A stretch of DNA of 64,000 bases from NCBI RefSeq assembly GCF_030506325.1, contig NZ_CP120683.1, forward strand, positions 4,353,001 to 4,417,000, written 5' to 3'. Position 1 is the stretch's first letter. The number at the start of each line of letters is the position of its first letter. The position numbers and the translations under genes are program-made. Below are positions 1 through 64,000 of the stretch, in pieces. The notes below the pieces were generated by a model. That model was not told the origin of the DNA and searched no databases. It saw only the letters and a program-made list of their open reading frames with translations. This stretch comes from Tunicatimonas pelagia. Its GTDB lineage: Bacteria; Bacteroidota; Bacteroidia; Cytophagales; Cyclobacteriaceae.

Positions 1-1
1 C

Positions 2-1768
2 CAAAAAAACGTAGAGTACCGCGACAAAATTTACTACGAAATGGCTCAGTTTGAGCAGAAGCAAGACGATCTGGAACTAGCCATTGAGTACTATAACGAA
101 TCAGTGCAAGCCAGCGTGAGCAATAATCGGCAAAAGGCGTATAGCTACTGGGAGCTAGGCAAAATTTACTACGACGAATACGCCAAGTACGAACTGGCCA
201 AAGCCTACTACGATAGCACCATTGCCGTACTACCGCAGGATGAACCTCAATACGAAGCTATTGCGGCTCGCCAGCAAATTCTGACTAATTTTGTGGAGCA
301 ACTCACCATTATTAAAGTACAAGACAGCTTATTGGCACTAGCTGAGATGGATACGCTGGAGCTCAGTGCTTATTTGGATGAAGTGCTCGCTGAACGACAA
401 CAGCAGCAACAAGCTGAAGAGCGACTGGCTAACCGCCAAGCTCGGCGACAACGAGCAATTTCTCAGTTTGGGGCGGCGCCCAATCCGTTCGATACGGCTT
501 CAGGCGAAGAGGCAGCATCGGCGGCGGTAGGTGAAAATTGGTACTTCTATAGCCCGGCGGCGATTAGTCAGGGGCAAACCGCGTTTGTTCGTAAGTGGGG
601 CAACCGGCAGCTAGAAGATAACTGGCGTCGATCTAATAAAACTATTGAAGAAAATTTTGCGGCTAATGACGAAGAACGCATCGAGGTAGCCGACCCGGTG
701 TTAGGTGACCCTTCGGCTGAAATAGCTGATGCCGCCGGCGAAAAACAGGCACTATACGCCGATATTCCGTTTACCGAAGAGCAGAAACAGGTCGCTTTTA
801 AGCAAATTGACGATGCTTACTTTAAACTGGGTGGCATTTACAACTTTGACTTGGAAGAGAAAGCCAACGCTATTGAGACGTTTGAAACTTTGCTTTCCCG
901 CTTCCCGGCTTCTGAGCACGAACCGGAGGTGCTGTACCAATTATATTTGCTGTACCAAGAGCAAGGCGATGATGCCACTGCTACCCGCTACAAAAATCAG
1001 CTACTCACCGATTTTCCCGACAGTATTTTTGCGAAGGTTATTCGCAACCCCAATTACCGGGAAGAAAGCAATTTAGCCAGTGCCCAGCTTCAGAAAATTT
1101 ACGAAGAGGCATATCGGCTCTACCAAAAAGGAGCTTACCAACAAGCCGAACCGCTGGTGCAGTCTGCCTTACAAGAGTACGACGACAATGATTTTGTAGA
1201 TAATATGGAACTGTTGCAAGTACTAATTTCAGGAAAACTTAGCAGTCAGTACGAGTATCAGTTTGCCTTACAAAATTTTATAGATGAACATCCCGAAAGT
1301 GAGGTGACTCCTTACGCTCAGGAATTACTTACCGCTGCCCAGGGCTTCGAAGAAAAATTAGTCGCCCAACAAGGAGCCAAGTTCATTCCTGCTTTTGATC
1401 AAAAGCACTCCTTTATTGTAGTGTATAATAGCAAGGGACGACTATCAACTGCGCTGCCAAAAGTAGTAGATGCATTTAATGCTGAGCACTTTGGGGAAGA
1501 TCAACTTACTTCGGCCAATCTGATGCTGGAAGATGGACAAGTGATGATTATTGTGGAAGAATTTCCCGATCAGTCCACGGCTCAGCAATACTTCACGAAG
1601 TTTAATAGTGATGTATCGCCACTCAATAATATTCCCGAATCTAACCGCTATGACCGTAGTGATATTACCAGCAATTTTATCATTACTGAGGATAATCTGC
1701 CTATTTTGTACCGCACTAAGGATATAGAAAATTATCTTCGTTTTTTCGAAAAGCATTACACCTTCTAA
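2..1768 (+). CDS. porW: TPR protein of the SprE/PorW type (T9SS/gliding), 5' end missing
   Basis: The reading frame is open from base 2, so the first ATG at 41 is only an internal codon and the N-terminus lies outside the window. What is visible is about 588 residues: tetratricopeptide-like helical repeats rich in Tyr/Ala (YWELGKIYYDEY, then FETLLSRFPASEHEPEVLYQLYLL), a Gln/Ala-rich low-complexity stretch near residue 130, and a compact C-terminal domain ending in an ILYRTKDIENYLRFFEKHY-like segment. Repeat architecture and C-terminal segment match the SprE/PorW lipoproteins, known in Bacteroidota to be needed for type IX secretion and gliding. No lipobox can be seen because the start is missing. 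A penicillin-binding protein gene follows 114 bp downstream. Family assignment is from recall of the family pattern; a generic TPR protein is the alternative. Confidence 0.72.
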   Translation, partial: QKNVEYRDKIYYEMAQFEQKQDDLELAIEYYNESVQASVSNNRQKAYSYWELGKIYYDEYAKYELAKAYYDSTIAVLPQDEPQYEAIAARQQILTNFVEQLTIIKVQDSLLALAEMDTLELSAYLDEVLAERQQQQQAEERLANRQARRQRAISQFGAAPNPFDTASGEEAASAAVGENWYFYSPAAISQGQTAFVRKWGNRQLEDNWRRSNKTIEENFAANDEERIEVADPVLGDPSAEIADAAGEKQALYADIPFTEEQKQVAFKQIDDAYFKLGGIYNFDLEEKANAIETFETLLSRFPASEHEPEVLYQLYLLYQEQGDDATATRYKNQLLTDFPDSIFAKVIRNPNYREESNLASAQLQKIYEEAYRLYQKGAYQQAEPLVQSALQEYDDNDFVDNMELLQVLISGKLSSQYEYQFALQNFIDEHPESEVTPYAQELLTAAQGFEEKLVAQQGAKFIPAFDQKHSFIVVYNSKGRLSTALPKVVDAFNAEHFGEDQLTSANLMLEDGQVMIIVEEFPDQSTAQQYFTKFNSDVSPLNNIPESNRYDRSDITSNFIITEDNLPILYRTKDIENYLRFFEKHYTF

Positions 1769-1882
1769 TCAACTCCATAATTTTTAAGAAATTTGTCTGA
1801 TTTTTGTTCATCTCAAATACATAGCATTAAGGCTTAACCAACGTACCACCAAGAAATCAATTTTAATTAGCAGAAGCAGAAG

Positions 1883-4243
1883 ATGGCTAGTACTCAAACC
1901 TCAAAGAAAGAAGTTGAGAAAAAAGATCGAACCCAACTGTACACTTGGCTTGTGCGTGGGGCTTGGTTTTCGTTTATATCTTTCTTCATTCTATTTCCCC
2001 TTTACATCTACACGGTAAGCATCGATTTTATGGGGCTGTACGGCGGGCTACCCAGTTGGTCAGCCCTGGAGAATCCTAAAAATGACGTTTCCTCCGAGCT
2101 CTACTCGGCCGATAATGTGCAACTAGGAAAATACTACCGCGAAAACCGTAGCCCGGTGACTTACGAGGAGTTATCACCCAATTTAGTAAATGCACTGGTG
2201 GCCACCGAAGATATTCGCTTCACCGAACATAGCGGTATCGATTTGCGAGGTATGGGTCGAGTTGCCTGGGGGGTATTTAAAAAGGCGATCACTTTTGGAG
2301 CCAGTAGCCTGGAAGGTGGAGGAAGTACACTGTCGCAGCAAACGGCTAAGAACCTATTTAAAACTCGGGGAGAAAATGAAGGCCCTCTAATGAAAATTCC
2401 CGGCTTAGGGATGCTCATCATCAAAACCAAAGAATGGATTTTGGCAGTGAAGCTGGAGCGGTACTATACCAAAAAAGAAATTCTGGCGATGTACCTTAAC
2501 ACCGCCCAATTTAGTGGCAGTTCTTACGGTATTAAAGTAGCGGCTAAAACTTTTTTTAACAAGCCTACTTACGATTTGGATGTAGAAGAGGCTGCCGTAC
2601 TGGTTGGTATGCTAAAGGCTGCTACTTACTACAATCCGGCCCGAAACCCTAATAACTCTATGCGTCGACGCAATGTGGTGCTGAACCAAATGAGGAAGAA
2701 TGGCTTTCTGGAACAAGAAGCGTACGATACGTTAACTCCTCAGCCCATTGTGCTCAATTATAAAGTGGAGAGCCATACCGAAGGTCCCGCTACGTACTTT
2801 CGGGCGGTAATTCGCCGTTGGCTGTACCGCTGGGCTGATGAGCATGGTTACGATCTGGATGAAGATGGATTGAAAATTTACACTACGCTAGATAGCCGGA
2901 TGCAAGAGCATGCCGAAGAGGCAGTTAAAACGCATATGAGTTACCAGCAGAGTCTGTTCGAAAAACATTGGGGTAAAGAAAACCCCTGGCGAGACGAAAA
3001 AGGTAAAGAGATTAAAGGGTTTATTGATATGCTGGCCAAGCGCACCCATCGCTACAAAGGCCTAGAAAAGAGATACGGTAAAGATCACGATTCCATTAGC
3101 ATTGTGATGAATACCCCGGTACCCACCACCTTGTTCACTTGGGAGAAAGAAGATTATCATCTGGATACCATCATCAGTCCAATTGATTCTATCAAGTATA
3201 CCCAACGTTTTCTGCACGCCGGATTTATGTCAATGGACCCATACAGCGGACATATTAAAGCTTGGGTTGGTGGTATTAATTACGAGTACTTTAAGTACGA
3301 CCACGTAAAGCAGGGAAAGCGCCAGCCTGGTTCCACTTTCAAGCCGTTTGTATACGCCGCAGCGGTCGACAATGGCTATTCACCCTGCTACGAAGTAGTA
3401 GATGCTCCAGTAACATTCAGTGTGTATACCAATGGGGAAGAAGATACCTGGACTCCGAAAAATGCTGATGGTCGCTATTCGGGAGATAAAATGACTATTC
3501 GGCGAGCCATGGCTCAGTCTATCAATTCGGTAACAGCGTTCGTAATGAAGCGACTCGGGCCAGAAACCGTAGTGAGTTACGCCAAGCGGATGGGGATTAC
3601 CAGTAATATTGAAGCCGTGCCGAGTTTATCCCTAGGTGGTGGCGGAGATGTATCCGTTTACGAAATGGTGGGTGCCTACAGCACCTTTGTGAATCACGGC
3701 ACCTGGACTGAACCCGTATTTATTACCCGAATTGAAGATAAAGATGGTAATGTGGTGTACGATCATCCGGTAAAAACGCGGGAAGCCCTAAGTGAAGAAA
3801 CGGCTTACCTAATGCTGTACATGCTACGGGGAGCCACCGAAGAAGACGGTGGAACCGGACGAGGCATTCCTCTGGAAATCCGAGATGGCAATGAAGTAGG
3901 AGCCAAAACCGGAACTACTTCCAATTACTCCGACGGCTGGTTTATGGGCGTAACCAAGGATTTGGTATCAGGAGCTTGGGTAGGTGGCGATAACCGCAGT
4001 GTACACTTTAAAACTTTAGCACTGGGGCAAGGTGCTCGAATGGCCATGCCTATCTGGGTAGAATACATGAAGCGGGTGTACGACGATGATCGACTTGACT
4101 ACGAAAAAGGAGCTTTTGAACGACCTCGTACCGGGTTATCGGTTGAAATTGACTGCGATCAGTACGGTTCTTTTGGCGAAGAAGCTGATTCTTTAGAAAT
4201 AGAAGATTCCCTACGAATTATTGACCGGGATGAAATTTTCTAA
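1883..4243 (+). CDS. mrcA: Class A penicillin-binding protein (PBP1A-like), bifunctional glycosyltransferase/transpeptidase
   Basis: Polymerises and crosslinks peptidoglycan at the outer face of the inner membrane. The 786-residue protein has a short cytoplasmic N-terminus, one membrane segment (about residues 25-48), a GT51 glycosyltransferase domain with the ED-x2-F-x2-H-x-G motif (catalytic Glu109) and GGSTLSQQ block, and a penicillin-binding transpeptidase domain with STFK (Ser484, Lys487), SIN (Ser546-Asn548) and KTGTT (Lys675). All catalytic residues are present and the length is normal for the family. The ATG at 1883 is preceded by an A-rich leader without a strong Shine-Dalgarno, usual for Bacteroidota. 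A hairpin terminator lies about 120 bp past the stop. The symbol is by analogy only. Confidence 0.95.
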   Translation: MASTQTSKKEVEKKDRTQLYTWLVRGAWFSFISFFILFPLYIYTVSIDFMGLYGGLPSWSALENPKNDVSSELYSADNVQLGKYYRENRSPVTYEELSPNLVNALVATEDIRFTEHSGIDLRGMGRVAWGVFKKAITFGASSLEGGGSTLSQQTAKNLFKTRGENEGPLMKIPGLGMLIIKTKEWILAVKLERYYTKKEILAMYLNTAQFSGSSYGIKVAAKTFFNKPTYDLDVEEAAVLVGMLKAATYYNPARNPNNSMRRRNVVLNQMRKNGFLEQEAYDTLTPQPIVLNYKVESHTEGPATYFRAVIRRWLYRWADEHGYDLDEDGLKIYTTLDSRMQEHAEEAVKTHMSYQQSLFEKHWGKENPWRDEKGKEIKGFIDMLAKRTHRYKGLEKRYGKDHDSISIVMNTPVPTTLFTWEKEDYHLDTIISPIDSIKYTQRFLHAGFMSMDPYSGHIKAWVGGINYEYFKYDHVKQGKRQPGSTFKPFVYAAAVDNGYSPCYEVVDAPVTFSVYTNGEEDTWTPKNADGRYSGDKMTIRRAMAQSINSVTAFVMKRLGPETVVSYAKRMGITSNIEAVPSLSLGGGGDVSVYEMVGAYSTFVNHGTWTEPVFITRIEDKDGNVVYDHPVKTREALSEETAYLMLYMLRGATEEDGGTGRGIPLEIRDGNEVGAKTGTTSNYSDGWFMGVTKDLVSGAWVGGDNRSVHFKTLALGQGARMAMPIWVEYMKRVYDDDRLDYEKGAFERPRTGLSVEIDCDQYGSFGEEADSLEIEDSLRIIDRDEIF

Positions 4244-4361
4244 AAGTTAGTGCTGAATAACGTTAAAAGAACCTCATTCAGTCATATCTATCTGATATTC
4301 ATTTATATACCCAGAGCATTATTTGATAGCTCCGATGTTGTATGATAATATTTTTGCAAAG

Positions 4362-4385
4362 ACCACTCAAATGAGTGGTTTTTTT
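4362..4385 (+). terminator. Rho-independent terminator
   Basis: Seven-base stem ACCACTC/GAGTGGT with an AAAT loop, followed by a run of seven T. It lies 118 bp after the PBP1A stop and before the sigma factor gene, so it separates the two transcription units. A TATTTTTG sequence (4349-4356) just upstream resembles a -7 element, but nothing between it and the hairpin looks transcribed. Confidence 0.8.
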
Positions 4386-4498
4386 GCTTCTTTAGTAGAA
4401 ATTATCTAATTAATTACATCCGAAAAGAAAATCGGCCTTCTAGAACAGTAATTGTTTCTTTTTTACTGACTTTTTCGTAGCAATAACCCGCATTAGCT

Positions 4499-5074
4499 GT
4501 GGAGCAAACGTATACCGAAGATCAAACGCTTATTCAGCGCATCAAAGATGGCGATGAAACTAGCTTAATTAAAATTTATAAAGAATATCGACCGGCTTTT
4601 CAGCAGTGGGCGCAGCATAGCTACCGTATTGATGAAGAACAATCGGCCGATGCCTTTCAGGATGCGGTAGTGTGCCTCTACCGAAACATCGTTCAGGGTA
4701 AGCTAGAATCACTAACCAGCTCATTAAAGACTTACTTATTTGCCATTGGCAAAAACGTTATCCGTAAGAAGCTACAGCAACCGGTTGCCCTAGAGAGTAG
4801 CGAACTAGGTCTGGTAGAAAGCCTCCACGCCGACCCTATTGACCAATTTGCCACCAATGATCGCCAACGCTTGGTAGCTCGACTGATGGAGACCATAGGT
4901 GAACCCTGTAAAAGTATTCTGGAGCTGTTCTACTTCCGTGGTTTTAGCATGGAAGCCATTGCGGAACGGTTACAATATAAAAACGAAAACGTAGTAAAAA
5001 CCCAGAAGCTACGCTGCCTAACCAGTTTGAAAAGCATGGTACGCGAACGGTACCAAAACGAAGATTTTGTTTAA
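4499..5074 (+). CDS. ECF-type RNA polymerase sigma factor
   Basis: A 191-residue sigma-70 family protein. Region 2 lies near residues 25-95 (SADAFQDAVVCLYRNI, then LKTYLFAIGKNVIRKKL) and region 4 near 125-180 (helix-turn-helix around FRGFSMEAIAERLQYKNENVVKTQ). It would direct core RNA polymerase to a small regulon. The start is GTG at 4499: a stop lies 12 bases upstream in frame and no ATG gives a complete region 2. A short membrane protein gene follows immediately, the usual place for an anti-sigma factor. Target promoters cannot be deduced from the sequence. Confidence 0.85.
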   Translation: MEQTYTEDQTLIQRIKDGDETSLIKIYKEYRPAFQQWAQHSYRIDEEQSADAFQDAVVCLYRNIVQGKLESLTSSLKTYLFAIGKNVIRKKLQQPVALESSELGLVESLHADPIDQFATNDRQRLVARLMETIGEPCKSILELFYFRGFSMEAIAERLQYKNENVVKTQKLRCLTSLKSMVRERYQNEDFV

Positions 5075-5090
5075 GACAATAAGGGAGACG

Positions 5091-5390
5091 ATGGCAGAAA
5101 ATCGCTTTAACCAAATTGATAGATACGTTAGCGGGTCAATGGCTGGAGAAGAACTGGCTGAGTTTGAGAAGCGGATGCGAGAACACGTAGAATTGGCCGA
5201 GGGGGTGCACCTTCATCGTGATATTTTGGCTGGAATGGAGCTACAGTTTATGCGCGAACTCAAAGAGCGCCTCATACTAGCCGACCGCCCTGAAAAGAAA
5301 ATCAACTGGAAACTTATTGCCCTGATTGTCGGTGGGATGGCTGTTCTGGGAGCAGCCGGGTACGCCATCTACTACTATTATTTGCTATAA
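5091..5390 (+). CDS. Small single-pass membrane protein, candidate anti-sigma partner
   Basis: A 99-residue protein with a charged cytoplasmic N-terminal part (residues 1-70, predicted helical, pattern NRFNQIDRYVSGSMAGEELAEFEKR) and one membrane helix near the C-terminus (about 72-95) ending in YYYYLL. The ATG at 5091 has an AAGGGAG Shine-Dalgarno 4 bases upstream; an in-frame TTG at 5067 would overlap the sigma gene and is less likely. The opening residues resemble the N-terminal helical region of anti-sigma factors (a DRYVSGSM-type segment is common there), and the gene starts 16 bp after the ECF sigma gene. Anti-sigma function is inferred from position and shape only; there is no periplasmic sensor domain. 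Confidence 0.7.
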   Translation: MAENRFNQIDRYVSGSMAGEELAEFEKRMREHVELAEGVHLHRDILAGMELQFMRELKERLILADRPEKKINWKLIALIVGGMAVLGAAGYAIYYYYLL

Positions 5391-5424
5391 TTGAACTTGG
5401 GTTAGCAGAGAATTTCAGATACCG

Positions 5425-5808
5425 CTATTTGATCTGTAAACTTACTGAGTACTGCCGAAGCACGCTATTTTCCCAGTGTCGCTTCAAATCAAGGTTTAGT
5501 TTGTATTCCCCTTTTTCTATTGCTGAGAAGCAAAATTGCTGCAAAGCCTCTCCACCGGGTCTGCTTTGTTCAGACAGAACCTCTTCGCCGATAAGCTTTA
5601 GCTTGTTGGGGATACTATCAGCTTGCTGCCAAACCCAATAATAGCCGATGCCCGGCTGGTGAGATAACTCTACCAGTAGGGTATCTTTGTAGGCTACCTC
5701 CACTTGCTGATTATGATGCTGTTCATCTAATATTATTTCAGTTGTATTCATTGGTTGGTGATATAATGCTGATAACCACAGGTAAAAGAATAGAACTACT
5801 TGTTTCAT
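5425..5808 (-). CDS. Chagasin-type (MEROPS I42) cysteine protease inhibitor, exported
   Basis: A 127-residue protein with a hydrophobic N-terminal export segment (residues 3-15) and an immunoglobulin-like domain carrying recognisable forms of the three inhibitory loops of the chagasin family: a GIGYYW loop (family NPTTGY-x-W), a RPGGEAL loop (family GxGG), and LKRHWENS near the end (family RPW). These loops normally enter the active-site cleft of papain-type peptidases. The gene lies 64 bp downstream of a papain-family protease on the same strand, so target and inhibitor are probably co-transcribed. The loops are divergent, so the family call rests on the pattern and the neighbour together. 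Confidence 0.7.
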   Translation of the reverse strand: MKQVVLFFYLWLSALYHQPMNTTEIILDEQHHNQQVEVAYKDTLLVELSHQPGIGYYWVWQQADSIPNKLKLIGEEVLSEQSRPGGEALQQFCFSAIEKGEYKLNLDLKRHWENSVLRQYSVSLQIK

Positions 5809-5826
5809 AACTGATACGAATGAAGG

Positions 5827-5855
5827 CTTCCCTTACGCAGTGAAGGTAAGGGAAG
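5827..5855 (-). promoter_or_regulatory. Intercistronic hairpin between protease and inhibitor
   Basis: Perfect 10-bp inverted repeat CTTCCCTTAC/GTAAGGGAAG with a 9-base loop, inside the 64-bp gap between the protease stop and the inhibitor start. No T-run follows on the minus strand, so it does not look like a complete intrinsic terminator. It could set the relative expression or mRNA stability of the two genes; this is inference. Confidence 0.5.
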
Positions 5856-5872
5856 TCCCCAAGTTGGATAAA

Positions 5873-6943
5873 TTATCCCTCAATCTTTTCAAATTCTTCA
5901 GGATGAAGAAACGGGTTAATAATTTCAAAGCGTTCTCTGATAACCTCCAATAAATAATCATCAGGAATGTAAAACCGGCTTTGAGCTTGCACCCAGGTGG
6001 CAGCATACCCTACGTTGTTGGTGTTGTAGTCAATCCACATATAGCCATTGTCGCCCCAGCCACTACCCCAAGAATTTTTGATAAGCCAAGCGTTTTTGTT
6101 GTCATCCCAGCCTACCAATGTTATAGCGTGATTTATTCCTTTGCCAGCTTCTTCTTCCTTAAATACTCCATCAGCCGGATTGTACCGCATAAAAGCGGAA
6201 GTAGCTTTCACCGCTATTGACAATGAACCATACTTACACAACGCATCTTTTAGCTCTTGTACCGAAGGTATTTCACGTTTTACCGTTACAAAGCCCCAGT
6301 TTATGGCTCGGAAAGGTTTATAAAGTCGAGGAGAACAGAAGTCATCTAGTGCTAGATACGGTTCGCTGGCTTCGCTGGCCACCCCGTTTGTCAGCATGTA
6401 TTTAAACACAGGATCATACCAGCCACCGCGGCAACTTCCTGCGCCTGCACAGTTCAAGACATCCTGCTCCGACACATCAGCGGTGATATTATTGCGGATC
6501 ATATTACTGCTCTCGTAAGCACCCATAGCGGCAAATGCCCAGCAACTACCGCAGCCACCCTGATTACGAACCGCAGTTACCTTACCCACATCGCGCCAGT
6601 TAAAGGCAGTACGGCTGGCAAAACACATATCCTTAAATAAGTAATCGTAGTCAACTAACCGCTCGTAATCCAATTCATAAATAATCTCGGCGTACTTATT
6701 CTGGATTTCAGCAATCTCTTGCCAGTTTTCCGGTAGTTCAAATTGCGCCAGCACTTCTAGAGGATACTGTTCTGCGGCGTTATCATTCTCTCGGTCACGG
6801 TACTTGTCTTCAAATTTAGGATTGTTAAGCAAGGGGTAATGGGAAGAAATCTGTTCGCTGCTATCTTCGCAAGCAGTGAAGCTGATTCCAATAATGGTAA
6901 AAGCAATGATAATGGGAAATAGTGATTTACTTAGCTTTTGCAT
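5873..6943 (-). CDS. Papain-family (C1A) cysteine protease, lipoprotein
   Basis: A 356-residue protein with a type II signal peptide (hydrophobic core then FTACEDS, lipid Cys25), a propeptide-like region (about 30-115) and a complete C1A peptidase domain: oxyanion Gln128 in RNQGGCGSCWAF, nucleophile Cys134, His272 in GINHAITLVGW and Asn290 in IKNSWGSGWGDNGY. Paired cysteines such as those in LNCAGAGSCRGGW suggest disulphides, fitting an outer-membrane or periplasmic location. The lipid anchor and short propeptide suggest a cell-attached proteinase. The next gene on the same strand encodes a chagasin-type inhibitor. The 213 bp upstream, up to the PorP/OmpA gene, hold no recognisable gene. Confidence 0.93.
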   Translation of the reverse strand: MQKLSKSLFPIIIAFTIIGISFTACEDSSEQISSHYPLLNNPKFEDKYRDRENDNAAEQYPLEVLAQFELPENWQEIAEIQNKYAEIIYELDYERLVDYDYLFKDMCFASRTAFNWRDVGKVTAVRNQGGCGSCWAFAAMGAYESSNMIRNNITADVSEQDVLNCAGAGSCRGGWYDPVFKYMLTNGVASEASEPYLALDDFCSPRLYKPFRAINWGFVTVKREIPSVQELKDALCKYGSLSIAVKATSAFMRYNPADGVFKEEEAGKGINHAITLVGWDDNKNAWLIKNSWGSGWGDNGYMWIDYNTNNVGYAATWVQAQSRFYIPDDYLLEVIRERFEIINPFLHPEEFEKIEG

Positions 6944-7156
6944 GAGAGTAGTATTAAAGTGAATAATTATTGAGGCGATCGATCAGGTATTGGTACACCA
7001 AAGAGTAAAAATGTAACTACCGTCAAAAAAATAATAGTAAAAAAGCATAATTCTAGACACACTATAAGCCAAACTTGATAGTATATTACTCTGCATTTCC
7101 TACCAGAAAGAAATTGTATTACAAATGTCCCATAACATATTTTGTGCGGTAATAGG

Positions 7157-8662
7157 TCAATGAGAAAAGCTGATTTCTACTCGCCGATTCTTAGCTCGAA
7201 GCACTTCGTCAGCGTTAGGGTACAAAGGCTCTTCTTCTCCCCTTCCTCCTACTTTAATTCGCTGATAATCAATTTGGTAATTCAGTAAAAATTGACGAAC
7301 TGCATTCGCTCGGGCTAGCGATAACCGCTGATTACCTTCTCGACTACCAACATTATCGGTATGCCCGGTGAGGGTTACTATTAAATTTGAGTTCTGCCGT
7401 AGAAAGCGCGCGATAGCTTGTAGGGAACTTCGCGATTCTTCCCCTACGGAAGTCTGACCGAAAGGAAACTCAATAAATAAATTAAGGGTAGATGTTTCTA
7501 TTCTACCCCGAAAATCATTCGAAGATAAAGGCACCACTACACGAGTTACTGAAAATTCTCTCACTGAATCGGTAAACGAAGCGGGCGGTAGTGAGGTAAG
7601 TAAAGGTATGGCTACGGATATTTTTTCTGTTGAGCGGTTCCGGCGACTGGATTTGCGTTTCTTACGGCGTTTTCGCTTGTTTTTATTTTTGGGGGTTACG
7701 GGCTGATGCCAAGCCAATGCAACTTCAAACGCACTTCGCAACGGATTAGCCCGGTGGCTACTTGCTCCCGTATCAAAGCTCACTCCCAGTGTGTAGTTGG
7801 ACTGATGCCACTGTAGGGCTAAAGCTAAGCTACGATTGAGGGTGTAGCGAGGAATAAAATCAACTCGAGGCGCACTATCAGCAATTCCAAAGGCATTCCT
7901 TAGTTCGTAGGAGAAGCGACTGCCTACGTTCAAAATGCTCACCCCAGCCTGGTGCAGCAGTAACAACTCAGGAAACAGCGTAAAGCGATTTTTTTGGTAC
8001 GCCCGCAAACCGCTTTGTAAACTCAATGTAGACGGCAACGGCTGGGCATCGCCAAAAAATGACTCATCCGGTCGGTTAAGATCCAACCAGCTTATTCCGG
8101 CATAGAACGTAGTATTTTCGTGGCGATCTAGAGCGTACCACAGCACTCCGGTTCCTAGAGAGAGGTAGTTGGCTTGTAGATCATTCATGTTTTCGCCCGA
8201 GCCTAGTGCTGGGTCAAAACCCTGGCCGGGGCGAAACTGGCTACCGGTACGAATATTTTCAGTAGAGATTCGCTTGATCTGATAATGAGCCTGAACCCCT
8301 AAACTGAGTCGCTGATACCGAGAAAGCGAAATGTCGTGCGCCAATAAAGCCCCCAACCGCTGAAAACGGTACCAACCCGATTCGCCGGTGTTATCATCCA
8401 GTACCGAAATACCTACGCCCCCGTACCGACGTTTGCCCTGTAGTAGCGGACGGGTTACTGTAAGTTGAGAAGATTGAAAAATATACCCACCATCAAAATT
8501 CTGACGGCGATAGTGAGCCACAACCCACCAGTCGGGTGAAGCTGCTGCCCAAGCCGGGTTTGTATTAACCGGAGCCAGTTGGTACTGGGTGAATAATGGG
8601 TTTTGGGCAAAGGAGTGAAGTGCGCTGAGTAAAAAGAAAAGTAGCAGAAAAGTGCGAATCAT
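7157..8662 (-). CDS. PorP/SprF-family outer-membrane barrel fused to an OmpA peptidoglycan-binding domain
   Basis: A 501-residue protein. Residues 1-19 form a signal peptide ending SFAQ. Residues 20-320 match PorP/SprF proteins (start NPLFTQYQLAPVNTNPAWAA, then alternating beta-strand pattern). A basic linker near 325-345 (KNKRKRRKKRKSSRRNR) leads to an OmpA C-terminal domain (about 390-501) with TGHTDNVGS and the N-x2-LS-x2-RA-x2-V signature. PorP/SprF proteins hold or present T9SS cargo at the cell surface; OmpA domains bind diaminopimelate in peptidoglycan. The fusion would anchor a cargo-presenting barrel to the wall. It starts 20 bp after the secreted FG-GAP protein gene and is the last gene of a four-gene operon. 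Confidence 0.88.
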   Translation of the reverse strand: MIRTFLLLFFLLSALHSFAQNPLFTQYQLAPVNTNPAWAAASPDWWVVAHYRRQNFDGGYIFQSSQLTVTRPLLQGKRRYGGVGISVLDDNTGESGWYRFQRLGALLAHDISLSRYQRLSLGVQAHYQIKRISTENIRTGSQFRPGQGFDPALGSGENMNDLQANYLSLGTGVLWYALDRHENTTFYAGISWLDLNRPDESFFGDAQPLPSTLSLQSGLRAYQKNRFTLFPELLLLHQAGVSILNVGSRFSYELRNAFGIADSAPRVDFIPRYTLNRSLALALQWHQSNYTLGVSFDTGASSHRANPLRSAFEVALAWHQPVTPKNKNKRKRRKKRKSSRRNRSTEKISVAIPLLTSLPPASFTDSVREFSVTRVVVPLSSNDFRGRIETSTLNLFIEFPFGQTSVGEESRSSLQAIARFLRQNSNLIVTLTGHTDNVGSREGNQRLSLARANAVRQFLLNYQIDYQRIKVGGRGEEEPLYPNADEVLRAKNRRVEISFSH

Positions 8663-8682
8663 ACCGATGAGTTATCAATAAT

Positions 8683-11223
8683 TTACCGAACCAGGCGCAA
8701 CGTACCAGACTGATTTCCTTCAAACACCAGCGGAGTGCCATCCTCAAAAGAACCAGAAATCTTCCAGAGATATAGCCCGTTGGGTAGTGATTGATTACGG
8801 TATTTTCCGTCCCAGCCTTCTGCCAAGCGATTGGTTTCAAACAGTAGCGTACCCTGCCGGTCGTATACCTGAAAAGTTAGCGTTTCAACTCGTTGTCCGT
8901 ACAGACGAAATTCATCGTTCTTACCATCGCCATTCGGCGAAAACAGGTTCGGGACAAACAGCGTAGTGAGCACCCGCGCTGGCTCTAGTATCACGGTAAT
9001 GCTATCCGTAACGGAGCAACCGTTTAGGGTAACTGCCTGAAGAAAATAGGTAGTCGTTTGAGTGGGTGAGGCTGTTACCGATTGCTGAGTGGTATCGCTT
9101 AAGTTATCTGCTGGAAACCAAGTGTAGCCAAGAGCCTCTTCGGCGCGCAAGGTCACCAATGAACCAGACTCTACACTTACCTGGGTGTCGGCAATTAGCT
9201 CTTCTTCTGGAAAGAGGTCGATTATCATGGTATCGTACACCAAACAGGCCGAAGGCAGCGTTGCCTCCAGCCACAGCGTATCGGGTTCAATTACTTCAAA
9301 TGCCAGCGTATCCTCCGAACCCACTAACCCCTGACGAGCCGAGTGCCAGTTGACTGCTGAAAAAACGGAATCCGTTACCAAGACTAACGGTTCGTTTCGG
9401 CAAACGGTAGTATCGCTGGGAAGTAAATCAAATTCTTCGTCGGTAGTGACAGTGATTGTATAGTTGATAGCACAATTGGTTTCCGATTGAATAGCGTAGT
9501 AGAGCGTATCGGATTTAACCACTGTGTAATCTAACTGCCGACTGGTTTGCAGGTAGCCCTGCTGGGTGGAGTACCAATCTACCGCCTGCCTGGCTCCTAA
9601 ACGCAGCGTAGTATTGACGCAAACTGCCGTATCTTCTCGCGTAATGGTAAAGCATACTTCGCGCCCGCCACCGCCTTCGCAGGGTTCACTCATCCGAAAG
9701 GAGTTATCTACGGCGGCTACTCCCCAGTGAAAGGTGCCTTCCGGCAGGTTACGAACGATGTGCTCAGTACCGTACCCTGCTCGTCCGTAATCAGCCCGAT
9801 GTTTAAATTCATCCGAAAATTCCGGTGAAACATCATAAACTACATTACCTTCTTGCTGAACGTACAGATCAAATGTTAGCGCAGCTAGTTGTGTGGTATC
9901 ATCGGGCGAAGCCTGCCAGTTGAGGAACGTCTTGTTGGCAATCGTGCGTACCTCAGGAGCTGAAGGGCGACCGGGGCCGGCATTTTCGGTATTAGTTTCG
10001 TTCCACAGTAGAAATAAGGAGTCCGGTGAATTGGGGTAGTTGGCTACTATCAGCCCATCTAAATTTCCGTCATTATTCATATCACCCACTGTCTGATAAA
10101 AATCAGAGGCCAACAATAATAAATCGTACACTTCTTCCCGAACGGTACTATCTTGATTGAAGTACCAGCGTAGCACGTTCTGCCCGCTAGCGTCCTGTCC
10201 AGCCAAACTAATATCGGCCAGACCATCGTGGTTGTAATCGGCCAGCGAAGCGAAGTCGCCCCGAATGGAAGGCATCTCTAATTTTAGCAACTCATAATTC
10301 TGATTGGTATACTGGTACAAAGTAGTTGCCGGTTCGTTCTGAGCATTCTGTCCCGAGAGTAGTATATCGTTGCGGCCATCGTGGTTATAGTCACCAATGG
10401 CTACCGCGGTGCCGATTACCGAATCAGGAACAACATTTTTAGGGGCAAAGGCAAAATTTGTTTGGTTCTGGTAGAGTTGGGTAACTGCTTCTCCATTTTC
10501 CGTGGTTCCACTCAGCAGTAGGTCAATCTCATCGTCGTTATTCCAATCGTAGGCGGTGGCTACACCGGCTTGTAGGGCGATAAGTAGTGTGTCTTGAACA
10601 ATAAAAGCCGTATCTACATTCTGATAGACTAAGGCAACCAGAGAATCTGCTTTGGTACCGTTGAGCATTAGGTCGCGCCTACCATCGTTATCGAAATCGG
10701 CACATGTGATAATACTGGCTTGCAGACTATCTACCTGCATTCTCAAACCAGTGCCCGGATCGGTTAAAGAATAAAAAACATTTGTAGTTCTGTCGTCAAC
10801 ACTGTCTCTACCCGAGATCACCACGTCTAGCAAGTTATCTCGATTAAGGTCAGCAAAAGCGAAAGTAGCTTCGGTAATGGTAGGCAGAGAGAGTTGTCTT
10901 AGCGTAAATGTTTGGTTACCCTGGTTCTCGTAAATCCAGTAGCCAATATTTCCTGCCGAATTGGTTCCGTAGAAGAAATAATCCAAAAAGGTATCACCGC
11001 TTAGTTCGGCAGCAGTGGCGTACTCAATATTGAGGGGCAACGTCAACGTATCGGGTTTGAAATTTTGGGCAGATACGGTTATGGTCAGGGTGAAGCAAAA
11101 TATGATGGGAAATAAAAAGTGAAGAAAAATCCCCCTCAATCCCCGCTCCACGGCGGTCACTTTGTCAAAGGGGGAATTGTATAACGTGTTTTTGCTCTGG
11201 TGTTTATCGATAGACACTTTCAT
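8683..11223 (-). CDS. Large secreted FG-GAP/VCBS repeat protein with T9SS type B C-terminal domain
   Basis: An 846-residue surface protein. An unusually long N-terminal region (1-30) precedes the hydrophobic signal segment ending VSAQ (residue 53). Residues 60-420 hold about six FG-GAP/VCBS repeats with Ca-binding D-x-N-x-D-G-type loops (DFDNDGRRD, DYNHDGRND, DYNHDGLAD, DMNNDGNLD), predicted to form a beta-propeller. Residues 425-755 are beta-rich, Ig-like modules, and 755-846 is the gliding-motility-associated sorting domain (FSPNGDGKNDEF, then VYDRQGTLLFE and LPNGLYLWKI). It should be exported by the T9SS and shown on the surface, probably by the PorP/OmpA protein next door. Residues 12-30 are encoded by a dispersed-repeat-like sequence, so the true start is uncertain. 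Confidence 0.87.
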   Translation of the reverse strand: MKVSIDKHQSKNTLYNSPFDKVTAVERGLRGIFLHFLFPIIFCFTLTITVSAQNFKPDTLTLPLNIEYATAAELSGDTFLDYFFYGTNSAGNIGYWIYENQGNQTFTLRQLSLPTITEATFAFADLNRDNLLDVVISGRDSVDDRTTNVFYSLTDPGTGLRMQVDSLQASIITCADFDNDGRRDLMLNGTKADSLVALVYQNVDTAFIVQDTLLIALQAGVATAYDWNNDDEIDLLLSGTTENGEAVTQLYQNQTNFAFAPKNVVPDSVIGTAVAIGDYNHDGRNDILLSGQNAQNEPATTLYQYTNQNYELLKLEMPSIRGDFASLADYNHDGLADISLAGQDASGQNVLRWYFNQDSTVREEVYDLLLLASDFYQTVGDMNNDGNLDGLIVANYPNSPDSLFLLWNETNTENAGPGRPSAPEVRTIANKTFLNWQASPDDTTQLAALTFDLYVQQEGNVVYDVSPEFSDEFKHRADYGRAGYGTEHIVRNLPEGTFHWGVAAVDNSFRMSEPCEGGGGREVCFTITREDTAVCVNTTLRLGARQAVDWYSTQQGYLQTSRQLDYTVVKSDTLYYAIQSETNCAINYTITVTTDEEFDLLPSDTTVCRNEPLVLVTDSVFSAVNWHSARQGLVGSEDTLAFEVIEPDTLWLEATLPSACLVYDTMIIDLFPEEELIADTQVSVESGSLVTLRAEEALGYTWFPADNLSDTTQQSVTASPTQTTTYFLQAVTLNGCSVTDSITVILEPARVLTTLFVPNLFSPNGDGKNDEFRLYGQRVETLTFQVYDRQGTLLFETNRLAEGWDGKYRNQSLPNGLYLWKISGSFEDGTPLVFEGNQSGTLRLVR
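11127..11180. repeat. Palindromic repeat-like element inside the 5' coding region
   Basis: About 54 bp bounded by AATCCCCCTCAAT and TCAAAGGGGGAATT, an imperfect inverted pair around a GC-rich centre (CCACGGCGG). The shape resembles the dispersed C5/G5-ended repeats common in intergenic DNA of Bacteroidota and cyanobacteria. Here it is translated in frame as the region before the signal peptide core of the FG-GAP protein. Its repeat nature is inferred from shape; only one copy is in this window. Confidence 0.45.
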
Positions 11224-11233
11224 GTTGTTGAGC

Positions 11234-11938
11234 TTAAAGATTGTCGTCTAGTTGAAAGGTGAGCGGCATGGTATGTTTGGTGGCTACGGGTTTGCCGTTT
11301 ACCTGAGCCGGAGCCCACTCGGGCATGGATTTTATCAGCCGGATGGCCTCCTCATCAATATCTTCGCGTACACTTTGCAAAATGCGGATCTGATCGGGGT
11401 GGCCTTCCTCATTAATATAAAATTCAACTAGCACACTGCCTTCGGCCTGATCCCGCCGGGCTGCTTCGGGGTATTGTAGGTGGTCGGCAAAGTATTCGTA
11501 CAAAGCGGGGTAACCTCCTATCGGTTGGGCTTCTTCAAATTGGCTGGTAGCTTTCGCCGGTGTTTTTGCTTTAGGTTTTGAAGGTAAAGCTTCCGTATTC
11601 AGGGTGGAAGAAGTTTTTCTTTCTGGTAATGGCACCGCCTGAATTTGGGACGTAAAGCCTTCATTCCGGAGTGGATTCTCTGGGCCAGATAGCTGCGGAG
11701 GAAGCGCAGTAACTTTGGTAGGCAGATCGGCGACCTGAGGCGCATCAATCCAGTAGATGATTCCCCAACCGGCCAACCCCAATCCCATCGCTATTATGGC
11801 TCCGTACAACCATCGGCGGTAGTTAGAGCGAGTTTGCTGGGCTTGTTGATACTGGATCAGAAGCTGGTCAAAATCTTGCCACTGGGCCGGATCAGAAGGA
11901 GGGCGATCGTTAAACATACAGCGATACGTTAATTTCAT
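11234..11938 (-). CDS. Single-pass membrane protein with periplasmic TonB C-terminal domain
   Basis: A 234-residue protein: cytoplasmic N-terminus (1-43, containing DPAQWQDFDQLLIQYQQAQQ), one membrane helix (about 44-64), a Pro/Lys/Thr-rich periplasmic linker, and a TonB C-terminal fold (about 145-234) with YPEAARRDQAEGSVLVEFYI, VNGKPVATKHTMPLTFQ. TonB domains contact outer-membrane proteins. ExbBD-type energising partners are absent here. Sitting 11 bp after an ECF sigma gene and upstream of a T9SS cargo and PorP barrel, it could act as a membrane signal carrier or anti-sigma factor as well as a TonB. Met8 (MFNDRPPSD) is an equally plausible start. Function beyond the domain is inferred. Confidence 0.8.
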   Translation of the reverse strand: MKLTYRCMFNDRPPSDPAQWQDFDQLLIQYQQAQQTRSNYRRWLYGAIIAMGLGLAGWGIIYWIDAPQVADLPTKVTALPPQLSGPENPLRNEGFTSQIQAVPLPERKTSSTLNTEALPSKPKAKTPAKATSQFEEAQPIGGYPALYEYFADHLQYPEAARRDQAEGSVLVEFYINEEGHPDQIRILQSVREDIDEEAIRLIKSMPEWAPAQVNGKPVATKHTMPLTFQLDDNL

Positions 11939-11949
11939 GATACTGGTAT

Positions 11950-12480
11950 TTACATTTCCAACTGTTTGCGAAGTTTAGCCAGCAGTCGGTAGGTTCTTAC
12001 TTTGGCATTGTTCTCGGTAATGTTGAGAATGAAGCTGATTTCCCGGAAAGGCTTTTGTTCAAAGAAGCGAAGCTCTAAAAGTTGTACTTCCTCCAGACGA
12101 AGCGTGTTGATAGCTGCAATTAAGTGATCTCGCCACTTCTCCAGATAATCTGGTGAATATTCCTCTTCACTCTTTAGCTCAGCCAGTAGATTTTCGTCGA
12201 TAACAATTTTGCGAACATGCTTCGTGTTACGAAAAAACTGCATCACTTCATTGTGAGCAATGCGGTAGAGCCACGACAGAAAAGGAGCTTTAGTGATTTT
12301 GTACTTCTTCAGATGAAGCAGCGCACTAAGAAATACCTGAGAGGTAATATCGGCGGCTACGCTTTCATTATCTACCCGTCGGTACACAAACAAAAAGATA
12401 GGCCGATGATACTTTTCGTACAACGGACGAAATGCCTGCGGATCTCGCTGAGCTTCTCGAATATGCTGTTCCTCTTCGAT
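11950..12480 (-). CDS. ECF-type sigma factor with non-canonical or lost start codon
   Basis: Region 2 (LYEKYHRPIFLFVYRRVDNESVAADITSQVF) and region 4 (LRFFEQKPFREISFILNITENNAKVRTYRLLAKL) are both intact, so it should bind core RNA polymerase. The first standard start is a TTG at 12423, which cuts into region 2. The frame continues upstream with a convincing ECF N-terminus (EEEQHIREAQRDPQAFRP) to an ATC codon at 12478-12480, exactly where an ATG would be expected and exactly where an AT-rich repeat element ends. No ATG, GTG or TTG lies between that point and the upstream stop. Either an ATC/ATT start is used, translation begins at TTG, or an ATG has mutated. It is the first gene of the operon running down to the PorP/OmpA gene. 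Confidence 0.8.
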   Translation of the reverse strand: MEEEQHIREAQRDPQAFRPLYEKYHRPIFLFVYRRVDNESVAADITSQVFLSALLHLKKYKITKAPFLSWLYRIAHNEVMQFFRNTKHVRKIVIDENLLAELKSEEEYSPDYLEKWRDHLIAAINTLRLEEVQLLELRFFEQKPFREISFILNITENNAKVRTYRLLAKLRKQLEM

Positions 12481-12574
12481 AATGAATGATGGTTAGTGAA
12501 TAATGCCGACGTAACGCGGACTGATGACTTGTAATAAATCATTCATTAATCATTAGTCATCAATCATTCATTAG
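12481..12574. repeat. AT-rich hairpin repeat of degenerate ATGA/TCAT words, copy 1
   Basis: Left arm 12481-12505 (AATGAATGATGGTTAGTGAA and following) and right arm 12534-12574 (CATTCATTAATCATTAGTCA and following) are made of ATGA/TCAT words in opposite orientation, forming an imperfect hairpin with a GC-richer loop. It abuts the start of the ECF sigma gene and ends 42 bp before the rlmD stop. Confidence 0.6.
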
Positions 12575-12616
12575 AATACCAAACCTTGGAAAAGATACAG
12601 CCTCAGGCGAAATTTT

Positions 12617-14029
12617 TTATCGAAGCACGAGTGAGGCTACGTTTTCTACGTGGTGGGTATGCGGAAACATATCGACGGGTTGCAATTTATCCACCCGATA
12701 TTTTTCGTGCAGTAGCGCAATATCTCGAGCCTGAGTAGCTGGATTACAACTTACGTAAACGATACGGGGAGCACCTACTTCTAGTAATTGCTTCACTACA
12801 TCGGCGTGCATCCCTACCCGGGGCGGGTCCGTAATAATTACGTCGGGCCGACCGTGTTGCTGAAGAAACTCCGAGTTCAGCAAATCCCGCATGTCTCCGG
12901 CGAAAAAATCGGTATTGCTCACATTGTTAATCTGCGAGTTCACTTTAGCATCTTGGGTAGCGGTTTCTACGTACTCCACGCCAATTACTTTTTTTGCTTG
13001 GGCAGCAACAAAATTGGCAATAGTGCCAGTACCGGAGTACAAATCATACACCACTTCTTCGCCACTCAACTGAGCAAAATTGCGCGTAACCCGGTACAAC
13101 TGATACGCCTGCTCAGAATTTGTCTGGTAGAATGACTGGGCACTTACCCGGAACTGCAAGCCTTCCATTTGCTCGGTAATGTACGATTGCCCGGCAAACA
13201 AGGTCACCTCTAAGTCGTGAAAAGTATCGTTCATTTTCCGATTGATTACGTACTGTAGTGAAGTAATCATTGGAAATTTCTCCCGCAAATGATTCAATAG
13301 CCCATCAATTGCCTCAGGGGCGTTATCTGCATCGCGACCAAACTGTACCATTACCATAAGCTCACCAGTGTTGGCCGTACGAATCATCAGTGTACGCAGC
13401 ACTCCGGTATGCTGTCGCATGTTGTAGTACGGCAACCCCTGTTCTTTGGCGTACTGGTCAACCGCCATACGAATATCATTAGAAGGGTCAGCCTGTAAAT
13501 GGCAGTGCTCAATCGGCAGAATTTTCTCAAAACTACCCGGAATATGAAAGCCTAATGCTCGCTTATCGAGCTCTTCACCCGAAGCTATTTCTTCGCGGGT
13601 AAACCAGCGTTGGTCAGAGAAAGCAAACTCCAGCTTGTTGCGGTAGTAGCGCGTATTTTGAGAAGGCAGAATAGGTGCAACCTCGGGAAAAGGTATTTTA
13701 CCAATACGCTCAAACTGATCAATCACTTGCTGACGCTTGTAGACTAACTGCTGCTCGTAGGGGATGTGCTGCCACTTGCAGCCCCCGCAAATACTAAAAT
13801 GAGCACAAAACGGCTCGGTACGCTGGGGCGAATACTGATGAAAGGTAATGGCTTTGCCCTCCCAAAATTTTTTGCGGGCTTTGGTTACTTTAATATCAAC
13901 TACATCGCCGGGGGCAGTGTAGGGCACAAACACGGCTCTTCCATTGGCGTGAACCACACATTTTCCTTCCGCCGCCATCCGCTCAATGGTTATATTCTCT
14001 AGTAGGGGTAATTTATCTCTTCTTGCCAT
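12617..14029 (-). CDS. rlmD: 23S rRNA (uracil-5-)-methyltransferase RlmD-type (RumA family)
   Basis: A 470-residue S-adenosylmethionine-dependent enzyme that methylates a uracil of 23S rRNA. Visible in order: N-terminal TRAM RNA-binding domain (about 1-60), a [4Fe-4S] cysteine cluster (CAHFSICGGCKW), the SAM-binding motif VYDLYSGTGTIANF, the DPPRVGMH catalytic loop and the SCNPATQARD segment with the nucleophilic Cys. Length and motif order are normal. Bacteroidota often carry one RlmD-like enzyme whose exact target (U1939 or another site) cannot be fixed by sequence alone. The ATG at 14029 is followed by a normal family start (MARRDKLPLLENITIE). It is transcribed alone. Confidence 0.93.
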   Translation of the reverse strand: MARRDKLPLLENITIERMAAEGKCVVHANGRAVFVPYTAPGDVVDIKVTKARKKFWEGKAITFHQYSPQRTEPFCAHFSICGGCKWQHIPYEQQLVYKRQQVIDQFERIGKIPFPEVAPILPSQNTRYYRNKLEFAFSDQRWFTREEIASGEELDKRALGFHIPGSFEKILPIEHCHLQADPSNDIRMAVDQYAKEQGLPYYNMRQHTGVLRTLMIRTANTGELMVMVQFGRDADNAPEAIDGLLNHLREKFPMITSLQYVINRKMNDTFHDLEVTLFAGQSYITEQMEGLQFRVSAQSFYQTNSEQAYQLYRVTRNFAQLSGEEVVYDLYSGTGTIANFVAAQAKKVIGVEYVETATQDAKVNSQINNVSNTDFFAGDMRDLLNSEFLQQHGRPDVIITDPPRVGMHADVVKQLLEVGAPRIVYVSCNPATQARDIALLHEKYRVDKLQPVDMFPHTHHVENVASLVLR

Positions 14030-14183
14030 AGCGTGAGCAAAGGTACGCTATTTGTACTATCTGATTAGCTGATTAAGATAATTGTAAGTAGTCCGACTAA
14101 CTTTTTAGGGAAAATAAGTATCTTTAGCATTGAGGGAAGTAAAAATTACGGTTTTTACAGGTGTTAGACTTAACCTTTGGCGA

Positions 14184-16802
14184 ATGAAGAAGTGTCTACT
14201 AAGCTTGCTCCTTTGCTTTGTTTTTCTCAAAACAATAGAGGCGAGCCACATTGTGGGAGGAGAGTTTGAATTACGGCATATTGATGGTTTTCAGTATCAG
14301 TTGAACCTAATTCAGTACTTTGACGATGTAAATGGCGATCCGGATGCGGAAGATCTGGTGGCGGAAGTACATATTTTTCGGAAGAGCGACAATGCCTTTA
14401 TGACGGCCGTTCAACTCAGAAACGTCGGTTCCGAGTTTGTTGATTATACCAACCCAGAGTGTACCATTCCCGAGCTTTCTACCCGAAAAATCTTGTATAC
14501 GGAAAGCATCACGCTTCCCGCCGACCGATACAACGACCCGGAAGGCTACTACATAGTGTACGAACGCTGTTGCCGTAACAATCTTATTGATAACATTGCC
14601 CCTTCGGTGAAAGAACGATCTGGTCAAACCTTTTACCTGGAATTTCCACCGGTGGTTAAAAATGGCCGCCCCTTCGTAGATACCACCCCCATTTTATTTC
14701 CACCCTTGAGCGACTACGCGGTTATCAATAATCCGTTTTATTTCGATTTTTCAGGAAACGATCCTGACGGAGATTCGCTGGTGTATTCTCTAACGCACCC
14801 CCTGAATAGCTCTTTAACCGACCGCGGGCTTCCGCCACCCACTCCGGCTCCGCATCCGCTGGTTGACCTAGCCGACGGGTATACGCTTAGCAACATCATT
14901 GCTGGAACTCCGCCCTTACGCATTAGTCAGGAAGGGCTGCTTACTGTAACTCCTTCAGAGCTTGGCTTGTTTGTATTTGCTATTAAAGTAGAGGAGTTTC
15001 GCGATGGCGAAAAAATTGGGGAGGTAAGACGAGATTTTCAGATGTTTGTAGTAGACGCTGACCCTGGCGAAACGCCCCGAGTGCAGGCTAAGGTAAAGGG
15101 AAATTCCAACTTTTATGAGGAAGGTAATATTATAAACTTTGGTTTGGAAGACGAAAAGTGCCTGGAACTTTTTATTACCGATGCTGATCCGGAAGAAGTA
15201 ATTACCGTAGAGGCAAAAGGAGTAAATTTTGACCAGGATATTCAAGACCTAATCTCTACCAAGTTAAGCATTCTGAACGGCTCTACCGACACACTTAAAC
15301 TAGATTTTTGTCTGCCCGATTGCCCCTACGTGCGCGGCCCTATGCTAATTGATATCATTGCTTACGATGATGCCTGTAGTGTGCCGCTGCGCGATACACT
15401 TCGGCTCACGGTAGAAGTAGAGGGACCACAAAACAGCGATCCGGTTATTGTCGGAAATCCCAACGTACTCAATGTAGATCTTAATGTAGGTGAAAACTAC
15501 GAACTGGAAATTCAGGGGTTAGATGAGGATGATGATTTGCTGGTGCTAACTGCCGAAGGCGATGGTTTTAGTTTACAGGACTTGGGCATTGAGCTGCAAG
15601 AACGGCTGCTAGTGCCCGGCGAAGTCCGCAAGGTGCTGACTTGGACTCCTGACTGTTCGGCATTCGATTTTCGTTCCCAGAATGAGTTTACGGTACTGGT
15701 AGAACTAGACGATCTAAGCGAGTGTCAGCTAGGCGAGCCTGATCGGCTACAAATTCGCTTTCGGGTGAACTTACCGGATAACAATCGCCCAAAAATAACC
15801 CTAGATGGCCTGGAAGAAACTGAGGTAACTGTGCGAATTAATGAGCTACTAGCGTTTGATGTACTGGCCGAAGATGTTGATAACGATCTGCTCGATCTAC
15901 GCGCCATTGGCGACGGATTTGATTTGGCTGACTACGCTATCAACTTTCCGGGTAACACAGGTATTCGGAACATTAGCTCGCCCTTTAGTTGGCGACTTTC
16001 CTGCAACAATATTGATTTGGCCGAACGCAGCTCGTTTGATATTATTTTCCTTTCTACCGACCAAACCGGTTGTAGCGATCCGGCGACCGACTCACTTCGC
16101 ATCCGTATTAATGTACTACCGCCCGACAATGAAGCCCCTACCGTTTTTATACAAAACATTGAATCGGATACCGTGCGGGCTGCGGTGGGTTTTCCGGTAG
16201 TGCTCGATGTGGTGGGTGCCGATGAAAATCAATCAGACATTCTAACCCTTCGCTTAGCCGAAGTTACCCTCGATGGGGAGCCAATTGACCTGGAAGTAGT
16301 AAATTTCCAATTTAACAACGCTCGCGCCCGAGGCAGGGTACAGTCGCGTTTTTTCTGGAACCCTGATTGTTTCTTACTACCCCCTGATTTTGAGGAAGCT
16401 ACTTTTGAACTCATGTTTACGATAGAAGACGATCAGTGCTTCAACAGTAAGAACGATACTACTACCGTAACGTTGGAGCTAGGCGTAGCCCCGCTCAATT
16501 TTGATGAATTTGAACCTCGCAATGCTTTCACCCCCAATGGTGATGGCACCGGAGATTTTTTCCACCTAAATTTCTGTAACGAAATTAGTAGAGACTGTGA
16601 TCTGCCCCTAGGCACTTGCGCTAACCAGTTTCAACGTATCGAGGTTTTCAATCGGTGGGGAAAATTAGTCTACCAATCCAGTGATCCTAACTTTCAGTGG
16701 TACGCTCAAGACATGGCTCCGGGGCCTTATTTCTATTTGGTGTATTACTCCCGAGAAGTGTTTAAGGAAAGGGTGTACATCTATTCTCCGGATACTGAGT
16801 AA
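14184..16802 (+). CDS. Large secreted protein with gliding-motility-type (T9SS type B) C-terminal domain
   Basis: An 872-residue exported protein. The start is taken as ATG 14184 because it gives a clean signal peptide (MKKCLLSLLLCFVFLKTIEA then SHIVGGE); the frame extends upstream to a TTG at 14130 without a sensible N-terminus. The SHIVGGEFEL opening and following domain, with an ERCCRNNLI motif, are typical of a recurrent Bacteroidota surface-protein family. Four beta-sandwich modules follow, each with a similar GNPNV/DEDDDLL-type pattern (around 440, 545, 650, 760 of the long frame), then a sorting domain with FTPNGDGTGDFFHL and FNRWGKLVYQS. It should pass through the T9SS. No PorP gene is adjacent. 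A weak -7-like TATCTTTA lies at 14119-14126. Confidence 0.85.
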   Translation: MKKCLLSLLLCFVFLKTIEASHIVGGEFELRHIDGFQYQLNLIQYFDDVNGDPDAEDLVAEVHIFRKSDNAFMTAVQLRNVGSEFVDYTNPECTIPELSTRKILYTESITLPADRYNDPEGYYIVYERCCRNNLIDNIAPSVKERSGQTFYLEFPPVVKNGRPFVDTTPILFPPLSDYAVINNPFYFDFSGNDPDGDSLVYSLTHPLNSSLTDRGLPPPTPAPHPLVDLADGYTLSNIIAGTPPLRISQEGLLTVTPSELGLFVFAIKVEEFRDGEKIGEVRRDFQMFVVDADPGETPRVQAKVKGNSNFYEEGNIINFGLEDEKCLELFITDADPEEVITVEAKGVNFDQDIQDLISTKLSILNGSTDTLKLDFCLPDCPYVRGPMLIDIIAYDDACSVPLRDTLRLTVEVEGPQNSDPVIVGNPNVLNVDLNVGENYELEIQGLDEDDDLLVLTAEGDGFSLQDLGIELQERLLVPGEVRKVLTWTPDCSAFDFRSQNEFTVLVELDDLSECQLGEPDRLQIRFRVNLPDNNRPKITLDGLEETEVTVRINELLAFDVLAEDVDNDLLDLRAIGDGFDLADYAINFPGNTGIRNISSPFSWRLSCNNIDLAERSSFDIIFLSTDQTGCSDPATDSLRIRINVLPPDNEAPTVFIQNIESDTVRAAVGFPVVLDVVGADENQSDILTLRLAEVTLDGEPIDLEVVNFQFNNARARGRVQSRFFWNPDCFLLPPDFEEATFELMFTIEDDQCFNSKNDTTTVTLELGVAPLNFDEFEPRNAFTPNGDGTGDFFHLNFCNEISRDCDLPLGTCANQFQRIEVFNRWGKLVYQSSDPNFQWYAQDMAPGPYFYLVYYSREVFKERVYIYSPDTE

Positions 16803-16805
16803 TCT

Positions 16806-17270
16806 ATGAATCCACTAGATAGACTAAGCGAAGTCGGACTAAAACTTCCTAAGGTGTCTAACCCAGGTGGCAACTATGTTTCAGTAAACGTTAGGAACAA
16901 TATTGCCTACGTTGCAATTCAATTTCCAATTTTGGATGAGAAATACTTGTACACGGGACGTCTGGGAAATGAACTGACGACTAACGAAGGTTACGAAGCT
17001 ATGAAATTGTGTGCTATGAATGTACTGGCGCAGATAGATAGGAAAGTTGGCTTTGATTATTTGATTGGGCTAAATCATGTTGATGCGTATTATCAAGCGG
17101 GTGATAATTGGGACGACTCGCCAAGAGTTGTGGACGGTGCTTCTGACTTATTTATAGATGTTTTAGGAGATAAAGGGCGACACTCAAGGGCAATATTCGG
17201 TGTTGAGAAACTACCTAGAAATTTCAGTGTCGGATTAACTACAACATTTACGATTTCTGCTGAGTCATAA
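16806..17270 (+). CDS. RidA/YjgF/UK114-family protein
   Basis: A 154-residue protein of the RidA superfamily (atypical long subfamily). It shows LSEVGLKLPKVSNPGGNYV at the start, a central strand-helix pattern (GYEAMKLCAMNVLAQID) and the terminal HSRAIFGVEKLP motif, where Arg is the family's substrate-binding residue. Classical RidA enzymes hydrolyse reactive enamine/imine intermediates from amino-acid metabolism as trimers; the substrate of this subfamily is unknown. It begins 3 bp after the T9SS protein stop, so it may be co-transcribed, though no functional link is evident. Confidence 0.85.
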   Translation: MNPLDRLSEVGLKLPKVSNPGGNYVSVNVRNNIAYVAIQFPILDEKYLYTGRLGNELTTNEGYEAMKLCAMNVLAQIDRKVGFDYLIGLNHVDAYYQAGDNWDDSPRVVDGASDLFIDVLGDKGRHSRAIFGVEKLPRNFSVGLTTTFTISAES

Positions 17271-17297
17271 GAATTGTTTCAATAAAGAGTAGAATAA

Positions 17298-18536
17298 CTA
17301 CTCAAACCGCAACGACTCAATCGGGTCAAGCTTAGACGCTTTGTAGGCAGGGTAGTATCCGGAAAAGATACCGACACCAATACAAATTACAAGTGCGCTC
17401 AAAATCCAGACCCAGGGTACAATAAACTGACCTACATCCATAAACTGGGCTACGATGTTGCCTATTCCCATTCCAAGTAATACTCCGACTATTCCTCCAA
17501 TCTGGCAAATCACAATGGCTTCCATCAGGAATTGCTGACGGATGCGCTGCGGAGTAGCTCCTAGGGCTTTACGAACCCCAATTTCGCGAGTGCGCTCGGT
17601 GACTGAAACCATCATAATATTCATTAGCGCAATGGAGGCACCCAACAGAGTAATTAGTCCGATGGAAAATCCACCAATCCGCAGGTAACCAGTAATTTCA
17701 CCTAGTTCTTCGCTCAGCGATTTTTTTTCTTCAAGTTCAAAGGAAAGCTCACTACCAATAGGATCCTGACGAATAGCTTGCATCATGCTGGTAGCCTCGC
17801 CCATGGCTACATCTATCTGATTACCAGCCGTAACCGAGACAGTAATCGTATACCTTAGCGTACTGCTAGTAGCCAATTGCCGTCCTTTACTTAGCGGGAT
17901 GATAACTTTTCTATCGACATTTCCACCCGGCCCCGAACCCACCTCTTCCAATACGCCAATAATCTTAAAAGGTGATCCTAGCAGGGAGATAGTCTGATTT
18001 ATTGGGTTTGCCTGGGCATCAAACAGAGCATCTACGATATTAGCTCCTACAATAACCACATTAGTACCTTTTTCTACCTCAAGACGCGAGAAGTTACGTC
18101 CGCTCTGCAAGCGATATCCCTCGATGCCTAAATAGTATTCGTCGGTACCTTCTACCTGAATGTTAGGATTGGTTTTGTTAGAACCCCGTTTAACTTCTGC
18201 TCCCCCGGTAACCCGAGTTCGAACCGACACTTGTGCCGGAAAGTTGTAGCGTTTAACAAAAGATCTTACATCATTGTAGCGAATAGGTGGGTAGCTTTTC
18301 TCAGTACGCCCTTGCTGACTACGACGGTTCCCTCCTCGCTTCTCCTTAATGGTAAACGAATTAACGCCTAAGCTAGCAAAACTGTCGTCTACTGAGGCCT
18401 GAATACCATCGATAGCTGTTAAAATACCCACTAGAGCGGTAATGCCCAGCGCAATAATCAAAGCAGTGAGGGTAGTTCGCAGCAAATTATCTTTAATCGC
18501 CTTCAGGCTTTCTTGTATATTATTAATTAGATTCAT
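17298..18536 (-). CDS. MacB/FtsX-type ABC transporter permease
   Basis: A 412-residue inner-membrane protein: N-terminal membrane helix (about 20-40, TALIIALGITALVGILTAI), a periplasmic MacB core domain (45-270), then three membrane helices of the FtsX domain (about 285-305, 335-360, 370-395) with the conserved VTERTREIGVRKALGATP coupling-loop motif. Such permeases pair with a LolD/MacB-type ATPase to move lipoproteins, peptides or antibiotics; no ATPase gene is adjacent. The compact 412-residue form differs from the 800-residue forms at 31-42 kb and is closer to MacB/LolC. The start ATG at 18536 is clear. Confidence 0.9.
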   Translation of the reverse strand: MNLINNIQESLKAIKDNLLRTTLTALIIALGITALVGILTAIDGIQASVDDSFASLGVNSFTIKEKRGGNRRSQQGRTEKSYPPIRYNDVRSFVKRYNFPAQVSVRTRVTGGAEVKRGSNKTNPNIQVEGTDEYYLGIEGYRLQSGRNFSRLEVEKGTNVVIVGANIVDALFDAQANPINQTISLLGSPFKIIGVLEEVGSGPGGNVDRKVIIPLSKGRQLATSSTLRYTITVSVTAGNQIDVAMGEATSMMQAIRQDPIGSELSFELEEKKSLSEELGEITGYLRIGGFSIGLITLLGASIALMNIMMVSVTERTREIGVRKALGATPQRIRQQFLMEAIVICQIGGIVGVLLGMGIGNIVAQFMDVGQFIVPWVWILSALVICIGVGIFSGYYPAYKASKLDPIESLRFE

Positions 18537-18700
18537 AAAGAACAGTACATACGTAAGATAAATTTGGCAAACTATCGATAGCTGATTTATATTGTTCGCA
18601 ATTTTTCTGTACTTTCAAAATAATACCTCGCCGATAATATTCCGCATTTTTTGGCAATAAATCGTAAGGATTACTCATTAAAATAGTAACAGGATAGCTT

Positions 18701-19966
18701 ATGAATATGAAATTTGTGTTAACCGGCTTATTGTTGGCGTTTATCTGTGGGTGCGCTCAGGCATCCTACATTTTGCTCCCGATGGATCAAGTGCAATCCA
18801 ACCACCTAAAAGCCTACGGAATTGCTTACTGGGTGTTGCAGCAGGACGGAGAAGTTGACTGGCTGCTAAACTACCGAGGCGGAAGTTTCGCCAGCAAGCA
18901 CTACCAGAAGCTAGAGAACGAATGCGTGATTCGGGGAGTGAGTTACGAAGTAATCTCTGATGCCCAGTACAATCAAATTATCAGCGTAATTGCCAGCCCA
19001 TCATCTAACAAAGACTTGATGAAACTGGAGAAGCACCCAAAAATTGCGGTCTATTCTCCTAAAAGTAAACAACCTTGGGATGATGCTGTAACCTTAGCAT
19101 TAACTTATGCCGAAATTCCTTACGAAGTATTGTTTGACGATGAGGTAATGTACGGTAAACTACCCGAGTACGATTGGTTGCATCTGCACCACGAGGATTT
19201 TACCGGGCAGTACGGAAAGTTCTACCGAATTTACCGGAACGCACCCTGGTACATTGAACGGCAGCGTAAGTACGAAGAAACCGCTCATGAGCATGGGTTC
19301 GATAAAGTTTCTCAACTGAAGCTGGGCGTAGTGAAGAAGATTCGTGATTTTGTTTCCGGGGGCGGCTTTATGTTTGCTATGTGCTCGGCTACCGATACTT
19401 ACGATATTGCCCTGGCGGCTGATGGGGTAGATATTTGCGGCCCGATGTACGACGGCGATAATGCTGATCCTAACGCTCAGGAGAAACTGAAGTTCGATAA
19501 TACTTTTGCTTTCCAAGATTTTCAGATTGTTTACAATCCTTACGAGTACGAATACTCCAATATTGATGTTGATCCGCGCTCGCGGGGCTTAAGTCAGGAT
19601 AATGATTTCTTTAATCTGTTCGAGTTTTCGGCTAAGTGGGACCCAATCCCGACCATGCTTACTCAGAACCACGAGCGAATTGTAAAAGGATTTATGGGGC
19701 AGACCACCGCCTTTCGCAAAAGCCTAATTCGCCCCGATGTAGTAGTACTGGGTGAAACCAAGTCAGCCGGAGAGGCGAAGTACATCCACGGCGTGTTCGG
19801 CAAAGGGTTCTGGACATTCTACGGCGGGCACGACCCCGAAGACTACCAGCACCGGGTAGGCGAGGCTCCCACTGATTTAAATCTCCACCCCAACTCCCCG
19901 GGGTACCGGCTTATTCTGAACAATATCTTATTCCCCGCGGCGAAGAAAAAGAAGCAGAAGACATAA
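18701..19966 (+). CDS. Conserved Bacteroidota exported protein often labelled asparagine synthetase B (misnomer)
   Basis: A 421-residue protein with a signal peptide (residues 1-22; a Cys at 18 gives a possible lipobox, ICGCA) followed by ASYILLPMDQVQSNHLKAYG. I recognise the sequence as a widely conserved Bacteroidota protein that databases often name asparagine synthetase B, but neither the glutamine amidotransferase domain (no N-terminal catalytic Cys) nor the ATP-pyrophosphatase SGGxDS motif of AsnB is present. Conserved-looking blocks include SGGGFMFAMCSATDTYDIALA, FWTFYGGHDPEDYQHRVG and a basic tail KKKKQKT. The GGG-x5-C and FYGGHDPE pattern is reminiscent of ThuA/glutamine-amidotransferase-like folds. 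Function is unknown. Confidence 0.85.
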   Translation: MNMKFVLTGLLLAFICGCAQASYILLPMDQVQSNHLKAYGIAYWVLQQDGEVDWLLNYRGGSFASKHYQKLENECVIRGVSYEVISDAQYNQIISVIASPSSNKDLMKLEKHPKIAVYSPKSKQPWDDAVTLALTYAEIPYEVLFDDEVMYGKLPEYDWLHLHHEDFTGQYGKFYRIYRNAPWYIERQRKYEETAHEHGFDKVSQLKLGVVKKIRDFVSGGGFMFAMCSATDTYDIALAADGVDICGPMYDGDNADPNAQEKLKFDNTFAFQDFQIVYNPYEYEYSNIDVDPRSRGLSQDNDFFNLFEFSAKWDPIPTMLTQNHERIVKGFMGQTTAFRKSLIRPDVVVLGETKSAGEAKYIHGVFGKGFWTFYGGHDPEDYQHRVGEAPTDLNLHPNSPGYRLILNNILFPAAKKKKQKT

Positions 19967-19976
19967 TGGTAGGCTA

Positions 19977-20252
19977 ATGAAAATATTACCTGACTACCAG
20001 CGTCTGACAATTCAGTACCCTTCTACAATTATTGTAAAGCGTTTGATCGGAATCAGCCGAACGATTGATCTGGATAACGATCTAGCCTATTGGGAAGAAA
20101 AGCTACGAATAAACAGAGGGCAGCGTAGTCGTATATTATTACTAAATTCAACCAAGGGATACGTAACCTATTCAGATAGCAATAACTTAGAGAAATATGA
20201 GCGACTTTACCACCTACTAAAAAATAGATGTCCAGCACTAGAAGCTCGTTAG
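19977..20252 (+). CDS. Small hypothetical protein
   Basis: A 91-residue, basic, soluble protein starting at ATG 19977, 10 bp after the preceding stop, so probably co-transcribed. Composition is normal for a coding gene (IDLDNDLAYWEEKLRINRGQ, then STKGYVTYSDSNNLEKYERL), with no signal peptide or membrane segment. I do not recognise a family. It ends 5 bp before the convergent rsmG stop. Confidence 0.55.
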   Translation: MKILPDYQRLTIQYPSTIIVKRLIGISRTIDLDNDLAYWEEKLRINRGQRSRILLLNSTKGYVTYSDSNNLEKYERLYHLLKNRCPALEAR

Positions 20253-20257
20253 AATCA

Positions 20258-20896
20258 CTATCTCTCTACATATACAATTTTCTTCGTCTCGAGGAAATCC
20301 TCATTAAAAAACTTAGAAAGTTCGTAAAGGCGATACGGTAGGTTCGTTTCTTTCAACTCATCGGTAAGATCTCCCCCCTTCAAGGCAATTAGCCCGTTGG
20401 GGAGAGAATGATTTGATTCATCTTTCATTTTTCGGCGACACCAGTGAAGGAGCACACTCAAGCGAGCTACGGCTCTGGTTACAATAAAGTCATAACTGCC
20501 CTTTACTTTTTCGGCTCGGATGTGTTCCGCTGAGACATTTTTTAGTGCCAATGAATCAGCTACGGCTTTCACTACATTAATTTTCTTGCCAATAGAATCT
20601 ACTAAGTGAAACTGCGTTTCTGGAAATAAGATAGCCAGCGGAATGCCCGGAAAGCCACCGCCAGTACCAACATCCAGCACTTTAGCTCCTGAATTAAACG
20701 AAACCACCTTGGTAATAGCCAGTGAGTGAAGCACGTGGTGCAGATAAATGTTCTCAATATCTCTCCGAGAGATGACGTTGATTTTTTCGTTCCAATTTTG
20801 GTACAATGGAGCAAGTTCCGCCAACTGCTGTTTTTGACGATCTGTCAGATCAGGAAAGTAGGCAAAAATCCGGTCAAGCTGCTGAGAAGATGTCAT
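20258..20896 (-). CDS. rsmG: 16S rRNA (guanine-N7)-methyltransferase RsmG
   Basis: A 212-residue Rossmann methyltransferase (old name GidB) that methylates G527 of 16S rRNA using S-adenosylmethionine. The SAM motif LDVGTGGGFPGIPLAI is at about residues 70-85, followed by FHLVDSIGKKI and the family segment RAVARLSVLLHW. Length is normal. Loss of this enzyme is known to give low-level streptomycin resistance in other bacteria. The gene is preceded by an AT-rich hairpin repeat and a sigma factor gene on the same strand. Confidence 0.95.
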   Translation of the reverse strand: MTSSQQLDRIFAYFPDLTDRQKQQLAELAPLYQNWNEKINVISRRDIENIYLHHVLHSLAITKVVSFNSGAKVLDVGTGGGFPGIPLAILFPETQFHLVDSIGKKINVVKAVADSLALKNVSAEHIRAEKVKGSYDFIVTRAVARLSVLLHWCRRKMKDESNHSLPNGLIALKGGDLTDELKETNLPYRLYELSKFFNEDFLETKKIVYVER

Positions 20897-20900
20897 GGAA

Positions 20901-20968
20901 ATGAATGATTAATGACGAATGAATAGTGATTAATTATTACTCATTCATCATCACTCATTATTCATTAT
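20901..20968. repeat. AT-rich hairpin repeat of degenerate ATGA/TCAT words, copy 2
   Basis: Left arm starts ATGAATGATTAATGACGAAT (20901); right arm (20937-20968) contains TACTCATTCATCATCACTCA and runs into the stop codon of the sigma gene. It fills the whole gap between the sigma stop and the rsmG start. Confidence 0.6.
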
Positions 20969-21573
20969 ATATGTTCTTTCTTATTTTTCACTAATTCGTA
21001 CATCAGTTCGCGGGCGCGGTGGAGCTGGGCTTTTACGGTGCCAAGCGGAGCATCCAGTTCCTTGGCAATTTCGTCATAAGAGAATTCTTGGAAGTAGCGA
21101 AGCTTCACCAAACGTTGATACTTGGGCGGTAGTTTGGTTACAAAAGCACGTACTAGCTCCTTTTTCTGTTCTTTAATCGCTTCTTCTTGGGGATCGAGGT
21201 TATTGTCTTCCACATCAATATTTACCGCATCGCCGTTGTCATCCTTGAATGAGGTATTCAGGCTCAGCGTTTCCAGCTTTTTCTTCCGAATAAAGTCAAT
21301 AGCGTTGTTAGTAGCAATCCGAAACAGCCAAGTACTGAAGGTATAGTCTTTCTTGAAACGATGTAGGCTTTTGAATGCTTTGGCAAAGGCTTCAATGGTC
21401 AGATCTTCCGCATCGTCCACATTACGCACCATTTTCAGTACCATATGATAGACCGGTTTCTTATAGCGACGCATCAGTTCCGCGTAGGCTTGCTCGTCAT
21501 TCTTTTTGGTAGCCTCGTCAATTAGTCTAAAATCTTCTAACGCCTTTTTGGAAAAATCCTTTTTTATTTCCAT
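20965..21573 (-). CDS. ECF-type sigma factor (RpoE-like, conserved Bacteroidota type)
   Basis: A 202-residue sigma factor: region 2 (DEQAYAELMRRYKKPVYHMV, then DLTIEAFAKAFKSLHRFKKD and FSTWLFRIATNNAIDFIRKK), an acidic linker (residues 110-135) and region 4 (LPPKYQRLVKLRYFQEFSYD, then APLGTVKAQLHRARE). The acidic linker and lack of an adjacent anti-sigma gene resemble the highly expressed ECF factor found as a single conserved copy in most Bacteroidota. Its start overlaps the end of the glycosyltransferase gene by 10 bp, suggesting coupled translation. The target regulon cannot be read from the window. Confidence 0.92.
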   Translation of the reverse strand: MEIKKDFSKKALEDFRLIDEATKKNDEQAYAELMRRYKKPVYHMVLKMVRNVDDAEDLTIEAFAKAFKSLHRFKKDYTFSTWLFRIATNNAIDFIRKKKLETLSLNTSFKDDNGDAVNIDVEDNNLDPQEEAIKEQKKELVRAFVTKLPPKYQRLVKLRYFQEFSYDEIAKELDAPLGTVKAQLHRARELMYELVKNKKEHI

Positions 21574-22667
21574 CGGATATGTTTTGAAAGTAGGGCAATG
21601 GGGCCAATGCTCATATAGTAAATAACGTATAAAAAATCGAATATTGGCAGCATATGTAAGGGAATTGAATCATTCAACTTATTGGCAGTACTGCGAAAAG
21701 CCAAAGCCATCATCCCCCAGCGTACTAGCAAGCTAAGTACGGCCACCATCCACGCTCCGGTAAACAATAAAAATAAGCACACTAACCAGAATCCGATCGT
21801 TGTTACTGAAAATACCCCCAACCACCGTTTGTCCTGCTTTTTATAGTATTTGCCTACGCTCAGATGGCGAATTTTCTGCCGGATATACGCTCGCCAGCTC
21901 GTTTTAGGAACCGAAACCATCTGGCTTTCCACATGAATAGCGATGGTCGTATTCCTGCCGGTTGCGTGCCGATTTACAAAAATATCGTCATCTCCCCCAG
22001 TAAGGTGCCAAAATCCTCGGAAACCTCCACTCTCTAAGAAAAACAATTTTCGGTACGCTAAGTTCCGGCCAACCCCCATATACGGATAACCTTTCAGGGC
22101 GGCACCTAAGTACATCATGCCTGTGTGCAGCGTTTCGTAACGAATAAACCCATTTAATAATCCGGGCTGAGTTTGATAAGGAGAGTATCCTAATACAAAT
22201 TCGTGCTCAGCTGCCCAAGACTGAATCATGCTACGCACCCAGAAAGGACTGGAAGGGCGACAGTCGGCATCAGTTAGTAGTAGGTGCGGGTAGCGGGCGG
22301 CTCGTATTCCCAAGGTTAGGGCGTATTTTTTACCTCCCACATGCTCAGGATGATCGCGCAACCAAACAATTTTTAGGTTGCTATGCTGCTCTTTTTGGGC
22401 TAATAAAAAATCCAAACTGCCGTCGTATGAAGTATCTTCTACTACGACGATTTCATAAGTAGGATATTGTTGCTGATATAGTAGTGGCAATAGAATTTTC
22501 AGGTTATTTATTTCGTTATGAGCACAGACAATGATGGAAACAGAAGGTTGCTTAGCGGTATTTGAAGTGGAAGGGTGATAGTTTCTCCAAATTGAATAGA
22601 GCGTATAGTACCAATATAATTGAAAAGCCCAAGTGGCAACAAAAACAAGCACAGCAACCCACTCCAT
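21564..22667 (-). CDS. Membrane-anchored glycosyltransferase family 2
   Basis: A 367-residue inner-membrane protein with an N-terminal membrane helix (residues 3-25), a GT-A domain with SIIVCAHNEINNL, the nucleotide-sugar loop VVVEDTSYDGS, the metal-binding TDADCRPSS (DxD-like) and GGDDDIFVNR, and two or three C-terminal membrane segments (about 275-300, 305-320, 340-360). It should transfer a sugar from a nucleotide donor to a lipid or polysaccharide acceptor at the cytoplasmic face; donor and acceptor are unknown. The following sigma gene overlaps its stop by 10 bp. Confidence 0.88.
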   Translation of the reverse strand: MEWVAVLVFVATWAFQLYWYYTLYSIWRNYHPSTSNTAKQPSVSIIVCAHNEINNLKILLPLLYQQQYPTYEIVVVEDTSYDGSLDFLLAQKEQHSNLKIVWLRDHPEHVGGKKYALTLGIRAARYPHLLLTDADCRPSSPFWVRSMIQSWAAEHEFVLGYSPYQTQPGLLNGFIRYETLHTGMMYLGAALKGYPYMGVGRNLAYRKLFFLESGGFRGFWHLTGGDDDIFVNRHATGRNTTIAIHVESQMVSVPKTSWRAYIRQKIRHLSVGKYYKKQDKRWLGVFSVTTIGFWLVCLFLLFTGAWMVAVLSLLVRWGMMALAFRSTANKLNDSIPLHMLPIFDFLYVIYYMSIGPIALLSKHIRWK

Positions 22668-22826
22668 AAATTTATTGGACTTAGCAATTTTGGAACATAA
22701 TTTGTAGATTTAAACAAAAGCACAAAACTACTCCTTCCTTTGTTTTATGACAAATAGCTCAATCCGAGGCTAGACTAAGATGCTAACCTTGGTTAATTAA
22801 AATAAGGTTAGCAAAATTTTAGTACC

Positions 22827-23147
22827 GTGACAATAGATTTCTTTCTGGTAGCCATCATTATCCTCTTTGTTCAATATACAGGAGTGTACCTTTTTATTCG
22901 GCTGGGTAGCCGGTGGGCTCAGCAGCGTTCAGTGCTGTTCTATATTACCGCCGCACTGGTGGGCACATTGGGGTTTAGTTTGATTTTTTCGTTATACAAA
23001 TGGCACTTTGGATTCACCTTCGTTAGTGCCGACTATGAATTTGCCCGAAATTGCTTAGGCTTGCTTACTTTCTTAATGATCGGCAAAATATACGGCATGA
23101 TGCCGGTAGAATTTCTGGTTCGTCATTTACCGATTCATCTTAATTGA
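22827..23147 (+). CDS. Small integral membrane protein of unknown function
   Basis: A 106-residue protein starting at GTG 22827 with three predicted membrane helices (about residues 4-24, 38-58 and 72-92) and a short hydrophilic end. I recognise no family. The frame is free of stops and the hydrophobic pattern is regular, so a real gene is likely, but there is no homology evidence. It stands alone between divergent and convergent neighbours. Confidence 0.6.
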   Translation: MTIDFFLVAIIILFVQYTGVYLFIRLGSRWAQQRSVLFYITAALVGTLGFSLIFSLYKWHFGFTFVSADYEFARNCLGLLTFLMIGKIYGMMPVEFLVRHLPIHLN

Positions 23148-23170
23148 TTTACCGCTTTCTGCTCTATAAG

Positions 23171-24343
23171 TTAGCTATCAGCTAAGGCTGCTACCAATGC
23201 ATCGGCTCCTTGCTTCAAATCTTCCCAGGGAGCATTTAGTGCTGGGACAAAGCGAATAGTATCTTTCCCTACGGCACTAGCAATTACTCCATGTTTCAGC
23301 ATTCGTTCGGCTACTGGGCGAGCGGGTTGATTAAGTTTTGCTCCAATCATCAGTCCCATACCGCTTACTTGTGTAATTGCTGGATGTTTGGCAGAAAGTT
23401 CGCAGAGATACCCCATCAGTTGAGAGCCCGAAACTTCGGCTTGCTGAGCTAGATTTTCTTCTTTAATTACCGCTAAGGTGGCTAGAGCGGTAGCACAGGC
23501 CAGCGGATTACCTCCAAAAGTAGACCCATGATCGCCTTTATTTAAAGCATCCGCAATTTTCTGAACACATAGCGTGGCTCCAATCGGGAAACCACTACCC
23601 AGTGCTTTAGCCATGGTGATCACGTCTGGTTTTACGCCAAATCGCTGCCACGCCATAGCTTTACCCGTACGCCCCACTCCACACTGAATTTCATCAAAGA
23701 TCAGTACAATATTATGTTCATCGCACCACTGGCGCACTGCTTGGAGAAACTCCAGTTGGGCTACTCGTATGCCTTCGGCCCACTGCACTGGCTCTACCAA
23801 TACAGCGGTCGCATCATCGGAGTAAGCCTTTTCTAAAGCCTCGATATCGTTGTAGGGAATCTTTACAAAACCAGATGGAATAGGTTCATATCCTTCCTGG
23901 TATTTGGGACTACCTGCTGCTGCCGTAGCCAACGTTCTTCCGTGAAAAGCTCCTTCAAACGTAATAATCGTTCCGCCCCGGTCGTGAGCGTGGGCGTACT
24001 TTCGCGCAATTTTAACTGCTCCTTCTACCGCTTCGGCCCCGGAGTTAGATAGAAATATCCGATCCATACCCGAAAACTGAGCAAGCGTTTGCGTAAGCTC
24101 AGCCTGCGGTTCGGTCAGTAACAAGTTAGAAACGTGCATCAATTGCCCCGCTTGCTGCCGAATAGCTTCCACTACCTTAGGATGGCAGTGGCCTACGCTG
24201 GTTACGGCAATACCCGCCAGCATATCCACGTATTCTTTACCATCAGTATCCCACAACCGACTACCCTCGCCCTTTGCCAGCGTAATCGGGTAACGGTTGA
24301 AAACGGGTAGGTAGTATTGTTGGTCGAGTTCGGTGAGGTTCAT
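23171..24343 (-). CDS. argD: Acetylornithine/succinyldiaminopimelate-type aminotransferase
   Basis: A 390-residue class III PLP aminotransferase. Visible motifs: N-terminal GEGSRLWDTDGKEYVDMLAG, PLP-phosphate loop SNSGAEAVEGAVKIARKYA, LIFDEIQCGVGRTGK with the PLP-ring Asp, and the Schiff-base Lys in MAKALGSGFPIG. The GTFGGNPLAC block and overall length fit ArgD-like enzymes of arginine synthesis better than ornithine or GABA aminotransferases, but no other arg genes are nearby, so the substrate is inferred. It lies 24 bp from the convergent small membrane protein gene; upstream sits a GC-rich inverted repeat and then pdxH. Confidence 0.88.
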   Translation of the reverse strand: MNLTELDQQYYLPVFNRYPITLAKGEGSRLWDTDGKEYVDMLAGIAVTSVGHCHPKVVEAIRQQAGQLMHVSNLLLTEPQAELTQTLAQFSGMDRIFLSNSGAEAVEGAVKIARKYAHAHDRGGTIITFEGAFHGRTLATAAAGSPKYQEGYEPIPSGFVKIPYNDIEALEKAYSDDATAVLVEPVQWAEGIRVAQLEFLQAVRQWCDEHNIVLIFDEIQCGVGRTGKAMAWQRFGVKPDVITMAKALGSGFPIGATLCVQKIADALNKGDHGSTFGGNPLACATALATLAVIKEENLAQQAEVSGSQLMGYLCELSAKHPAITQVSGMGLMIGAKLNQPARPVAERMLKHGVIASAVGKDTIRFVPALNAPWEDLKQGADALVAALADS

Positions 24344-24387
24344 AGAAACTGGGAGTTAGGGGTTAGGTTTTGTGAATTAAACGGAGC

Positions 24388-24496
24388 CGGGAGACCGGAG
24401 TCCGAAGACCGGAAAATAGGATAGAGTATAATTGAACGAATACGAACTTTCCTGGTTGGTCTGTACATCTTCCCCGTCTTCGGTTTCCGGTCTCCG
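24388..24496. repeat. GC-rich inverted repeat of GGAGACCGGA-type words
   Basis: Arm 24388-24412 (CGGGAGACCGGAGTCCGAAG, then ACCGG) is an imperfect inverted copy of arm 24474-24496 (CCGTCTTCGGTTTCCGGTCT, then CCG), with 61 bp between. A tandem GGGAGTTAGGGGTTAGG precedes it near 24350. It fills the argD-pdxH gap and ends one base before the pdxH stop. Confidence 0.6.
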
Positions 24497-24497
24497 A

Positions 24498-25154
24498 CTA
24501 TGGGGCTAAACGTTGAATTTGCCACTGGTCATCCGTAAGTTGGTAGTATATGCGATCGTGCAAACGGCTGGGGCGACCTTGCCAGAACTCGATAGATAGT
24601 GGGCTGACTGCGTATCCTCCCCAGTGCGGAGGGCGCGGCACTTCTTGGTTAGCAAACTTTTCGGTAAACTGGGTCTTGCGTTGGTCAAGTACTTCCCGAT
24701 TCTCAATGGGTTCGCTCTGGGGAGAAACCCACGCGCCAATTTGACTTGCCCTCGGACGACTATGAAAATATTCTGTTGAAGTAACCTCATCTACTTTGGC
24801 GATAGTCCCCGCAATACGAACCTGACGTTCTAACTCAGCCCAGAAGAACGTGAGAGCTACGTTAGGGTTCTTCTCCATCTCATCTCCCTTCCGGCTTTGG
24901 TAGTTGGTGTAGAAGATAAATTGGGGGCGGTATCCCGTTTGGCTTTCTATTCCTTTCAACAAAACTATTCTTCCGGAAGGCCTACCCTCAGAGTCCGCCG
25001 TTGCTAGGTGCATAGCGTTAGGTTCCGGTAGTTGCGCGTTACGGGCTTCTTCAAACCATTGGTGGAACTGCTCAACGGGGTCAGAAGCAGCATCAGATAT
25101 ATCAAGAGATTTCTGAGAATATTCCTGTCGCATATCGGCAATAGAGGCACTCAT
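24498..25154 (-). CDS. pdxH: Pyridoxamine 5'-phosphate oxidase
   Basis: A 218-residue FMN-dependent enzyme oxidising pyridoxine/pyridoxamine 5'-phosphate to pyridoxal 5'-phosphate in the cytoplasm. Motifs: NAMHLATADSEGRPSGRIVL, the FMN-binding FYTNYQSRKGDE, YFHSRPRASQIGAW and the C-terminal WQGRPSRLHDRI-x-Y signature. Length and order are normal. It lies 11 bp downstream of dnaB on the same strand and probably shares its transcript. Confidence 0.95.
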   Translation of the reverse strand: MSASIADMRQEYSQKSLDISDAASDPVEQFHQWFEEARNAQLPEPNAMHLATADSEGRPSGRIVLLKGIESQTGYRPQFIFYTNYQSRKGDEMEKNPNVALTFFWAELERQVRIAGTIAKVDEVTSTEYFHSRPRASQIGAWVSPQSEPIENREVLDQRKTQFTEKFANQEVPRPPHWGGYAVSPLSIEFWQGRPSRLHDRIYYQLTDDQWQIQRLAP

Positions 25155-25165
25155 AATTGTTTCTT

Positions 25166-26818
25166 TTAGAAAGGTGGGGCGTCTTCCGAAGGGGGCACCG
25201 GAGAATCGCTGTCAGAATCATTTTTCTTAAAATCGGGGTTATTCGCCTTGCTGGTGTAGGTGATAATGTTAGATGAGTCATTAAACTCCTGACCACCACT
25301 GGCACTTACCAGTGAACTTCCGTAGTTGGTGTTGCCCATCGGGTCGTCCAGATTGGTAAAGCGAGTGTATTTTCCAATAAACTTCAGGTTGACCGTATCG
25401 AGTGCCCCGTTCCGGTGTTTAGCAATCATTACTTCCCCTACGCCTTGCACCGACTGCCCTTCTTCGTTTTCGGTAAGCCCGTAGTACTCAGGACGGTACA
25501 GAAACATCACCATGTCAGCATCCTGCTCGATTGATCCACTTTCACGAAGGTCAGATAACTGCGGACGTTTGTCGCCGCCCCGGGTTTCTACCGCCCGGCT
25601 TAACTGCGAGAGGGCAATTACCGGAACATTCAGCTCTTTGGCCAAATTCTTCATCGCTCGCGAGATGGAGGCAATTTCCTGCTCTCGATTTCCGCCACTA
25701 TTTTTGGAAGAGTCACCCGACATGAGTTGAAGATAATCCACCACAATCAGTTCAATATCGTTTTGGGCTTTCAGACGGCGGCATTTGGAGCGCAACTCCC
25801 GGATAGACAAAGCTGGGGTGTCGTCAATGAAAATAGGAGCCTCAGTTAAAGAGGCCGTTTTACTGTATAACTGCTGCCATTCATGATCCAGCAGATTTCC
25901 TTTTTTAATTTTTTCACTCTCCAGTTCGGCTTCCGCACTAATCAGACGATTCACCAACTGTACCGACGACATTTCCAGCGAAAAAATAGCTACCGAATGC
26001 TTGAAATCAACCGCTGCATTTCGCAGTGCCGAGAGAATGAAGGCCGTTTTTCCCATGCCCGGCCGCGCAGCGATAATAACCAAGTCGGACCGCTGCCAAC
26101 CGGAGGTGAGCCGATCGAGTACGGTGAATCCGGTAGGTACTCCGGTTAAGCCATCTTTGCGGAGTTTTTTAGCTTCTAGCTCACTCAGTGCTTCGCGCAT
26201 CATGGAGCGCATATCGGCGTAATTTTTTCGGATGTTGGCTTCCGATACGCTGAAGATGCGCTGTTCCATTTTGTCGAGCAGCGAAAATGTATCGGTCGTA
26301 TCTTCGTAGGCCTCTTGCTGAATTTCGGCCGCAATGGTGATAAGCTCTCGCTTGATGGCCATTTCGGACACAATACGAGCATGGTACTCAATATTAGCGG
26401 CTGAGCTTACCCGCTGGGTCAATCCACTAATCTCAAAAGCTCCCCCGGCTAAGTCTAGCGTACCGTTTTTACGAAGCTGACTGGTAACGGTGAGGATGTC
26501 TACCGGCTCAGATTTATCAAAAAGTTCAAGAATAGCTTTGTATATCTCTTGGTGGGCTTCCCGGTAAAAGCTTTCTACCTGGAGAATCTCAATAACGGTA
26601 GTAAGAGCATCTTTCTCCAGCATGAGGGCACCCAGCACGGCCTCTTCCAGGTCAACGGCCTGCGGCTGTACTTTCCCGGTAGCCGCGTTGTTCTCCAGAA
26701 TCTTACGCATCCGGTTTCGGGTGTAATCGCCACTTCTTGCTGAAAAGTCACGACGGTTCTCGTTAGACGACGTTCCGCTATTTCGGGAGTTTCCGTTACC
26801 AGGCCCGGTAGTATTCAT
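25166..26818 (-). CDS. dnaB: Replicative DNA helicase DnaB
   Basis: A 550-residue hexameric 5'-3' helicase of the replication fork. The N-terminal domain (VDLEEAVLGALMLEKDALTTV) is followed by a RecA-like domain with Walker A ARPGMGKTAF, Walker B LIVVDYLQLMSG and the SQLSRAVETRGGDKRPQLSD arginine/loop region, and the FLYRPEYY segment. The frame is continuous with no intein in the Walker A or DnaB hot-spot sites. N-terminal 45 and C-terminal 60 residues are low-complexity (Asn/Ser/Gly-rich, then Asp/Ser/Pro). A perfect 16-bp palindrome TACCGCCGTAGCGGTA lies at 26852-26867 in its leader. Confidence 0.96.
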   Translation of the reverse strand: MNTTGPGNGNSRNSGTSSNENRRDFSARSGDYTRNRMRKILENNAATGKVQPQAVDLEEAVLGALMLEKDALTTVIEILQVESFYREAHQEIYKAILELFDKSEPVDILTVTSQLRKNGTLDLAGGAFEISGLTQRVSSAANIEYHARIVSEMAIKRELITIAAEIQQEAYEDTTDTFSLLDKMEQRIFSVSEANIRKNYADMRSMMREALSELEAKKLRKDGLTGVPTGFTVLDRLTSGWQRSDLVIIAARPGMGKTAFILSALRNAAVDFKHSVAIFSLEMSSVQLVNRLISAEAELESEKIKKGNLLDHEWQQLYSKTASLTEAPIFIDDTPALSIRELRSKCRRLKAQNDIELIVVDYLQLMSGDSSKNSGGNREQEIASISRAMKNLAKELNVPVIALSQLSRAVETRGGDKRPQLSDLRESGSIEQDADMVMFLYRPEYYGLTENEEGQSVQGVGEVMIAKHRNGALDTVNLKFIGKYTRFTNLDDPMGNTNYGSSLVSASGGQEFNDSSNIITYTSKANNPDFKKNDSDSDSPVPPSEDAPPF

Positions 26819-26949
26819 AGATATTGGTTAGCGATTTTCATTTAGAACGTCTACCGCCGTAGCGGTAATCTCATAAGTTATAAAAAATAGCCTAAGCACC
26901 CAACCACTTTCAGGATTTCCTTTTCTGATTCGGGGGCTGCAAACATACT

Positions 26950-26984
26950 AAAAAGTCAGCCCAAAATTTATAGATTAGGCTGAC
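26950..26984 (-). terminator. Rho-independent terminator after the universal stress gene
   Basis: On the minus strand GTCAGCC, a 16-base loop, GGCTGAC and then TTTTT (26954-26950). It lies about 80 bp past the stop of the universal stress gene and upstream of dnaB, separating the units. Confidence 0.65.
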
Positions 26985-27066
26985 TAAAATTAAGAAGCTG
27001 CGCTCTATAATGAAGTGACCGTTCTCATGGGTGAGGCTGATTTTCTGATGCTCAGTTGATTACGAT

Positions 27067-27984
27067 TTACAGACTGAGCAGTGCCTCGAGAAAACTCATG
27101 TTGCTATTTTTTTCTTTTACCATAAACAGCGGAATGTTGGTATGGTATGCGAGCAGTCGCTCCGCTACACTACCCAGTAAGATAGAAGCCGCGGCGGTGC
27201 GCCCTCGGGAGCCAATAATCATGAGATCTACGTCTTTCTGCTGGGCGAAGCCAAAAAGCTCATCATCAATTTTGGTATCTTCACTTAGCTGGTAACGCAT
27301 TTCGCAAATGTTTTTGTCTAAATTGTGGTTGTCAAAAAACTTCTTAGATTCTTTTTTGGCGTTCTCTTCCATAATCTGGCTAAAATCCTCGTAGCTTTTA
27401 CCCGTCTTAGAATAACCCTTTGGAATTTGATAAACATGGTGTCCGTAGATTGTTACATCTTTCCCCTCTTCAGTAAATTTAATCGCCTGTGAAAGTGCCC
27501 TCTGGGCATGGTCGGAGAAATCGAGAGCAACCGCAATTTTATCAATTTTTATGTCAGCCCCCTCCGGTACGAAAAGCACGGAGCAAGTACTAATCTCAGC
27601 TACTTTACGGAGTTTTGGCTTTCTAGGAAACCCATCAGGTTTTCCCAAAATAATTAGGTCAGCATCTTTCTGTTTTCCGTAGCGGATTAGCTCATCAGTA
27701 GGGTTGCCCTGAAGCACATCAATGGATACTTGCGTATGCTCTCCGTGAGGAAAATAATCATCTACAAGGTGTTGCATTTCGTGCTGAATGGTTTCGTCTA
27801 CCGGCGCCAATACCTGACGATACTCCTCAGCTAAGTCGTCGGGTAAATCGAGCGTTTCAGCTACATGAACGAAGTAAACCGAGTCAGCATCCATAATACG
27901 ACTTACGATAGATGCGTAGCGTACCACTTCTTCGTCTAATTCCGTCAGATTTACCGCAACTACGATGCGTTTTAATTCATACAT
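27067..27984 (-). CDS. Tandem-domain universal stress protein (UspA family)
   Basis: A 305-residue cytoplasmic protein of two Usp domains. The first (about 4-148) begins IVVAVNLTELDEEVVRYA and lacks the full nucleotide loop; the second (about 150-290) begins KIAVALDFSDHAQRAL and keeps the G-x2-G-x9-G-S ATP-binding motif (GSRGRTAAASILLGS). Tandem Usp proteins bind ATP or AMP and support stress survival; a precise role cannot be assigned. A terminator follows, and it appears monocistronic. Confidence 0.92.
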   Translation of the reverse strand: MYELKRIVVAVNLTELDEEVVRYASIVSRIMDADSVYFVHVAETLDLPDDLAEEYRQVLAPVDETIQHEMQHLVDDYFPHGEHTQVSIDVLQGNPTDELIRYGKQKDADLIILGKPDGFPRKPKLRKVAEISTCSVLFVPEGADIKIDKIAVALDFSDHAQRALSQAIKFTEEGKDVTIYGHHVYQIPKGYSKTGKSYEDFSQIMEENAKKESKKFFDNHNLDKNICEMRYQLSEDTKIDDELFGFAQQKDVDLMIIGSRGRTAAASILLGSVAERLLAYHTNIPLFMVKEKNSNMSFLEALLSL

Positions 27985-28144
27985 ACAAAAAAATTATAGA
28001 TTGTAAGCTAAACCAGCTAATGTGCTGCCTAAATTATGAATAATGCTGACGAACGGCAATTATCAGCCAGACACTTTCTATTTGAAGAGCCATTTTTTAA
28101 ACTCATTTTTGTAAATTAACTTCCCTATTAAAACAACCTAAATT

Positions 28145-29476
28145 ATGAATTCATCCCGAAGAAATTTCTTGGCAAAATTAGGTAGTGGCACGGTGGCGGC
28201 CATGGCTTCTCCTGTCTTCCTCAATGCTCAATCTCGTCCCCGGATAGCACCCAGCGATCAGGTGAATATTGCGGTGGTAGGAGTGCGAAATATTGGTTGG
28301 GCCAACCTACGCTCCCATCTACAAATACCGGGCGTTAACTGCGTAGCTCTCTGTGACGTAGACCAGCGCGAGCTAGATAAGCGCGTGAGCGATGTAGAGA
28401 AAATGGCGGGCAACCGACCGGATACCTATACCGACTTCCGTAAACTGTACGAGCACCCCGATTTGGATGCGGTGATTTTGGGTACCCCTGACCACTGGCA
28501 CGCCGTACAAACCATTCAGGCCTGCGAAGCGGGATTAGATGTGTACGTGGAAAAGCCACTGGCAAACTCTATTGAAGAATGCCAGGTGATGGCTAAGGCA
28601 GTTAAGAAGCATAACCGCATTGTGCAAGTAGGTCAGCAGCAACGGAGCAGCGATCACTGGCAACCAGCGATGAAACTAATCCGGGACGGGAAAATCGGGC
28701 GAGTAAACTTTGTGCGCGCCTGGAACCACAGTGGCCCGGAACGCATTGTACAACCTGTATCCAATCAAGCAGCTCCGTCGGAGGTTGATTATAAAATGTG
28801 GCTAGGCCCAGCTCCCGATCGACCATTTAACGAAAACCGCTTTCACGGCTCGTTCCGATGGTACTGGGACTACGCCGGAGGTAAGATGACTGATTGGGGC
28901 GTCCATTTGATTGATATGGTACTATTAGGAATGGATGCCACTGCCCCCAATTCGGTAATGGCTTCGGGGGGTAAGTTTGCTGACCCCGGTAGCGATATGG
29001 AAACCCCCGATACCATGAGTGCTATCTACGAATTTGATGATTTTGTGATGGTGTGGGAGCATAATATGATTAACCGCAATGGCCCCTACGGAAAAGATCA
29101 CGGCATTGAGTTTGTAGGTGAACAAGGCCGGATGATTATTGATCGACGGGGTTGGGAAATCACTCCCGTAACCGAGCGCACCGAGGACGGCAACTCTCGC
29201 TACGTGATGGAAAAGATGCCGTATCAGCCCCGTCGAGGTAACCCTCGGGATGCTCATGCAGTGGATTTTATCAACAGTATCAAGACCCGCGAGCAGCCCA
29301 TTTGCCCCATTGAAATTGGTAGTCATGTAGCGGTAGTAGCTCACTTAGGCAATATCTCTTACCGATTAGGCCGTAAAGTTTACTGGGACTCAGATGCCTA
29401 TGCCTTTAGAGATGATGATGCCGCACAAAAAATGGTACAAGCCCAGTACCACAACGGTTGGAAGCTATCGGTATAA
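28145..29476 (+). CDS. Gfo/Idh/MocA-family oxidoreductase, Tat-exported
   Basis: A 443-residue NAD(P)-dependent dehydrogenase family protein. The N-terminus has a twin-arginine signal (SSRRNFLAKLGSGTVAAM, cleavage near NAQ) so it is probably periplasmic. The Rossmann part has NIAVVGVRNIGWAN and the family EKP motif (DVYVEKPLANSIEEC); the C-terminal domain includes WDYAGGKMTDWGVHLIDMVLL. Exported members of this family in Bacteroidota are usually linked to sugar or polyol metabolism; no sugar-utilisation genes flank it here, so the substrate is unknown. Length is normal. It stands alone upstream of the Uma2 pseudogene. Confidence 0.92.
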   Translation: MNSSRRNFLAKLGSGTVAAMASPVFLNAQSRPRIAPSDQVNIAVVGVRNIGWANLRSHLQIPGVNCVALCDVDQRELDKRVSDVEKMAGNRPDTYTDFRKLYEHPDLDAVILGTPDHWHAVQTIQACEAGLDVYVEKPLANSIEECQVMAKAVKKHNRIVQVGQQQRSSDHWQPAMKLIRDGKIGRVNFVRAWNHSGPERIVQPVSNQAAPSEVDYKMWLGPAPDRPFNENRFHGSFRWYWDYAGGKMTDWGVHLIDMVLLGMDATAPNSVMASGGKFADPGSDMETPDTMSAIYEFDDFVMVWEHNMINRNGPYGKDHGIEFVGEQGRMIIDRRGWEITPVTERTEDGNSRYVMEKMPYQPRRGNPRDAHAVDFINSIKTREQPICPIEIGSHVAVVAHLGNISYRLGRKVYWDSDAYAFRDDDAAQKMVQAQYHNGWKLSV

Positions 29477-29511
29477 AACCCAATTGCTTGAAAAGAACGT
29501 TTAAGTGAAAT

Positions 29512-30161
29512 ATGAATCTACTAGAGAAGTTAAGCACAGAAGACTATATTCAACTGGAAAATGAAACTGGCTTGAAGCATGAGTATCATGACGGATGGGT
29601 AGTGGCTATGGCTGGCGTAACTGAAGAGCACGATCTGATTAGGAACGATAACACAATCGCGCGGCGACCGTAAAGTATCCATTTGAACTCGTTCTTTTGG
29701 GGCAGTACTGCGTTACGAAAAGCCTCATATAGCCCGGCTATGCTCGGTTTTCGCGTCCCGGCGGGGAACCGCTTGTCCCGCCCCAAAAATCCAGCGTTCA
29801 ATTTGAATACTTTATTATCTCATCGTTCCTCACATCGGCGATCCGTGACCATTTAAGGAGATGTTTACGAAAAAAAGGTTGTCGTATTTACAGCAGTGAT
29901 ATTCGGGTGTTTGTGCCGGAGTGCAACAAATTCGTGTACCCCGAAAAGTACAATGTGCAGGAGAAATATGATTGTTACCGAACGCTTCCATCGTTTCGGG
30001 AACACCTGCTGGTTTCATCCCAAAAAGCTGAAGTAGAAGTACGCAAAAAGAATGCAGATGAAAAATGGGAAACTCAAACCCTTCAACAGCCCCAGCAAAC
30101 AATAGAAATCCTAGGGTGCAAGCTTAGCCTGAAGGAAATTTATGAAGATGCAGCCCTCTGA
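29512..30161 (+). pseudogene. Uma2-family endonuclease-like gene, disrupted
   Basis: The first 45 codons from ATG 29512 encode a normal Uma2 start (STEDYIQLENETGLKHEYHD, then AMAGVTEEHDLIRN). The frame stops within a 179-bp palindromic insert (29647-29825). After it, in a shifted frame, the family sequence resumes at once (FLTSAIRDHLRRCLRKKGCR, then IYSSDIRVFVPE) and runs to a stop at 30161. A second defect is an internal deletion after FVYP: the segment holding most of the PD-(D/E)xK catalytic core (about 45 residues, present in the intact homologue at 59.6 kb) is missing, joining directly to a YDCYRTLPSFREHLLVSS tail. The gene cannot make an active nuclease. Confidence 0.85.
29647..29825. 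mobile_element. 179-bp palindromic insert in the Uma2 pseudogene
   Basis: Nested inverted repeats: AAAGTATCCATTTGAAC (29672-29688) pairs with GTTCAATTTGAATACTTT (about 29796-29813), TTTTGGGGC with GCCCCAAAA, and ACGAAAAGCCTCATATAGCC with GGCTATGCTCGGTTTTCGCG around the centre. It is GC-richer than its surroundings, contains no gene, and interrupts the Uma2 gene exactly between the codons for Asn and Phe in LIRN-FLTSA. The reconstructed target AGGAACTTCCT is itself a palindrome. No clear target duplication is seen. Confidence 0.7.
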
Positions 30162-30209
30162 TAAAACTTATCAACGCAGCATTCACCACGAACAGGCTCC
30201 TGGCTGGGA

Positions 30210-30545
30210 TCATTGTCCCGAAAGGCGAGCAACCTCTTGCTTTAGCTTATCTTCCTGAATTTCATCGCGCCACTGGTGACTGACTGCCTTTCCCTTATGA
30301 ACTACAATTGTCTGAGGACTTTGGTGCTCTACATCTAGTTTCTCGGCAATTTCCGTTTTCAAATCCGATGTATACTGTAGTACGATTCCGTAAATATCAA
30401 TAGCGGGTTTGGCGTTGGCAACCTCCACCTGCGCTGCGGCACTGAAGGGACAGGTTGCCGAGTGCTTGAAAATCACAATAGGCTTTTCGTAACTGGCTTC
30501 AATAGCTGCTTCGAAATCCTGAGAAGTATGCATAATGGTAAACAT
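30210..30545 (-). CDS. ytxJ: YtxJ-like monothiol bacilliredoxin
   Basis: A 111-residue thioredoxin-fold protein of the YtxJ (DUF2847) family, which is associated with bacillithiol redox chemistry. It shows VIFKHSATCPFSAAAQVEV with the single active-site Cys (xCPFS), the GIVLQYTSDLKTEIAEKLDV strand-helix and the cis-Pro motif SPQTIVVHKGKAVSHQW. The start is taken as ATG 30545 (MFTIMHTSQDFE); the frame extends to a TTG at 30578. It would act in the cytoplasm, probably removing bacillithiol from proteins; this is inferred from the family. Confidence 0.85.
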   Translation of the reverse strand: MFTIMHTSQDFEAAIEASYEKPIVIFKHSATCPFSAAAQVEVANAKPAIDIYGIVLQYTSDLKTEIAEKLDVEHQSPQTIVVHKGKAVSHQWRDEIQEDKLKQEVARLSGQ

Positions 30546-30605
30546 AATTACTGTTTTAAGTACTGTTGAGTAATTCAATCGTGTTAAATACCAACCTAAT
30601 TATTA

Positions 30606-30766
30606 GAGCGTGTTTGTATTTTATATTTAGAATTTATTGTGAGCTATTTTTTGGTCAGACGAAGCTCTTTTTGAGGGAGATAGCCTAAGCTATCGCCTGA
30701 GAAAAAGCTGAAGTATGAACGGAAAATAGTCATTAGAAAACTAAAAGATAAAGTTCAAACACGCTC
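30606..30766. mobile_element. 161-bp full-length palindromic MITE-like element
   Basis: The two halves are an imperfect inverted repeat along their whole length, with terminal repeats GAGCGTGTTTG/CAAACACGCTC, internal pairs such as AGCTCTTTTTGAGGGAGATAGC with GCTATCGCCTGAGAAAAAGCT, and a CTAA loop. It is flanked by TA on both sides (30604-30605 and 30767-30768), which would fit a TA target duplication as made by IS630/Tc1-like transposases. It has no gene. Confidence 0.75.
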
Positions 30767-30847
30767 TAATGGTTACATAGTTTTTGTATTCAATACAATG
30801 CAACAGCTTCGCTTGTTCTAAACTGCTGATGTTTTGTTAACATTAAA

Positions 30848-30883
30848 TGCCCGTAATCGGACATTCGTGATCGCCTACGTACA
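30848..30883. promoter_or_regulatory. Two tandem palindromic operator-like sites upstream of the FtsX cluster
   Basis: TGCCCGTAATCGGACA (30848-30863) and TGATCGCCTACGTACA (30868-30883) share the form TGnnCG-N4-CGnACA and are centred exactly 20 bp apart, two helical turns. A sigma-54-like TGGCATAGTATTG lies about 55 bp downstream (30936-30948) but has spacing one base too short. This layout fits enhancer sites for an activator of the permease genes; it is inferred. The rest of 30767-31020 holds only this and a hairpin repeat. Confidence 0.4.
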
Positions 30884-30956
30884 CTTTCTTTTAAACCAGA
30901 TGCAGCAATCAGCCGTTTTTGAAGCATTTGGAAGGTGGCATAGTATTGTTAATAAA

Positions 30957-31020
30957 TAGTGACTAATGATTGGTGAGTAATATTCTTTCATCAGTCATCA
31001 ATCGCTACTCATCAGTTATT
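30957..31020. repeat. AT-rich hairpin repeat of degenerate ATGA/TCAT words, copy 3
   Basis: Left arm around AGTGACTAATGATTGGTGAG, right arm TCATCAGTCATCAATCGCTA and following, ending at the base before the first FtsX permease ATG (31021). Confidence 0.6.
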
Positions 31021-33441
31021 ATGCTCAAAAACTACTTTACCGTTGCCCTACGGAGTCTGCTTAAATACAAGGGCTACTCCGCCATTAATCTTTTGGGGCT
31101 CACCGCGGGTATCACTACCTGTGTTCTAATCTACCTTTATATCCAGCATGAACTGAGTTACGATCGTTTTCACGAGCAGGCTGATCGGATTTATCGGGTA
31201 GATAATACCTATCTGGCGGAGGGGGTAGATTCTTATCCCACCGTTTCATCGGCCTTGGCAGTAGGTGCTAAAGAAACCATTCCGGATGTAGAAGAAGCGG
31301 TACGCATAAGCCGACTAGGTAGCGGACTAAATAGCGCGGTAGTTATTCAGGTAGAAGATGAATTTTATCGAGAGCAACAAGTATATTTCGCTGATCCTTC
31401 TTTCTTTCAATTGTTTTCTTTTCCGTTGATAGAAGGAAATGCAGTTGCTGCATTAGCTGAGCCTTTCTCAGCCGTATTAACCGAAGAAACCGTTAAAAAA
31501 TACTTCGGGCGTACCGATGTGGTAGGTCAATCGTTTCGCTTTGCCAGCGATAGGGAGCACGAGTACCAAGTAACCGGGGTAACGGCTACATCACCTACTA
31601 ACAGTCATTTTACGTTCTCTATACTGACCTCTACGGAAACCGTAGCATCGCTCAACCCTGACACCGATTTAGCATCTACCTGGAACAACGACGGTTGGTA
31701 TACTTACTTGTTGCTTAAAGGCCAAAGTTCGCCCAATGAAGTAGTAGCCCAAATTGACGCACTTAACGCCGAGCATTTGTCCTCGCAAGATATAGCGCGC
31801 AAATCATCACTAACGGCTCTTACCGATATTCATCTGCACTCTAATATGCTCAATGAGGTGAAGCCCAATGGCAGCATGGCGCAAGTTTACGTATTTATGG
31901 CGATCGCTTTGTTTGTGCTATTTATCGCTGTCGTAAACTACATGAACCTAGCCACAGCCCGATCGGCTCGTCGGTCGAAAGAAGTAGGTCTGCGTAAAAC
32001 ACTAGGGGCGGAACGCTGGCAACTGATTGGGCAATTTCTAAGCGAATCGGTACTGCTGGTGCTGATAGCCACGCTGGTTTCGCTGCTATTGGCCCAACTC
32101 CTACTACCTACCTTCAATCAACTGGCGGGAAAAGAACTCGCGCTACACTTAGATCAGAATTTCGGACTTTGGCAGGGATTAATGCTGGTGGTTCTACTGA
32201 CGGGTTTGGTATCAGGTAGTTACCCAGCTTTGTTTTTGTCGGGGTTCAAACCTGCCGAAGTACTCAAGGGGAAGTTAGCCGTAGGTATGAACAGTTCGCC
32301 TTGGCTACGGAAAGGACTGGTGGTATTTCAATTTATGGTTTCCATTGTGCTAATTATTGGGGCGTGGGTGGTGTACAGCCAAATTGATTATCTAAAGAAT
32401 AAGGATTTAGGTTTTCAGAAAGAGCATGTAGTGGTTATTGAAAACGATAACAACGCGGTGACTGCTCAGCTCAGCACCTTTAAGCGAGAACTAACCCAGC
32501 ACCCGGGGGTGCTATCTGCGGCTGCTTCGCTGAGCGTTCCGGGAGGGCTACGGCCCATTGTTCCGATTAAAACCGACCAGATGGGTGAAGAAGAACAAGT
32601 GAACATGGCTGCCATCAATATTGACTTTGAGTACCTACAAACGATGGGAATAGAAGTAGCTACTGGCCGCGATTTTGACCCACGCTTTACGACCGATTCT
32701 ACGCAGTCAATTATCATTAACCGCCAAGCAATTAAAGAACTCAACTTAGTAGGTGAACCGGTAGGGCAAACTGTACGAATTAATCTGGCATTTCCTGATA
32801 AAGACTATCAAGAGAAACGGATTATTGGGGTGGTAGATGATATTAACTTTGAGCCCTTGTACCGGGCTACCGCAGGAGCTTTCTTCGCCCCGCTACTACC
32901 GGTGTACAATTATGTCTTCGTAAAGATTAATCCGCAGGAACGAGAAGAAGCTCTACATCACCTAGAAAATACCTGGACGGCGATGGTGCCCGATCAACCA
33001 TTTACCTTTTCATTTCTGGATGACGACCTGAACCAACTTTATCAAGCCGAAGAGAAACTAAGTACTATCGTCACCTATTTTTCGGGGTTAGCAGTCATTA
33101 TTGCTTGTTTGGGGCTATTTGGGCTGGCCTCCTTCGCTACCGAACAGCGTCGTAAAGAGATCGGTATTCGGAAAGTACTGGGTTCTACCAATGTAGGAAT
33201 CATCCGCCTATTTTTTAAAGAGTATTTACAGATTATCGCGATAGCTAATCTAGTTGCCTGGCCGTTAGCGTACTTACTAACCAAAGAATATATGAGCAAT
33301 TTCGTGTTCAGCACCCAAATTCAGTGGTTTATCTTTCTGGTCGCTGGAGGTCTAGTGCTGTCCATAGCCTTACTAACTGTTGGTGCTAAAGCAGTTAAAG
33401 CCGCAATGGCTAACCCAGTGAAGTCTTTAAGAAGCGAATAA
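31021..33441 (+). CDS. Large MacB/FtsX-type ABC transporter permease, paralogue 1
   Basis: An 806-residue membrane protein with the duplicated layout of Bacteroidota FtsX permeases: N-terminal membrane helix (LLGLTAGITTCVLIYLYIQH), periplasmic MacB core (about 45-270), a first FtsX domain with three helices (about 285-430, containing ARRSKEVGLRKTLGAERW), a second core (440-675), and a second FtsX domain (about 690-800, with EQRRKEIGIRKVLGSTN). ATG 31021 is used because it gives the family start MLKNYFTVALRSL; a GTG at 30970 lies in repeat DNA. No ATPase is encoded nearby. Substrate unknown; MacB-type transporters export lipoproteins, peptides or toxic compounds. Confidence 0.93.
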   Translation: MLKNYFTVALRSLLKYKGYSAINLLGLTAGITTCVLIYLYIQHELSYDRFHEQADRIYRVDNTYLAEGVDSYPTVSSALAVGAKETIPDVEEAVRISRLGSGLNSAVVIQVEDEFYREQQVYFADPSFFQLFSFPLIEGNAVAALAEPFSAVLTEETVKKYFGRTDVVGQSFRFASDREHEYQVTGVTATSPTNSHFTFSILTSTETVASLNPDTDLASTWNNDGWYTYLLLKGQSSPNEVVAQIDALNAEHLSSQDIARKSSLTALTDIHLHSNMLNEVKPNGSMAQVYVFMAIALFVLFIAVVNYMNLATARSARRSKEVGLRKTLGAERWQLIGQFLSESVLLVLIATLVSLLLAQLLLPTFNQLAGKELALHLDQNFGLWQGLMLVVLLTGLVSGSYPALFLSGFKPAEVLKGKLAVGMNSSPWLRKGLVVFQFMVSIVLIIGAWVVYSQIDYLKNKDLGFQKEHVVVIENDNNAVTAQLSTFKRELTQHPGVLSAAASLSVPGGLRPIVPIKTDQMGEEEQVNMAAINIDFEYLQTMGIEVATGRDFDPRFTTDSTQSIIINRQAIKELNLVGEPVGQTVRINLAFPDKDYQEKRIIGVVDDINFEPLYRATAGAFFAPLLPVYNYVFVKINPQEREEALHHLENTWTAMVPDQPFTFSFLDDDLNQLYQAEEKLSTIVTYFSGLAVIIACLGLFGLASFATEQRRKEIGIRKVLGSTNVGIIRLFFKEYLQIIAIANLVAWPLAYLLTKEYMSNFVFSTQIQWFIFLVAGGLVLSIALLTVGAKAVKAAMANPVKSLRSE

Positions 33442-33446
33442 CTCTT

Positions 33447-33522
33447 AGTGATGAATGAGTAATGAATAATGATCAATGCCACTCATCACTTATTAATCAT
33501 CAATCATTAGTCATTATTCATC
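33447..33522. repeat. AT-rich hairpin repeat of degenerate ATGA/TCAT words, copy 4
   Basis: Left arm AGTGATGAATGAGTAATGAA and right arm ATCATCAATCATTAGTCATT, separated by a short GC-richer loop. It fills the gap between permease paralogues 1 and 2, ending at the base before ATG 33523. Confidence 0.65.
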
Positions 33523-35973
33523 ATGATTAGAAACTACCTCATCACCACCCTGCGGAATTTCCGCCGTAATTCGTTCAGCACCGTCATCAATATTCTAGGT
33601 CTCACACTTAGCTTAGCTTGTTGTATTTCCATTTATGCCTTCATTAAGCATGAGCATAGCTTTGATACTTGGCATGAGAAAGCTGACCGTACCTTTCGGG
33701 TAGTTGGTCAGTATAAAGGAGAAAGTGGAATTAGCTATCAGGGTCACGTTGCTTTTCCAATGGCCGAAGCGCTTCGCGATGAGTTTGCTGAGATAGAAAC
33801 AGCCACTCGGGTAGTGATGGGGCAAAACGTCAATGTGAAAATAGACAAAGAAAGCGGCACCCCCGCGATTTTTGAGGAAGATAACGCGGTGTTCGTAGAT
33901 GAACACTTCTTACAGACCTTTGATTATGAGTTACTCGCTGGACAGACGACGAACTTACTTAGCCGACCAGATGAAGTAGTCCTCACTCGAGAATTAGCCG
34001 ATAAGTTTTTTGGGAATGAGGTAAAAGGCGATTATCAGCAGCTACTGGGTAAAACCATCGTTATGGAGCAGCGTCCTTACCAGATTAGTGGTATACTGGA
34101 AAATGCCCCTCGTAACACCAATGTGACGTTCCGAATGCTGACGTCTATGCAAGACTACATTCAGCGTAGCGATAATTGGATCTACGATTGGAATCAGGGA
34201 AGTTCTGACTGGGCCACTTTTGTTACGTTACCCGAAGGGTATGATCCTACAGAACTGGAGGGTCGTTTGGGAATACTGGTAGAGAAAAATTATACTGAAG
34301 ATAGAGCCGCTCGTCGTAGCTATCATCTCCAACCCTTGCCCGAAGTGCATACCGATGAACGCTACGGAGGTACTGATTATGCTACTCCTAGTATCCTCAT
34401 TGTAGCCTTCATCACGATGGGAATTATCGTACTGCTTACGGCTTGTATCAATTTTATCAACTTATCAACTGCTCAGTCGGTGAAGCGGGCGAAAGAGATT
34501 GGCATTCGCAAAGCACTAGGTAGCCGCAAAAGGCAGATAGTGCTCCAGTTTATGGGCGAGACATTCATTATTACGGCAGTGGCCTCCCTGTTAGCGATGG
34601 TCATAGCCGGAGAGTTCGTTGATGCCTTTAATCAGTTTTTACTAGTAGTGTTAGACTATGGTTTGGCGTTGGACACCAGTGTTATTTATTTTTTAGTCGG
34701 GTTGGTACTGATGGTTACGCTAATGGCGGGCTATTATCCAGCTCGTATTTTAGCCGGGTTTAAACCAACGGAAGCACTTAAACAATCAATGACTGCCAAG
34801 AATACCGGGTTCGCTGGAAAGTTCTCGCTTCGTAAAACCTTGGTCGTTACCCAGTTCGTCATTTCTCAATTACTCATCATTGGTACTATCGTAGTGTCCA
34901 GTCAGATGAACTTCGTGCGAGAGAGTGATTTAGGATTTGCCAAAGAAGATATTGCGGTGGTGTTTATCCCACAAAAAGAAGAGCAAAATCTGGATACTTT
35001 CCGCGACAAAATTGTTGCTCAAGCTGCCGTAGCCGATGTATCGTTCTGCACTGGACCGCCCATGTCGGGTAGTAATAGTTGGACCGGCATTCGCAATCCG
35101 GCGCAAGGGGACGAGCGAGGATTTGGCATTGAGCGAAAACGGGTTGACCCGCAGTACTTATCGGTATTTGACATAGAATTAGTAGCCGGACGCAATTTGC
35201 GGGAAGAAGATCGAGTGTTGCCTGCTGATTCTTCAGATGAATACAATGTTCTGCTCAACAAAAAAGCCGTAGCCAAACTAGGTTTCACTAATATTGAAGA
35301 CGCTTTGGGTGAAACCATGATTACCTACGGTGAGACTAAAGCAACCATTGTAGGGGTAGTAGAAGATTTTTTCAACGCCCCCCTTCAAGATGAAATTCAC
35401 CCCGTGATGCTCCATAGCCAAGGTGAAAGTGTGTGGATGGCTGCCGTAAAGATGGCAACCCCTCAGCCCGTACAACAACTCACCGCCGTGGAAGAAAGCT
35501 GGAAAGAACTCTACCCCGATTACTACTATTCGGCCATGTCGCTGGATGAATACTTCGAGTACGGTGCTTTCTACGTGATTGAGGATGTAATGTACCAAGG
35601 CTTCCGTTTATTTGCCTTCCTTTCTATTATCATCGGCTGTCTGGGATTGTACGGATTGGTATCGTACCTAGCCTTGCAACGGCGGAAGGAGATTGGAGTA
35701 CGTAAAACATTGGGTGCAACGGTCAGCCATATTCTCTATCTCTTCACCAAAGAATTTGCTTGGTTAGTGATACTAGCCTTTGTCATCGCTGCCCCGCTGG
35801 GCTACTTTGCCATGCAAGCCTGGCTAGAGACATTCGTGTACAAAATTCCGCTCGGTATTGGCTACTTTGTCCTAGCTCTAGTCGCATCCATGCTAATTGC
35901 CCTAGTAACCGTAGGCTACAAATCACTCCGAGCCGCCACTGCTAACCCAGTTGATTCACTTAGGAATGAATGA
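33523..35973 (+). CDS. Large MacB/FtsX-type ABC transporter permease, paralogue 2
   Basis: An 816-residue paralogue with the same two-core, two-FtsX-domain plan: start MIRNYLITTLRNFRRNSFST, first helix group near 20-40, coupling motifs VKRAKEIGIRKALGSRKRQ and LQRRKEIGVRKTLGATVSH. It is the most divergent of the four by eye (long insert regions and the SLACCISIYAFIKHEH first helix). It is separated from its neighbours on both sides by ATGA/TCAT hairpin repeats. No ATPase nearby; substrate unknown. Confidence 0.93.
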   Translation: MIRNYLITTLRNFRRNSFSTVINILGLTLSLACCISIYAFIKHEHSFDTWHEKADRTFRVVGQYKGESGISYQGHVAFPMAEALRDEFAEIETATRVVMGQNVNVKIDKESGTPAIFEEDNAVFVDEHFLQTFDYELLAGQTTNLLSRPDEVVLTRELADKFFGNEVKGDYQQLLGKTIVMEQRPYQISGILENAPRNTNVTFRMLTSMQDYIQRSDNWIYDWNQGSSDWATFVTLPEGYDPTELEGRLGILVEKNYTEDRAARRSYHLQPLPEVHTDERYGGTDYATPSILIVAFITMGIIVLLTACINFINLSTAQSVKRAKEIGIRKALGSRKRQIVLQFMGETFIITAVASLLAMVIAGEFVDAFNQFLLVVLDYGLALDTSVIYFLVGLVLMVTLMAGYYPARILAGFKPTEALKQSMTAKNTGFAGKFSLRKTLVVTQFVISQLLIIGTIVVSSQMNFVRESDLGFAKEDIAVVFIPQKEEQNLDTFRDKIVAQAAVADVSFCTGPPMSGSNSWTGIRNPAQGDERGFGIERKRVDPQYLSVFDIELVAGRNLREEDRVLPADSSDEYNVLLNKKAVAKLGFTNIEDALGETMITYGETKATIVGVVEDFFNAPLQDEIHPVMLHSQGESVWMAAVKMATPQPVQQLTAVEESWKELYPDYYYSAMSLDEYFEYGAFYVIEDVMYQGFRLFAFLSIIIGCLGLYGLVSYLALQRRKEIGVRKTLGATVSHILYLFTKEFAWLVILAFVIAAPLGYFAMQAWLETFVYKIPLGIGYFVLALVASMLIALVTVGYKSLRAATANPVDSLRNE

Positions 35974-36030
35974 TGATTGATGACTAATGATTAATGAAGG
36001 GCATTATTCATTCATTCATCATCAATCATT
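35965..36030. repeat. AT-rich hairpin repeat of degenerate ATGA/TCAT words, copy 5
   Basis: Left arm ATGAATGATGATTGATGACT overlaps the last codons of permease 2 and its TGA stop (35971-35973). Right arm 36001-36030 (ATTATTCATTCATTCATCAT and following) overlaps the 3' end of the four-helix-bundle gene. The repeat therefore supplies stop-proximal sequence to both convergent genes. Confidence 0.6.
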
Positions 36031-36391
36031 CTCTATTAATTCTGCCAGAAGATTTGAGAATAGAGAAAAGTATTTTACAGATAGACGTGCATTCTTCATA
36101 CAGATCGTCAAACTCTGTTGAGCTAATAAATCTACTATCGTGCAAAAGGTTCAACCAGTAGCTTGTTTCCATTACCTCTTTGTAGGCGATGGACATCTTG
36201 GCCGAAAACTCAGCTTTGGAGATAGCCGCATCGGCTTCAGTAACATTTGCCCCAATAGAGGTGCCACTCCGCAATATCTGCTTAGAGAGTACGTATTCTT
36301 TTCTCTCCTTAGTAAGCAGCTTATAGAGCGTTATTATCTGAAGTGCAAAGCCATACGACTTTTCTTTAATAATATTCTTCTTCCCGTTCAT
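36026..36391 (-). CDS. Four helix bundle protein (23S rRNA intervening-sequence family)
   Basis: A 121-residue helical protein. LTKERKEYVLSKQILRSGTS then GANVTEADAAISKAEFSAKM and ETSYWLNLLHDSRFI are typical of the four helix bundle family first found inside 23S rRNA intervening sequences and now common as isolated chromosomal genes in Bacteroidota. The family may bind nucleic acid or form pentamers, but function is unknown. The gene is inserted antisense between permeases 2 and 3, an addition to the cluster. Confidence 0.9.
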   Translation of the reverse strand: MNGKKNIIKEKSYGFALQIITLYKLLTKERKEYVLSKQILRSGTSIGANVTEADAAISKAEFSAKMSIAYKEVMETSYWLNLLHDSRFISSTEFDDLYEECTSICKILFSILKSSGRINRE

Positions 36392-36430
36392 AGTAGGTAC
36401 AATCTACTTTCAAGATTTGTGCCTTACCTC

Positions 36431-36476
36431 TCATCACTACCGTCAATTCATCATTACTCACTAGTCATTAATTATT
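36431..36476. repeat. AT-rich TCAT-word repeat, copy 6 (single arm)
   Basis: TCATCACTACCGTCAATTCA followed by TCATTACTCACTAGTCATTA, ending at the base before ATG 36477 of permease 3. Only one orientation of the words is present; the matching left arm (copy 5) lies beyond the four-helix-bundle gene, as if that gene had landed inside one element. Confidence 0.5.
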
Positions 36477-38873
36477 ATGTTGAAGAATTATCTCAAAATC
36501 GCGTTACGAAATCTCGGTCGTTACAAAGTTTACTCCTTTATCAATGTGCTGAGTCTAGCGATTGGTATGGCGGCTTGTCTGGTTATTTTTCTTTTTATCT
36601 CGGATGAGCTAAGCTTTGATACTTTTCATCAGCAAAAAGAGCAAATTTACCGGCTCGACGAAGTGCAATCGTTTCCAGGAATGAGTCCGCAGAATGTGGC
36701 TTTGTCCATGCCAGGCATGGGGCCCAATCTGTTCAACGATATGCCCGAGATCACTAACTTCACCCGTTTCTGGATCTGGGGAGATCTTTTGTACGAGCGG
36801 AATGACTTACAACTGGTTATTAACCGTACGGCCGTAGTAGATTCTACCTTTCTGGAAATCTTCGATTTTGAGTTACTACAAGGCGACCCAAGTACCGTAT
36901 TGGATAAACCCAATAGTATTGTACTTACTGAAACTACCGCCCAAAAGTTATTTAATGATGACGAAGCTCTGGGAAAACAACTTGTGATTGGCGATGATAA
37001 CTATGCAGTTACTGGAGTGTTAGCCGATGTGCCGGAGAACTCTCACTTGCAGTATGAAGCCTTGATTTCTATCAATACGGTTACGCGAGAACGACCGGAG
37101 TTTAACGATCAGTGGGGAAGCAACTTCATGGTGACTTATTTGGTACTCGCTCCGCAAACTGATATTGAGCAGTTGGAGAGTAAGTTTCCCAAATTCTTGG
37201 AATCGCATATGAGCGAAGAGGCAACTACCTACTATACGCTTTTTCTTCAGCAACTTTCGGATGTACATCTAGGATCAATGAATATTGAGCACGACTATCA
37301 GAATTACCGCAAATTTGATGGTTCGTACATTAAAACATTTTCTATTCTGGCCTTCTTTGTCCTGATTATCGCCAGTATCAATTTCATGAATCTTTCGGTA
37401 GCGCGTTCTACCACCCGATCCAAAGAAGTTGGTATCCGCAAATCCATTGGAGCCTTGAAGCGACAGTTGGTTGGGCAATTCTTGGGTGAATCCGTGTTGC
37501 TTACTTTGATTGCGCTAGTATTATCACTGCTAATTGCTGCTGCCTTCATTCCTTATCTTAATGCTATCTCCAACCGTTCACTATCGTTGCTGACGATCCT
37601 CGATCATATGGAGGTAATAGTGGGAGTACTGATTGTGGCTTGTTTGGTAGGAGTATTATCTGGCTCATATCCCGCTCTGTTTCTATCCTCCTTTCAACCC
37701 GCTAAAGTGCTAAAGGGAAAACTGGAGAGCTTAAACCAGAAGTCGTTGCTGAGAAGTGGGTTAGTAGTGATACAATTTGCTACCGCTATTGCGCTGATTG
37801 TGGGTACGGTACTGGCTACCCAGCAACTCAATTTTATGAAGAGTAAAGACATTGGTTTTGATAAGGAGCAGATGATGCTAATTCCGATGAGCAATGAGGC
37901 CAACGAGCAGTACGAAGCGCTCCGTAACGAATTACTCGCTCACGCGGGAGTAGCCGGGGTAACTGCCTCGGGGCAACGGATTGGTAACAATTTTCATCAG
38001 ACTGGAGGAAAAGTAAAAACCGATACCTCAATCCACGAACTAACCATTTCTCAGGTGAATGTCGACTATGACTACCTGGAGGTGTACGGCATTCAAGTGA
38101 AAGATGGACGGGCATTCTCTCGTGAGTATGCTGACGACGCAGGCTTTAGCTTTATTATCAATGAGTCTTTAGCTAAAGAATTGGGGTTGGAAGATCCCAT
38201 TGGAGCGCAGTTTGGTTTTGGCTGGTACGATAATGATACGCTAGGCACTATTGTCGGTGTAACTCATGATTTCAACTACAACTCCCTTCACCATTCGGTA
38301 AACACGCTCGCTATCCACGTACACCCCGAGTGGGGATTCAGCGAGCTTTCGGTAAAGATACGTCCCGATAATCTTACCGAAACCATCACCGCTGTGCAAA
38401 GCACCTGGGAAACGCTGGTTCCTAACCGCCCCTTTGAATATTCCTTCCTGGATGAACATTTTGAGGAATTGTATCAGACTGATGAACAGATGAGCAAAGT
38501 GGTATCGGTAATTGCCGGATTAGCTATTATCATTGCCTGTTTAGGTTTATTTGGATTGGCTTCTATCGCTACGGAACAGCGAACCAAAGAAATTGGTATC
38601 CGCAAAGTGCTGGGGGCATCGCTGGTTCAACTGCTGGCTGTACTGTCCAAAAATTTCGTCAGCCTTATTCTGATTGCTTTTCTTATTTCTGTGCCTGTTA
38701 CTTACTATCTGCTGCAAGGCTGGCTAGAAGGCTTTGCCTTCCGTATCAACATTGGTTGGTGGGTGTTCACCTTTGCCGGATTCTTATCGCTGCTGGTAGC
38801 TTTAGTGACGGTTAGCTTTCAAACTACTCGCGCTGCCCTAGCTAATCCAGTAGACGCACTAAGGAGCGAATAA
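36477..38873 (+). CDS. Large MacB/FtsX-type ABC transporter permease, paralogue 3
   Basis: A 798-residue paralogue: start MLKNYLKIALRNLGRYKVYS, first membrane helix IGMAACLVIFLFISDEL, two MacB-like periplasmic cores and two FtsX domains with coupling motifs TTRSKEVGIRKSIGALKRQL and EQRTKEIGIRKVLGASLVQ. By eye it is closer to paralogues 1 and 4 than to 2 (shared DEHFEELYQ / DEDFDALFR region before the last domain and shared NPV-[DK]-[AS]-LRSE end). No ATPase nearby. Confidence 0.93.
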   Translation: MLKNYLKIALRNLGRYKVYSFINVLSLAIGMAACLVIFLFISDELSFDTFHQQKEQIYRLDEVQSFPGMSPQNVALSMPGMGPNLFNDMPEITNFTRFWIWGDLLYERNDLQLVINRTAVVDSTFLEIFDFELLQGDPSTVLDKPNSIVLTETTAQKLFNDDEALGKQLVIGDDNYAVTGVLADVPENSHLQYEALISINTVTRERPEFNDQWGSNFMVTYLVLAPQTDIEQLESKFPKFLESHMSEEATTYYTLFLQQLSDVHLGSMNIEHDYQNYRKFDGSYIKTFSILAFFVLIIASINFMNLSVARSTTRSKEVGIRKSIGALKRQLVGQFLGESVLLTLIALVLSLLIAAAFIPYLNAISNRSLSLLTILDHMEVIVGVLIVACLVGVLSGSYPALFLSSFQPAKVLKGKLESLNQKSLLRSGLVVIQFATAIALIVGTVLATQQLNFMKSKDIGFDKEQMMLIPMSNEANEQYEALRNELLAHAGVAGVTASGQRIGNNFHQTGGKVKTDTSIHELTISQVNVDYDYLEVYGIQVKDGRAFSREYADDAGFSFIINESLAKELGLEDPIGAQFGFGWYDNDTLGTIVGVTHDFNYNSLHHSVNTLAIHVHPEWGFSELSVKIRPDNLTETITAVQSTWETLVPNRPFEYSFLDEHFEELYQTDEQMSKVVSVIAGLAIIIACLGLFGLASIATEQRTKEIGIRKVLGASLVQLLAVLSKNFVSLILIAFLISVPVTYYLLQGWLEGFAFRINIGWWVFTFAGFLSLLVALVTVSFQTTRAALANPVDALRSE

Positions 38874-38906
38874 TATAGCGAGGGGCTAAGAGCGGGGTGC
38901 AGGGAG

Positions 38907-39470
38907 TCAGTTTTTGGCAAAAAATCTGTCTTCTGACCATTTTCGCGGATTATTCGTGATGTATCTCGAGATGTTACGAAACGATTTTTCGTTGCGGATT
39001 ACATGATCGTGGTACCGGGATTGCCAGGTAAAATTTGGTTGAACCCGCCGCGCCGATTTGGTAACACCAATTTTAAATCCCCGGATAATGGATGCCAAAT
39101 TTTGCGATTGTGGGCCAAATTTGTTTTTGGGTGTATTGGTCGACGATGCCCGTAGAAACGCAAGATTTTGCGTTTCTACCATTCGTTCATCATCCATTTT
39201 ATCAATAATGATAATTCCATGCACGTGATTGGGCATGATGATGTGGTTCCCCAATTTAACAAATGGGAAATGTTCGGGGATGGCCTGCCAGCAGGTATCG
39301 GCCATTATACCAATTTCCGATAATTGCATTTCACCTTGTATTACCTGCCCAAAATAATGTATCCTATTTTTGGTGCAGATAGTTACAAAATAAGCTGCGT
39401 TGCTTCCATAATCCCACCAAGAAGCACGAGCAGAAACAGTACGGTATTTACCACGAAACTTTTCATCCAT
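38907..39470 (-). CDS. REP-associated tyrosine transposase (RAYT, IS200/Y1 type)
   Basis: A 187-residue single-strand DNA transposase-like protein. It has the HUH motif in IIMPNHVHGIIII and a downstream helix with candidate nucleophilic Tyr (WQSRYHDHVIRNEKSFRNIS, then YITNNPRKW). ATG 39470 gives the usual family start (MDEKFRGKYR); a GTG at 39497 adds nine residues. RAYTs are thought to move or copy short palindromic REP sequences; they are usually domesticated single-copy genes. A perfect REP-like palindrome lies inside the frame (39152-39179), encoding VETQNLAFL. It sits antisense between permeases 3 and 4. Confidence 0.9.
   Translation of the reverse strand: MDEKFRGKYRTVSARASWWDYGSNAAYFVTICTKNRIHYFGQVIQGEMQLSEIGIMADTCWQAIPEHFPFVKLGNHIIMPNHVHGIIIIDKMDDERMVETQNLAFLRASSTNTPKNKFGPQSQNLASIIRGFKIGVTKSARRVQPNFTWQSRYHDHVIRNEKSFRNISRYITNNPRKWSEDRFFAKN
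39152..39179. repeat. Perfect REP-like palindrome inside the RAYT gene
   Basis: GTAGAAACGCAA, loop GATT, TTGCGTTTCTAC: a perfect 12-bp stem. On the coding strand it is read in frame within ERMVETQNLAFLRAS. The sequence closely resembles the GTAGAGACGC-type palindromes I recall as abundant dispersed repeats in Bacteroidota and cyanobacteria. Confidence 0.85.
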
Positions 39471-39627
39471 AACCAGACTAAAATACTTCCTTTCCACTAC
39501 CTGAATAAATGTGTAACAGGTAACTCCTTACCCGTGCAACCTTTTCTAAGCATCGACATCTAACTTATACAGGACTCGTATCCCCGATGAAATTCCGTCT
39601 TTTTGCCAACCTTATGCTACCAGTATT

Positions 39628-42048
39628 ATGATTAGGAACTATCTGAAAATTACCCTCCGCAATCTTGCTAACCAGAAACTGTATACATTTCTCAATGTAC
39701 TGGGACTGAGTATTGGCATTGCCAGTTGCCTTATGATTTTACTCTACGTTCATCACGAGCTTAGTTATGATGCTTTCCACGAGAAAGCCGAGCGTATTTA
39801 CCGGGTTGGACTTAACGGAAAAATTGCTGATCAGGAAGTATTTACTACGAATACTACTCCGCCACTGGCCTACACCGCAGTGGAAGAATTCCCCGAAGTA
39901 GAGAATGCTACTCGCATCTATACCCATTGGGGAAATCAGGTAATCCGCTACGGCGAAACCGTTATTTCTGAGGAAGATGTGTATATGGCCGATTCAACCT
40001 TCTTTGATGTATTCAGCTTTCCGCTACTTGCTGGCGATGCAGCTACTGCACTGGTTGACCCCACGAGCATTGTGATACCCGAAGATGTAGCCCGCAAATA
40101 CTTTGGTGATGAACCACCCTTGGGCAAAACCTTATTATTGGGTAGCGATAAAACTCCGCATACCATCACAGGAGTATTGGAAAAGCTGCCTGATAATTCT
40201 CACGTTCACTTTAGCATGCTTCGTTCTATGAGCGCAGTAGAATACAGTCGCGACGACGGCTGGTTCAACAATAGTTTTCAAACCTATTTACTCTTGCATG
40301 AAGGAGCTTCATCTGAATCATTGGAGGCTAAGTTACCAGGGTTGGTAGCTAAATATGTAGGGCCAGAAGTTCAGCAGTTCTTAGGAGTTTCGTTAGAAGA
40401 TTTTTTCGAGCAGGGAAATAAATATGGTTATTTTCTGCAACCGTTGCTAGATATTCATCTGCACTCCGATCTACAAGACGAACTAGAGCCTAATGGTGAT
40501 ATCACCTATATCTATATTTTTGCCGCTATCGGCTTTTTTATTATTCTGTTAGCTTGTATCAATTTCATGAATCTGGCCACGGCTCGTTCGGCCAATCGAG
40601 CTAAAGAAGTTGGAGTACGTAAAACACTAGGCTCCATGCGAGTTCACCTGATTCGTCAGTTTTTGAGCGAATCGGTGCTGCTCAGTCTTATTGCCACTGT
40701 GTTAGCTTTGGTAAGTGCAGGGTTGCTACTTTCTCCTTTCAACAATCTGGCTGGCAAAGAAATCTCTTCGGCACTCTTCGCCGAACCTTGGTTTCTGCTC
40801 AGCCTACTGAGCCTGATGCTCCTGGTAGGGTTACTAGCTGGCAGCTATCCGGCATTCTACCTGTCTTCGTTCCGTCCGGTAGAAGTGCTTAAGGGAAAAT
40901 TGAAAGCGGGAATGAAGAGCAGTGGAGTTCGAAATGTTCTAGTGGTATTTCAGTTCTTCATCTCTATTACACTCATTATCTGTACTTTATTGGTCTATCA
41001 GCAGCTAGAGTACACGCGCACCAAGAATTTAGGGTTTGAAAAGGAAAATATGATCATCATTGACGGAGCCTGGCGTCTCGATAAGGGAAAGCAAGAGGCT
41101 CTACGGCAGGATTTAGCCAGTCAATCGGCTATTGTAGATGCTTCCATCTCTAACAATGTACCTCCGGGGGTAAACAATACGACTATCTTTCGCAAGAAGG
41201 GGGAAGAGCAGGATATTTTAGTTTCTACCTACGATGTAGATTATAATCATTTGCCCACCATGAAGATTGAACTATTGGAAGGGCGTAATTTCTCCCGTGA
41301 TTTCCCGACTGATACAGCAGCTATACTGCTTAACGAAGCTGCGGTTCGAGAATTCGGACTCGATGATCCATTGAGTGAAGAGATTCGGTATTTCGGTGGA
41401 GGCGAGTATGGTTCACATTTGGATTTAAAGGTAGTAGGTGTTTTCAAAGATTTTAACTTCGAGACACTACGAAATAACATTCGCCCCTTAGCCTTAATGC
41501 TCACCACTCAAGGAAGTAAAATATCCGTGCGAACTGCTCCAGGCGATGTATCAGCTACACTTGCTACTGTTGAAGAACTCTGGGGTCAGTATGCTTCTGA
41601 AGAACCTTTCCAATACAGTTTCCTGGACGAAGATTTTGATGCGTTGTTCCGAGCTGAACAGCGATTAGGACAGGTTTTCTCGGTATTTACCGGACTAGCT
41701 ATTTTAGTAGCCTGTTTGGGACTGTTAGGTTTGGCGGCGTTCATGGCTGAGCAACGTACCAAAGAGATTGGTATCCGAAAAGTGCTAGGCGCTTCAGTAG
41801 CCAATGTAGTAGTACTACTCTCTAAGGACTTCACTAAACTAGTGGTCGTTGCATTCATCATGGCCATTCCACTGGCTTACTTTATTATGCAATCCTGGTT
41901 AAAGGGCTTTGCTTTTAAAATTAGCATCGGTCCCGGCACTTTTATTTTAGCAGGAGGTGCCGCCTTACTAATTGCCTGGCTGACCGTAAGTTGGCAATCC
42001 ATTAAAGCTGCTTCAGCTAATCCGGTGAAATCACTACGAAGTGAATAG
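39628..42048 (+). CDS. Large MacB/FtsX-type ABC transporter permease, paralogue 4
   Basis: An 806-residue paralogue: start MIRNYLKITLRNLANQKLYT, first helix GIASCLMILLYVHHEL, coupling motifs ANRAKEVGVRKTLGSMRVHL and EQRTKEIGIRKVLGASVANV, end NPVKSLRSE. Motifs and spacing match paralogues 1 and 3 closely, pointing to tandem duplication. It is separated from paralogue 3 by the RAYT gene rather than an ATGA/TCAT hairpin. No ATPase nearby; substrate unknown. Confidence 0.93.
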   Translation: MIRNYLKITLRNLANQKLYTFLNVLGLSIGIASCLMILLYVHHELSYDAFHEKAERIYRVGLNGKIADQEVFTTNTTPPLAYTAVEEFPEVENATRIYTHWGNQVIRYGETVISEEDVYMADSTFFDVFSFPLLAGDAATALVDPTSIVIPEDVARKYFGDEPPLGKTLLLGSDKTPHTITGVLEKLPDNSHVHFSMLRSMSAVEYSRDDGWFNNSFQTYLLLHEGASSESLEAKLPGLVAKYVGPEVQQFLGVSLEDFFEQGNKYGYFLQPLLDIHLHSDLQDELEPNGDITYIYIFAAIGFFIILLACINFMNLATARSANRAKEVGVRKTLGSMRVHLIRQFLSESVLLSLIATVLALVSAGLLLSPFNNLAGKEISSALFAEPWFLLSLLSLMLLVGLLAGSYPAFYLSSFRPVEVLKGKLKAGMKSSGVRNVLVVFQFFISITLIICTLLVYQQLEYTRTKNLGFEKENMIIIDGAWRLDKGKQEALRQDLASQSAIVDASISNNVPPGVNNTTIFRKKGEEQDILVSTYDVDYNHLPTMKIELLEGRNFSRDFPTDTAAILLNEAAVREFGLDDPLSEEIRYFGGGEYGSHLDLKVVGVFKDFNFETLRNNIRPLALMLTTQGSKISVRTAPGDVSATLATVEELWGQYASEEPFQYSFLDEDFDALFRAEQRLGQVFSVFTGLAILVACLGLLGLAAFMAEQRTKEIGIRKVLGASVANVVVLLSKDFTKLVVVAFIMAIPLAYFIMQSWLKGFAFKISIGPGTFILAGGAALLIAWLTVSWQSIKAASANPVKSLRSE

Positions 42049-42053
42049 ATCAC

Positions 42054-42136
42054 ATGGTGAAGGGTTGAAGGTGGCAATTGTAGTACATAGCATATAAAAC
42101 CTTCTACCCTTTGCCGTCTACCTTTCACCTTTCGTT
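42054..42136. repeat. Inverted repeat of GGTGAAGG-type words
   Basis: Left arm TGGTGAAGGGTTGAAGGTGG (42055-42074) pairs imperfectly with a right arm whose reverse complement contains GGTGAAAGGTAGACGG and GGGTAGAAGG (about 42103-42136). It lies between permease 4 and the sulfatase, in the same kind of position as the ATGA/TCAT hairpins but with different words. A -7-like TATCTTGC follows at 42147-42154. Confidence 0.5.
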
Positions 42137-42178
42137 TTCTTTTCTTTATCTTGCCAGACGACCTACGCTAAATTTTTT

Positions 42179-43756
42179 ATGCTACGACCACTAGGCTACC
42201 TAGCTATCTTGGGAATCATCTTGGGTGCGTGTCAATCCGCCCCCACAGCTGAAGAAGTACCTCGCCCCAATATTTTGTTTGCTATTGCTGATGATGCTTC
42301 ATTTCCCCACATGGGTGCTTATGGCTGCACCTGGGTAAACACTCCGGGCTTTGATCGGGTTGCAGAAAATGGCTTACTTTTTACGAACGCTTACACTCCT
42401 AATGCTAAATGTGCACCATCACGCTCTTGTATCTTGACCGGACGCAACTCCTGGCAATTGGAAGAAGCTGCGAATCATATCCCCTACTTCCCTGATAAGT
42501 TCACTACGTTCATGGAAAGTTTAGATGAGAATGGATACTTTGTGGGGCATACCGCCAAAGGCTGGGCACCTGGTCAGGTTGGTGAAATAAACGGAAAGAA
42601 ACGGCAACTTACCGGCCCGGCTTTTAACGACAAAAAGACCGATCCTCCGGCCGAACATATTAGCAATAACGATTACGCCGAGAACTTTCGAGACTTTCTA
42701 ACTGCCAAGCCTGATTCACTACCATTTTGTTTCTGGTATGGTTCCCTGGAGCCGCATCGCCGTTACGAATACGGAGTGGGAATTGAAAAAGGAGGAAAGC
42801 AACTGTCTGACATTGATGATATTCCCAATTTCTGGCCACAGAACGATACAGTTCGTACTGATATGTTAGATTATGCCTTCGAGATTGAGTACTTCGATCA
42901 GCATCTGGCTAACATGTTGGATATGTTGGAAGAAGCCGGTGAATTAGCAAACACTATTGTAATTGTCACTGCCGATAATGGAATGCCTTTTCCTCGGGTG
43001 AAAGGGCAAGCCTATGAACTTTCTAACCACCTTCCGTTTGCCATTATGTGGCCCGAAGGAATTCAACAATCTGGAAAGAAGGTAGAAGAATATATCAGCT
43101 TCATTGACATTGCGCCTACGTTGATGGAGTTAGCCCAAGTCTCAACGGAAGAAAGCGGAATGCAGGCGATGCAGGGGCGAAGTCTTTCTTACTTCTTTGA
43201 AGAACAATCTGCCGATAGTGCTACCTGGGATTATGTTCTCCTTGGCAAGGAACGCCACGATATTGGCCGTCCTAATGACTGGGGATACCCCATTCGGGGA
43301 ATTGTCAAAAATGATTATCTGTACATTCGCAACTACGAACCTGACCGTTGGCCCGCCGGAAACCCTGAAACTGGATACTTAAACACCGATGGTAGCCCTA
43401 CCAAAACATTCATTCTTAATAATCGCCAAACGCCGGGTATGGAGCAGTATTGGAAGATGAATTTTGGTCAACGTCCTACCGAAGAGTTTTACAATATTGG
43501 CAACGACCCAGATTGTGTACGCAATCTGGCCTTTGATCCGGAAGTAGCCCCTATTATGGAAGCTATGAAAACTCAGATGGTGGCTGAACTCAAAGCTCAG
43601 GGTGACCCCCGCATGTTTGGTCGAGGTGAAATCTTCGACGAATATGTCTACGCCAATGAAAGTACCCGAGGTTTTTACGAGCGTTATATGGATGGAGAAG
43701 AACTCAATGCCGGATGGGTAAACCCTACTGATTTTCAGGAGATAGAGATGGAGTAG
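42179..43756 (+). CDS. Sulfatase (type I, formylglycine-dependent), lipoprotein
   Basis: A 525-residue lipoprotein (lipobox LGACQ, Cys18) of the alkaline-phosphatase superfamily. The metal-binding Asp pair is in [16 protein letters not shown] (Asp38/39) and the sulfatase signature C-x-P-S-R is Cys78-Ala-Pro-Ser-Arg82 within [15 protein letters not shown], so Cys78 should be converted to formylglycine by a maturase (none is encoded here). Other metal ligands are in [11 protein letters not shown]. It hydrolyses a sulfate ester, probably from a marine polysaccharide or glycan, at the cell surface or periplasm. No other polysaccharide genes are adjacent, so the substrate is unknown. Confidence 0.94.
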
Positions 43757-43778
43757 CCTGCCTGAAGAGCAAAGACGA

Positions 43779-44243
43779 CTACTGGGTAGGACTGCTTCCT
43801 GCTTTTTCGTATACTAAACCCGGACCATCGCACGCGCGCCAAGTGCCAATTAGCGTATTTTCAGATTCAACAAATAATAGCTCATTAGTTTCGCCAGAGC
43901 AGTTACCAATCAAGTTGTTTTCTGATGAGTAAGTCAGTTCCAGATATTCTCCGTCTGATAGTGTAACATACTCGTAGGTACCACTGGCTTCTTTGGTTTC
44001 ACCATATTGCTCACGAACCTTTTTAAAGGTATTGTCTGATTGCAAAAGGTAAAATTCTTGCCAGCTCATGTTATCTCCCGTAGTAGGCGGTACATTCGCA
44101 ATGTTTCCCGACATTTCTACCAATTGCCACTTCTGAACCTCTTGTTCAGAGTCTGACTCTTGGGCGGATGCTTCCAAATCAGCATCTTCTTGTGTTGAAC
44201 AAGCAGTAAATAATAGCAACAGACTGAAAATAAAATATTTCAT
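43779..44243 (-). CDS. Small lipoprotein of unknown function
   Basis: A 154-residue lipoprotein: signal peptide with lipobox LFTACS (Cys15), an acidic Ser/Glu-rich spacer (residues 17-38) and a beta-rich domain beginning KWQLVEMSGN and including QEFYLLQSDNTFKKVREQYG, which has the look of a lipocalin-like or META-like single domain. I cannot assign a family with confidence. It is convergent with the sulfatase, 22 bp away. Confidence 0.75.
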   Translation of the reverse strand: MKYFIFSLLLLFTACSTQEDADLEASAQESDSEQEVQKWQLVEMSGNIANVPPTTGDNMSWQEFYLLQSDNTFKKVREQYGETKEASGTYEYVTLSDGEYLELTYSSENNLIGNCSGETNELLFVESENTLIGTWRACDGPGLVYEKAGSSPTQ

Positions 44244-44360
44244 GTTTAATCGTTATTAGGGTTATTACCCAGACTCATTATTAGCTTGTTTGGTTGGCCT
44301 ATTTCGCTATTTGCTGAGAAATTATACCTCTGGCTACTCGTAAAGCTAGTTATCCTTTGT

Positions 44361-44394
44361 GGTAAAAAACAAAAAGGTGATCTAACGACCACCT
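44361..44394 (-). terminator. Rho-independent terminator
   Basis: On the minus strand AAGGTG, a 10-base loop, CACCTT followed by TTTGTTTTTTAC. It lies about 60 bp after the stop of the 44.5-kb small exported protein gene. Confidence 0.6.
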
Positions 44395-44451
44395 TCTGCA
44401 TTAACGTTATTAACGTTTATGAATACTTTTATCCAGATGACTACTTACTAA

Positions 44452-44805
44452 TTAGTGAGTTACCGTAATAGTATTATGATAGGTTACCGTACCATCCGCT
44501 TGCTGAACAGCCAATCGGTAAAATGATATACCTGCTTTCGGTTGCTTATCCTCAAACTGACCGTCTTTTACTTCTTCAGACTGACCAATGGTTTCAAACT
44601 GCATATCTATGCCAGCTCGCTGCACAAATATTTGCCCCTCTGCATCTTCATCAATGCTCCAGATAAGGGCTACATTTTCGTTCTGAATGCTATTTTCTAG
44701 GGTAACCGATGCTTTAGGAGTAATCGCAAAACCAGTATTAGTAATGCTAATGATAGCGAAAGTTAGTAAAAGAACTGTGATTTTGAAAGAAGCTAAAGTA
44801 TTCAT
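44452..44805 (-). CDS. Small exported protein resembling the module that precedes T9SS sorting domains
   Basis: A 117-residue protein with a signal peptide (about 1-27, ending NTGFA) and one beta-sandwich module: VALIWSIDEDAEGQIFVQRA, FETIGQ, then GISFYRLAVQQADGTVTYH. This pattern (W..D....FxVQRS...F..IG.....G..YYRL...D....Y) is typical of the Ig-like domain just before the type A sorting domain of T9SS cargo, but here it stands alone without the sorting domain. Function unknown. The gene is followed by a terminator and has a long intergenic region upstream. Confidence 0.7.
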   Translation of the reverse strand: MNTLASFKITVLLLTFAIISITNTGFAITPKASVTLENSIQNENVALIWSIDEDAEGQIFVQRAGIDMQFETIGQSEEVKDGQFEDKQPKAGISFYRLAVQQADGTVTYHNTITVTH

Positions 44806-45138
44806 AATAGTATTTTTTCAATATTTCTATATCAATAATTGCATAATTAGTGCTAGGCTAATTTTTTTAGCATATTTATTTGTAAAATATTGATTATCAG
44901 TTTCTTACATAGAAAAGAAAAATCTTTCTTTTCGGGAAAGTGTCTCTGAATGGGAAATTACAGTAGCGATATTCCCAATCTGGGAAGGTGAAAAATATGA
45001 TAACGTAGCTCATATTTACTCTGTTCTGATTCACTACCTAGCGCAGTATAATGTTTTCAACTTACTAGCCAATATTTATAAATATTTTCTGCCTAAGTGG
45101 TGTTATGTTGATCTGATGAATTTTATATTTTTGCGGAT
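44806..45138. promoter_or_regulatory. Intergenic region with clustered GGGAA half-sites
   Basis: This 333-bp gap between divergent genes holds no coding frame. It contains TTCGGGAA (about 44931-44938), TGGGAA (44951-44956) and a perfect palindrome TTCCCA-ATC-TGGGAA (44972-44986), so GGGAA half-sites repeat in one orientation. A -7-like TATTTTTG (45126-45133) ends 5 bp before the ABC-F start, which would give a very short leader. Binding protein unknown; regulatory role inferred. Confidence 0.35.
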
Positions 45139-47079
45139 ATGCTGGCAATCAATAATTTATCGTATCATATTGGAGGAAGGGCACTGTACGACGGAGCCAA
45201 CTTGCACATTAAACCCAAAGACAAAATTGGACTGATTGGTTTGAACGGAACCGGAAAGTCTACCTTACTGCGCTTAATTGACGGTGAGTATCAACCCGAT
45301 GGAGGTGAGATTACCAAAGCGAATGATTGTACCATCGGTTTCTTAAATCAAGACTTACTTTCTTTTCAGTCTGACGATAGTATTCTGAATGTGGCAATGC
45401 AGGCATTTGAGGAAGCTTTGGAGATTGAGCATAAAATAGAAAAGGTGCTCAAAAAGATGGAAACTGACTACGAAGATAAGTTAGTCAGCCAGCTTACTCG
45501 TTTACAAGAGCAGTTTGAAGTACTAGAAGGCTATACTTTACAAGCTCGGGCTGAAGAGATTTTAGAAGGAATTGGATTCAGCACTAACGACCTAAGGCGT
45601 CCGCTTCGGGAATTCTCAGGAGGTTGGCGAATGCGGGTAATGTTGGCGAAGCTACTGCTAGAAAAACCATCATTACTCATGCTAGATGAGCCGACCAACC
45701 ACCTGGATCTGCCATCGATTCAGTGGGTAGAAGATTACCTACGCTCTTACGAAGGCGCGTTTATCATTGTATCTCACGATCAGCAGTTTTTGGATAATAC
45801 AATTGATACTACAGTAGAAGTATCTCATGCCCAGTTAACTACTTACGCTGGTAACTACTCTTTCTATCTGGAAGAACGGGAGCTACGCCGGGAGATTCAA
45901 AAGAATGCCTTTGAGAATCAGCAACAGAAAATTAAGCAAACCGAACGCTTTATTGAGCGATTTCGCTCCAAAGCCACTAAGGCTAGGCAGGTACAATCTC
46001 GGGTGAAAATGCTTGACCGAATGGATAAGGTGAGCGACGTAGTGGATGAAAATGCTACCGTCAACTTTAAATTTACCTTCAATAAGCCCTCCGGACGACA
46101 GGTAGTAGCCATTAAAGATGCAACTAAACGTTACGGTGACCTAACTATCCTCCAGAATAGCCACTGCTCTATTGAGCGCGGTGATAAAATTGCACTTATT
46201 GGTGCCAATGGAAAAGGCAAATCAACGCTTTTGCGAATGGTTGCCGGAACCGAAGAGTTTAAAGGTGAACGAGACTGGGGCTACAATGTAGAAATGGCGT
46301 TTTACGCCCAACATCAGCTAGAGGCACTTAGCTTGGATAATGAGATTCTGGAAGAGCTCAAACAGGCTGGAAGCGAAAAAACCGAGCAGGAGCTTCGTAA
46401 TGTGCTAGGTTGCTTTCTGTTTTTAGACGAAGATGTATTCAAAAAAATAAAGGTGCTCTCGGGAGGGGAAAAATCACGGGTGGCTTTAGCTCGTACGCTC
46501 ATTAGTGAGTCTAATTTTCTGCTACTCGATGAGCCTACTAACCATCTCGATATTCAGTCGGTAAATATTTTGGTGCAGGCGTTACAGCAGTATCAGGGTA
46601 CATTTTTAATTGTCTCTCACGACCGTCATTTTATCTCACGAGTAGCCAACAAAATCTGGTACATTGAAAGTAAGGAGGTAAAAGAATACCCGGGCACCTA
46701 TCAGGAATACAGCTACTGGCAATCTCAACGGGAAGCGAGTCAGCCCACGGTTCTAGAAAAGAAGCCGCCTGCGCCTAAACCAAAAAAAGAACCTAGTTCG
46801 TCGCGCCTTTCTGATGTTCAGCGTAACCTTCAGCGAGACTTAAAGAAGTTGCAGCAAGAACTGGAAACGGTTGAAACAACGATTGGTAGTCTAGAGAAAG
46901 AGAAAAAGGCAGTAGAACAGCAGTTGGCCAACCCGTTGGTGTTTGGTAATGTAGAACGCCTAGCAGAAGAAACTGAGAAGTTTGAGCAAGTTGATCAGCA
47001 GCTAAGCGAAGCAAACCAACAGTGGGAAAACCTAGCATTGCAGGTAGAGGAAATAGAAGCCAAGTTGAACAACGATTAG
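45139..47079 (+). CDS. ABC-F family ATP-binding protein (Uup-like)
   Basis: A 646-residue cytoplasmic protein with two ABC ATPase domains and no membrane segments: Walker A GLNGTGKSTLLRL and GANGKGKSTLLRM, signature EFSGGWRMRVMLAKLL and LSGGEKSRVALARTL, Walker B LLMLDEPTNHLDL and LLLDEPTNHLDI. A charged linker lies between the domains and a C-terminal coiled coil (about 545-640) resembles the Uup/ABC-F DNA- or ribosome-binding extension. ABC-F proteins act on the ribosome in translation or antibiotic protection. The DUF5103 gene follows 22 bp downstream, so the two may be co-transcribed. Confidence 0.93.
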   Translation: MLAINNLSYHIGGRALYDGANLHIKPKDKIGLIGLNGTGKSTLLRLIDGEYQPDGGEITKANDCTIGFLNQDLLSFQSDDSILNVAMQAFEEALEIEHKIEKVLKKMETDYEDKLVSQLTRLQEQFEVLEGYTLQARAEEILEGIGFSTNDLRRPLREFSGGWRMRVMLAKLLLEKPSLLMLDEPTNHLDLPSIQWVEDYLRSYEGAFIIVSHDQQFLDNTIDTTVEVSHAQLTTYAGNYSFYLEERELRREIQKNAFENQQQKIKQTERFIERFRSKATKARQVQSRVKMLDRMDKVSDVVDENATVNFKFTFNKPSGRQVVAIKDATKRYGDLTILQNSHCSIERGDKIALIGANGKGKSTLLRMVAGTEEFKGERDWGYNVEMAFYAQHQLEALSLDNEILEELKQAGSEKTEQELRNVLGCFLFLDEDVFKKIKVLSGGEKSRVALARTLISESNFLLLDEPTNHLDIQSVNILVQALQQYQGTFLIVSHDRHFISRVANKIWYIESKEVKEYPGTYQEYSYWQSQREASQPTVLEKKPPAPKPKKEPSSSRLSDVQRNLQRDLKKLQQELETVETTIGSLEKEKKAVEQQLANPLVFGNVERLAEETEKFEQVDQQLSEANQQWENLALQVEEIEAKLNND

Positions 47080-47101
47080 TCATAGCCTACGTTACTCAGA
47101 T

Positions 47102-48436
47102 ATGATTCGCTACACTACTCAACTTTTTATCAGTCTTAGTTTTTTCATACTATCTACTCTTCCCGCCTGCGTTCCGATAGCTCCTACGGGCAACTCCACT
47201 GCTGCTAATACCGCTGCTTCATCACCCGACCAAATTTTCTACGACCAAGCTTTTCGCTCTAATGCCCGCTCCATTCGCTTGCTTTTGCCCGATGGCGTGC
47301 TGTGGTCGTCAGCCCTTCGTATTGGCGATCCTACTCCGTTAGTGTTAGCTTTCGATATTCTAGAATTAGGTGAAAATATTAGCACAGACTACCGGGCGAA
47401 ACTTATTCACTGCAATGCTGACTGGCGCAAATCTAATTTGTCAAACATAGACTTTCTTTTTGAGTACAACGAGTTCCCTATTACTAACGAAGCATTTTCT
47501 TATAACACCAAAGTGCCGTATACCCAATACCGGATGTCCGTTCCTCGGGTAAAATTGCCGGGCAACTACATTATTTCGGTTTACGAAGATGGTAACGAAG
47601 CCAATGTAGTGCTTACTAAACGGCTGATGGTGTACGACCAGATGATGGGTGTAGGCGCGGAGGTAATACAGTCCAGCGGGGTCACTGAGCGAGTAACTAG
47701 CCATCAGATTGAATTTTTTGTCGATTACGGCAGTGTCGATATTCCTAATCCGCTGGAAGATATTTACGTAGTAGTCCGGCAGAATAACCGATGGTTTAAT
47801 GCTATTGAGGGGTTGGAACCTACCTTTGTCCGTCAGGAACGACAACAGCTAGAGTACCAACACTTCGATTTACAAAACAACTTTTATGCGGGCAATGAGT
47901 ACCGCTTTTTTGACTTACGAACGCTGAACGCGCTAGGGCAAAACGTAGGCGATATTCGTCGCGATCAGGTTCCGGTAGAAGCTTTCTTACTACCCGACCG
48001 TAATCGGAGCACAGAACTCTACAGCCAATACGAAGATTTGAACGGAGCTTACGTATTAGGTAACCTCGATATCCGGGGAGATGAACTGAGTGCCGATTAT
48101 GTGCAAACCCAATTTCTTCTTGAGGCTAACCAGAAAATTGCGGGAGACGTATACGTAGTGGGCGCGTTCAACAATCGAGAACTAACTCCTGAAAATCGAA
48201 TGGTCTACGACTCAACGCTGAAAAGCTATACTGCTGATTTGCTGCTAAAACAAGGATTCTACAATTACCAGTACTACGTAGTAGATAGCCAGGATGATTA
48301 CCCTTATCCTTTTGAAGGGAGTTACTTTGAAGTAGAAAGTGAATACGATATTTTAGTGTATACCCGACCTATTGGTACTCGAGGTGATATTTTAGCGGGT
48401 TACACGCGCATATCTTCTCAACTAGGCGGACGCTAA
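47102..48436 (+). CDS. T9SS plug-domain protein (DUF5103 family), lipoprotein
   Basis: A 444-residue lipoprotein (lipobox LPACV, about Cys23). After a low-complexity spacer, the DUF5103 domain begins IFYDQAFRSNARSIRLLLPD and includes LIHCNADWRKSNLSNIDFLF, YTQYRMSVPRVKLPGNYIIS and YNYQYYVVDSQDDYPYPFEG. In the T9SS the related Plug protein closes the periplasmic side of the SprA translocon barrel; DUF5103 is the Bacteroidota family with that role. SprA itself is not in the window. It is convergent with the cas6-like gene, 3 bp apart. Confidence 0.88.
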   Translation: MIRYTTQLFISLSFFILSTLPACVPIAPTGNSTAANTAASSPDQIFYDQAFRSNARSIRLLLPDGVLWSSALRIGDPTPLVLAFDILELGENISTDYRAKLIHCNADWRKSNLSNIDFLFEYNEFPITNEAFSYNTKVPYTQYRMSVPRVKLPGNYIISVYEDGNEANVVLTKRLMVYDQMMGVGAEVIQSSGVTERVTSHQIEFFVDYGSVDIPNPLEDIYVVVRQNNRWFNAIEGLEPTFVRQERQQLEYQHFDLQNNFYAGNEYRFFDLRTLNALGQNVGDIRRDQVPVEAFLLPDRNRSTELYSQYEDLNGAYVLGNLDIRGDELSADYVQTQFLLEANQKIAGDVYVVGAFNNRELTPENRMVYDSTLKSYTADLLLKQGFYNYQYYVVDSQDDYPYPFEGSYFEVESEYDILVYTRPIGTRGDILAGYTRISSQLGGR

Positions 48437-48439
48437 GGT

Positions 48440-49261
48440 CTACTGCCCAGATGATTGAGCTAGGGAATTATCAAATTCGTATTTCTGGGTTTTTTTACCA
48501 GGATCAGCTCCAGCAATATCAAGCATACCAAACCCTTTGTGGGTGTACAGACCTAACCCGTTAGTAATAATGAACTTCTGCACCTCTGGAGCAGCATACA
48601 GTACAAACGGGAAAGTATACCCGCGCACCTCATATTTTACATCCTGATCGTAGAGGGGATAAATGCGCGCAAACTTTTTCTGCTGATCTTGAATACGAGC
48701 CAGATAGTCTTTATCGGGTACTAACTGAAATTTGTAAAATTGCTCTAGTTCTTCTGCTACAAACTGTCCCGACTTCTCCATGCGGATCATCAAAGACTCA
48801 TATAACAGATCAGAAAACGTGTCGGTGGTAGGAAGGATAAACCGTTTACCCCGATCATCGTTAAAAGAAGGCTTTACCAAAACTAAAGGTGAGATACAAA
48901 CGAACTTCATTACGTCGCCCAACTCTACCTCTCCTTCCATCTCTACACATTCCGGAATTAACATCATGCTCCCCACATCAATTTGCGGAAAAGAGAACAA
49001 ATGCTTCAAAAAATAATCAATTAACTCCCGGTCGGTTGCTGAAAACACTAACGTAACCCGGCTTGAGTAGAAGTGCAAACCATTACGGCTAATCTTCGTC
49101 TGGCCTTTCAGCCCCGAAAAGTTATAAACATTAGTGTTGATAAAGTGCTCTTCCCCACCACGCACCATAATACCTTTGATTAATTGCGCTAACAAGTATT
49201 GATGGTGAAAGGGGACGTGAGATCCTTTATTCTTCAATATGAAAACGATACGAACCCTCAA
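48440..49261 (-). CDS. cas6: Orphan Cas6-family CRISPR RNA endoribonuclease
   Basis: A 273-residue RAMP-fold protein. The opening (MRVRIVFILKN-x6-VPFHHQYLLAQLIKGIM), with a His pair that could include the general base, and the C-terminal Gly-rich loop GLGLYTHKGFGMLDI are the two hallmarks of Cas6. Cas6 cuts the repeat of CRISPR precursor RNA. No CRISPR array and no other cas gene lies in the 64 kb, so it either serves an array elsewhere or has another RNA target. Its neighbours are the T9SS plug gene and ychF. Confidence 0.85.
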   Translation of the reverse strand: MRVRIVFILKNKGSHVPFHHQYLLAQLIKGIMVRGGEEHFINTNVYNFSGLKGQTKISRNGLHFYSSRVTLVFSATDRELIDYFLKHLFSFPQIDVGSMMLIPECVEMEGEVELGDVMKFVCISPLVLVKPSFNDDRGKRFILPTTDTFSDLLYESLMIRMEKSGQFVAEELEQFYKFQLVPDKDYLARIQDQQKKFARIYPLYDQDVKYEVRGYTFPFVLYAAPEVQKFIITNGLGLYTHKGFGMLDIAGADPGKKTQKYEFDNSLAQSSGQ

Positions 49262-49290
49262 AAATGCCTAGTTTTGATGTTGAAAAAAGT

Positions 49291-49375
49291 TAAAAAAAAT
49301 GTGTATGGACTTATCCATTACTAGAAAATGGATGAGCGATGAAATTGTTTAACAATAACTAAAAAAAATGCGTAT
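49291..49375. repeat. 16-bp direct repeat upstream of the orphan cas6
   Basis: TAAAAAAAATGTGTAT (49291-49306) and TAAAAAAAATGCGTAT (49360-49375) differ at one base and are 69 bp apart in the 191-bp gap between ychF and cas6. Only two copies are present, and they are A-rich, so chance or a promoter role is possible. Confidence 0.35.
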
Positions 49376-49452
49376 TTATACTCAATTTTACTCTAAAGTA
49401 TAAAAAATAGAGGATTTGCCACGCTTTAAATCGCCTGTTTGTAAGACTTTTA

Positions 49453-50547
49453 TTAGACATTAAACCGAAAATGCATAATATCGCCGTCTTGCACCGTATA
49501 TTCTTTGCCTTCAATGGCCATTTTTCCGGCCTCCTTCACGGCTACTTCTGATTGGTACTGCTGGTAATCATCCAGCTTAATAACTTCAGCTTTAATAAAC
49601 CCTTTTTCAAAGTCAGTATGAATAACCCCCGCTGCTTGGGGAGCTTTCCAGCCATCTACGATGGTCCAGGCTCGTACTTCTTTTTCACCTGCTGTAAAGT
49701 AGGTGATTAAATTCAGCAGATGGTACGAAGCCCGGATAAGCTGATCCAAACCAGACTCCTGTAGACCGTATTCTTCCAAAAATAAGCTTCGCTCTTCGGG
49801 ATCGAGTTCGGCAATCTGCGATTCAATAGCCGCACTAATCAACAAAACGTCGGATTGTTCTTGTTGCACTGCCTCTTTTAGGGCATTCACGTACGCATTG
49901 CCAGAAGTGATGGAGGCTTCGTCTACGTTAGCTACGTAGATTACGGGTTTGGCCGTTAGCAAAAAAAGATCGGCTACCGCTTCTTTATCTTCCGCTGGCA
50001 CGTCAATGGAGCGAGCATTTTTGCCGCTCTCCAAATGGGTCTTGTAGGTTTGTAGAGTAGCTAACTGCTTTCTTGCTTTGGCATCGCCGGACTTAGCAAT
50101 TTTTTCTAGTCGGGTAATTTTCTTCTCTACGGATTCTACATCTTTTAATTGTAGTTCCGTATCAATCACCTCTTTATCGAACACCGGGTCGACACTGCCC
50201 GCCACATGCACCACATTATCGTCGGCAAAACACCGGATTACGTGAATGATAGCGTCTACTTCCCGAATATTAGCCAAAAACTTATTGCCCAGCCCTTCGC
50301 CCTTGCTGGCTCCTTTTACCAAGCCAGCAATATCCACAAATTCAATAGTTGTTGGGATTACTTTCTGGGGGTTTACTAAGCCTTCTAGTGTCTTGAGGCG
50401 AGAATCAGGTACGGTGACCACCCCTACATTGGGTTCAATCGTACAAAAAGGGAAATTGGCTGCCTCAGCTTTAGCACTAGACAAGGCATTAAATAAGGTT
50501 GACTTACCGACATTAGGCAGTCCTACAATACCACACTGTAAGCTCAT
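49453..50547 (-). CDS. ychF: YchF/OLA1-type ATPase
   Basis: A 364-residue Obg-related P-loop protein. G1 [16 protein letters not shown]3 [20 protein letters not shown], and the NVDE sequence in place of the usual NKxD, which makes YchF prefer ATP over GTP. A coiled-coil insert (about 130-175) and the C-terminal TGS domain ([13 protein letters not shown], then DIMHFRFNV) complete the normal layout. It binds the ribosome and affects stress responses in other bacteria. It appears monocistronic. Confidence 0.96.
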
Positions 50548-50725
50548 ATCTTCTTAAATTGCTAAAAGTTTATAGTCAATAGGCGACTGTCCACAGTCTT
50601 TTCTTTTTTTGGTCACTAGTCACGAAGATTCATAGGTTTCAAGATTCAGTAGATTACGAGAGTTGGCTTCTTAGTTTCGGTAGCGATTGATTCTAAATTT
50701 CGGTCTCGTTGTGTACTGTCTATTA

Positions 50726-51814
50726 TTAACTTTTAAACACTCGGTATTGCTTGTAGCCGATGTAGAGTTCCATAGTAACCACACGTAAGATAGTATACAC
50801 GGGGATGGCGACAATCATGCCGATGACACCCGCCACAGTAGCGCCCGCAAAAATAATAATAAAAATTTCTAAAGGATGGGCTTTCACGCTTTTAGAGAAA
50901 ATAAGCGGTTGAAGTAGCAAATTATCTGTGAGTTGTACTACGGCAAACACCGATAAGATTTTAATAATCAACACCACTATTTGTTGAGTATTGCCATCGG
51001 CAACTATGGTAGATAGCCCTACAATAATACCAAAGGTAGCTCCTAGTATGGGCCCAGCGTAAGGAATCAGATTGGCGAGTGCGGCGAAAATTGCAATGGT
51101 GAAGGCGTACTTTACTCCTAAAATACTTAAGCCTAGTGAAGCGATGCAAAAAATAGCAAACACCTGAAAAGATAGTCCAATGAGGTAGTTGGAAAGCAAT
51201 GTTTCAATCTTGTAGATTGCGGCAATAAATACCTCAAAGTACTGGTTAGGAATTAGCTTAATGACCTGGCGACGAACCAAGCCTTTTTCGTACATAAAAA
51301 TGAAGGTGATAAATATTACCGCAAGGGTTCCTACAAAAAAGTTACCGGTAAAAGAAATTAGGCTATTGATAATATCCTGAAACTCAACTTTAGTAATGAA
51401 GCCTAGTAGACTATTCCGTAGGTCATCCACCAAAAAACCCGGAGATTTTTCAGTGATGTTTTTATCTCGTAAAAACTGCTCGAGGTTTTGTAAAGGTGCA
51501 CTGGCGCGGGCATACAGACTTTCATAGTTAATCTTCGCAATAATTTCTGACTGATCTCTAATTAACGGAATAAATAACAGCACAAATAAGAATATCACCC
51601 CGAAGATAATGGTAAATGAAAGTAAGACTGCCAAAAAGCGGGGGAAGTGTACCCCGTAGAACTGAAACTGATGAATATAATTGGTGAGTGGGGAGAAGAT
51701 AGTAGATAGCACTAAGCTAATCAACACGTACGAGAAGATGTCGGAGAATATCCAAGCAACCAAAACGGCTGCGATTAGTGCTAGTAAAAAATAGAGGAGC
51801 CTTCGGTTTAGCAT
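50726..51814 (-). CDS. AI-2E family transporter
   Basis: A 362-residue polytopic membrane protein with eight predicted helices: two near the start (about 5-25, 30-45), one at 60-85, and five in the C-terminal half (150-170, 215-240, 245-270, 285-310, 320-350) with the family segment ANLIPYAGPILGATFGIIVG and LLQPLIFSKSVKAHPLEIFI. Members of this family export small molecules or ions (one was proposed to export AI-2, others act as Na+/H+ antiporters), so the substrate is open. Standing alone. Confidence 0.92.
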   Translation of the reverse strand: MLNRRLLYFLLALIAAVLVAWIFSDIFSYVLISLVLSTIFSPLTNYIHQFQFYGVHFPRFLAVLLSFTIIFGVIFLFVLLFIPLIRDQSEIIAKINYESLYARASAPLQNLEQFLRDKNITEKSPGFLVDDLRNSLLGFITKVEFQDIINSLISFTGNFFVGTLAVIFITFIFMYEKGLVRRQVIKLIPNQYFEVFIAAIYKIETLLSNYLIGLSFQVFAIFCIASLGLSILGVKYAFTIAIFAALANLIPYAGPILGATFGIIVGLSTIVADGNTQQIVVLIIKILSVFAVVQLTDNLLLQPLIFSKSVKAHPLEIFIIIFAGATVAGVIGMIVAIPVYTILRVVTMELYIGYKQYRVFKS

Positions 51815-51868
51815 GTCTGCAAGATATGCTAAAAAATACGATTAGACAGTTAAGGCAGCAGAAGAAAG

Positions 51869-51890
51869 AAGCCCGGCTGCGTACGGGCTT
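51869..51890 (-). terminator. Hairpin terminator after the DUF3276 gene
   Basis: On the minus strand AAGCCCG, an 8-base loop, CGGGCTT followed by the pyrimidine-rich CTTTCTTC. It lies 26 bp past the DUF3276 stop. The T-run is imperfect. Confidence 0.55.
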
Positions 51891-51915
51891 CAGTAAGAGA
51901 TGCGTTATTGAAATA

Positions 51916-52293
51916 CTAGTCCCATTTCAACTCTTCGTCTACGCTAGTAGTCGCGTGAGCCGGAGCTTCCTGGGTGGTAGTTACCTCTTCGTGATTGTTA
52001 TTCTCGAACTGATCGAAATCATATTCGGGCATTAACTCTTCTTTTACGTGCCCTACAGTTTCTTGTAGTGCGGTCATAAACTTGTTAAAATCTTCCTTGT
52101 AGAGAAAAATTTTATGCTTCTCGTAAAAGTACCCGTCGTCCTTATAACGTCTTCGGCTTTCGGTAATGGTTAAATAATAGTCGTTAGAGCGCGTTGATTT
52201 CACATCGAAAAAGTACGTGCGCTTTCCGGCTCGTACCCGTTGAGAGTAAATTTCTGCTCGATCTTTTCCTTGATTGTCTTCCACAACGTCCAA
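51916..52293 (-). CDS. DUF3276 / PUR-domain nucleic-acid-binding protein
   Basis: A protein of about 122-125 residues with one PUR-type domain (about 14-90): IYSQRVRAGKRTYFFDVKST, DYYLTITESRRRYK, EKHKIFLYKEDFNKFMTAL, then an acidic, Glu/Thr-rich tail. The PUR fold binds single-stranded DNA or RNA; the family is conserved across Bacteroidota and of unknown role. No ATG is available: the longest frame starts at TTG 52293, and a GTG three codons later (52284) gives a better match to the usual family start. Confidence 0.88.
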   Translation of the reverse strand: MDVVEDNQGKDRAEIYSQRVRAGKRTYFFDVKSTRSNDYYLTITESRRRYKDDGYFYEKHKIFLYKEDFNKFMTALQETVGHVKEELMPEYDFDQFENNNHEEVTTTQEAPAHATTSVDEELKWD

Positions 52294-52549
52294 AATTTAA
52301 GATGTAGGTAATCCGTTTTAAGTTATTATAAATAGTTCCAACACTAAACTGTCCTAAATATAGCATAAATGCAAGAAATGTTACAAGGAAAAAGAGCAAA
52401 CAAAACAATTTTATTAAACTTTTGTTCTCGCACACCGGTATTACGGCCGAGTAATTTTCTCTATCAGGCAGAAAATAGGCCAATTAACCTTCCTATAATT
52501 TCCTTCGTTGTACCTTGCAAACATACATCCGTAAATCCACTCTTCGCTT

Positions 52550-53452
52550 ATGCTTAATCTGTCCGAAATTAGAGAGTTTGGTAATATTGAACTACTAGCC
52601 AAGCAATTAGTAGAAGGATTTATTACCGGACTCCACAAATCACCCTACCACGGTTTTTCGGTAGAGTTTGCTGAGCACCGCCTCTACAATACGGGCGAAA
52701 GCACCCGGCATATTGATTGGAAAGTATACGCCAAAACGGGCCGTTTGTACACGAAACGATACGAGGAAGAAACTAACTTACGTTGCCAATTGGTGGTAGA
52801 CAATTCGTCTTCTATGTATTATCCGCAGAAGAACAAGGGTAAAATCACGTTTAGTGTGATGGCTACCGCAGCCTTGGCTCATTTATTACAGAAACAGCGC
52901 GATGCGGTGGGGCTCTGCGTATTTTCTGAAGACATTGACCAACAAACCCAAGTAAAGTCTACGGCTTCACATTTGCATAAGCTTTTCTTGGTCTTAGAAA
53001 ATCTGCTAAAAGAAGAATCCTCTTCCCGACAAACGTCGGTAGCCAATGTGCTGCACCAAGTGGCGGAGAAAATTCATAAGCGATCGCTGGTAATTATTTT
53101 CAGTGATATGTTTGAGAACCAGGAAGAAACCGATCAGATATTCGGAGCCTTGCAGCATTTGAAGCATAATCGGCATGAAGTGCTTCTCTTCCATGTAATC
53201 GATCATAAAACTGAGCTTGACTTTGATTTTGAAGAGCGACCTTACGAGTTTATTGATATGGAGCGGGGCGAACGGCTAAAGTTACAGCCTTCCCAAGTGA
53301 AAGATGCTTACCAAAAGTACGTGGCCGAATACTTCCGAGAACTAGAAATTCGCTGCGGACAAGCCAAGATTGATTTTGTAACTGCCGACATTAATCAGGG
53401 TTTTGATCAAGTTTTACGGAATTACTTGATCAAACGGGTTAGTATGAAGTAA
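52550..53452 (+). CDS. DUF58 domain protein
   Basis: A 300-residue cytoplasmic protein with the DUF58 signature (GFSVEFAEHRLYNTGESTRH, then IDWKVYAKTGRLYTKRYEEE) and a von Willebrand A-like region (VVDNSSSMYYP is a MIDAS-type DxSxS motif). DUF58 proteins usually work with MoxR ATPases and BatA/BatB proteins, but none is adjacent here. Start ATG 52550 is preceded by a -7-like TACCTTGC (52511-52518). Confidence 0.9.
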   Translation: MLNLSEIREFGNIELLAKQLVEGFITGLHKSPYHGFSVEFAEHRLYNTGESTRHIDWKVYAKTGRLYTKRYEEETNLRCQLVVDNSSSMYYPQKNKGKITFSVMATAALAHLLQKQRDAVGLCVFSEDIDQQTQVKSTASHLHKLFLVLENLLKEESSSRQTSVANVLHQVAEKIHKRSLVIIFSDMFENQEETDQIFGALQHLKHNRHEVLLFHVIDHKTELDFDFEERPYEFIDMERGERLKLQPSQVKDAYQKYVAEYFRELEIRCGQAKIDFVTADINQGFDQVLRNYLIKRVSMK

Positions 53453-53539
53453 GCATTTCTCTCTTACAAGATTGCCACCGAGAATGCTGAGTCTCTGGTT
53501 AGCAATAGCGTTAATTAATCAGCGAGTAACTACCAACTA

Positions 53540-54430
53540 TTGAACGGAATACCCTTATACCAGGAGATTAATGATTTGCACCGATTAACGGGATCGCATC
53601 TCCGAACCCGTAACCCGCTTTTTCACTGCTTCAATATGGCGGAAGCAAATGAATTGGAACAAACCACCACCCAGCCCCACCGAACCAGTTTTTACACGCT
53701 AGCCCTTAACTTCGGAACTAAAAACTTGTCGTATTCCCTCAACGAAACTACGTTTGATCAGCCGGATAACTTTATTCTCTGCGTAGCCCCCGGGCAAATT
53801 GCCCAGTGGGAGAAACAGGGTGATTGGTTTGGGTTCTGTACGTTCTTCAAAAGCGAGTTTCTAGACTTTTCCGAACAGGTTAATTTTCTGCATCAGTATC
53901 CTTTTTTCAACATCAATGAGACCAACCTTATTTCGGTAGGGGCCGCTGACTTTGAGCCGCTGAAACTGCTGTTTCAACTTATTATTGAAGAGCAGGCTAG
54001 TGAGGAAAAATTTAGTCGAGAGGTTATCAAATCGCACTTCCAGGCCATACTTTGGAAAGTGCGACGAATCTACGAAATACACTCTGGCGATAATCCGCGT
54101 GATCGGGCCGGGGCGGTAATCACCGCTCAGTTTCAATACTTGGTAAACGAGCACTTTCTGACTAAAACCACCATTGAGGAGTACGCCGACTTGCTGAACA
54201 TTTCGGCTAATCACTTGAGCCAGACGATTTCTAATAACCTGGGCAGAACGGCTAAGACCGTTATCAGTAAGAGAAGAGTGAAGGAGGCTCGGTACTTATT
54301 GGCGTACACCACCCAACCTATTTCGGCAATTGCTTTTCATCTGGGCTTCTCGGAACCTACCCATTTTACTAAATTTTTTAAAAAGCTGACGGAAGTCACT
54401 CCCCAAACGTACCGAGCCAACAATTCTTAA
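53540..54430 (+). CDS. AraC-family transcriptional regulator
   Basis: A 296-residue regulator with an N-terminal cupin-like sensing region (about 40-130, FILCVAPGQIAQWEKQGDWF) and a C-terminal pair of helix-turn-helix motifs (about 195-292: TIEEYADLLNISANHLSQTI and QPISAIAFHLGFSEPTHFTK, then FFKKLTEVTPQTYR). The start is TTG 53540; no upstream ATG exists in frame. The convergent SDR gene 75 bp away is a plausible target, an arrangement often seen for AraC/SDR pairs. The inducer is unknown. Confidence 0.9.
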   Translation: MNGIPLYQEINDLHRLTGSHLRTRNPLFHCFNMAEANELEQTTTQPHRTSFYTLALNFGTKNLSYSLNETTFDQPDNFILCVAPGQIAQWEKQGDWFGFCTFFKSEFLDFSEQVNFLHQYPFFNINETNLISVGAADFEPLKLLFQLIIEEQASEEKFSREVIKSHFQAILWKVRRIYEIHSGDNPRDRAGAVITAQFQYLVNEHFLTKTTIEEYADLLNISANHLSQTISNNLGRTAKTVISKRRVKEARYLLAYTTQPISAIAFHLGFSEPTHFTKFFKKLTEVTPQTYRANNS

Positions 54431-54505
54431 ACTGTTGGTAATGGTTTACACAGAAGTTCTAGAATTAAAGCGAGTTACTCCCGTCAGCTATCGACGTAGA
54501 ATGTG

Positions 54506-55243
54506 TTACCAGGGTAAAGGAGCTTTGTCTCGGAAGAATCCACCGCTAGGCCCATCGGGGGGCAAGGTAGCTGCCCAAATAATGCCGTCAACAGCTTCAG
54601 CCACCGGACGGGCACCCATTTCCGCCGTTCCGGGATAGGTCGCTACGAAGCCGGGACAGACTGAATTAATTTTGATTTTCTCACCCGCTTTCCGGAACTG
54701 ACGATCTAGTTTTACCGTCAATCCGTTCAGTGCCAATTTAGATAAACCGTAGGAAGTAACTATTGCTGGGTGAACTCCCAGCCCGAATTGCGGATCGCCA
54801 AAAGAACCCGCTCCGCTAGAAATATTGACAATTCGGGGTTCGTCAGAAGCTTTTAGCATAGGATGAAATTGCTGAATCATTCGCCAGGCTCCAAAAAGGT
54901 TGGTCTCGAATATTTTCTTTGTACTGTCAAAGTCTGTTTCTAGCGGATGTACTCCAAAGTCAAATCCAGCTCCAGCATTATTAATGAGTACATCGAGCCG
55001 TTCGTAACGGGAGCGAATAAAGTCGGCTAGATTGCTTACACTTTCGGCGTTTTCTACATCTAATGCTTCGGCAACTACGTTCACACTACCGGTAGCGATC
55101 TTCTTAGATAAGGTTTCGGCTTTCTCCTGAGAACGGGCTGTGATGATAACGTCAAACCCTTGCTCGGCCATTTTCTTAGCTACCCCGTACCCAATTCCTT
55201 CTTCCCGGCTTACTCCAGTGATTAAGACAATTTTTTTGTTCAT
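54506..55243 (-). CDS. Short-chain dehydrogenase/reductase
   Basis: A 245-residue classical SDR: cofactor loop LITGVSREEGIGYGVAKKM, DVLINNAGAG, catalytic Ser in NISSGAGSFG and Tyr-x3-Lys in YGLSKLALNG, PG-motif CPGFVATYPGTAE. The start is ATG 55243 (MNKKIVLITG); the frame extends 12 codons further without family similarity. Substrate unknown. It is convergent with an AraC regulator. Confidence 0.92.
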   Translation of the reverse strand: MNKKIVLITGVSREEGIGYGVAKKMAEQGFDVIITARSQEKAETLSKKIATGSVNVVAEALDVENAESVSNLADFIRSRYERLDVLINNAGAGFDFGVHPLETDFDSTKKIFETNLFGAWRMIQQFHPMLKASDEPRIVNISSGAGSFGDPQFGLGVHPAIVTSYGLSKLALNGLTVKLDRQFRKAGEKIKINSVCPGFVATYPGTAEMGARPVAEAVDGIIWAATLPPDGPSGGFFRDKAPLPW

Positions 55244-55397
55244 GGTTGTATCTTGGTTGATTTTATACAAACCTACCACTAATTACCAAGCGGTAGCTAA
55301 CCCATCTTTTGGATTCAGTGGCCAAAATCTTGGAATGATCCAGAACAGCAATATCTTTCAATCCTTAGCTGATTCCACTATCTTGCCATGATATAAA

Positions 55398-56465
55398 ATG
55401 GAACTCGCCCAATTAGGATTTACTGGAAAAATACGAAAACTCGTCGACCTGGCTGCTGAAGACGAATCAGCCATCGGTCGGGTGGTGGTAGAACATAAAG
55501 AACGCTACGTAGTACAAACTACCGAAGGGATCTTTAGCGCGGAGATTACCGGTAACTTGCGGTTTGTAGCCCAAAGTCGCCGAGACTTTCCCGCCGTGGG
55601 AGATTGGGTAAAAATAGCTCCAATGGATGCCAACTCGGTTGTGATACTAAAGATACTGCCTCGCACTAGCGTACTGGAACGGCAGGCAGTGGGTCAACAC
55701 GGCGAAACTCAACTCATTGCTACCAATATTGACTACGCTTTTCTGGTACAGGCCACGGGGCATGACTTTAACCTGAAGCGACTAGAGCGTTACTTAACTA
55801 TCTGTCATGCATCTCACATAAAGCCGATCATTATCCTTACTAAAATTGATCTGGTAGAAAATAAAGCTATCGAGCAGCTGATCAGTCAACTGAACGACCG
55901 GATTAAGGAGATTCCGATAATTGCGCTTAGCAGCGAAACTGGGGAAGGATTCGACCAACTTTTAGAAATTATGCAGCCTCACCAGAGCTATTGCTTTTTG
56001 GGATCTTCGGGAGTAGGTAAATCTACGATCGTTAATCGACTAAACGCTCAGCCAACCCTTAAAACCAGTGCTATTAGCTACAGCACAAACAAAGGACGGC
56101 ATACTACCAGCCACCGAGAGCTACTACTGCTTCCTAATCAGAGCATTGTCATAGATACTCCTGGTATGCGCGAGGTAGGTATGACCGACCAAGCAACAGG
56201 TTTGGAGCAGACTTACGATGAGATTACCGACTTGGCTCGCAACTGCAGATTCAACAACTGCACTCACACTCACGAACAAGGTTGTGCAGTAACGGAAGCC
56301 GTAAGCGAAGGAAGCATTTCGGAAGAGGCTTACAACAATTACCTCAAACTTAAGCGTGAGCAAGAACATTTCTCAAGCACCGTTCGGGAGAAGCGACAGA
56401 AAGGTAAAGCGCAGGATAAACTCTATAAAGCCATTCAAACCGAACGGCGGAAAAACAAATACTAA
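55398..56465 (+). CDS. rsgA: Ribosome small subunit-dependent GTPase A
   Basis: A 355-residue circularly permuted GTPase that helps mature the 30S subunit. The order is OB-fold (about 20-90), G4 TKIDLVE, G5, then G1 GSSGVGKSTIVNRL, G3 DTPGMREV, and the zinc-binding C-terminus CRFNNCTHTHEQGC. This permuted order is diagnostic. Length is normal. A -7-like TATCTTGC lies at 55379-55386. The downstream regulator gene begins 15 bp after the stop. Confidence 0.95.
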   Translation: MELAQLGFTGKIRKLVDLAAEDESAIGRVVVEHKERYVVQTTEGIFSAEITGNLRFVAQSRRDFPAVGDWVKIAPMDANSVVILKILPRTSVLERQAVGQHGETQLIATNIDYAFLVQATGHDFNLKRLERYLTICHASHIKPIIILTKIDLVENKAIEQLISQLNDRIKEIPIIALSSETGEGFDQLLEIMQPHQSYCFLGSSGVGKSTIVNRLNAQPTLKTSAISYSTNKGRHTTSHRELLLLPNQSIVIDTPGMREVGMTDQATGLEQTYDEITDLARNCRFNNCTHTHEQGCAVTEAVSEGSISEEAYNNYLKLKREQEHFSSTVREKRQKGKAQDKLYKAIQTERRKNKY

Positions 56466-56480
56466 CCAGCAGCGTCAGAA

Positions 56481-57707
56481 ATGACTGAAGACAATAAACC
56501 TCGCCTCGCTCGATTAACCACTTTAATCACTCAACTTCAAGCAGGCCGGATAATTACGGCTCGGGCTATGGCTCAACAGCACGGAGTGAGCATCCGCACC
56601 ATTTACCGCGATATCCGAACGTTAGAGCAATCAGGTATTCCCATTGTAACAGAGGAAGGAAAAGGCTATTCGTTGGTAGATGGTTATAATCTCCCCCCGG
56701 TGATGTTCAGTGAGGAAGAAGCTAATGCGCTGATTACTGCCGAACAACTGATTGCCCGAAATCAAGATCAATCTTTAGCGGAGCAGTATCACCGAGCTAT
56801 TACCAAAATCAAATCAGTACTCAAGCATACGCAGCAGGAGAAAACTGAGCTGCTGACTGCCCGCCTCCAGATTCGTTCTGATCGCCCGCTAGAAAAAGCG
56901 AGTCATCATCTTATGAACCTTCAGTCGGCCATTACCAATTATCAAGTGGCTGCGTTAGATTATAAGTCACTGTCCGACCAGCGTAGTCAGCGAACGGTAG
57001 AGCCTTTTGCATTGTACAGCACTCAGGGAAACTGGATACTAGTCGCTTTTTGCCGCTTAAGAAGCGATTTTCGGGCGTTTCGCCTGGATTGCATACAGTC
57101 ATTACATGTTACCAACCAGTCATTTGAGCCACATCCTATTACCCTTCAGGAATATTTCGAGCAGTGTCGTAAAAAATGTTTACCCACCCCTGACATCCCC
57201 TTGTCATCTGCCTCCCCGAACTTAGCGGAAAATCAAAATCATCTGAATATGAAAACCGTAAAAATTGAACCGTTTCAACTTATTGGCATCTCGGTAAGAA
57301 CCACCAACGAAAATGGGCAAGCCGCGCAAGATATTGGCCAACTATGGAGCAAATTCATGGCAGAAAACATGCTGAGTAAAATTCCCAACAAAGTTGATGA
57401 TACCGTCTACTCGTTGTATACCGACTATGAGGGCGACCATACCCAGCCTTACACAACTATACTCGGTTGCAAGGTCAATAGCCTAGATGAAATTCCAGAG
57501 GAAATGGCCGGAAGATCATTTGATGGTGGTAATTATGTGAAAACTACTGCCAAAGGCGATCTGGCTCAAGGGCTAATTATCAACCACTGGTCAAAAATAT
57601 GGGCTACAGAACTAGCCCGAAGGTATACCGCCGATTTTGAAGTATACGGTACAAAGGCGACGAACCCCAGCGATGCTGAGGTAGATATCTTAGTTGCGGT
57701 AGAATAG
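56481..57707 (+). CDS. Fusion regulator: HTH + WYL domain + GyrI-like effector-binding domain
   Basis: A 408-residue protein. Residues 1-70 are an HTH_11 (YafY-type) DNA-binding domain (ARAMAQQHGVSIRTIYRDIR), 130-235 a WYL domain (RTVEPFALYSTQGNWILVAF, then RSDFRAFRLDCI), and 255-408 a GyrI-like/Cass2-type effector-binding domain starting MKTVKIEPFQLIGISVRTTN. An internal ATG at the domain junction (57249) suggests that this was once, or may still be, a separate gene. It likely represses or activates in response to a small ligand. It is the last gene before two terminators. Confidence 0.85.
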   Translation: MTEDNKPRLARLTTLITQLQAGRIITARAMAQQHGVSIRTIYRDIRTLEQSGIPIVTEEGKGYSLVDGYNLPPVMFSEEEANALITAEQLIARNQDQSLAEQYHRAITKIKSVLKHTQQEKTELLTARLQIRSDRPLEKASHHLMNLQSAITNYQVAALDYKSLSDQRSQRTVEPFALYSTQGNWILVAFCRLRSDFRAFRLDCIQSLHVTNQSFEPHPITLQEYFEQCRKKCLPTPDIPLSSASPNLAENQNHLNMKTVKIEPFQLIGISVRTTNENGQAAQDIGQLWSKFMAENMLSKIPNKVDDTVYSLYTDYEGDHTQPYTTILGCKVNSLDEIPEEMAGRSFDGGNYVKTTAKGDLAQGLIINHWSKIWATELARRYTADFEVYGTKATNPSDAEVDILVAVE

Positions 57708-57738
57708 ATTATACTACAATAACCATCTGTGAAGAGGG

Positions 57739-57756
57739 CCAGCTCAAGCTGGTTTT
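57739..57756 (+). terminator. Intrinsic terminator
   Basis: CCAGCT, loop CA, AGCTGG, then TTTT, 31 bp past the regulator stop. The T-run is short. Confidence 0.55.
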
Positions 57757-57786
57757 GCCCTTTCACGATTCACAAGAAGCCAGCTA

Positions 57787-57818
57787 AAAAGCGCAATATT
57801 CAAAATATTTGCGCTTTT
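57787..57818. terminator. Bidirectional terminator between convergent genes
   Basis: AAAAGCGCAATATT pairs with AATATTTGCGCTTTT (one bulged base), A-run on the left and T-run on the right, so it can work on both strands. It serves the regulator (+) and glyS (-). The remainder of 57708-57989 holds nothing else recognisable. Confidence 0.7.
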
Positions 57819-57989
57819 CTGTTGGCGCAAGTTGAACCTAGACTATGAAAAGACCAGAAAAAACTCGAAAAGCATGGTCTATCTCGCTATACTACCCCTG
57901 ATGATTAGGCGGCTAAACTAATTCTAAAACAGTTTCTAAGTCGCGTACCTAATTGTATAGGTGGGGAATTAGTAAATAGTTGAATTTAG

Positions 57990-59492
57990 CTACGAAACCA
58001 GTGTGCGGAGAACGTTTTGCAGAGAAAGTCGCTCTAGCAAGGTAGAACGAAGTTCACTTACCGGAATACGTTCTTGCTCGGTGCTGTCGCGTTCGCGGAT
58101 GGTAACGGTATTATCTTCCAGCGTCTGGTGGTCTACCGCAATGCAGTAGGGCGTTCCAATTAAATCTTGCCGGGTGTAGCGTTTACCAATGGCGGCACTT
58201 TCTTCGTACACCACCTTCATATCCAGCTTTAGCGACTCGTAAATTTCTTTGGCTCTTTCAGGTAATCCATCTCTTTTGATTAAAGGTAGAATTGCAGCTT
58301 TTACTGGAGCCAAAGCCGGATGAATTTTTAGATAGACTCGTTTCTTCTCGTTGCCTTTAGCGTCTACGCCAGTATCTTCGGTGTAAGCTTCGCAGAGTGT
58401 CATCAAAAACAGGCGATCCGCTCCGATGGAGGTTTCAATCACGTAGGGCACGTAGCTTTCCGACACATCCGGGTCGTAGTACTGCTGCTTTTTCTTAGAA
58501 AGCTTCTGATGCTCGGTAAGGTCAAAATCCGTTCGCGAGTGAATTCCCTCAACTTCTTTGAACCCGAACGGAAACTGGTATTCAATATCGATGGCTGCAT
58601 CCGCGTAGTGGGCCAGCTTTTCGTGCTCGTGAATACGAAACTTTTCAGTCGGAATACCCAATGTCTCGTGCCAGCGCATTCGGATTTTCTTCCAATGATC
58701 AAACCACTCCGCTTGAGTTCCGGGGCGAATGAAGAATTGCATTTCCATCTGCTCAAACTCTCGCATTCGGAAGATAAACTGTCGCGCCACAATCTCATTT
58801 CGAAAAGCTTTACCAATCTGGGCAATACCAAAAGGCACCTTCTGCCGGGCAGTTTTCTGCACATTCAAAAAGTTGACAAAGATACCCTGAGCGGTTTCAG
58901 GACGAAGGTATATTTTACTAGAATCTTCGGCTACCGAACCTACCTGAGTGGAAAACATTAGATTGAACTGTCGCACCTCGGTCCAGTTGGTTGTACCTGA
59001 TTCGGGGCAAGTAATATCGTACTCAACAATTAAATCACGTACTCCGGCTAGGTCTTCGGCTTCCAGCAATTCATTCATGCGCTTTAGCAGCAACTGGGCG
59101 GTTTTGATCTCACCTTCGGCTTCTAGTTGGGCTGCTTTATCTTCAATCAGTGTATCAGCTCGGTACCTTTTGTTAGAATCTTTGTTATCGATCATCGGAT
59201 CGTTGAAGCTATCTACGTGACCGGAGGCTTTCCAGGTCTGGGGCTGCATAAAGATGGCAGCATCCAGCCCGACAATGTTATCATTCAGACGCGTCATGGC
59301 CTGCCACCAGAATTGCTTGAGATTGTTTTTAAGCTCTACACCGTAAGGACCGTAGTCGTAGACGGCTTGCAAGCCATCGTAAATTTCGCTGGAAGGATAT
59401 ACAAAACCGTACTCTTTCGCGTGGGCGATTACTTGCTTGAGCGAACTTTCGGGTTCGTGCGGAGCTGCTTCTTTGGATTTATTCTTTGCCAT
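57990..59492 (-). CDS. glyS: Glycyl-tRNA synthetase (alpha2, class II)
   Basis: A 500-residue class II synthetase of the single-chain type. Motif 2 lies in FRNEIVARQFIFRMREFEQM and motif 3 in VIETSIGADRLFL, with the anticodon-binding domain in the last 110 residues (LKIHPALAPVKAAILPL, then IGKRYTRQDLIGTPYCIAVD). The start is ATG 59492 (MAKNKSKEAA); the longer frame to 59519 adds nine residues without family support. It charges tRNA-Gly in the cytoplasm. Confidence 0.95.
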   Translation of the reverse strand: MAKNKSKEAAPHEPESSLKQVIAHAKEYGFVYPSSEIYDGLQAVYDYGPYGVELKNNLKQFWWQAMTRLNDNIVGLDAAIFMQPQTWKASGHVDSFNDPMIDNKDSNKRYRADTLIEDKAAQLEAEGEIKTAQLLLKRMNELLEAEDLAGVRDLIVEYDITCPESGTTNWTEVRQFNLMFSTQVGSVAEDSSKIYLRPETAQGIFVNFLNVQKTARQKVPFGIAQIGKAFRNEIVARQFIFRMREFEQMEMQFFIRPGTQAEWFDHWKKIRMRWHETLGIPTEKFRIHEHEKLAHYADAAIDIEYQFPFGFKEVEGIHSRTDFDLTEHQKLSKKKQQYYDPDVSESYVPYVIETSIGADRLFLMTLCEAYTEDTGVDAKGNEKKRVYLKIHPALAPVKAAILPLIKRDGLPERAKEIYESLKLDMKVVYEESAAIGKRYTRQDLIGTPYCIAVDHQTLEDNTVTIRERDSTEQERIPVSELRSTLLERLSLQNVLRTLVS

Positions 59493-59590
59493 AGCCGCAA
59501 AGATAGAAAAGCCCCGCACGGATTTATAACCAAAGGCTGGAATTATTGGTGGGAATTGATTCTACTCGATTAAAAGGAAAGAGAGTGTCG

Positions 59591-60175
59591 CTATGCTTTC
59601 TTCTCAAAATTCACTTTGGCGTAAATATCAGTCAGCGATAAAGTTAAATCGAGGGCAGGTAATTTAATGTTACTATCTAATCCACTTGCCTCAGTTAATT
59701 TCCACACATCTTGGGCTGAGTTGCGAGAAAATACTTCAATGTGAGGCTTTTCTTGAGAAACTAATACATATTCTCTCAAAGTATCTACGGTGCGGTAGGC
59801 TTCAAACTTATCCCCGCGATCGCGAGCCTCGGTGCTTTCCGATAGAACCTCTATGACGATTAGAGGGTTAGTAACGGTATCTTTCTGTTCATCAGTAACT
59901 GTTGGCTCACCCTGAACCACTACTACATCGGGGTATACATAGCGTTGAGTTTTAGGTACAAAAGTCCGTAGATCACTCGTATGCACGGTAAAGTCTTTTT
60001 CTCGGACAAAGTACCAAATCAAGGCATAGATATTTCCGCAAATAATTGTGTGAGGGATGCTGGCTCCAGACATAGGTATAATCGTTCCATCGTGGTACTC
60101 GTGTTTTTCTTCGCTCTGACGCTCCTGTTTCAGGTAGGCTTCGGCAGTAACTTTGGGTGGGGCTAGCGTTTCCAT
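59591..60175 (-). CDS. Uma2-family (DUF820) PD-(D/E)xK endonuclease-like protein, intact
   Basis: A 194-residue cytoplasmic protein with the full Uma2 layout: EKHEYHDGTIIPMSGASIPH, RYVYPDVVVV (catalytic Asp), NPLIVIEVLSESTEARDRGD (E-x-L and following) and YRTVDTLREYVLVSQEKPH. Uma2 genes are numerous in cyanobacteria and some Bacteroidota; role and substrate are uncertain, with a nuclease fold. This copy shows what the 29.5-kb pseudogene once encoded. Confidence 0.9.
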   Translation of the reverse strand: METLAPPKVTAEAYLKQERQSEEKHEYHDGTIIPMSGASIPHTIICGNIYALIWYFVREKDFTVHTSDLRTFVPKTQRYVYPDVVVVQGEPTVTDEQKDTVTNPLIVIEVLSESTEARDRGDKFEAYRTVDTLREYVLVSQEKPHIEVFSRNSAQDVWKLTEASGLDSNIKLPALDLTLSLTDIYAKVNFEKKA

Positions 60176-60236
60176 AGCAGTATTACTTTTTTACGTATTA
60201 TCTAAACACAAAAAGAATTGTTTATGTCCACTCTAT

Positions 60237-60404
60237 CTAACGTTTATCATAGGTTACCACCTTCTTCGGATAAGTAGCTAATATTAGGGTCATCATGTAG
60301 TCCCATCGCTCTTGTCCATTTAAGGCTAAATAAGCAAGTCTATCTTCCGTTTCTGGGTCTACGTCTGGGTTCCAGGAGATATTTCGCTTATATTTTTTAG
60401 TCAT
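60237..60404 (-). CDS. Very small hypothetical protein, third gene of a compact cluster
   Basis: A 55-residue frame, ATG 60404 to TAG 60237, starting 5 bp after the stop of the preceding small gene. Sequence opens MTKKYKRNISWNPDVDPETE and continues DRLAYLALNGQERWDYMMTL, soluble and helical. The near-contiguous spacing and regular composition argue it is real. I recall similar short Bacteroidota proteins with an SWNP-type start next to another small gene, but I cannot name a family. Confidence 0.6.
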   Translation of the reverse strand: MTKKYKRNISWNPDVDPETEDRLAYLALNGQERWDYMMTLILATYPKKVVTYDKR

Positions 60405-60409
60405 CACTT

Positions 60410-60613
60410 TTAGGTTTCATCGGGTTCTAGGTAGTAGATCGTGCGTTTGGTGGGAGAAGTGGTGACATCTATTCCTGCCAATGCGTAGTTACGAACGATG
60501 TGCTTACAATACTCAACGAACCGTTCTTCCATTGTTTTGCTCAATGCCCATTCTACCTCTTTTTCCAGATAGTCTTCATCAAGTTCAATATAGCTGATCT
60601 TCCGGGTGTTCAT
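60410..60613 (-). CDS. Small hypothetical protein, second gene of a compact cluster
   Basis: A 67-residue acidic, helical protein (IELDEDYLEKEVEWALSKTM, then ERFVEYCKHIVRNYALAGID). Its ATG overlaps the stop of the upstream gene by four bases (ATGA at 60610-60613), which implies translational coupling. Unknown family. Together with the 55-residue gene it has the size and spacing of a toxin-antitoxin or nucleotidyltransferase-type pair, but there is no motif to support that. Confidence 0.7.
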   Translation of the reverse strand: MNTRKISYIELDEDYLEKEVEWALSKTMEERFVEYCKHIVRNYALAGIDVTTSPTKRTIYYLEPDET

Positions 60614-61089
60614 TTAAGTAGTCTTTCTAAACCGTCTTTCAAAGGGAAATATCCACATTGAAGGTAAAGATATATCCATAACATTCCATATATCAGTAAG
60701 CATGCGTTGAATAGTAAGTAGAATGATGGCATGAATAGTATCTGTTCAATAGAATTAATGACTACTCCTCCTTCATAAGTTTCTAGTAGTTCTATTTGAT
60801 CGCCTACATTTTTCGGTTTTATGTACCCGAAGCTTGTATAGAATCTATCGCTTAGCTTTTTGTCTCTCAAATCATAATCCACAGTATAATAGTGACTAAT
60901 ACCGCCACTAGAGGATATCTCACTGCCATAGCCACTAATAGTTCCTGTTATGATATTCCCTTTGCCACCATATAATTCTAAAGCCTCATTGAAAGTGGAA
61001 ATATTTGTAGGTAAACCAATAACTGCGAGGATGAAAATCAAAAAGCTGGAATAGAAAAATTCCTTAGTTATTAGTTTTCTCCTTCCCAT
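60610..61089 (-). CDS. DUF3592-like membrane protein, first gene of a compact cluster
   Basis: A 159-residue protein with an N-terminal membrane helix (about 10-30, FFYSSFLIFILAVIGLPTNI), a beta-rich extracytoplasmic domain (45-110: GTISGYGSEISSSGGISHYY) of the DUF3592 kind, and a C-terminal helix (about 118-143). DUF3592 proteins are poorly characterised. The start ATG 61089 is clear. It overlaps the next gene by 4 bp. Confidence 0.65.
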   Translation of the reverse strand: MGRRKLITKEFFYSSFLIFILAVIGLPTNISTFNEALELYGGKGNIITGTISGYGSEISSSGGISHYYTVDYDLRDKKLSDRFYTSFGYIKPKNVGDQIELLETYEGGVVINSIEQILFMPSFYLLFNACLLIYGMLWIYLYLQCGYFPLKDGLERLLK

Positions 61090-61144
61090 TCAGTCTTTGC
61101 CGATTCTATATACTCTAACATTCAAGCACCCGAGCACCAAAAAA

Positions 61145-62200
61145 TCACCCATATTGCCCTGTGTAGTACTTCTGATAATTCCCCGAAGTGACATTATCCA
61201 GCCAGTCTTCATTAGTTAAGTACCAGTCTACGGTTTTTTCGATGCCTTCTTCAAATTGCAAAGAGGGTTCCCAGCCGAGTTCATTCATGAGCTTGTGGGC
61301 ATCGATAGCGTAGCGCAGGTCGTGCCCGGCTCGGTCGGTTACGAAAGTAATTAGCTTTTCGGAAGTACCTTCGGCACGATCTAGCTTCTTATCCATTACC
61401 TGGCAGAGTAGGCGTACAATATCAATGTTTTTCCATTCGTTAAAACCACCAATGTTGTAGGTTTCGCCTACTTTTCCCTGGTGAAAAATCGTGTCAATCG
61501 CTCGGGCGTGATCTTCTACGTAGAGCCAGTCGCGCACATTTTCGCCTTTACCGTAAATAGGAAGCGGCTTGTTGTGCTTGATATTATTGATGCAGAGCGG
61601 AATCAGCTTTTCGGGAAAGTGATTGGGACCGTAATTATTAGAACAGTTACTGATTACGACGGGCAAACCGTAGGTATTACGATACGCCCGCACAAAATGA
61701 TCGGAGCTGGCTTTAGAAGCCGAGTAAGGTGACTTAGGGTCGTAAGAAGTAGTTTCCAAAAAATAGCCTCCGTCATCTAGCGAGCCGTATACCTCGTCAG
61801 TAGAAATATGGTAGAATAAATGATTATCCATGTCTTCTTTCCACAGTTCTTTAGCAGCATTCAGCAGATTTACCGTACCCATTACATTAGTGCGAATAAA
61901 CGCCATCGGATCTTTAATGGAGCGGTCCACGTGTGATTCCGCTGCCAGATGCAGAACCGAATCGGGTTTGATTTCCTGAAATAGCTCAGTCATGGCAGCT
62001 TCATCAGTAATATCACCCTTCACGAAATGATAGTTGTCCTGCTCTTCAATATCTTTTAGGTTTTCCAAATTACCGGCGTAGGTAAGCGCATCCAGATTAT
62101 AGATTTGGTAATCCGGATATTTAGTAACGAACAAGCGTACTACGTGCGAGCCAATGAAACCCGCTCCGCCCGTAATCAGAATTTTTTTATTTGCTGCCAT
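61145..62200 (-). CDS. rfbB: dTDP-glucose 4,6-dehydratase
   Basis: A 351-residue extended SDR that makes dTDP-4-keto-6-deoxyglucose for rhamnose and related sugars of the cell surface. Motifs: NAD loop ITGGAGFIGSHVVRLF, HLAAESHVDRSIKDP, STDEVYGSL, catalytic Tyr and Lys in YSASKASSDHFVRAY, NNYGPNHFPEKLIP. Length is normal. Other rml genes are not adjacent. It appears monocistronic, with a 235-bp gap to gldD upstream. Confidence 0.95.
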   Translation of the reverse strand: MAANKKILITGGAGFIGSHVVRLFVTKYPDYQIYNLDALTYAGNLENLKDIEEQDNYHFVKGDITDEAAMTELFQEIKPDSVLHLAAESHVDRSIKDPMAFIRTNVMGTVNLLNAAKELWKEDMDNHLFYHISTDEVYGSLDDGGYFLETTSYDPKSPYSASKASSDHFVRAYRNTYGLPVVISNCSNNYGPNHFPEKLIPLCINNIKHNKPLPIYGKGENVRDWLYVEDHARAIDTIFHQGKVGETYNIGGFNEWKNIDIVRLLCQVMDKKLDRAEGTSEKLITFVTDRAGHDLRYAIDAHKLMNELGWEPSLQFEEGIEKTVDWYLTNEDWLDNVTSGNYQKYYTGQYG

Positions 62201-62365
62201 ATGTGGTTTGTTTTTGGGTATTGGTTAACTTTTTCGCGATTCACTACAATAATCGGTATGTTTGATGAGATATACTAAAGAGGTTTTTAAGAAAACTTAC
62301 GGCATGGTGTAAGATTCAATAAATTGAAGTTGTTTTCTCATTTTTACACGAGCATCCTATTTCGT

Positions 62366-62399
62366 TTTGGTGTTCGTACTTCTGTGAATTGTAACTTTG
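62366..62399 (+). promoter_or_regulatory. Candidate Bacteroidota-type promoter of gldD
   Basis: TAACTTTG (62392-62399) fits the -7 consensus TAnnTTTG exactly, and TTTG at 62366-62369 could be the -33 element, with a spacer of 22, slightly longer than the usual 19-21. Predicted transcription start is about 30 bp before ATG 62436. Inferred by eye only. Confidence 0.45.
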
Positions 62400-62435
62400 A
62401 GGATTAAACCCTTCGCTCAGCCACATCGAAGTCTC

Positions 62436-63029
62436 ATGATAATGAACGTAAAAAACAGTAGCTTCAGTGTAATAATTTTGGTGGGAATGCTGGCGTGTAC
62501 TTCTCCCGACTACGTGCCTAAGCCCCAGGGCTACAATCGTATTGACCTACCGGAGCATAGCTACACCAGCTTACCCGACACTTTACCCTACGATTTTGAG
62601 TATTCATCCCACGCGACCATTCGTCCTGATACATCAGCAAATACGGATCGTTACTGGCTCAATATTTATTATCCCGATTTTGTGGCCGATGTGCAGCTTA
62701 CTTATAAGCCCGTCAACCAAAGTGAACAGCGGTTGGAAACATTACTGGAAGATTCGTATCAACTGACCGCCAACCATCAGATTCGGGCATCCTCTATTGA
62801 TGAAAGTGTCTTGGGTACCCCCAGCGGAAAGAAAGCATTAATTGCTGAACTTAGTGGCGAAGTACCCAGCCAGTTTCAGTTTTATATTACCGATTCTACC
62901 AATCATTTTTTACGAGGTGCGTTATACTTTCGTACTGCCACTCAGAATGATTCTTTAGCTCCAGTCATTGAGTTCATAAAAATTGATATGGTGCATCTGC
63001 TGAATACTTTGGAGTGGGAGGGGGAGTAG
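62436..63029 (+). CDS. gldD: Gliding motility lipoprotein GldD
   Basis: A 197-residue lipoprotein (signal segment with lipobox MLACT) of the GldD family: [20 protein letters not shown] immediately after the lipid Cys, and [20 protein letters not shown] then [19 protein letters not shown] further on. GldD is required for gliding and T9SS function in flavobacteria; its exact role is not known. ATG 62436 (or 62442) gives the normal short signal; the frame runs to 62397 without family support. It follows a good candidate promoter. Confidence 0.9.
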
Positions 63030-63090
63030 AGAAGGTTGATATCCTTCTTAATCAACTTTCCCAACATTCGTAAAATAAGTATATTGCAGT

Positions 63091-64000
63091 ATGAAGGATA
63101 AGGCATACGTAACACCTGAACTTATTAAGTGGGCTCGTCTTACTTCTAAATTATCAATTGAAGAAGTAGCAAAGAAACTTGGGGTAAAAAGTGAAAAGAT
63201 AGAATTATGGGAAAAAGGTGAAGATGCACCTACTATCAATCAAGCTGAGAAATTATCCAAGCATTACAGACGTCCTCTAGCAGTTTTCTATTTACCCGAG
63301 CCACCCGAAGATTTTCAAACACTAAGAGACTTTAGAAAAGAGCAAGATAAAAGAGAATATAGTACAGCGCTAACCTTCATGATCCGTGAGATACAAAATA
63401 AGCAAAACTGGCTAAGTAATTTTCTGGAGGATGAAGGTGAAGAAAGACTACCATTTATTGGAAAGTATTATGTGGCTTCTGAAGCTAAAGAGATTGCTCA
63501 GGATATTTTAGATGTTCTTAACGTTAGAAAAGACTATTTTACTAAAATCTCAGCTAATGAGAACATTCTGAATTATTGGATTAAGAAAATAGAAGATCAA
63601 CGAATATTTGTTTCGCTAACAAGTAATATTCATAGTCATTTAACAATCAGTCGTGACGAGGTGAGAGGGTTTGCAATTAGTGATTCGTATGCACCTTTTA
63701 TTTATGTGAACAGTGACGATACCAAGAATGGTCAATTATTTACTCTTATTCATGAGTTAGCTCATTTGTGGGTCGATTCGTCAGGTATTTCTGCTTTTGA
63801 CTCTTTAGTTTTCAGAGACGAATATGACAAGTTTTCCCCTATCGAGAAATTATGTAACGAAGTTGCAGCTGAGATTTTAATGCCGAAAGATAAAATTACA
63901 AGAATCGTGAGTGATGTGAGTGTGGGGATTAATACAATCGAGATCACTGCAAAATACTTTCGTGTAAGCCCTTATGCTGTCGCAGTTCGCCTCCTCAACT
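63091..64000 (+). CDS. XRE-type HTH + ImmA/IrrE metallopeptidase protein, 3' end outside window
   Basis: ATG 63091 opens a frame that is still open at the window edge (about 303 residues visible). Residues 8-60 are an XRE helix-turn-helix (WARLTSKLSIEEVAKKLGVK, then KIELWEKGEDAPT); after PLAVFYLPEPPEDFQTLRDF comes the ImmA/IrrE domain with the HExxH zinc motif in LIHELAHLW and the downstream NEVAAEILMP glutamate ligand helix. This COG2856 layout is known from regulators that cleave a repressor (IrrE, ImmA) and from antitoxins paired with a downstream PIN-like (DUF4411) toxin. The downstream gene is not visible. Confidence 0.9.
   Translation, partial: MKDKAYVTPELIKWARLTSKLSIEEVAKKLGVKSEKIELWEKGEDAPTINQAEKLSKHYRRPLAVFYLPEPPEDFQTLRDFRKEQDKREYSTALTFMIREIQNKQNWLSNFLEDEGEERLPFIGKYYVASEAKEIAQDILDVLNVRKDYFTKISANENILNYWIKKIEDQRIFVSLTSNIHSHLTISRDEVRGFAISDSYAPFIYVNSDDTKNGQLFTLIHELAHLWVDSSGISAFDSLVFRDEYDKFSPIEKLCNEVAAEILMPKDKITRIVSDVSVGINTIEITAKYFRVSPYAVAVRLLN

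Follow-up and report, generated by a model that had tools for sequence, protein, structure and literature searches.

Four minus-strand genes lie close together at 7157–12483 of the window, the 64,000-nucleotide stretch of the Tunicatimonas pelagia genome analysed here. From gene 1 to gene 4 they encode an ECF sigma factor, a single-pass membrane protein with a TonB_C domain, an FG-GAP cargo with a type B (CHU_C) sorting domain and a PorP/SprF-OmpA fusion protein, and the gaps between them are 11, 10 and 20 bp. The first-pass annotation had described the same four-gene unit, and both coordinates and domain matches agree with it. No Rfam matches were found within the window.

The sigma factor (11950–12483, minus strand) matches PF04542 (Sigma70_r2) and PF08281 (r4_2) above the cut-offs and shows the ECF architecture of regions 2 and 4 only, within about 170–190 residues. 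It scores below every NCBIfam equivalog cut-off shown and therefore belongs to an unnamed ECF subfamily. At the cut-off used, it is the only member of its family in the 7.3-Mb host genome. The second gene (11234–11938, minus strand; ORF and Pfam) encodes a protein of 234 residues, the proposed anti-sigma factor and sensor. Residues 1–41 (11816–11938) make up the proposed cytosolic anti-sigma domain. The single transmembrane helix covers about residues 43–62 (11753–11812) by hydropathy, and AF2 predicts a helix at residues 23–64. The periplasmic TonB C-terminal domain occupies residues 153–230 (11249–11482; PF03544, E 6.8e-19).

The secreted cargo (8683–11223, minus strand) has 846 residues, with three FG-GAP_3 matches, an Ig-like domain (Ig_7) and a CHU_C/TIGR04131 type B T9SS sorting domain at residues 756–823 (8755–8958). 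The last gene (7157–8662, minus strand) encodes a single protein of 501 residues, in which an outer-membrane barrel (PorP_SprF, residues 18–316, and TIGR03519) is joined to a peptidoglycan-binding OmpA domain (residues 399–493; 7184–7468). Type B cargo bind PorP-like proteins, and PorE contributes an OmpA anchor for peptidoglycan (PMC9143113). As in SprB-SprF and PG1035-PorP(-PorE), the TIGR04131/CHU_C cargo here has its PorP/SprF barrel gene directly downstream, and the genome carries the T9SS, with SprA present; unlike in those systems, PorP and OmpA form one protein, and the operon contains its own sigma factor and a membrane anti-sigma candidate. Judged from the domain matches, secretion of the cargo via the cassette barrel is putative. 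Besides that of the cassette, the host genome has 10 PorP genes, of which 6 follow a CHU_C gene. A further type B (CHU_C) cargo, of 890 residues, is encoded at 14130–16802 on the plus strand of the window and has no adjoining PorP gene.

The ORF tool sets the sigma start at TTG 12423, and the frame runs on upstream to ATT/ATC at 12483/12480. Upstream of this TTG, as far as a TAA at 12495, the sigma frame holds no ATG, GTG or TTG. All codon differences 5' of the TTG between the host and genome G003 are synonymous, so these codons are probably translated; the probable start codon of the gene is ATT or ATC. A dispersed short repeat (REP/MITE-like; about 12482–12571), with about 43 mostly partial matches in its own genome, lies between the promoter motif and the sigma gene and offers no standard start codon. 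By eye, a similar repeat sits at the equivalent place in G003 and is absent from G001; the G003 sigma gene likewise lacks a normal start codon after the repeat insertion.

A putative auto-regulated ECF promoter, TGTATCTTTT-N11-TATTCTA, is placed at 12572–12599 (minus strand) by motif match. The motif TGTATCTTT[T/A]-N11..13-[A/G]TT occurs just 5' of sigma in 32 of 91 loci (29 kb), compared with 9 matches in 2.13 Mb of other sequence; with the strict pattern, only about one in three of the sigma loci covered has it upstream. The exact motif is present once each in the host (G000), G001, G003, G010 and G028, always before the cassette sigma gene. A wide regulon was sought, and the search returned one exact site per genome, the cassette's own; sites with one mismatch lie near unrelated genes, in numbers little above those of the controls. 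Since the motif stands before sigma essentially once per genome, the operon is probably auto-regulated, and this motif count suggests that it drives itself and little else.

Conservation of the cassette

Searches of relatives, first with the TonB_C protein and later with a sigma-factor profile, followed by inspection of the gene neighbourhoods, yielded 131 loci. The full cassette (sigma, TonB_C protein, CHU_C cargo and PorP-OmpA) is present in 42 of these, in at least 22 genera and five families of one order (f1, f5, f9, f19 and f20). None of the 131 loci holds a partial cassette, with cargo alone or barrel alone. The number of complete copies, their spread over genera and the lack of partial ones indicate that the order is not accidental. 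The first-pass annotation had treated the order as a real unit, to be doubted if relatives did not share it; its identical recurrence in 42 loci is beyond chance and bears this out. The genes flanking the cassette vary between genera, while spacing within it is tight: gaps are mostly −4 to +12 bp, and sigma shares 4 bp with gene 2 in 26 of the 42 cassettes. Cargo length is mostly 793–878 residues. In G001, the PorP-OmpA frame (L038:5262–6776, minus strand) is split in two, by a frameshift or a draft-assembly error.

In the sigma tree, where many deep branches are unresolved, the cassettes are confined to one half (61 rows: 42 cassettes, 15 with sigma and TonB only, 4 other). A strict phylum-wide search (6 of 395 genomes) had suggested that the sigma family is restricted to one order; this was dropped after a scan of named genomes found it in Saprospiraceae, Flavobacteriales and Chitinophagales too. 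All 42 cassettes have TonB_C (41 of 41 scored, plus L086, which was recovered), compared with 21 of 72 non-cassette loci (Fisher p 3e-15, uncorrected for kinship).

The sigma–TonB pair is also kept without cargo and barrel, in L045, L099, L123 and relatives. Within one lineage, a MerR-like gene stands behind the complete cassette in L231; L099 and L123 share this gene and the sigma–TonB pair but lack cargo and barrel, and in L217 both arrangements lie side by side. Cargo and barrel thus behave as one unit, and the sigma pair forms a second one. Where cargo and barrel are missing, the pair therefore has other targets or senses something else.

The N-terminal segment and its predicted complex with sigma

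In 125 of the 131 loci the sigma gene is followed by a gene for a protein with the same cytosolic segment of about 40 residues ahead of a transmembrane helix, the arrangement of a membrane anti-sigma factor. The consensus of the segment is MKKYKIVKNKPEPSDEEIESYKNFDKLLKQYQ. Only three other ORFs across all 131 loci match it, and no Pfam or NCBIfam model covers it. What lies behind the helix varies: TonB_C, cytochrome c, unknown domains of up to about 600 residues, or nothing, in proteins of 72–100 residues. The constant N-terminal segment with a varied C-terminus is also found in Saprospiraceae, Flavobacteriales and Chitinophagales. Anti-sigma factors are built in this manner, from a constant domain on the sigma side and exchangeable periplasmic domains. 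The segment is very probably a short anti-sigma domain. In one locus (L118:6167–8023, minus strand), and probably in L125 too, this type of N-terminal domain and helix is joined to a cytochrome c domain; the L118 protein is possibly a heme- or redox-sensing anti-sigma factor.

The complex was modelled with a homologous pair, L245, because the 11-bp gap puts the host TonB gene in another reading frame than sigma. In L245 sigma and its partner share a frame, and with the stops read through they were modelled as one chain (in cis) with 106 alignment rows. For sigma, read-through and partner N-terminus together, the mean pLDDT is 92.5 and the pTM 0.85, with 85–97 over the partner segment. The model contains exactly two strands, residues 104–107 of the sigma linker and 207–210 of the partner, which can therefore only pair with each other. 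An alternating hydrophobic pattern is conserved in both. The model thus confidently predicts that the partner N-terminus docks on the σ2–σ4 linker by strand pairing. When the host TonB protein is modelled without sigma, residues 1–10 have a pLDDT of 44 and form no strand, and residues 1–16 are without structure, in a run whose alignment depth differs from that for L245. In Foldseek, the top PDB matches of the L245 complex are sigma factors solved with their anti-sigma factors (AlgU-MucA, SigW-RsiW and CnrH-CnrY); TMt reaches 0.71 for SigW-RsiW and 0.65 for CnrH-CnrY, compared with about 0.35–0.46 for polymerase-bound ECF factors.

The first-pass annotation had proposed that the TonB-domain protein holds the sigma factor. 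Invariant adjacency and overlap, an N-terminal domain shared with partners lacking TonB_C, and the confident AF2 complex lend this strong support in silico. The N-terminus of gene 2 is accordingly a predicted sigma-binding element and a presumed inhibitor.

Class I anti-sigma domains (ASDI/ZAS) are four-helix domains of about 100 residues on average with a known profile. The segment described here is of another kind, at about 40 residues, with no match to that profile in Pfam or NCBIfam and with one strand and short helices in the model. It is closer to class II (CnrY-like) domains, which have fewer than 50 residues and lay short helices on sigma (PMC7406223), but it differs in the predicted additional β-strand pairing with the σ2–σ4 linker and in forming its own sequence family.

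The TonB_C domain and the outer-membrane barrel

The TonB_C domain folds as a TonB-CTD, and its best PDB match is TonB on FoxA (6i97, TMt 0.84). Its relation to the other cassette domains was assessed by partial distance correlations over 34 dereplicated cassettes, with the remaining domains held constant. TonB_C correlates with OmpA at 0.33 (5–95% of subsamples 0.17–0.43) and with PorP at 0.18. The value for the anti-sigma domain and TonB_C is 0.08 despite their sharing one polypeptide, and that for TonB_C and CHU_C is −0.03. Sigma and the anti-sigma domain reach 0.27, as do CHU_C and PorP; the latter pair serves as a positive control because type B domains bind PorP-like barrels (PMC9143113). 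On these distances, variation in the TonB_C half follows that of the OmpA/PorP barrel and not that of the anti-sigma half, although the correlations are modest, come from few and related sequences and fall short of proving contact. L216 and L217 have a second sigma–TonB pair ahead of the cassette, so mispairing is possible there. A conserved TonB-box-like strand was sought in the PorP-OmpA linker and not found.

We consider it probable that the operon is a self-contained trans-envelope sigma/anti-sigma loop together with a display unit for one T9SS cargo-anchor pair. The FG-GAP cargo would exit via the T9SS. A PorP/SprF-type barrel of its own, pinned to peptidoglycan through the fused OmpA domain, would keep it at the cell surface. 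The TonB_C protein would act as the anti-sigma factor; its N-terminus of about 40 residues would bind sigma by pairing with the linker strand and by two short helices, and so keep it off RNA polymerase. The single transmembrane helix and a flexible linker would let the periplasmic TonB-like domain reach and contact the barrel/OmpA protein. A change in barrel state (it might be empty, loaded with cargo or misassembled) would be relayed by TonB_C and release sigma, which would then drive TGTATCTTTT-N11-YATTNTA before its own gene and adjust cargo and barrel together. The sigma/anti-sigma half of this scheme is well supported in silico. We infer the sensing of the barrel, and with it inhibition, release, the direction of the signal (on or off) and the contact between TonB_C and barrel.

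The first-pass annotation had TonB_C reading the state of the PorP/OmpA-cargo complex. Indirect support for that proposal comes from a TonB_C domain in every cassette, a fold like that of TonB domains solved on outer-membrane receptors and the co-variation with OmpA/PorP and not with the CHU_C domain of the cargo. Against an exclusive link, sigma and TonB outlive the loss of cargo and barrel in several relatives. The same survivals would be expected if sigma and TonB_C are a sigma/anti-sigma pair in which TonB_C senses something general, such as envelope stress, peptidoglycan or a TonB-dependent transporter, cargo and barrel being mere outputs. A sister clade (e.g. L135–L138 and L145), in which a short anti-sigma protein precedes a stand-alone TonB protein and a barrel is lacking, points the same way. 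We regard general sensing as unlikely nevertheless, as TonB_C is constant in cassettes and co-varies with OmpA/PorP, and cargo and barrel are gained or lost as one block.

Instead of sensing, TonB_C could act as an anchor. In the strict form of this idea it is a purely mechanical link between barrel and inner membrane, with sigma co-transcribed and not controlled by the barrel. Both the OmpA fusion and TonB_C suit a structural bridge, but C-terminal domains are swapped on a constant, sigma-linked N-terminal domain, which makes this very improbable. Slightly more improbable still is a role in energy transduction, to power or load the barrel, with sigma regulated otherwise: the C-terminal fold is indeed closest to TonB bound to outer-membrane receptors, but a conserved cytosolic domain precedes the transmembrane helix, which in a TonB energy transducer lies at the extreme N-terminus, the same domain adjoins the same sigma family where no TonB_C exists, and the AF2 model predicts a complex with sigma.

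The preferred reading, barrel state relayed to sigma, has a wider form, which we find plausible but hold with more doubt than belief. The N-terminal segment would define a new short anti-sigma family of Bacteroidota with exchangeable periplasmic sensors; the TonB domain, instead of powering transporters, would report on a T9SS anchor barrel pinned to peptidoglycan, on its occupancy or its mechanical state, and each cassette would measure its own surface loading.

Relation to known systems and neighbouring loci

The same arrangement was not found in the literature searched, where the nearest systems are Dma, FecIRA and PorXY-SigP. Dma, also from Bacteroidota, has an N-terminal anti-sigma domain, a transmembrane helix, a flexible tether and a C-terminus reaching the outer membrane, and is encoded beside an ECF gene (PMC13088901), its cognate sigma factor being of group ECF21. 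However, Dma ends in a β-barrel of its own, whereas the cassette protein ends in TonB_C and its barrel is a separate T9SS anchor with a cargo. FecI-FecR-FecA likewise combines an ECF sigma factor, a single-pass anti-sigma factor with a periplasmic domain and an outer-membrane barrel partner (PMC9249621); in contrast, Pfam finds neither a FecR domain nor a TonB-dependent transporter in the four cassette proteins, the barrel is of PorP/SprF type and the anti-sigma candidate carries TonB_C. By analogy, the cassette would work like Dma or FecIRA, yet it belongs to neither by the features compared. PorXY-SigP of Porphyromonas, with PorA, shares a T9SS-linked, auto-regulated ECF sigma factor and feedback from a surface protein (PMC7712824). 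It is, however, a two-component system acting on T9SS machinery genes, in which SigP is bound by PorX and there is no membrane anti-sigma factor, and it is not an operon for one cargo. The cassette is thus of a known kind, ECF sigma/anti-sigma surface signalling; new are the TonB-domain anti-sigma candidate and the union of T9SS cargo and anchor with it in one operon, which is probably auto-regulated.

Each T9SS substrate uses a cognate shuttle, and production of the two is thought to be matched in amount (PMC12618676). If correct, the proposed scheme would be the first sigma/anti-sigma loop in the literature searched that serves just one T9SS cargo with its anchor; it would use a TonB domain for signalling and make the surface display of a protein a self-monitoring process. 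A recognised class I anti-sigma factor lies near only about 6% of the ECF sigma factors of Bacteroidetes (PMC7406223). For one large group of them, a partner family defined by sequence gives a testable answer to the question of control.

The sigma family also occurs in other T9SS-related neighbourhoods. In Flavobacteriales (L278, L294 and L297), sigma and a minimal anti-sigma protein are followed by PorP and a PorE-like TPR/DUF1573 protein. In L265 the gene behind these two is a CHU_C gene, and PorP lies opposite. By eye, a GldM-like gene lies directly 5' of a sigma gene of the same family in L234 and L130.

Two further gene pairs adjoin the cassette in the window. Directly behind it, at 5425–6943 (minus strand), a papain-like C1 protease is encoded beside a chagasin-type (I42) inhibitor of such proteases; this pair is absent from the equivalent place in G001 and G003. 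Facing the cassette, at 4499–5390 (plus strand), a second, different ECF sigma gene overlaps a gene for a short membrane protein. The two are likely another sigma/anti-sigma pair, and they are conserved beside the cassette in G001 and G003.
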